In this document: positions 1 through 20,567 of the stretch, piece after piece
Position numbering within the stretch: the stretch's first letter is position 1
Layout of the letters: each line of letters starts with the position of its first letter
Source: a virus
Strand: one strand, 5' to 3'
DNA length: 20,567 bases
Virus record (IMG/VR): IMGVR_UViG_3300045747_000662
Span: 1-20,567 of that record
Made by a program: the position numbers and the translations under genes
The notes under the pieces: generated by a model
The model's input: the letters and a program-made list of their open reading frames with translations, nothing else
Told to the model about the DNA's origin: nothing
Databases searched by the model: none

Positions 1-1019
1 ATACAAGCACCATGACAAAATCCAATTTTCGGTATATTATATTTTGTATATTCTTCTGATGTTGGTGTTTCTTGTATTTCAAATCCTTTAAATTTTGCAA
101 TAAATCTCTGGTTTACAGTTTGTATTAACCTAGCAATTAAATTAACATAGGTATGGCAAACAAATCTTTCATCTTTCAGACGATTCTTAATATCTATATC
201 TGATGCTTTCTGTACATCAACAGAGTTAAAAAAGTATTTGACCGCATGAATTGTAAATGGATCTTCTTTATTAAATATTTTGTTTTTTAAGGCTTCTAAC
301 CCATTTGCTAAAGAAAACAACAATTCATAAGAAGTGTTGTCAATTAATTGTTTTTGTTTTGAATATATTCCTATATCAATAACTTTTTCAAAATTAACTG
401 AGTTTATCTTCATAACATCAACATTTTCAACGAAAGCTACTGCTCCAGCTAATTTAATTAATTCTACTAAAATACTCTCATTGACATTATTATATTTATG
501 ATGATAAATATCAATATTTAGTCTATCAAGGACTCCTCTAGCAGACAATCTTTGATTATGTAAATCATCAATTAAGCGAGCCACCCTAAGTGCGTATTCC
601 CCATCACCGCCTAATAATTTATGATTTATATAAAGCTTATATTCACCATCACTTAACGTAGTAATTTTAGCATAAGTATTTTTGAGGAAGCTACTAAAAA
701 CTTCAGGATCACTAATTTCTCTCAGTTCTTTAGGTAAGTTTTCATTTTTAACTTCAATTCTTGATCCATCTTTATTTATTATATCAGCAGAAATCTTTTT
801 CAAAGGAATAGAGTAAGTAATCTCTACTTGTCTATTATCTATAGATTGGATAACCTGCTTTGCTATACCAGTAATATCAATGTTGTCTTTAGGAAAAACA
901 CAAGAATTTTTATTATTTTGTAATTCTTGTGATAGTTTAGTCTTATCCTGTTGAATAATTGTTTGTTGATAAATATCTTGAGGAGTAAGATTATACCTTG
1001 ATTCTATAATACTTTTCAT
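1..1019 (-). CDS. Unrecognised large protein, C-terminus cut by the window edge
   Basis: An open frame of 339 codons runs without a stop from an ATG at 1019 down to the window edge, so the C-terminus is missing. I do not recognise the family. The product begins MKSIIESRYNLTPQDIYQQ and is rich in Ile, Lys, Asn and Asp; it looks soluble, with no membrane segment or signal peptide. The middle and C-terminal parts read as mixed helical segments with no obvious catalytic motif. AGGTG lies about six bases before the ATG. It is the last gene in the window on this strand, 82 bp downstream of the WGR-domain gene, and probably belongs to the same maintenance cassette as ParA. That the frame is a real gene rests on its length and continuity in an AT-rich region; its function is unknown. 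Confidence 0.8.
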   Translation of the reverse strand, partial: MKSIIESRYNLTPQDIYQQTIIQQDKTKLSQELQNNKNSCVFPKDNIDITGIAKQVIQSIDNRQVEITYSIPLKKISADIINKDGSRIEVKNENLPKELREISDPEVFSSFLKNTYAKITTLSDGEYKLYINHKLLGGDGEYALRVARLIDDLHNQRLSARGVLDRLNIDIYHHKYNNVNESILVELIKLAGAVAFVENVDVMKINSVNFEKVIDIGIYSKQKQLIDNTSYELLFSLANGLEALKNKIFNKEDPFTIHAVKYFFNSVDVQKASDIDIKNRLKDERFVCHTYVNLIARLIQTVNQRFIAKFKGFEIQETPTSEEYTKYNIPKIGFCHGAC

Positions 1020-1063
1020 CAGTTACACCTACGTATCAGCTTTTCAACTACTTAAATTGCCAC

Positions 1064-1081
1064 AAACTATAACTTTAGTTT
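1064..1081. repeat. Dyad AAACTA/TAGTTT between the WGR gene and the terminal gene
   Basis: Inverted arms AAACTA (1064-1069) and TAGTTT (1076-1081) are separated by six bases. The same core recurs in the other two spacers of the ParA cassette (1323-1373 and 2365-2383), which suggests a binding site for the neighbouring ribbon-helix-helix protein, or a short RNA hairpin. Binding is inferred only from the recurrence. Confidence 0.45.
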
Positions 1082-1101
1082 AAAGAATAGTCCAATGCTT
1101 A

Positions 1102-1317
1102 TTATTCAAAAAGTATATACCCCCTATATTTCCTTTTTCTCTTTATGCTATTTACGATAAACTCTACATCTTCGTCATTATCACAAGAAATAATCTGACA
1201 CCCACCTAAATTACCACCAATCCTACCCCATACACAAACAACATCTATCGTCCCAAACAAAGTTGCTTGCTCAAATAGCTTGTAATATTTATTCTCCTTT
1301 GTCCAATATAAAACCAT
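1102..1317 (-). CDS. Stand-alone WGR-domain protein
   Basis: A 71-aa protein made almost entirely of one WGR domain. The N-terminal YWTKENKYYKLF matches the usual opening of this fold, the name-giving WGR lies at residues 30-32 in VWGRIGGNLGG, and the C-terminal lysine-rich KRKRKYRGYI matches the usual ending, where a K..KGY-type motif is common. WGR domains occur in PARP1-3 and in bacterial stand-alone proteins and are thought to bind nucleic acid or DNA ends; the role of the short bacterial forms is not established. Here it follows the ParA and ribbon-helix-helix genes by 56 bp on the same strand, so it may be co-transcribed with the partition genes. The domain call rests on motif pattern and length. 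A role in plasmid maintenance is inference from position. Confidence 0.75.
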   Translation of the reverse strand: MVLYWTKENKYYKLFEQATLFGTIDVVCVWGRIGGNLGGCQIISCDNDEDVEFIVNSIKRKRKYRGYILFE

Positions 1318-1322
1318 AGTTC

Positions 1323-1373
1323 TAAACTGTTAATCTAGTTTAAATATAAAACCAACGCAGAACTAGTTTAAAC
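1323..1373. repeat. Cluster of AGTTTA-type dyads, candidate operator
   Basis: The 56-bp spacer between the ribbon-helix-helix gene and the WGR gene holds inverted arms TAAACT (1323-1328) and AGTTTA (1337-1342), then GAACTAGTTTAAAC (1360-1373), which contains the overlapping palindromes AACTAGTT and GTTTAAAC. GAACTAGT recurs at 2365-2372 in front of ParA. This is the pattern expected for repeated half-sites of a ribbon-helix-helix protein, or for a centromere-like site. The function is inferred. Confidence 0.5.
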
Positions 1374-1649
1374 CTAATGTTTAATTCCAAGTTCCTGCTC
1401 TAGTATCTTTACCAGTAATTTTCTAGACATATATCTTTGTGATCTGTCTAGATTTTTTGCCAATTGTTGTAACAACCCTAATTCGTATTCATTTAATGGA
1501 ACTGTAAATGACTTAGTTGGCTTAGCTGTCCTGTTAATAGGACGATTGTTTATTGCATGTATATCTGCATCTTTAGTAAATTTTTCTAATTCTACAGATC
1601 GTTTAGTATCAAGATTAGATATAGGTTTCTTTACTCTAAATTGACTCAT
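1374..1649 (-). CDS. Ribbon-helix-helix partition partner (ParG/omega-like)
   Basis: A 91-aa basic protein directly behind ParA: its ATG lies one base after the ParA stop, so the two are almost certainly translated together. Residues 1-45 look disordered and charged. Residues 46-52 (KSFTVPL) fit the beta strand of a ribbon-helix-helix fold, followed by helices at about 53-66 and 71-86 (RSQRYMSRKLLVKILEQEL). A flexible N-terminus plus a C-terminal ribbon-helix-helix next to a small ParA is the arrangement of type Ib partition systems (ParG, omega), where the small protein binds centromere repeats, represses the operon and stimulates the ATPase. Binding to the AAACTA/TAGTTT sites nearby is inferred. 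It could instead be an antitoxin-like repressor, but no toxin gene is adjacent. Confidence 0.7.
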   Translation of the reverse strand: MSQFRVKKPISNLDTKRSVELEKFTKDADIHAINNRPINRTAKPTKSFTVPLNEYELGLLQQLAKNLDRSQRYMSRKLLVKILEQELGIKH

Positions 1650-1650
1650 C

Positions 1651-2322
1651 TTATTTACTCTCTAATATTTCATTTACAAGGTTTTGTATTTCGGTAATTG
1701 CTTTTTTATTGTCTAACTCTACTACTCCCATTCCTTGTAACAACGCATCTCGATATGTTTTTCTATCTCTTATGATAGTTTCTAGTAATTGTAGATATTC
1801 AGCAAACTCAGAAATGAGATTTTGAGCATCTTCGACTTCATGAATTAAAACGTGATTTGGAGCACATGAAATAACAATTTTAGATACAAGGCTTTCGTTA
1901 AAATCTTTAGCAACTTCTACAAGGTTACATATATGGGGTAGAGTTTCCAAGTCACTTTGACTTGCTCTGATAGGACAAAGAAATTTATCAGCTACAACTA
2001 ACCCCGTTCTTAAGCTTTTACTATCCCTGCCTGAAGCATCAATTAACACTAAATCATATTTGCTTGCAAAATCTTCTACTATATCTTTTATATTACCGTC
2101 TTTATAAACACAGCTAATTCTTGGATAATTTGAATTATTATTTTCGATTAACTCATTACGTCTATCTATCCAGTTTAATGAAGTTTTCTGAGGGTCTGTG
2201 TCGATAATAATTACGTCAGCTTTTCTATAACTAGCTTCAACAGCAATGTTAGTGGTAATTGTACTTTTACCAACCCCACCCTTTTCTCCGCCTATTAAAA
2301 TTACCTGACCTCTATCATTCAC
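1651..2322 (-). CDS. parA: Small ParA-type partition ATPase
   Basis: A 223-aa P-loop ATPase of the MinD/ParA family. It shows the deviant Walker A GGEKGGVGKST (residues 11-21) with the signature lysine, the DTDPQ motif (41-45) after a hydrophobic strand, and LVLIDASGRD (91-100) as the Walker B-like strand. There is no N-terminal DNA-binding extension, which fits small ParAs of type Ib, whose partner is a ribbon-helix-helix protein, here the next gene. ParA ATPases form gradients on the nucleoid and move plasmid copies apart. The start is a GTG at 2322, chosen because the Walker A follows at the normal distance; a candidate -35 TTGACT lies at 2388-2393. ParA of this size is common on Rickettsia plasmids. 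The family call is firm; a role in partition is well supported by context. Confidence 0.9.
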   Translation of the reverse strand: MNDRGQVILIGGEKGGVGKSTITTNIAVEASYRKADVIIIDTDPQKTSLNWIDRRNELIENNNSNYPRISCVYKDGNIKDIVEDFASKYDLVLIDASGRDSKSLRTGLVVADKFLCPIRASQSDLETLPHICNLVEVAKDFNESLVSKIVISCAPNHVLIHEVEDAQNLISEFAEYLQLLETIIRDRKTYRDALLQGMGVVELDNKKAITEIQNLVNEILESK

Positions 2323-2364
2323 AGTAATTGAACACCTATTTTTATAATTACTAATTCTATATTA

Positions 2365-2393
2365 GAACTAGTATCAAACTAACTTAAAGTCAA
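2365..2393 (-). promoter_or_regulatory. Candidate parA promoter with overlapping AACTAG repeats
   Basis: On the minus strand a TTGACT hexamer (2393-2388) resembles a -35 box; no good -10 stands 16-18 bases on. The expected -10 zone is occupied by TAGTTTG and ACTAGTTC, which match the repeats at 1360-1373. A repressor binding these would block parA transcription, the usual autoregulation of partition operons. This is inferred from position only. Confidence 0.4.
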
Positions 2394-2434
2394 CCCAAAT
2401 ATAGGTTAATCTTATTGAAGAAGATTTAATGTTA

Positions 2435-4144
2435 CTATGCATTGCCAATTTCATTCTCATGAGAAGCCAACAACAGATCTATCTCAACCATAGCAGTTCT
2501 ATCATAAGTAATAATTGAGCTGACATCACCTTTAGTAAGCTGAGTATCTCCTTTATACTTATTGGGTAAGCATTTCATTTGTATGTCGCTTGGCTTGTCA
2601 TTACGCCAATTAGCTAATTTTGTAGCAGTGTCATTCGTTTCGTGCTTATAGAGAAAGTCATTACCAGCAGCAAGAGCTTGAAGTTTAGCACCTTTATATA
2701 ATATTTTAGCATGTGATTGTTCTTCCATATTTCTTGTTATACCGCCAATTGCTAGCCATATATCATTATCCTTTAATACGCATGCCCAACTATCGAAACC
2801 CGCTGCTATAATTCTTGGACTATCAGTTTTAAGTTCAGTCCATGCAAATGTCAGATTCTCAAGTAAATTTATCTCTTTCATGGTAAAATCTTCTAAAACC
2901 CTCAGCTCTTTGACAAATTTCTGCTCCTGAGCTTCTACTACAGCTTTGGTGTCAGCATCACATAAAGGACATATCTCACTTGCCTTGGGTATTGGTTTTC
3001 TGCAGGCTGGGCAGTGTTTAAGCCCTATGTCTTTATCGTTTAAGTTTACTTGCTGTATTAAGTTGCCATGTAGTATTGTTGAAATACCAAAGTCTAGGAC
3101 AAGGCAGTTGAGCTTTACTATTTTGGGATATATACTTGGATCTATTGTTCTAAGACCTCTACCTATCATTTGTATCATCGTAGACTTGTAAGAACTAGAT
3201 CGTAGTAAAACCACGCATGAAATAGGGGGATAGTCCCAGCCTTCTGTAAGAATTGCCACATTTACTATCACTTGTAGCTTACCTGTGGTTAGATCGTTTA
3301 ATTTGTCCTGTCTTTCTTTAGCTGACATTCTACCTGTGATAAGTCCAGCTCTTATTCTTTGTCTTTTGAATTCTTTAGTTATTTGTTCTGCATGGCTAAT
3401 ATTGGTACAGAATACTACGGTCTTGCGTTTTCTAGCTCTTTCCCTCCATTCTTCGACAACTTTGCTATTAAGTGGGACTGTATTCATTATCTCAGACATT
3501 TCTTCTTCAGAATAATCACCACTTGCTTTTACTTGCAGAGCTTGTAACTTTTCTTTAGTTTCTCCTGTATCTATTCTATAGGTTACGGGCGGAACTAAAT
3601 GTCCGCTGTTAATAAGCTCGGATAATTCTATTTGATCAGCGCAATTGGTGAATATTTTACCTAAATTAGTTTTATCACCTCTAATAGGAGTAGCAGTTAC
3701 TCCATATAACTTTAAGTTTGGATTCTGCTCTTTAGCGTGATTTAGTATTTTTGTATAACTATCTGCTGTTATATGATGTGCTTCATCTACTACTAAAAGA
3801 TGAGTCAGTGGCATATCACGTAAATGCTCATCTCGAGTTAGCGTTTGCACCATTACAAATACTACCTGACCACTCCAGTCTTTTTTATCAGCATTTACCA
3901 CTGAGCTTGAAGTATTAGGTGCTACTTTTAGAAATTTCTCTTGGTTCTGATAAGTTAGCTCATCTCTATGAGCAATAACTACAACTTTAATAGAAGGATT
4001 AGCCTCAACAAATTTTTGAATAACAGCTGAGAAGATAACTGTCTTACCTGCGCCTGTGGGAGCTACTACAACAGTGTTATTAAATCTTGATAGAGCTTCT
4101 ATGCTTTTATCAACAGATTCCTGCTGACGTGGTCTTAAAATCAT
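2435..4144 (-). CDS. DEAH-box superfamily 2 helicase with zinc ribbon
   Basis: A 569-aa ATP-dependent helicase of the Type III restriction/SSL2-like branch of superfamily 2. Visible motifs in order are Walker A PTGAGKT (29-35), IAHRDELTYQNQ (Ia region, 57-68), DEAH (120-123), TATP (150-153), VVFCTN (243-248, motif IV) and QMIGRGLR (325-332, motif VI with arginine fingers). A four-cysteine zinc ribbon follows (C378, C381, C392, C395), then about 170 residues I cannot assign. Similar proteins are carried by many phages and are used in replication or recombination. Its ATG overlaps the stop of the upstream UvrD-like gene in an ATGA, which implies translational coupling and joint work on DNA. There is no restriction endonuclease domain, so a restriction role is not supported. 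Confidence 0.9.
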   Translation of the reverse strand: MILRPRQQESVDKSIEALSRFNNTVVVAPTGAGKTVIFSAVIQKFVEANPSIKVVVIAHRDELTYQNQEKFLKVAPNTSSSVVNADKKDWSGQVVFVMVQTLTRDEHLRDMPLTHLLVVDEAHHITADSYTKILNHAKEQNPNLKLYGVTATPIRGDKTNLGKIFTNCADQIELSELINSGHLVPPVTYRIDTGETKEKLQALQVKASGDYSEEEMSEIMNTVPLNSKVVEEWRERARKRKTVVFCTNISHAEQITKEFKRQRIRAGLITGRMSAKERQDKLNDLTTGKLQVIVNVAILTEGWDYPPISCVVLLRSSSYKSTMIQMIGRGLRTIDPSIYPKIVKLNCLVLDFGISTILHGNLIQQVNLNDKDIGLKHCPACRKPIPKASEICPLCDADTKAVVEAQEQKFVKELRVLEDFTMKEINLLENLTFAWTELKTDSPRIIAAGFDSWACVLKDNDIWLAIGGITRNMEEQSHAKILYKGAKLQALAAGNDFLYKHETNDTATKLANWRNDKPSDIQMKCLPNKYKGDTQLTKGDVSSIITYDRTAMVEIDLLLASHENEIGNA

Positions 4145-5808
4145 GCTATAGCACTCTTCTCATGAGGAAAAATATAAACATTATCAAGTAGCTTTTGAGA
4201 GGGTTCGCTTAGTGTCTTTGGTTCTGGAAAAGCTTTTAGTCTTGTAATAAATGCACCAACCCCATTGTTTATATAAAGACTACCCTTAGCTCTTGTTACC
4301 GCGACATATATCAAATTTAATTCTTCAGTATCCTGTTTAAGGATATCATCTATTGTTGATTCATTATTAAAAATAAGAAAATCATCTTCTATCCTTACGT
4401 TATCCCACTCTCTACCCTTTGACTTATGTATTGTTGAGAGCGTAACTTCTGCTAAAGCTTCAGGAACATAATTAGCATTCTCTATTTTGGATATGACGTT
4501 TTTAAAACCATGGCCATATTCTTTAATAAGTTTAGCAAGAAATGTAATATCAGGATCTTGGTATCTATTGTTAAAACTAATCATTCCATCCCAAGATTTA
4601 AATTGTTTTAGTTTTATATGTCTAATATTACGTTTATCGTTTACATAAAGAGCATAGCCACTTTTAGCTAGATTTAATATCTCATCTATTCCCCCAACTA
4701 CATGTAGCATTTTGTTTTGGCTTCTAAGAATTACTTCTATAATTCGAGCATTAGTGCGGCATAATACAGTAGCTGGAAAGATTGCTTGCTGAACAATTTT
4801 AGTGTCAATAGTTGTGGTGCCACGTAATGGTTTTTGCTCGCCTTTGAGCAAAGTAATAATACTTGCTAGCTTGCTAATCTCTTTGCCAAAACGAAATGAC
4901 TGACTCAAGTAATACTCTTCCCCTGTTAGTTTAGCAAAAGCATTGATTGACCCACGCCATGAATATATCTGCTGATGCTCATCGCCTACATAGATCTTTT
5001 GACAAGTTTGCTTAGAAAGAATATCCAGTAACACTGGGTTAGCGTCCTGACATTCATCAAATAAAATAAAGTCGTAAGTCGCGGTCAGATCTGGCGTTGA
5101 TAGTTGATACATCTTTAAGTAAAAGTCATGTTCTATAGGTAATGTTGAACTTTCTTCCGTGCATTTAATCCAATACTCGGAGGCTTTGTTAATAATATAG
5201 TTTCTAATAGATTTAGTCTGTTCATCATTGTCCCCAGCAACTTCTTGAAGAACTAAATTATATCTAAAAGAATAGTCAATGCTTGATTTATCGCTGTTGA
5301 CAAAAACTCTTAGCAATTTTAAAGTTAAAAAAGCTATATCATATTCTTCATAAGAATATATTTGTTCTATTTCTAAATGTTTTATTATATCAAAAACATT
5401 CAGGTTACGAACACGATCCTTAATCTTATAGGCATTCGCCCGATAAGCAATGCTATGAGCCGTCTTACAATCTACATGCGCAGGAAACTTCCCTGTAGCG
5501 TCTAACTGGATTGTTTTGTTGTATGCTAAATATAAACCCCTGCCAGGGAGCTTTTTAGCTATTTCCACAAGCGTAGAAGTTTTACCACTACCCGCAAATG
5601 CTTTTATTTTAAGACTTTGACCTTTAATAGCGGCTTCTACGCAAAGTTTTTGCTCGTTAGTAAGTTCATAGTTAACACAAGAGGTTGCTTGCGTATAATC
5701 CATTGAACTAACATGGTTCTCATGATGCATACATTTTAAATCAATATTTTTTATGATAGTGTCTACTCTTTGCATATTAGTTTTACTATTAATCATTAAT
5801 CGAAACAC
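4141..5808 (-). CDS. UvrD/Rep-like superfamily 1 DNA helicase
   Basis: A 555-aa superfamily 1A helicase. Motifs: the Q-motif region LTNEQKLCVEAA (49-60), Walker A AGSGKT (72-77), DECQD (251-255, motif II), GDEHQQIYSWRG (275-286, motif III), HKSKGREWD (461-469, motif V) and YVAVTRAK (501-508, motif VI). At 555 residues it is shorter than UvrD or Rep (about 670-720), consistent with phage helicases and FBH1-like forms with reduced 1B/2B domains. It probably unwinds 3'-5' and removes recombinases or helps recombination-dependent replication; that role is inferred from the family. The start is uncertain: a GTG at 5808 is used here, ATG codons lie at 5796 and 5775, none has a good ribosome site, and the first conserved motif is at residue 49. 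It sits 12 bp after the gene at 5821. Confidence 0.9.
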   Translation of the reverse strand: MFRLMINSKTNMQRVDTIIKNIDLKCMHHENHVSSMDYTQATSCVNYELTNEQKLCVEAAIKGQSLKIKAFAGSGKTSTLVEIAKKLPGRGLYLAYNKTIQLDATGKFPAHVDCKTAHSIAYRANAYKIKDRVRNLNVFDIIKHLEIEQIYSYEEYDIAFLTLKLLRVFVNSDKSSIDYSFRYNLVLQEVAGDNDEQTKSIRNYIINKASEYWIKCTEESSTLPIEHDFYLKMYQLSTPDLTATYDFILFDECQDANPVLLDILSKQTCQKIYVGDEHQQIYSWRGSINAFAKLTGEEYYLSQSFRFGKEISKLASIITLLKGEQKPLRGTTTIDTKIVQQAIFPATVLCRTNARIIEVILRSQNKMLHVVGGIDEILNLAKSGYALYVNDKRNIRHIKLKQFKSWDGMISFNNRYQDPDITFLAKLIKEYGHGFKNVISKIENANYVPEALAEVTLSTIHKSKGREWDNVRIEDDFLIFNNESTIDDILKQDTEELNLIYVAVTRAKGSLYINNGVGAFITRLKAFPEPKTLSEPSQKLLDNVYIFPHEKSAIA

Positions 5809-5820
5809 CGATAGTATATG

Positions 5821-6102
5821 CTAGGAATTTATTTTTAGCATAGATGGTGGAGCATATTTCTTTAGCAAATTTTTAGCTTGTCTATTACCTTTTTGAGCAT
5901 GAGTACTTAAACTCTTAAATAACTCATTAATCAGCTCATTATGATGATACTGACGAAAACTTTCACAATCCTTGTACCCTGACGATTGGGCTAATTTTGT
6001 AAGTTCATCAATATTCATATCTAAACCCAAGCAAATTTCTGATATCGAAAATCCAATTTCAGAGAACTCTTTAAATTCTTTAAGTTTTGTTTTTATATCC
6101 AT
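5821..6102 (-). CDS. Small helical protein, possible helix-turn-helix
   Basis: A 93-aa protein with no recognised family. Residues 17-40 (FSISEICLGLDMNIDELTKL) read like a helix-turn-helix, the kind found at the start of terminase small subunits and small phage regulators. The C-terminal part (QKGNRQAKNLLKKYAPP) is basic, and resembles the tail of that same group. No membrane segment is present. It lies three bases after the methyltransferase stop and 12 bases before the UvrD-like helicase, so it is in the middle of a five-gene operon. A true terminase small subunit sits at 8122, so a packaging role is not the simplest reading. It may be a DNA-binding accessory for the methyltransferase or helicases; this is speculation from position. 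Confidence 0.65.
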   Translation of the reverse strand: MDIKTKLKEFKEFSEIGFSISEICLGLDMNIDELTKLAQSSGYKDCESFRQYHHNELINELFKSLSTHAQKGNRQAKNLLKKYAPPSMLKINS

Positions 6103-6105
6103 ATA

Positions 6106-7272
6106 CTAACTGACCTTTTTTAATTCTTCTTTTTCTTCTATCTCATTGCCATAGACATCCCAACCTTCAGTTTGCTTACGAGCAAACAATTCTATCTTGT
6201 TGCCGTACGTGTATAGAGTTTCAATAATGTTTCTGAATTCTCTGGGTTTTTCGGAATGTTTCTCTGTTCTCTCTATCGTTTGTACAGAGTCGAATAGCTG
6301 TACATTATCTGGCGTACAACTTCCTTTAGTAGCAATTAGTAATAACTCGTGTCTTACAGAGTTATAATGCCCCATGTTGTGTTTTACCTTGTCCCAGACA
6401 AACTGCGTTTTGTATCTGAAGCCCCAAGACTTTACTAAATTTAAAGCTTCTTCTAAGAAAGGAGCGGTAGCCCATATAAAAAGCACGGCATCCTCCTCTA
6501 CGATACTGTGAACAGGGAGGTCGTATAATTCTTGCATACTCATAGTCGGGTAATGATCAACTGCCCCGCCGTAACTACCGCCGCTTCTTTCATCTCCATA
6601 TTGCCAAGGAGGATCAGCATAGATAACTCGGTATTTACCTTTTGGCCACTCAGCTATTATATTGTTAGCCAACCGCTCGGCTTTCTGAATTTGGGTATAG
6701 ACTTTCTTAATACTAGAATTGCCAGAGGCTACTTCAGTTTTTTGCACCTCCGTGCCTTTACGCTGGATAGCATCGTACTGCTCGGCAGTTGTATGCCCTA
6801 CACTAGCCATTTTTGCTATTTCACCTAAAGTACCTCTGCTTTGAGTAGCATAGTCTTTTGTAAACTCTTCTATTTGTGGGCTACCCACCAGTGGGTAAGC
6901 CGCATCGTCTACTTCTTTAAATTGAGTGGCTTGCATTCTACTTTTAGCCTTTTCAGCCTCGAACTCCTTGAACCTATAAGCAAGAGCCAGCCTAGTTTCG
7001 GTCGGTAAATTCCGCCTACTAAACTGGTTATTGATCATCCAGAGCTTTACGTCTATATCAGTATCCAATCCTTGAACTTCAGTAGTATTAAAAGGAATAC
7101 TATGCTTTGTGCATATTGCGTATCTATGATGTCCATCGATAATCGTGTTATTCCATATAACTAGCGGATCTCTACAACCATCTGTTAGTATACTTTGTTC
7201 TAAGCCCGCTAATTCTTCTTCTCTTAATGGAGGTATTAAACTTTCAAACCCAGTATTTACTGTTAATTGCAT
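6106..7272 (-). CDS. ParB/Srx-domain MT-A70 adenine methyltransferase
   Basis: A 388-aa two-domain protein. Residues 1-115 match the ParB/sulfiredoxin fold, with the signature DGHHR at 46-50 preceded by a hydrophobic strand. A linker with possible HTH character (about 145-190) follows. The C-terminal half is an MT-A70 domain: DPPW at 220-223 is the catalytic motif for N6-adenine methylation, and ATAPFLEEALNLV and KHSEKPREF are typical of the family. Such fusions are frequent in phages and integrative elements, where they methylate DNA adenines, possibly to evade restriction or to mark replication state. The target sequence is not visible. Its ATG at 7272 overlaps the end of the 57-aa gene by ten bases and follows a GGAAGAGG stretch. 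The catalytic motif is intact, so it should be active. Confidence 0.9.
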   Translation of the reverse strand: MQLTVNTGFESLIPPLREEELAGLEQSILTDGCRDPLVIWNNTIIDGHHRYAICTKHSIPFNTTEVQGLDTDIDVKLWMINNQFSRRNLPTETRLALAYRFKEFEAEKAKSRMQATQFKEVDDAAYPLVGSPQIEEFTKDYATQSRGTLGEIAKMASVGHTTAEQYDAIQRKGTEVQKTEVASGNSSIKKVYTQIQKAERLANNIIAEWPKGKYRVIYADPPWQYGDERSGGSYGGAVDHYPTMSMQELYDLPVHSIVEEDAVLFIWATAPFLEEALNLVKSWGFRYKTQFVWDKVKHNMGHYNSVRHELLLIATKGSCTPDNVQLFDSVQTIERTEKHSEKPREFRNIIETLYTYGNKIELFARKQTEGWDVYGNEIEEKEELKKVS

Positions 7273-7436
7273 AGCGCCTCTTCCTTAAATGGTTTTTTAT
7301 AGTTTATATTAGAGTCTGTCTCATGCTCTAATATGGAGTCAGATAAACAGCAATGCATTAAACGACTGAGTTTTAACTCCTCATCCATCACATGGTCTAA
7401 ATATTGTAATAATTTAGCTCTATTAATTGTAGTCAT
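7263..7436 (-). CDS. 57-aa unknown protein leading the methyltransferase operon
   Basis: A short frame starting MTTINRAKLLQYLDHVMDEE and ending EEALCN. It is supported by a strong ribosome site (AGGGGAG, 7451-7445, eight bases before the ATG) and by its stop lying inside the methyltransferase start, a ten-base overlap typical of coupled genes. The product is mostly helical and acidic in its second half, with two adjacent cysteines at 29-30. I do not recognise a family. It may be a small regulator or simply a leader that couples translation to the methyltransferase. It is easily missed because of its length. Confidence 0.65.
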   Translation of the reverse strand: MTTINRAKLLQYLDHVMDEELKLSRLMHCCLSDSILEHETDSNINYKKPFKEEALCN

Positions 7437-7501
7437 ATCAAACGCTCCCCTAACCAGCTATAAGCTGACTTATACTTATTTTTATTCTTTTAATTAATCC
7501 C

Positions 7502-7530
7502 ATTGTAACACAATCCACCTGATAAATATA
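7502..7530 (-). promoter_or_regulatory. Candidate promoter of the methyltransferase-helicase operon
   Basis: On the minus strand TACAAT (7507-7502) is preceded by TGT, giving an extended -10. The -35 region 17 bases upstream (TATATT) is poor. It lies about 65 bp before the ATG of the 57-aa gene and falls inside repeat copy 1, so a protein binding the repeat could control it. Based on hexamer match alone. Confidence 0.35.
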
Positions 7531-7590
7531 CCCGAACACCTTTTATTTATTAAGGTTAAGGCTGTTTTTTGAGTAATAGGTAATAATGCA
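7505..7590. repeat. Imperfect direct repeat, copy 1
   Basis: Shares with 7924-8012 the ordered blocks GTAACAC, ACCTRATAAATATACCC, a following AAC, a short hairpin (ACCTT/AAGGT here) and TAGG(T)TAATAATG, with small insertions between them. The copies are about 420 bp apart in the same orientation. Both lie between the divergent methyltransferase and terminase operons. Confidence 0.55.
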
Positions 7591-7736
7591 ACAAAAGGAA
7601 ATTCCTCACTAGCTTCATTATATCATATCTATTTTAAAATGAGATTTTGTTATAAGTATTAATGCAACAAAAATGTCTAGAACACTTGTTCTTAAAGCGG
7701 TTTCAGCCATAAGATAAAAGGTAACTGTATTTAATT

Positions 7737-7832
7737 TACTCGGAGTGTTTACTCATGCCTTAATATGCCATACAAGCCTTAAATCAACAAAAGTACAAGC
7801 TTTTGCAGCACCACTCTTGTAGGCTCCGAGTA
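7737..7832. repeat. 96-bp element bounded by TACTCGGAG/CTCCGAGTA
   Basis: Perfect 9-bp inverted arms TACTCGGAG (7737-7745) and CTCCGAGTA (7824-7832) enclose smaller dyads, including CAAAAG/CTTTTG and GAGT/ACTC, so either strand could fold into a branched structure. It may be a structured RNA, a small inverted-repeat element or a rickettsial palindromic-type insertion. No T-arm motif is present, so it is not a tRNA, and I see no clear flanking duplication. Confidence 0.45.
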
Positions 7833-7923
7833 CTTCTGGTTTTACAAACTATTTTAATCGCATCGAAGAAATAGGTTTTATACCACCTTTTACACCCCCC
7901 AAAATTTGCAAATATCTTAATAA

Positions 7924-8012
7924 GTAACACCAAGAATCGACCTAATAAATATACCCTAACCCGTTTAATAGGTTAGGTTTAGAGCTATATATAACACGTA
8001 GGTTAATAATGT
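7924..8012. repeat. Imperfect direct repeat, copy 2
   Basis: Counterpart of 7505-7590. It contains ATAAATATACCC (7945-7956), directly followed by a clean 7-bp hairpin, CCTAACC/GGTTAGG, and then by TAGGTTAATAATG. Where copy 1 carries a TACAAT -10 on the minus strand this copy has TACTTA, so it is a weaker promoter or none. Confidence 0.55.
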
Positions 8013-8030
8013 GTTATAAATGCCCGGGCA
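7990..8030. promoter_or_regulatory. Dyad TATAACAC/GTGTTATA plus GC-rich palindrome
   Basis: Perfect arms TATAACAC (7990-7997) and GTGTTATA (8011-8018) flank 13 bases, and TGCCCGGGCA (8021-8030) follows at once. The cluster ends 14 bp before the -35 region of the terminase promoter, a good place for an operator or for a terminase recognition site. A ten-base GC-only-core palindrome stands out in this AT-rich DNA. Confidence 0.45.
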
Positions 8031-8043
8031 ATTACTGAAAAAG

Positions 8044-8072
8044 TACCGTGAATGCCTTTTATGTGCTATAAT
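8044..8072 (+). promoter_or_regulatory. Extended -10 promoter of the terminase operon
   Basis: TGCTATAAT (8064-8072) is a perfect TGnTATAAT extended -10. The -35 hexamer at 8044-8049 (TACCGT) is weak, as is normal for extended -10 promoters. The leader to the terminase ATG would be about 43 nt. Confidence 0.55.
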
Positions 8073-8121
8073 AAAAAGGTTAAAATAATATATTGACCTC
8101 AGAACCACTATAGGAATAAAT

Positions 8122-8703
8122 ATGAAGAATAAAGATGATTTCACAAAATACTACACAGCAGGAAAGCCAACGAAATATGACAAAGAACAACATATAGGAT
8201 TATTGTTTAGTGTTTTTAATAATGGTGAAGGAGTAGCTGCTTTTTTAGATGAGGCAGCTATATCTAAACAAACATTTTATAATTGGCTAAAAGCTCACAA
8301 AGAATTCGCAGCAGCATACGAAGGAGCAATAAACCGTTCTCATAGACGATGGGAAGTTTTCCCTTTAAAGAATCCTGACTTTAATTTTCCTTATTGGTCA
8401 ATGATAATGCGTAACCGTTTTGGATATGGAAGATCACGCTTCAAACTATCAGATAAGAAAAAAGCTGCTGACATGATGCAAGCAGCAAAAGAGCATTTAG
8501 ATGAAGATAATATTACCATTAATGACTACACCGCCATAGTAAATAGCGCAAAAACGCAAGCTATTATTGACGGTGAGTATAATGAAGAAGACAAAACATA
8601 CCGTCCTAGCACTAGAGAAGAATTACTAGAGAAAAAAGCTCTACTAGAAAATATTGTTGCATCACAAACAAAAATTAAGAAAATAAGGAAAAGTAATGGA
8701 TAA
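8122..8703 (+). CDS. terS: Phage terminase small subunit-like protein
   Basis: A 193-aa protein starting MKNKDDFTKYYTAGKPTKYD. Residues 13-70 carry the small-terminase/HTH pattern: GKPTKYDKE, then FLDEAAISKQTFYNWLKAH as a helix-turn-helix, then a helix with EFAAAYEGAI. The middle has YWSMIMRNRFGYG, the usual central helix, and the C-terminus (about 150-193) is a charged, probably coiled helix ending in a lysine-rich tail. Small subunits bind the packaging site and hand DNA to the large subunit, encoded 113 bp downstream. AGGA stands six bases before the ATG. The assignment rests on pattern and on being followed by a certain large subunit. Confidence 0.8.
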   Translation: MKNKDDFTKYYTAGKPTKYDKEQHIGLLFSVFNNGEGVAAFLDEAAISKQTFYNWLKAHKEFAAAYEGAINRSHRRWEVFPLKNPDFNFPYWSMIMRNRFGYGRSRFKLSDKKKAADMMQAAKEHLDEDNITINDYTAIVNSAKTQAIIDGEYNEEDKTYRPSTREELLEKKALLENIVASQTKIKKIRKSNG

Positions 8704-8827
8704 CTTGAGGAATGAGTTCCCTTTTGAAGAACATTATTTAGCTATGTATAATTTGTTGTCGGTAATGTTTGCTAAAGAAAAACGACTAAATAGCCATTCA
8801 TTAACAGAAAAAACAAGTGACACCTGA
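8696..8827 (+). CDS. 43-aa ORF overlapping both terminase genes
   Basis: A 43-codon frame (MDNLRNEFPFEEHYLAMYNL at its start) begins eight bases before the small-subunit stop and ends eleven bases inside the large-subunit start. AAGGAA lies five bases before its ATG, a better ribosome site than that of the large subunit, whose GTG has none. This suggests that translation of the small ORF feeds ribosomes to the large subunit. The peptide is short and probably helical; I do not recognise it. It may be functional or may serve only for coupling. Confidence 0.5.
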   Translation: MDNLRNEFPFEEHYLAMYNLLSVMFAKEKRLNSHSLTEKTSDT

Positions 8828-10376
8828 AGAAATTGAACTAACTATTGTAAAAGCCGAACTTTCTCTCTATGAATTTTTAAAGCAAGCTTGGCCTATTATA
8901 GAAGGTAAAACGCCTTTTATCGATAATTGGCATTTAAAAGTTGTAGCCGAACATTTAGAAGCTTGTTATAGGCGAGAGATAAAAAATCTTCTAATTAATG
9001 TTCCTCCTAGAACCAGTAAGACAAGTTTAATTTCAATAGCATTTCCTGCTTGGGTATGGCTCAAGAATTCAGAAGAGAGATTTATGTATGCTTCCTACGC
9101 TCATGCTCTTTCTACCGAACATTCTTTAAAATGCCGAAGGTTAATCGAATCTGATTGGTATCAAAATAATTGGAGGTGGAAATATAAATTAGCTAAAGAT
9201 CAAAAGGCTAAAATGCTTTTTGAAAACAACAAAGGTGGATGTCGTATTGCAACAAGCGTTGGTTCTGTTGCTACTGGTAAAGGTGGAAACATAATTGTAG
9301 TTGACGATGGAAACAATGTTCGAGATGGGGAGTCTGAGGTAAAAAGACAAAGTACTAACAGCTGGTGGGATCAAGTGTTATCTACTCGTTTAAATAATCC
9401 TTTGCGTGATGTTCGTATTGTTGTGCAACAAAGACTTCATGAAAAAGATATGACTGGACATATTATAGCAAACGATACCGAATCAGAATGGGTTAAACTC
9501 ATTATCCCTATGGAGTTTGAAGAAAAACGAAAGGCTAAAACTGTAATCTTACCAAGTACTAACGGTAGTGTTTGGGAAGATCCTAGGGAAAAAGAAGGTG
9601 AACTATTATGGCCAGAGAGGTTTCCGCTCAATATAATAAGTCGTTTACAACGAGAATTAGGATCTTACGGATACGCAGGGCAGTATCAACAAAGACCATC
9701 TCCTCTAACTGGAGGAATCCTGCAAAGACATTGGTTTAAAAAATACCAATCTCCATATCTACCTAAATTTGATTTTATCATTCAAAGCTGGGATACGGCG
9801 ATCTCAGATAGCTCAACTGCTGCATATTCCGCTTGTACTACTTGGGGAGCGTGGAGTGAGAATAGTGAAGATGGTTTATACAAAGTAATACTTCTTTCTA
9901 TGTGGCGTGGTCGAGTAGGATATCCAGAACTGAGAGATAGAGCAAAGAGACTCGCTAAGGATTACAAAGATATTGGAGTTAATAATAATCTTCTCCCCGC
10001 ACAAAGCAGAATTGATTGTTGTCTAATAGAAGCAAAAGCTACAGGTGATCCATTAGTTAGAGATCTTAGATTAGCAGGTGTTCCTGCAATTGGTTATCAA
10101 CCCAAAGGCGATAAAACCAGCAGAGTACAAAGAGTTGCACCCTCTATTGAGTGCGGACTTGTGTATTTACCTACAGAGGAGAAAAACAAAGATAAGTTAG
10201 TACCTTTTGCCGATGAGTTCTTAGAGTCGGTTATTACTTTTCCAAATAGCGAATCAAGAGATTTAGTTGACACAATGACACAAGCATTGTCTTATTTGAA
10301 AGATAACGATTGTCTTCCTCATTCATCTGATGAAAGAGAGAAAGAAAGTGAACCTTTATATACATCAAAATATTAA
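8817..10376 (+). CDS. terL: Phage terminase large subunit (ATPase-nuclease)
   Basis: A 519-aa packaging motor. The ATPase half has the Walker A region NVPPRTSKTS (61-70), Walker B NIIVVDDGNN (158-167) and the coupling motif VVQQRLHEKDMTGHI (202-216). The nuclease half has an RNase H-like fold: FIIQSWDTA with Asp326, IEAKATGDPL (404-412) and an acidic residue in SRDLVDTMTQAL (Asp485). Length and order fit the family, which cuts concatemers and pumps DNA into empty capsids using ATP. Two details are unusual: the Walker A has Ser where GKS/GKT normally has Gly, and Walker B continues DDG rather than the frequent DDP. The start is a GTG at 8817, chosen by length and by overlap with the 43-aa ORF. 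No portal gene follows; the next gene is convergent. Confidence 0.92.
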   Translation: MTPEEIELTIVKAELSLYEFLKQAWPIIEGKTPFIDNWHLKVVAEHLEACYRREIKNLLINVPPRTSKTSLISIAFPAWVWLKNSEERFMYASYAHALSTEHSLKCRRLIESDWYQNNWRWKYKLAKDQKAKMLFENNKGGCRIATSVGSVATGKGGNIIVVDDGNNVRDGESEVKRQSTNSWWDQVLSTRLNNPLRDVRIVVQQRLHEKDMTGHIIANDTESEWVKLIIPMEFEEKRKAKTVILPSTNGSVWEDPREKEGELLWPERFPLNIISRLQRELGSYGYAGQYQQRPSPLTGGILQRHWFKKYQSPYLPKFDFIIQSWDTAISDSSTAAYSACTTWGAWSENSEDGLYKVILLSMWRGRVGYPELRDRAKRLAKDYKDIGVNNNLLPAQSRIDCCLIEAKATGDPLVRDLRLAGVPAIGYQPKGDKTSRVQRVAPSIECGLVYLPTEEKNKDKLVPFADEFLESVITFPNSESRDLVDTMTQALSYLKDNDCLPHSSDEREKESEPLYTSKY

Positions 10377-10463
10377 ATAATGAGTTTTTTTGTAGAGGTT
10401 GTTAAACAACTGTTGTTTTCGTATACCAACTGACTAATTAAAGTTATAACTGAGGCTGACATC

Positions 10464-10556
10464 ATGGCCAAAGTATACGCCATTGGCAGAGCTATAGATT
10501 ATCAAGAAAACCTGAATAAGAAAAAGGAACAAGTTGCCAGTAGCAATGCCAATTAG
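10464..10556 (+). CDS. Possible 30-aa peptide or gene remnant
   Basis: An ATG at 10464, preceded by GAGG with eight bases between, opens a frame of 30 codons beginning MAKVYAIGRAIDYQ and ending at TAG. The product is basic and unrecognised. It stands alone in the convergent spacer and could be a chance frame, a small protein or the remains of a decayed gene. Only the ribosome-site match supports it. Confidence 0.25.
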   Translation: MAKVYAIGRAIDYQENLNKKKEQVASSNAN

Positions 10557-10592
10557 CTGGGCTAATTATTCTGTCAATAAACCATGAGTTTT

Positions 10593-10608
10593 CCTTTATA
10601 ACTAAAGG
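10593..10608 (+). terminator. Weak terminator-like hairpin downstream of terL
   Basis: Perfect 6-bp stem CCTTTA/TAAAGG with loop TAAC, followed by GTTTTAG. The stem is AT-rich and the T-run is short, so it would be an inefficient intrinsic terminator at best. It lies about 215 bp after the terL stop. Confidence 0.25.
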
Positions 10609-10815
10609 GTTTTAGCTGTATTTAAGACCCTAATCCCAATAAATCCTGCCCAAAATATCTACATAAAATTTCTAATTAACTCAAAGCTAAAGGTCAATTT
10701 TCATTGCTCTGCAAGAGATTAGTTGCGAAGTCTCACTGATCTACTCTACTTTGGCAGCACTTTTTAAAGCCAAAAATATGTTATTTGGACTATTTGATCA
10801 TATCAATAAAAAAGC

Positions 10816-12636
10816 TTATGCAACATTGTTTTCAAGGCTTTTCACTTCTACGCCAATGTTCTTTAGCATTTCATAAGCTTCACTAATATATCTATCATAA
10901 TTGATATTCAGTAGCCCAACGCTTAAGTCCATTATAGGAAAGGCGTAATCACTATCATTTACTTTAGGGTCTTTTTTAGGAGTCCCATCTTTTTTTAACT
11001 CTACTTTGTCTAGTTTACGATATATAGGCTCACCCTCAGTTGACCAGTACCACCTGACTGTTTTACCTAAATACTTTCCTTTCCAATAACCACCAGAAAC
11101 TACTTTGCTCACCATCAAGAAGTTCTTTGGATCAGTATCATAGTTCAAAACTGTATCTTCTATGGGTTTACCTTCAAATAGATAACTTATTACAGCATCC
11201 ATACATACTTTTATTGTAGGGTTATGAGCTAAATCAGCCTCTACAAAGGAACCTTTACGTTTTAAGCTTTCATCTTCTTTTAAGGCAATATAGGAATTAA
11301 CACTCTCATTGTATAAAGCCTTGTATTTTGTTTCCTCTAAGTTCAAATTAGAAATTTCTTGCCAATTGTCACATACCTCTTTAAATAACTCATATTCAGC
11401 GTTTTTAACACGCACAACAATGCCGTCTGTATTAGCGCTTACTACACTCAAGCCATGTTCTTCTAACATTTCTATCAGCATTAACAAACTAAGTTGTCCG
11501 GTGAATGTTGTATGTAACATACATTTTGGCGAATATAAAAATGAATGCATGTCTCCAAACTTACCATAGATGCTATTAAGCACAATCTTGTAAATATTAG
11601 ATTTATCTATATCACCGCTTCTTTTAGCAATGATTCTATCCTCATAAAATTGACTAAACACATTAATGAACTTCTCGCCATTAAGATGGTAAGGTGCCCA
11701 TTTGTTATTGATAATCATCTTTGGATAGTTTCCAGTAACGTCAATATCTATCAACATCTCATCATCCTTAGCTACTAAAGCTCTCTTACTTTCCGTAGAG
11801 TGTAAACCACCAGCTCCAAAGCTATAAGTAGAACCGTTAATTTGAATTTTATCAGGTACACCCTCTTTATAATTCTTCTCTCCTATTTTACCCTTAAACG
11901 TTAATGCAGATATTGTAGTTACCAATCTTTGTAACTCTTCGCTTTTAAAAGCAATGTAGCTAGGAGCTGTGTACTGGAATTTATAACTGCCAGGAACGTA
12001 AATATTCATCTCCAATGCACCTAAAGACTTAAATATTAATTTTTCCGCAATACCAGCATCACCATCACTCCTAACATCAACACCATATTCATTGTTAATG
12101 TTGTTTCGTATCTCAAGAGGTTTAGCTAATGAGTTGTATAACTCAATTGTCAAATTTATATCATTTGAGCAATATTGCTTTACCTCTTCTTTTTGCTGCT
12201 CAGTTAACGGTTGACTAGGGTCGTATGGCAAATCCTGTAAGAATGGTGTATGCAACCTAGCCCCGTACATTTTTAAACTAGCTTTACCAGGTGCTACCTT
12301 GAATATGTCAATATGGTTGTAGTGCCAGGGACAGAATAAACTCAACGACTTTATCACATCATAGCTTTTTTCATCTTTACCAACTATCCTGTCAGACAAC
12401 TCTTTTAGCTCGGAATTACTCTTACCACGCATTGCATACTGAATCATAGGAATATCATACATACGAGAGTTAAAACCAATTGTAAGCCTTTCTCTAAATA
12501 GTTTCTTAATAACTTCTAAGTCTAGCTTATTATTTTCATCCAGCTCAAAATATCTTTTTCGACCATCGGAAAGTTTAAACATCACTAAAAAGTAATTTGG
12601 ATAGCATTCAACGTCTAGGTATAATAATGAACTCAT
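10816..12636 (-). CDS. Family B-type phage DNA polymerase with proofreading domain
   Basis: A 606-aa DNA polymerase. The exonuclease domain shows Exo I LDVE (Asp8, Glu10), Exo II GFNSRMYDIP (Asn56, Asp61) and Exo III YCSND (Tyr155, Asp159). The polymerase domain shows FGAGGLHS (the YxGG-like linker), motif A DVTGNYP (Asp299), motif B KIVLNSIYG (Lys350, Asn354) and motif C ANTDG (Asp404). It is shorter than replicative polymerase B enzymes, as in several phage and plasmid-encoded forms. Motif C has Asn where the first Asp of DTD is usual; the essential second Asp is kept. I place the start at ATG 12636 because Exo I then lies near the N-terminus and GAG stands eight bases upstream; an in-frame ATG at 12681 adds 15 residues. 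It lies downstream of the iteron region and the other replication genes. Confidence 0.85.
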   Translation of the reverse strand: MSSLLYLDVECYPNYFLVMFKLSDGRKRYFELDENNKLDLEVIKKLFRERLTIGFNSRMYDIPMIQYAMRGKSNSELKELSDRIVGKDEKSYDVIKSLSLFCPWHYNHIDIFKVAPGKASLKMYGARLHTPFLQDLPYDPSQPLTEQQKEEVKQYCSNDINLTIELYNSLAKPLEIRNNINNEYGVDVRSDGDAGIAEKLIFKSLGALEMNIYVPGSYKFQYTAPSYIAFKSEELQRLVTTISALTFKGKIGEKNYKEGVPDKIQINGSTYSFGAGGLHSTESKRALVAKDDEMLIDIDVTGNYPKMIINNKWAPYHLNGEKFINVFSQFYEDRIIAKRSGDIDKSNIYKIVLNSIYGKFGDMHSFLYSPKCMLHTTFTGQLSLLMLIEMLEEHGLSVVSANTDGIVVRVKNAEYELFKEVCDNWQEISNLNLEETKYKALYNESVNSYIALKEDESLKRKGSFVEADLAHNPTIKVCMDAVISYLFEGKPIEDTVLNYDTDPKNFLMVSKVVSGGYWKGKYLGKTVRWYWSTEGEPIYRKLDKVELKKDGTPKKDPKVNDSDYAFPIMDLSVGLLNINYDRYISEAYEMLKNIGVEVKSLENNVA

Positions 12637-12787
12637 AAAATCATCTCTATATTTATTACTATATTTATACCACAAAACCATTAAACAAGCTGCTTTTATC
12701 TATAAAAATAACTGAGATTAAATGATGTTTTCCTGAAAAATAAAAAGGATCATTCAAGAGTTCTGCTTTCTCTTCTTAGTAGAAAAA

Positions 12788-12821
12788 GCGACACTTGAAA
12801 CGTAGTGAAAAAGTGGAGCGC
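12788..12821. repeat. Stem-loop GCG-CACTT/AAGTG-CGC in the origin-like region
   Basis: Arms GCG+CACTT (12788-12796) and AAGTG+CGC (12811-12821), broken by one or three unpaired bases, flank a 14-base loop. It is the first of three stem-loops between the polymerase gene and the iterons. Confidence 0.4.
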
Positions 12822-12822
12822 T

Positions 12823-12848
12823 GTAATATTATAAAATTATAATATTAC
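12823..12848. repeat. Perfect 11-bp inverted repeat, all A/T but its ends
   Basis: GTAATATTATA (12823-12833) and TATAATATTAC (12838-12848) are perfect complements around a 4-base loop. Such AT-only DNA next to iterons is the type of segment that melts first in theta-type origins. A melting role is inferred from position. Confidence 0.6.
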
Positions 12849-12854
12849 TATAAT

Positions 12855-12883
12855 CTACACCCCTTTATTCTTAAGGGTTGTAG
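12855..12883. repeat. Stem-loop CTACA-CCCTT/AAGGG-TGTAG beside the iterons
   Basis: Two 5-bp arm pairs (CTACA/TGTAG and CCCTT/AAGGG) with a single mismatch between them and a 7-base loop. It stands nine bases before the first iteron. It could be part of the origin, or a terminator acting on the minus-strand transcript of the Rep-like gene; no U-run follows it. Confidence 0.45.
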
Positions 12884-12891
12884 AGGACTTT

Positions 12892-12979
12892 TTCCACAGT
12901 TGGTGGTGGGTTCTTCCACAGTTACTGGGGGATATTTCCACAGTTGGTATGGGATTCTTCCACAGTTGGTGGGGGTAAT
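12892..12979. repeat. Four 22-bp iterons, probable replication origin
   Basis: TTCCACAGTT occurs at 12892, 12914, 12936 and 12958, exactly 22 bp apart each time, and each is followed by a G-rich stretch (GGTGGTGGG, ACTGGGGG, GGTATGGG, GGTGGGGG). A period of 22 bp places every copy on the same DNA face, as in iterons bound by plasmid Rep proteins. TTCCACA is close to the end of the DnaA box TTATCCACA; the first copy, TTTTCCACA, differs at one base. The array begins eight bases after the stop of the Rep-like gene (12984-14360) and is flanked by an AT-only palindrome. The pattern is direct; its use as an origin is inference. Confidence 0.8.
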
Positions 12980-12983
12980 CATC

Positions 12984-14360
12984 TTAACGCCTGTTAATTC
13001 TTTTACTACTCTTTAACTTTTTTGCTACTTTTGCAGTGACTATATTTATTATCTTTCCCATACCATCATCACTTTTTGTTATCTTATCAGATTCTTTATA
13101 ACGTAATGAAGTAAACTCATATTGATCTTGGTTTTTAACTCCTTTTTGTTTTTTCCACCCTGAGATAATTGTTTTTTCAGACACCATATCACCAAATGCT
13201 CTTTCTATATACCCCACAACTCTCTTTTTATTTTTACGATATTCTTCATTTAAATTTAGAGTTTTGATTATAGTAGTTAAGTTTAATGCCTTTGTTCTAT
13301 TTTGTTGCGATATGTACCGTTCTAACCATATGAATAAACTAAATCCAATATCTGTTTTATTCACTTTTTTGAATCTTACAAGTCCTTTATTATCCATCAA
13401 AGTGCAATTTTGCAGTTTTTCTTTATTGAAAAATAAAAAACTTGAAAGCTTTAATCCTAATTTATTTCCTATAGGTTCAGTTTCTAGTATAAATTGAGTC
13501 TGGAGACCCCTCCCTGTAAATTCATCTATGACCAAATGTGATTTTCTCAAATTACCATCCATATTTAAGGCCATCTCTCTTATTGGTTTTGTTAATTTAG
13601 TATGAAAATCACCTTTTTTGCGTTTAGTTATTCCAAACTCTTCATATATTTTTGACCAAGGTATATATATCATTCCATCTGTATTCTCTATCTCTCCTAA
13701 AGACTGCATTCTAGCTATTATTACTAAAATAGATCTAACAAAAAGAATTTCGTGTTTTTCAAAATTAAAACCTAAATATCGGTCTAGTACATAGTCACCA
13801 TCTTTATTATCTAATTTTGCTAATTCTTGAATTTTAGTCGTAGGTGACGTTGCAAAGTTTTTTTCTATTGTATTTCTTAATTTTGCAATAATTATAATTC
13901 TTTCTTTTGAATCTTTAATATCTCTAATTGAACCATTCTGTTGTCTTGTCATTGCTTTCATTAAATGATTCGGTATAGGAATATCTTCAGGATTCTCTAT
14001 CTCGCTTACTTTTTTTTTATGTCGTAAAATTTCTACAACTTCTGTATAGAGTTTTTTTACTTTCTTTAACTGTTCTATATGTATGGTTCTGGCTTTGTCT
14101 GAAAGTATACTTTCTAAGAATATTATATTTAGCTGTTTTCTTCCTAGCTCTTTAGAATTAATACCTTTTACTATAAAATTTATTACAGCTTTCTCTTCAA
14201 TTTCTCCTATTTCTTTATTGACGCTCGGTGGGAGGGTTTCTATTTCTTCAATTATAGTATCAATTAGATAAATATTAGATTTAACCCATTCTATATGCGT
14301 TTCATTGTCAAACTCATTTGATGCTATGTTGATTTCATTAAATATTTGGATACTTTTCAT
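12984..14360 (-). CDS. Putative iteron-type replication initiator (Rep-like)
   Basis: A 458-aa basic protein with no certain family. Its central part (about 235-275, with IPWSKIYEEFGITKRKKGDF) and its later part (about 345-385) each resemble winged-helix domains, as found in tandem in RepA/RepE/Pi initiators; its C-terminus is very basic. It ends directly at the four iterons and follows the primase-helicase gene by 16 bp. Plasmid initiators of this kind usually bind iterons next to their own gene, so this is the best candidate iteron-binding protein in the window. The reading as an initiator rests on fold impression and position rather than on a recognised motif. AAGG stands seven bases before the ATG. 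It could instead be a different phage replication protein such as a helicase loader. Confidence 0.55.
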   Translation of the reverse strand: MKSIQIFNEINIASNEFDNETHIEWVKSNIYLIDTIIEEIETLPPSVNKEIGEIEEKAVINFIVKGINSKELGRKQLNIIFLESILSDKARTIHIEQLKKVKKLYTEVVEILRHKKKVSEIENPEDIPIPNHLMKAMTRQQNGSIRDIKDSKERIIIIAKLRNTIEKNFATSPTTKIQELAKLDNKDGDYVLDRYLGFNFEKHEILFVRSILVIIARMQSLGEIENTDGMIYIPWSKIYEEFGITKRKKGDFHTKLTKPIREMALNMDGNLRKSHLVIDEFTGRGLQTQFILETEPIGNKLGLKLSSFLFFNKEKLQNCTLMDNKGLVRFKKVNKTDIGFSLFIWLERYISQQNRTKALNLTTIIKTLNLNEEYRKNKKRVVGYIERAFGDMVSEKTIISGWKKQKGVKNQDQYEFTSLRYKESDKITKSDDGMGKIINIVTAKVAKKLKSSKRINRR

Positions 14361-14376
14361 TCTATTGCCTTGTTAT

Positions 14377-16929
14377 CTATTTTAACGTAAATGTCTCATT
14401 GCTCGTGTCGATTTGATCTTTGTCTACTAGCAAAAACTCTGATGAATAAGCTTTTAAGTCTGTTTGACCTCTAGAGCCATTACGACTTTTTAGAATTTTA
14501 ATTGTTCTTGTTTCCTCACCATCTTCTTTGTCATTATCTAATTCTGCTTCCACGTTAGAAATATAGTCCTCATAGTCTTTCACCTTCTTTTCATCACATT
14601 CGGCTTTAGCCTTAAGTTTCTTTTTTTCATAATCCTCTAACAATAATAACATTTGTTCTTTTATAGACTGTTCTAAGTCCCATACTCCAAGTATTAAATT
14701 TGCATCTTGTTCAATATCTCCCGCTTCTCGCATTTTATCGGCCGTAAGAGTTGCTAGCGAGTAAACCATCCTATTAACTTGAGCTCCTAATATTATTGGC
14801 GCATGAAACCTTTTATTTAATGTCGTGTTTAGTAATGTTTCGCATATAACTTGGATCTCTTGCTGTCTATTTACTCTTTGTTCTTCTGTATTCAACTTTT
14901 GAGTATAATCTATATATACCGCTCCTATTGGCTTATATTTGTTCTCTTCCATAAACTCGACAGCCTTATCTATTAAGTCAAAACTTAATTTTTCAACACT
15001 AGATTTTTTACCCATCACACACATTCTACCTTCATCCATCCATTGCGTTACTTTTGAAATTGCCAAACTAATAGGGGTGTTATTAGTTTTATTTTCTGCT
15101 GTCCAGTATTGGGTTATTTCTTCCTTGATTGCCTGCCAATATGTTTGCTGTGGTATTACATTCTCTATTAATAAAAATTTACTTTTCCCTTCCATTTGAT
15201 GCTTTTTTCTCATTTTTTCAAACATCTCATTTGTCAAATATTCTACCTTAGCCAACGAAAGTACTATCTTATTAACTATGTCCTGCTTATGCTCTTCGTA
15301 GCTGTAAAACAAAAAAGAATTATCCTTGTTTACGTCTATCATGTTTCTAAACATATTGAGCATCATTGTTGTTTTTCCATGCGACGGTCTACCTGCTACC
15401 ATTGTAAGTGTCCCTGGTTCAATGAATACATGATCATCTAATTCTTTAAAACCTGTTTTAAAACCGAGTAGTTCTCTACTCATATCTGCCTCATACTCCT
15501 CCTTAGAGTATGGTCTATCATTAATAATGTCTTCGTATGTTTTCTTGTTATATTCGGTTGCAACTTTCAGTATTGTAGATATATCTTTTTTTGAAATTGC
15601 CTCTCTCAAGCTTTCTTCTAATTTAAATGCACTTTCCTCTATTTTTAATTTTTGAAGCTTATATGTATCTAGTTCCTCTTGTGCTAAAAACTCTTTTTCA
15701 ACTTGAGAAATTATTTCCTCTTTCTTTTTATCAAATTCAATTTTTATTTTTTCTAATTCCTGAACTTCCGCATTTTCCAGTATTTCCATGATCTTCTCTT
15801 CTTCTGGATTGTTTTTTAGTAATTCGTCTATATCTTTTACTTCATACTCAGTTAGTATTTTTGAAACAGATATTAATATTCCTCGCTCGGATAAATTTTT
15901 CAAACTGGATTTATAGTCCTCTCCAGCCTTATCATTATCTAGGAGTAAAATTACTTCCGTTATTCCTCGGTTTTTAAGCAACACTGCTTGTTCTATGCTA
16001 ACTGACCTACCACCTGAAGCTACAAAATGGTATTTGTCTTGTACCTTTTCCGACGAAAGATGTGTTGCAGACAATGCATCAAAATGCCCCTCTACTATAA
16101 CTAATTTTTTTCCACTATCTTCTTTGTAGTTATGTAAGTTAAATAGTATTTTTGACTTTTGAACACCCTTACTACTCATGTATTTATTAGATATGTTCTT
16201 TTTCTCAGTAGGTTTGCGCAAGAGAAAGCCTTTTATAACTCCATTTTCATCTTTCCAAGCTACAGTGATATTGTTCTTGGTAAATTCATAATTTGTACTA
16301 TCATTCCACTTGGTAACATTAAGTAATTTTTCTATATTACCTCTCGCCGTCTCCTCTTCATAACTATATTTTTCAACCATTTTGCTTATTATGTCCTTAG
16401 CCGGTGGTAATATTCCTATCTCAAATTTTCGTATAATATCTTCGGTATATCCACGTTCTTCTTGTAAATAATCTTTAACAAATTTAACTTGGTCGTTGTC
16501 TTCTAAAATAGTTTCCTTAAATATTTCATCGCACTGTTCTAAAAACGTTAGATCATCTTCTGTGAGTTCAAATTCTTTTTCTTGGAACACCACAGGACTT
16601 ATCTCTATGTCAGGTTTTGCCAGTGTGTCCTTAATGTACTTAACTATCTGTTTTTTTTCATTTTCATCAATTCCTAATTCGTCTGCTAAGAATTCCCACA
16701 ATTTCTTGTTATAAGCTGGTATATCATTCTCATAGCAATTATTCTCCCTGTTACATTTTATCCACCTCATGTTACCTATATACTCAATAAAAGCCTCTGG
16801 TTTCCGACAATTAGGACAAGTGATCTGATAATAAGTTCCATAGTCTTTGACTATGTTGACTCTGTTATATTCAAGTAACTTTCTGACTTGGTGTTTATCC
16901 AGTGTATTTGTATTAGTGATAGTGCTCAT
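14377..16929 (-). CDS. Fused primase-helicase (zinc finger, Toprim, DnaB-type motor)
   Basis: An 850-aa protein combining priming and unwinding. The N-terminal zinc finger has Cys38, Cys41, Cys59 and Cys65. The primase Toprim domain has VEGHFDA (279-285) and LLLDNDKAGED (328-338) with its metal-binding acids. A charged helical linker (about 375-480) follows. The C-terminal RecA-type motor has Walker A GRPSHGKT (513-520), Walker B VYIDY (671-675) and later GAQVNR and SRNGSRG, as in DnaB/gp4 helicases. The layout matches phage T7 gp4, but the protein is longer (T7 gp4 is about 566 residues). It would unwind the fork 5'-3' and synthesise primers for the polymerase encoded nearby. It sits 29 bp after the DnaA_N-type gene and 16 bp before the Rep-like gene, so the three are one operon. 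Confidence 0.92.
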   Translation of the reverse strand: MSTITNTNTLDKHQVRKLLEYNRVNIVKDYGTYYQITCPNCRKPEAFIEYIGNMRWIKCNRENNCYENDIPAYNKKLWEFLADELGIDENEKKQIVKYIKDTLAKPDIEISPVVFQEKEFELTEDDLTFLEQCDEIFKETILEDNDQVKFVKDYLQEERGYTEDIIRKFEIGILPPAKDIISKMVEKYSYEEETARGNIEKLLNVTKWNDSTNYEFTKNNITVAWKDENGVIKGFLLRKPTEKKNISNKYMSSKGVQKSKILFNLHNYKEDSGKKLVIVEGHFDALSATHLSSEKVQDKYHFVASGGRSVSIEQAVLLKNRGITEVILLLDNDKAGEDYKSSLKNLSERGILISVSKILTEYEVKDIDELLKNNPEEEKIMEILENAEVQELEKIKIEFDKKKEEIISQVEKEFLAQEELDTYKLQKLKIEESAFKLEESLREAISKKDISTILKVATEYNKKTYEDIINDRPYSKEEYEADMSRELLGFKTGFKELDDHVFIEPGTLTMVAGRPSHGKTTMMLNMFRNMIDVNKDNSFLFYSYEEHKQDIVNKIVLSLAKVEYLTNEMFEKMRKKHQMEGKSKFLLIENVIPQQTYWQAIKEEITQYWTAENKTNNTPISLAISKVTQWMDEGRMCVMGKKSSVEKLSFDLIDKAVEFMEENKYKPIGAVYIDYTQKLNTEEQRVNRQQEIQVICETLLNTTLNKRFHAPIILGAQVNRMVYSLATLTADKMREAGDIEQDANLILGVWDLEQSIKEQMLLLLEDYEKKKLKAKAECDEKKVKDYEDYISNVEAELDNDKEDGEETRTIKILKSRNGSRGQTDLKAYSSEFLLVDKDQIDTSNETFTLK

Positions 16930-16958
16930 GGTTTACTTATCTTTTATTTATATATCTA

Positions 16959-18677
16959 TTAAACAATTCCTTTAAAATTCATTCCAAAACCAGCAACTAC
17001 TGATCTTACAGTATCTTCATAATTGGTACTTATCCAGTCCACAACAAACTGACTTGGACAGTTAAGTTCAATGGTACTTGCCACCTCATCAACATTAGCT
17101 GTTAGTTTGCTAAACCAGTTCTTGTAAACATAAACACCATACTCGTCTATTAACTTTTTTACAATATCTCCCCATATTCCCTTTGGGAAACTATCCTCTT
17201 CTTTATCCTTTGACATGGTAACGTTAGAAGCTCTTGTTCTTAGGGTTTTATTCTCAGTCACAATAAACTCAAGGTCTTGAATAAAAACAATATCGTCACA
17301 GCTTGTATTTTCGTAAACAGCTTTTGCTTGATTAAGTATCACTTCTTTCTCTAGTTCCGATAGTTCTACAGACTCCGTTAATTGAATTCTAAACACGTTG
17401 TTGTTAATTTTTAGGCAAATGTAGCTCTGAAGTAATTTATATGCCTTACAAGGACTTAAAACGCTGACCAACTTCTTTTTAAACTGCCATTCTGGGGTAA
17501 TACAATTTGAGTTTTCGATTCCTGCTAAAAACCGTTCTTGTTCCTGAGCTATTCTATCAATTTCCGTAATGTTTGCTTTTAGCCTAAAGTCAATACCACA
17601 TGTTTTGACAGCGTCATAAAGTTCATGTTCTAAAACCAGTGACATATAGGAAACAAAGCCTTTCCGAGTCTTGAAATTATGATTAGCCAAGCTTCGTTTC
17701 TTCGACATGGCAAGTAGTCGCTGGGCTATGAAGTTATTACTAAAGTCTCTACCAGACCCTGAGCGCAAGTCGTCATATATTTCTTGGTCTAGAAGTGAGT
17801 TCATGTCAGCTAGAGACTTTGGTTTAGAATAAAATACTGGTCTAATAATTTTTGCTTTGTGATATTTTTGCTCAAGTAATAATTTAGCTTTTTTTAATTT
17901 AATTTCTGAATTTGTTTTTTTCCTGCGTTTGTTCGAGCGGAATTTTCCTACCTTTGTCTCAATAACAGAATTTTGTTGGTTAGAATCAGTGTTTTCAAAA
18001 CAACATTCCTTTTCTGATACCAAGTCTTTAGTTTCAGTTGGAATATTATTTTCCTTTGAATTAACAAAACTAGAACTATTACAAGATATAGATTCACGCT
18101 CTTGCGTGTTAAATCTATCTTTTATATTCTTTTCATCCTTATATATAGAAGTGGGCACTCGACTGCCCGCTTTAATCTTTTTGTAATATTCTAGAGGGTT
18201 ATCTAATATTGCTTCTCCATTTGGAGTATATCTAAATATAATAACTTTACGCCTAACTACTCCATCAATTTTTTTTGCCTTATGCCATTTACTTTTAAAT
18301 ATATGACTGATGTTTTTACGCATTATATTATTTTGGCGTTTATTGTTCCCTGTAAAATAAGACAACTCGTCATGTGATAAATAGGCTACTCTGCTAACAT
18401 TACCTTTTATCATATTGTTGATATTAGCTATTAAGTCCTGCTCCTTCCTAGTGACTGATGCATTTAGGTCAGTGGCTTTACATATGAAGTTAAAGTCATG
18501 TGTTTTTAGGGTGAATTTAATTTTTTTTTGCTCAGCATTAAAGTCTGTATAGTAGACTTTTGCAGCTTTAAAGATTGGTCTGGTGTTTTGAAGGTCGTGT
18601 TCTTCTAAGAAGCTAAAACCTTTAGTATAACGAGATGTAGGAACACTTAACGCATTCTCTATTCGCATAGTCTGCAT
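16959..18677 (-). CDS. Plasmid Rep-like protein with C-terminal DnaA_N domain
   Basis: A 572-aa protein. The last 80 residues match the DnaA N-terminal (DnaA_N) fold: IWGDIVKKLIDEYG, NWFSKLTANV, STIELNCPSQFVVDWI and a final helix. In DnaA this domain binds DnaB and oligomerises. There is no AAA+ ATPase and no DnaA domain IV. The N-terminal part (about 10-160) looks like a winged-helix Rep region, the middle is charged and low in complexity. Proteins of this kind are known on Rickettsia plasmids and are presumed initiators; that they load a helicase is inferred. I place the start at ATG 18677 because the preceding in-frame stretch (to a TTG at 18776) is cysteine-rich and unlike the rest; another ATG lies at 18668. 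It heads the replication operon. Confidence 0.75.
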   Translation of the reverse strand: MQTMRIENALSVPTSRYTKGFSFLEEHDLQNTRPIFKAAKVYYTDFNAEQKKIKFTLKTHDFNFICKATDLNASVTRKEQDLIANINNMIKGNVSRVAYLSHDELSYFTGNNKRQNNIMRKNISHIFKSKWHKAKKIDGVVRRKVIIFRYTPNGEAILDNPLEYYKKIKAGSRVPTSIYKDEKNIKDRFNTQERESISCNSSSFVNSKENNIPTETKDLVSEKECCFENTDSNQQNSVIETKVGKFRSNKRRKKTNSEIKLKKAKLLLEQKYHKAKIIRPVFYSKPKSLADMNSLLDQEIYDDLRSGSGRDFSNNFIAQRLLAMSKKRSLANHNFKTRKGFVSYMSLVLEHELYDAVKTCGIDFRLKANITEIDRIAQEQERFLAGIENSNCITPEWQFKKKLVSVLSPCKAYKLLQSYICLKINNNVFRIQLTESVELSELEKEVILNQAKAVYENTSCDDIVFIQDLEFIVTENKTLRTRASNVTMSKDKEEDSFPKGIWGDIVKKLIDEYGVYVYKNWFSKLTANVDEVASTIELNCPSQFVVDWISTNYEDTVRSVVAGFGMNFKGIV

Positions 18678-18919
18678 ATTTATTACCGCAAAGTAAATTA
18701 TTGGTAAGAAACATTGGCACTTGACAGCTTGACATGAATATACTATTCTCGCAGTCATAACTAACTGAAAGTGCAATGCTTTTATTGGTTTGTTTGAAAG
18801 TTTTTATAAAAAGTCCGGGAAGATTTAAAATAAAATAACTTTCTTAATTTAATATCTTGTATAGCTTAATGTTTTACATGTTCTATCTTAATAATTGGTT
18901 AACATAAATATATAGTAGT

Positions 18920-18942
18920 CATCACTTTAGTGGTGTTTTTTT
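18920..18942 (+). terminator. Intrinsic terminator in the divergent region
   Basis: Stem CATCAC/GTGGTG (one G-U pair) with loop TTTA, followed at once by seven Ts (18936-18942) on the plus strand. It is the clearest terminator shape in the window. No plus-strand gene precedes it, so it may end a small RNA or block read-through; its stem also overlaps the candidate minus-strand promoter. Confidence 0.6.
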
Positions 18943-18952
18943 GTTCGGTCAA
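18924..18952 (-). promoter_or_regulatory. Candidate minus-strand promoter for the Rep-like operon
   Basis: On the minus strand TTGACC (18952-18947), a 17-base spacer and TAAAGT (18929-18924). The -35 matches five of six and the -10 four of six consensus bases. Its transcript would begin about 240 nt before the Rep-like ATG, giving a long leader. The -10 lies in the stem of the terminator hairpin. Confidence 0.4.
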
Positions 18953-18961
18953 GATGAATTG

Positions 18962-18991
18962 TTGACAATAAACAAAATAATTCTATATAAC
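18962..18991 (+). promoter_or_regulatory. Promoter of the winged-helix regulator
   Basis: TTGACA (18962-18967), a perfect -35, is followed by TATATA after 16 bases (18984-18989) or TATAAC after 18 bases (18986-18991). The start of transcription would be near 18997, which argues for translation from ATG 19024 rather than GTG 19000. Confidence 0.7.
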
Positions 18992-19023
18992 ACAAGATAG
19001 TGAACTGTGAATATTATTTAGTT

Positions 19024-19305
19024 ATGAAGTATACTGACATCTTAAAACAAGCGATTGAAAATTCTCACATTATACCCAAGGGGCAAAAAATAGTATTAAA
19101 GGCTATTTGTTCTCGTTCTTATCCAGTTCCAGCTAAAGAATTAGAAGATGCATTGAATTTATCAAGACCATCTGTTAATTTCTCATTACAAATGTTATTT
19201 AAAAGAAATTTTATTATACGCTCTAAGGATGGTGTTTTTCTTTATACGCCAAATGAAAAACGTCTTCTTGAGTTACAAGAAAGATTTAAAGAGAGTTCTC
19301 AATAA
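19024..19305 (+). CDS. Winged-helix transcription regulator
   Basis: A 93-aa protein with a winged-helix fold of the MarR/ArsR-like type. Residues 30-60 (VPAKELEDALNLSRPSVNF) form a helix-turn-helix with a recognition helix around SRPSVNFSLQML, followed by a wing-like hairpin (NFIIRSKDGVFLYTP). The C-terminus is a short charged helix. It probably binds operators near itself and controls this operon or the divergent replication operon, like a phage early regulator; targets are inferred. I use ATG 19024, because the promoter just upstream starts transcription near 18997; a GTG at 19000 in the same frame would be almost leaderless and adds eight residues. No strong ribosome site is seen for either. 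Confidence 0.7.
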   Translation: MKYTDILKQAIENSHIIPKGQKIVLKAICSRSYPVPAKELEDALNLSRPSVNFSLQMLFKRNFIIRSKDGVFLYTPNEKRLLELQERFKESSQ

Positions 19306-19329
19306 AATATATTTTTTACAAATGAAAAC

Positions 19330-19357
19330 TTGACAAGTATATTTTTTCATGTATACT
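19330..19357 (+). promoter_or_regulatory. Strong promoter with embedded dyad
   Basis: TTGACA (19330-19335), a 16-base spacer and TATACT (19352-19357). AGTATA at the start of the spacer and TATACT at the -10 are inverted copies, so the promoter contains a dyad that could be a repressor operator, for example for the winged-helix protein encoded just before it. It drives the genes from 19504 onwards through a leader of about 140 nt. Confidence 0.75.
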
Positions 19358-19380
19358 AGTACCTAACTAAGACATAAAAA

Positions 19381-19466
19381 AACGCCTGAAGCTAGTAACT
19401 TAACTTCAAACGTTTCTTGTATTTTAGTTATCGAGAATATCTAACTTTTCGACGAGTAATATTCTC
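19381..19466 (+). promoter_or_regulatory. Structured 5' leader with two hairpins
   Basis: Between the promoter and ATG 19504 the leader can form two stem-loops. The first pairs AACG and GAAG (19381-19391) with CTTC and CGTT (19404-19414) across a 3-base internal loop. The second pairs GAGAATAT (19433-19440) with ATATTCTC (19459-19466), a perfect 8-bp stem with an 18-base loop. They may stabilise the mRNA or regulate translation; no known riboswitch is recognised. Confidence 0.45.
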
Positions 19467-19503
19467 AACATTTTATTAACTCAACCTTTAATAGGAGAAT
19501 TAT

Positions 19504-20022
19504 ATGCATAATAGCAACAATTTCGCCGTACGTAAAGATTATTTTACAGGCACACTAATTGCTCAAGCTAAATTATTAGGTTTTCAAACAGACTTAAACC
19601 AAGTCAAGACATCAGAATTAAGCGATATAATTAATGAACAAATAGCCTCTAAGGTTAGCACTGTTCCTATGTTTTTCGATCCTCAAGTTGAAAGACTTGA
19701 ACTATCAGAAAAAACAAAAGAAACTTTTGCTAGGATTGGTGCAAGAGCAAGAAAGGAATTTATAGAGGAGCAAATAGCAAGAGCTTTTCAATATAATATT
19801 CCATTTGATCTTGAAAATATTAACATCCTAAAACTTGAACAGCAAATTGATGAGTACGAAGAACTACTTAACGAAGCTAGAGAACAAGGTGTTGACTGGG
19901 ATATTTCGCAGTACGATCCAGTAGCTTTAAAACAAGAGATAGAGGAACAAGAGTGTTATTACAGTCAAGAAAGGCGCGATCTTTACAGCTGTTTTGCCGC
20001 AACTCGTGGCTTGGAGGTGTAG
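19504..20022 (+). CDS. Unknown charged, coiled protein
   Basis: A 172-aa acidic protein of unrecognised family. After a short basic N-terminus (MHNSNNFAVRKDYFTG), residues 75-100 are a charged helix, and residues 108-165 have long runs of Glu and Leu that suggest coiled coil (KLEQQIDEYEELLNEAREQ). There is no membrane segment and no catalytic motif. AGGAGA (19493-19498) lies five bases before the ATG, an excellent ribosome site, so the gene should be well expressed. It is followed by one base and then the 71-aa gene, which leads into the YqaJ-type exonuclease; the set looks like an early recombination operon. It might be a partner of the exonuclease; this is a guess from position. Confidence 0.75.
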   Translation: MHNSNNFAVRKDYFTGTLIAQAKLLGFQTDLNQVKTSELSDIINEQIASKVSTVPMFFDPQVERLELSEKTKETFARIGARARKEFIEEQIARAFQYNIPFDLENINILKLEQQIDEYEELLNEAREQGVDWDISQYDPVALKQEIEEQECYYSQERRDLYSCFAATRGLEV

Positions 20023-20023
20023 G

Positions 20024-20239
20024 ATGTTAAATAACATACAAGATCGCAGAATACCTCGCGAAGAAGTATCAAGTCTTCTTTGGAGTATGGGCAGCGATAT
20101 TTCGACTCACAGTCTTTCTATGTGGATTAAATCTAAAACCAAGGATGAGTTTGTAGTAGTACCAAGATATTTTATTTTGGAATACATAGAGTTTTTAGAG
20201 ACTGAAAGAAATTTAAATAATTTAAAGGTATATTTATGA
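20024..20239 (+). CDS. 71-aa unknown protein upstream of the exonuclease
   Basis: A small protein beginning MLNNIQDRRIPREEVSSLLW. I place the start at ATG 20024 because GGAGG (20013-20017) stands six bases before it; a longer frame to TTG 19994 lacks such a site and would overlap the previous gene. Residues about 10-45 could form a small helix-turn-helix (REEVSSLLWSMGSDISTHSL), and the rest is a charged helix (YFILEYIEFLETERNL). I do not recognise a family. The stop overlaps the next ATG in an ATGA, so it is translationally coupled to the exonuclease. It may be an excisionase-like or accessory recombination protein; this is uncertain. Confidence 0.7.
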   Translation: MLNNIQDRRIPREEVSSLLWSMGSDISTHSLSMWIKSKTKDEFVVVPRYFILEYIEFLETERNLNNLKVYL

Positions 20240-20567
20240 TCAATAGAGCAGAATGGTTATTGATGCGAAAAACTTATTTGGGTGGTTCTGATATTGCAGC
20301 TATTTGTGGTGTACCTAGTTTTAAAAAAACTGCCCTTGATGTGTATTTCTCTAAAGTAAATCCAGAGATTACCGAGTTAACTAAAGATGATCATAATTAT
20401 GAAGCTGCTTATTGGGGAGCAAAACTAGAAGAAAATATAGCAGAAAGATATGCAGAAGAACATAATGTAAAAGTAACAACAGAGCCTAACTTAATTCGTC
20501 ATCCTAAATATCCATTTATAGCTGGCAATATAGATCGGTGGGTCGGTAATCGTGAATATATCTTAGA
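20236..20567 (+). CDS. YqaJ-type phage exonuclease, start only
   Basis: The N-terminal 110 residues of a gene cut by the window edge. It starts MINRAEWLLMRKTYLGGSDI and carries the family's opening motif LGGSDIAAICG (15-25), then AAYWGAKLEENIAERYAEE (64-82), with the catalytic-site glutamate region, and FIAGNIDRWV (about 97-106) with an Asp expected to bind the metal. This is the lambda exonuclease-like (YqaJ) nuclease used in phage recombination with a single-strand annealing protein, which might follow outside the window. Its ATG overlaps the preceding stop. The remaining nuclease core residues and the partner gene cannot be seen. Confidence 0.88.
   Translation, partial: MINRAEWLLMRKTYLGGSDIAAICGVPSFKKTALDVYFSKVNPEITELTKDDHNYEAAYWGAKLEENIAERYAEEHNVKVTTEPNLIRHPKYPFIAGNIDRWVGNREYIL

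Follow-up and report, generated by a model that had tools for sequence, protein, structure and literature searches.

Gene content of the window and its relatives

The window analysed here is the whole 20,567-base IMG/VR record, which is classed as linear and is therefore probably a fragment. Its replication region consists of a polymerase gene, a gap containing a repeat array, a putative initiator gene (rep) and a primase-helicase gene. The features referred to below are as follows.

1651-2322, minus strand: ParA-type partition ATPase, 46% identical to ParA of CP113870.1
6106-7272: MT-A70 methyltransferase
8122-8703, plus strand: terminase small subunit-like protein
8817-10376, plus strand: terminase large subunit, 61-62% identical to three Megaera plasmid copies
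10816-12681, minus strand: phage-type DNA polymerase, polB (phrog_1252), the first gene past the array
12755-12797: second potential hairpin, also conserved, which includes the near-identical block CTCTTCTTANTAGNAAAAGCGAC
12823-12848: AT-only inverted repeat with 12-bp arms and a 2-nt spacer, candidate DNA-unwinding element or hairpin
12891-12978, plus strand: four 22-bp iterons (units 12891-12912, 12913-12934, 12935-12956 and 12957-12978), consensus YTTCCACAGTTggTggGGGwtn
12984-14360, minus strand: rep, 458-aa putative initiator, with a mostly helical N-terminal part of ~190 aa followed by two predicted winged-helix domains
13182-13280, minus strand: predicted helix-turn-helix (HTH) of winged helix 2, rep codons 361-393
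13569-13658, minus strand: predicted HTH of winged helix 1, rep codons 235-264, including the predicted recognition helix LTKPIRE
14377-16929, minus strand: primase-helicase (DNAG_N, Toprim, DnaB_C), upstream of rep and co-oriented with it, 61% identical to its Megaera plasmid counterpart
16959-18776, minus strand: protein ending in a DnaA_N domain (DnaA domain I only) and related to the 'DnaA-like' proteins of Megaera plasmids

The window also encodes helicases and the start of a YqaJ recombinase, and no capsid genes were seen in its 20.6 kb. The terminase subunits, ParA and the rep module place packaging genes together with partition and replication genes on one element, as in a phage-plasmid, and bear out the sequence-only reading, which had proposed phage packaging genes in an element with plasmid functions. 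The N-terminal part of the methyltransferase weakly matches ParB-like partition families (PHROGs). The methyltransferase and terminase small subunit genes are separated by a gap of roughly 850 bp, possibly a packaging or regulatory region, which contains a 52-nt direct repeat (7512-7563 and 7935-7986, 75% identical) and three TAATGCAACAAAA-like repeats.

The closest annotated relative, CP113870.1 (NDG2 unnamed3), is a 57,422-bp circular plasmid from strain NDG2 of Candidatus Megaera polyxenophila, a member of the Rickettsiales that lives as a symbiont in the ciliate Euplotes woodruffi. Genes for ParA, helicase, polymerase, Rep, primase-helicase, terminase, DnaA-like and YqaJ proteins are common to the two elements, and the gene order polB - array - rep - primase-helicase is identical. 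Because CP113870.1 is the closest annotated relative and has so many genes in common with the window element, the host of the latter is most likely a Megaera-like Rickettsiales bacterium. A second detectable relative, the viral contig IMGVR_UViG_3300027804_003508 (hereafter the viral contig), was reached only by an alignment query. Close-relative scans of viral contigs that used only the Rep, DnaA_N and PolB proteins gave no match, and neither did scans of genome contigs.

The terminase genes (8122-10376) lie in the opposite orientation to those of CP113870.1 and in a different place relative to the replication block; the two elements therefore differ by a rearrangement. Another plasmid of strain NDG2, CP113869.1, has terminase and YqaJ/RecT genes related to those of CP113870.1. 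Besides its terminase, CP113869.1 encodes a GroES-like protein and a series of probable virion genes, whereas CP113870.1 has a terminase and the replication module with no annotated capsid genes; the two are possibly a helper/satellite pair. CP113870.1 also contains two very large 'SecA-like domain' genes, one of them of 15.7 kb, in a region that includes 36608-50000.

A conserved 22-bp repeat array downstream of rep

The array lies in the 302-bp gap between the stop codon of rep and the start of polB. TTCCACAGTT starts at 12892, 12914, 12936 and 12958, a spacing of exactly 22 bp, and the window contains no further copy with up to one mismatch, nor any other iteron-like cluster or isolated iteron. 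Tandem Repeats Finder (TRF) reported a period of 22 at 12880-12975. None of 200 dinucleotide shuffles of the whole window contained four equal 10-mers at constant spacing, and in the same set even three equal 9-mers at constant spacing did not occur (0/200). The repeat tails are G-rich (GGTGGTGGG, ACTGGGGGA, GGTATGGGA and GGTGGGGGT). Both the perfect 22-bp phasing of four repeats and the G-rich tail on each, which had been noticed from the letters of the sequence, were thus confirmed. Five viral contigs contained two TTCCACAGTT copies ~22 bp apart, none of them among the matches of the Rep protein scans, and an Rfam search gave no RNA match.

Of three further descriptions of the locus, the first and the last required softening. 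The array had been placed at the end of a Rep-like gene: its edge is indeed ~5 bp beyond the rep stop codon, directly downstream of rep, while the term 'Rep-like' is an inference made without a database match. An 11-bp AT-only inverted repeat had been described beside it: the inverted repeat is present ~43 bp from the array, and its arms (GTAATATTATAA at 12823-12834 and TTATAATATTAC at 12837-12848) are 12 bp, of which 11 bp are A/T only. The cores had been called DnaA-box-like: the first copy, TTTTCCACA, is within one base of TTATCCACA over nine positions, and the other copies are not.

The gap of CP113870.1 contains three repeats in 22-bp phase (11782-11847; core TTCCACA, TTTCCACAAAACTTCATAGGT), the middle copy being degenerate. 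The viral contig contains two, also in 22-bp phase (11394-11437, minus strand; core TTCACCA, TTTCACCAAAACTTCATGGGT). Phase, orientation and place are conserved in all three elements, and copy number and sequence vary; the tails of the CP113870.1 repeats differ from those of the window, and the Rep proteins of these two elements are 54% identical. A search for the array in related elements therefore found it in both detectable relatives, in the same position and AT-hairpin context, and no further iteron-like copies occurred in the stretches searched, 50 kb of CP113870.1 and 15.5 kb of the viral contig. The array is a real, conserved iteron array.

Comparison of the gap across the three elements showed that both relatives keep the AT-only inverted repeat and the second potential hairpin. 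Phased direct repeats adjoining a putative Rep gene and an AT-rich region beside them (12823-12848) are thus both present, as in iteron replicons. In the consensus structure of the gap, 28 pairs are kept, three of them with changes on both sides. The block CTCTTCTTANTAGNAAAAGCGAC within 12755-12797 is near-identical in all three elements despite differing flanks; possible roles are a single-strand initiation site and, upstream of the polymerase gene, an RNA element.

Sequence and predicted fold of Rep

Searches of Pfam, PHROG and NCBIfam with Rep gave no match, and a search for the RPA family was likewise negative. The Rep_3 model (PF01051) did not match the window element or its relatives at E values up to 10, while control genomes did match. 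Profile comparison of Rep with three Rep_3 proteins (RepE, P1 RepA and pSC101 RepA) was empty, PDB sequence searches gave chance hits only, and a direct MAFFT alignment with RepE was not reliable.

AlphaFold models of Rep were of low confidence (mean pLDDT 38 for the whole protein and 44 for residues 195-430), because only two sequences were usable. The order of helices and strands in the C-terminal model corresponds to two winged helices. Foldseek comparison of this model with 350,542 PDB chains gave the RepE-operator complex 2z9o as the top match (E 0.019, probability 0.84), spanning nearly the whole model, with a probability of 0.20 for the next best among the matches listed. No Foldseek match to the Rep models reached E 0.001 or better, and the full-length model gave no RepE match. 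In VIA-align the top match of the C-terminal model was RctB domains 2-3 (172 residues at rmsd 7.3, Z 5.9), and numerous RepE54 entries came next, with RepE at up to Z 4.8; these Z values are under 8, below the safe level of the tool. The model comparisons are no more than suggestive of a tandem winged-helix fold of the RepE/RctB type, and Rep probably represents an initiator family that is missed by current profile libraries.

Co-variation of the repeats and Rep

Comparison of CP113870.1 with the viral contig from the primase-helicase through the polymerase gene shows mostly 93-100% DNA identity per 100-base bin, with a few other bins at 82-91%. The array is only 61% identical, and two patches of rep are 80% and 86-89% identical; these patches are the predicted HTH units of the two winged-helix domains. 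The array and the rep patches are separated by ~200 bp at 97-99% identity. The two Rep proteins are ~92% identical and differ at 34 codons. The two predicted HTH segments (63 of 456 codons) contain 21 of the 34 amino-acid changes and 6 of the 29 silent changes, a difference whose p value (Fisher, p = 0.001) is indicative, since the segments were delimited by the secondary structure of the low-confidence model, after the clusters had been seen. The repeats themselves differ by only three bases per unit. The repeats and the predicted DNA-reading parts of Rep thus appear to have changed together in two close relatives, a co-variation that rests on one independent specificity change.

The more distant window sequence suggests which lineage changed. 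The predicted recognition helix 1 of the window Rep has T, LTKPIRE, as in CP113870.1, and the core TTCCACA is common to both elements, unlike the viral contig, in which the helix has P, LVQPIKE and the core is TTCACCA. This points to winged helix 1 as the reader of the left half of the repeat, with the viral contig as the changed lineage. Recombination may have made part of the pattern, because rep codons 187-341 are also richer in silent changes. The primase-helicase genes of CP113870.1 and the viral contig, otherwise near-identical, also have a cluster of amino-acid changes near the C-terminus (codons 777-799), where a partner contact might have changed along with Rep; because of this cluster, clustering alone is no proof.

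Function of the array

The array is most likely the binding site of the adjacent putative initiator, judging by its place and its co-variation with rep, and it is probably a replication origin. The best reading of the locus is an iteron origin or an iteron control locus with an orphan RepE/RctB-like initiator. The proposal of a working plasmid-type origin is partly supported by conservation of the array in both relatives, one of them a complete circular plasmid, by the initiator-like adjacent gene and by the co-varying predicted helices; the array may be the start site itself or an incompatibility/control array. Cumulative GC skew, suggested as a check, shows no inflection at the array; since it follows the coding strand in both the window and CP113870.1, it was rejected as an origin marker and neither supports nor refutes an origin here.

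We consider it unlikely that the repeats are a Rep-binding incompatibility or copy-control locus resembling P1 incA, with initiation elsewhere. The nine incA iterons of P1 lie directly downstream of repA, with oriR upstream, and the array here likewise follows the rep stop codon. However, control loci of the P1 type accompany a separate origin array, neither a second array nor an isolated iteron occurs in the window or the searched parts of both relatives, and it is this array that the AT-only inverted repeat adjoins. Because no second array was found, one site serving both control and initiation is favoured. The array also lies 210 bp upstream of polB, within its 302-bp upstream gap, and weak sigma-70-like sites occur between the two, as would be expected if the repeats were an operator for polB and the winged-helix protein mainly a transcriptional regulator of the replication operon. 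This is improbable, as the promoter-like sites are no more numerous than in shuffles (3 versus 1.9 ± 1.6) and the proteins matched by the low-confidence Rep model are initiators. A group of two to four direct repeats sharing orientation and helical phase, as here, is typical of origins; operators of the RepE type, by contrast, are inverted. That the repeats might be a parS-like partition centromere, or an unrelated tandem repeat, is scarcely credible: the element has a ParA and direct repeats can be centromeres, but in the window, as in CP113870.1, ParA lies ~10 kb from the array, which stays beside rep and co-varies with it.

The sequence-only reading had also suggested a part for host DnaA or the DnaA_N-type protein, and the core TTCCACA does resemble TTATCCACA. 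Rickettsia plasmid vectors, moreover, have been built on dnaA-like and parA genes (PMC3244465, PMC9004397). Against binding of the repeats as DnaA-box-like sites by either protein, the core is TTCACCA in the viral contig, and the window contains 17 DnaA-box-like 9-mers against 14.2 expected, which is no enrichment. The DnaA_N protein contains only domain I by Pfam, with no match for the AAA+ domain or domain IV. In addition, the DnaA_N proteins of CP113870.1 and the viral contig are ~33% identical over most of their length and 59% identical over the last 75 residues, while the repeats of these elements differ by only the three bases noted above. The conserved DnaA boxes of a DnaA-dependent origin are thus not seen here, DnaA boxes as the main function of the repeats were rejected, and the suggested role of these proteins at the repeats, which we regard as very improbable, is not supported.

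Proposed mechanism

On balance, the 22-bp repeats are likely to be iterons bound by an orphan two-winged-helix initiator of the RepE/RctB type, the product of 12984-14360, at an origin that would work as follows. One Rep monomer would bind each repeat, all on the same helix face since 22 bp is about two turns, and its two winged helices would each read half of the repeat. As the repeats filled cooperatively, the AT-only inverted repeat ~43 bp away would melt; the primase-helicase of the element (14377-16929) would be loaded there, and the element's polymerase (10816-12681) would carry out extension. The array may also limit copy number by titration or handcuffing. While the array, its conservation, the synteny and the co-variation of the repeats with the predicted recognition helices are observed, we infer the binding, melting, helicase loading and copy control.

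DnaA domain I interacts with the helicase in known systems. It also interacts with the pSC101 RepA initiator (PMC4980987). Because of these interactions, we propose that the DnaA-domain-I protein (16959-18776) perhaps helps in helicase recruitment; it is possibly a helicase recruiter or a second initiator. The start site could lie elsewhere, because replication of Rickettsia shuttle vectors relies on dnaA-like and parA genes (PMC3244465).

Comparison with known replicons

The locus resembles the Rep_3/RepE iteron plasmids (F, P1, R6K, pPS10 and pSC101) in its phased direct repeats beside rep and its AT-rich stretch, and may also resemble them in the two winged helices predicted for its putative initiator. 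Published iteron origins of this type contain 2-7 repeats of 17-22 bp, and those of R6K and pPS10 are also 22 bp (PMC4980987). Unlike these plasmids, the window has its array downstream of rep, its Rep shows no sequence similarity to PF01051 and has an extra N-terminal part of ~190 aa, and the element brings its own primase-helicase and polymerase. RctB, the initiator of Vibrio chromosome 2, has RepE-like central domains without detectable sequence homology to plasmid Reps (PMC6090056). It is likewise a large initiator, and is the top VIA-align match of the Rep model, but differs in its 12-mer and 39-mer repeats, its control by Dam methylation and its length (658 aa, versus 458 aa for the window Rep).

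Phage P1 (oriR/incA) is also a phage-plasmid with iterons, ParA and a RepE-type initiator, and with iterons directly after rep, but it has 19-bp repeats in two arrays and no polymerase gene beside the array in the region compared. The Rickettsia plasmid replicons (pRAM18, pRM) have Rickettsiales hosts, a DnaA-like protein and ParA in common with the elements studied here; the vectors derived from them differ in being built from dnaA-like and parA genes. The word 'iteron' is absent from the reports of these vectors, and the portions of those reports considered here describe no mapped origin alongside the dnaA-like and parA genes (PMC3244465, PMC9004397). No description of CP113870.1 as an iteron replicon was found in the literature.

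We tentatively suggest, as a possibility of somewhat less than even standing, that a separate iteron-initiator family, combining a DNA-binding half like that of RepE/RctB with a new N-terminal domain, drives Rickettsiales phage-plasmids that have their own primase-helicase, polymerase and DnaA-domain-I protein, and that sister elements have switched iteron specificity by changing little more than the recognition helices and the repeats, giving new incompatibility groups. Plasmid incompatibility rests on the DNA specificity of initiators, and CP113870.1 and the viral contig would then form a natural experiment in how that specificity changes. Few genetic tools exist for the Rickettsiales, which live as obligate intracellular bacteria; a compact array of 22-bp iterons, together with the Rep that matches it, would provide a defined candidate origin.
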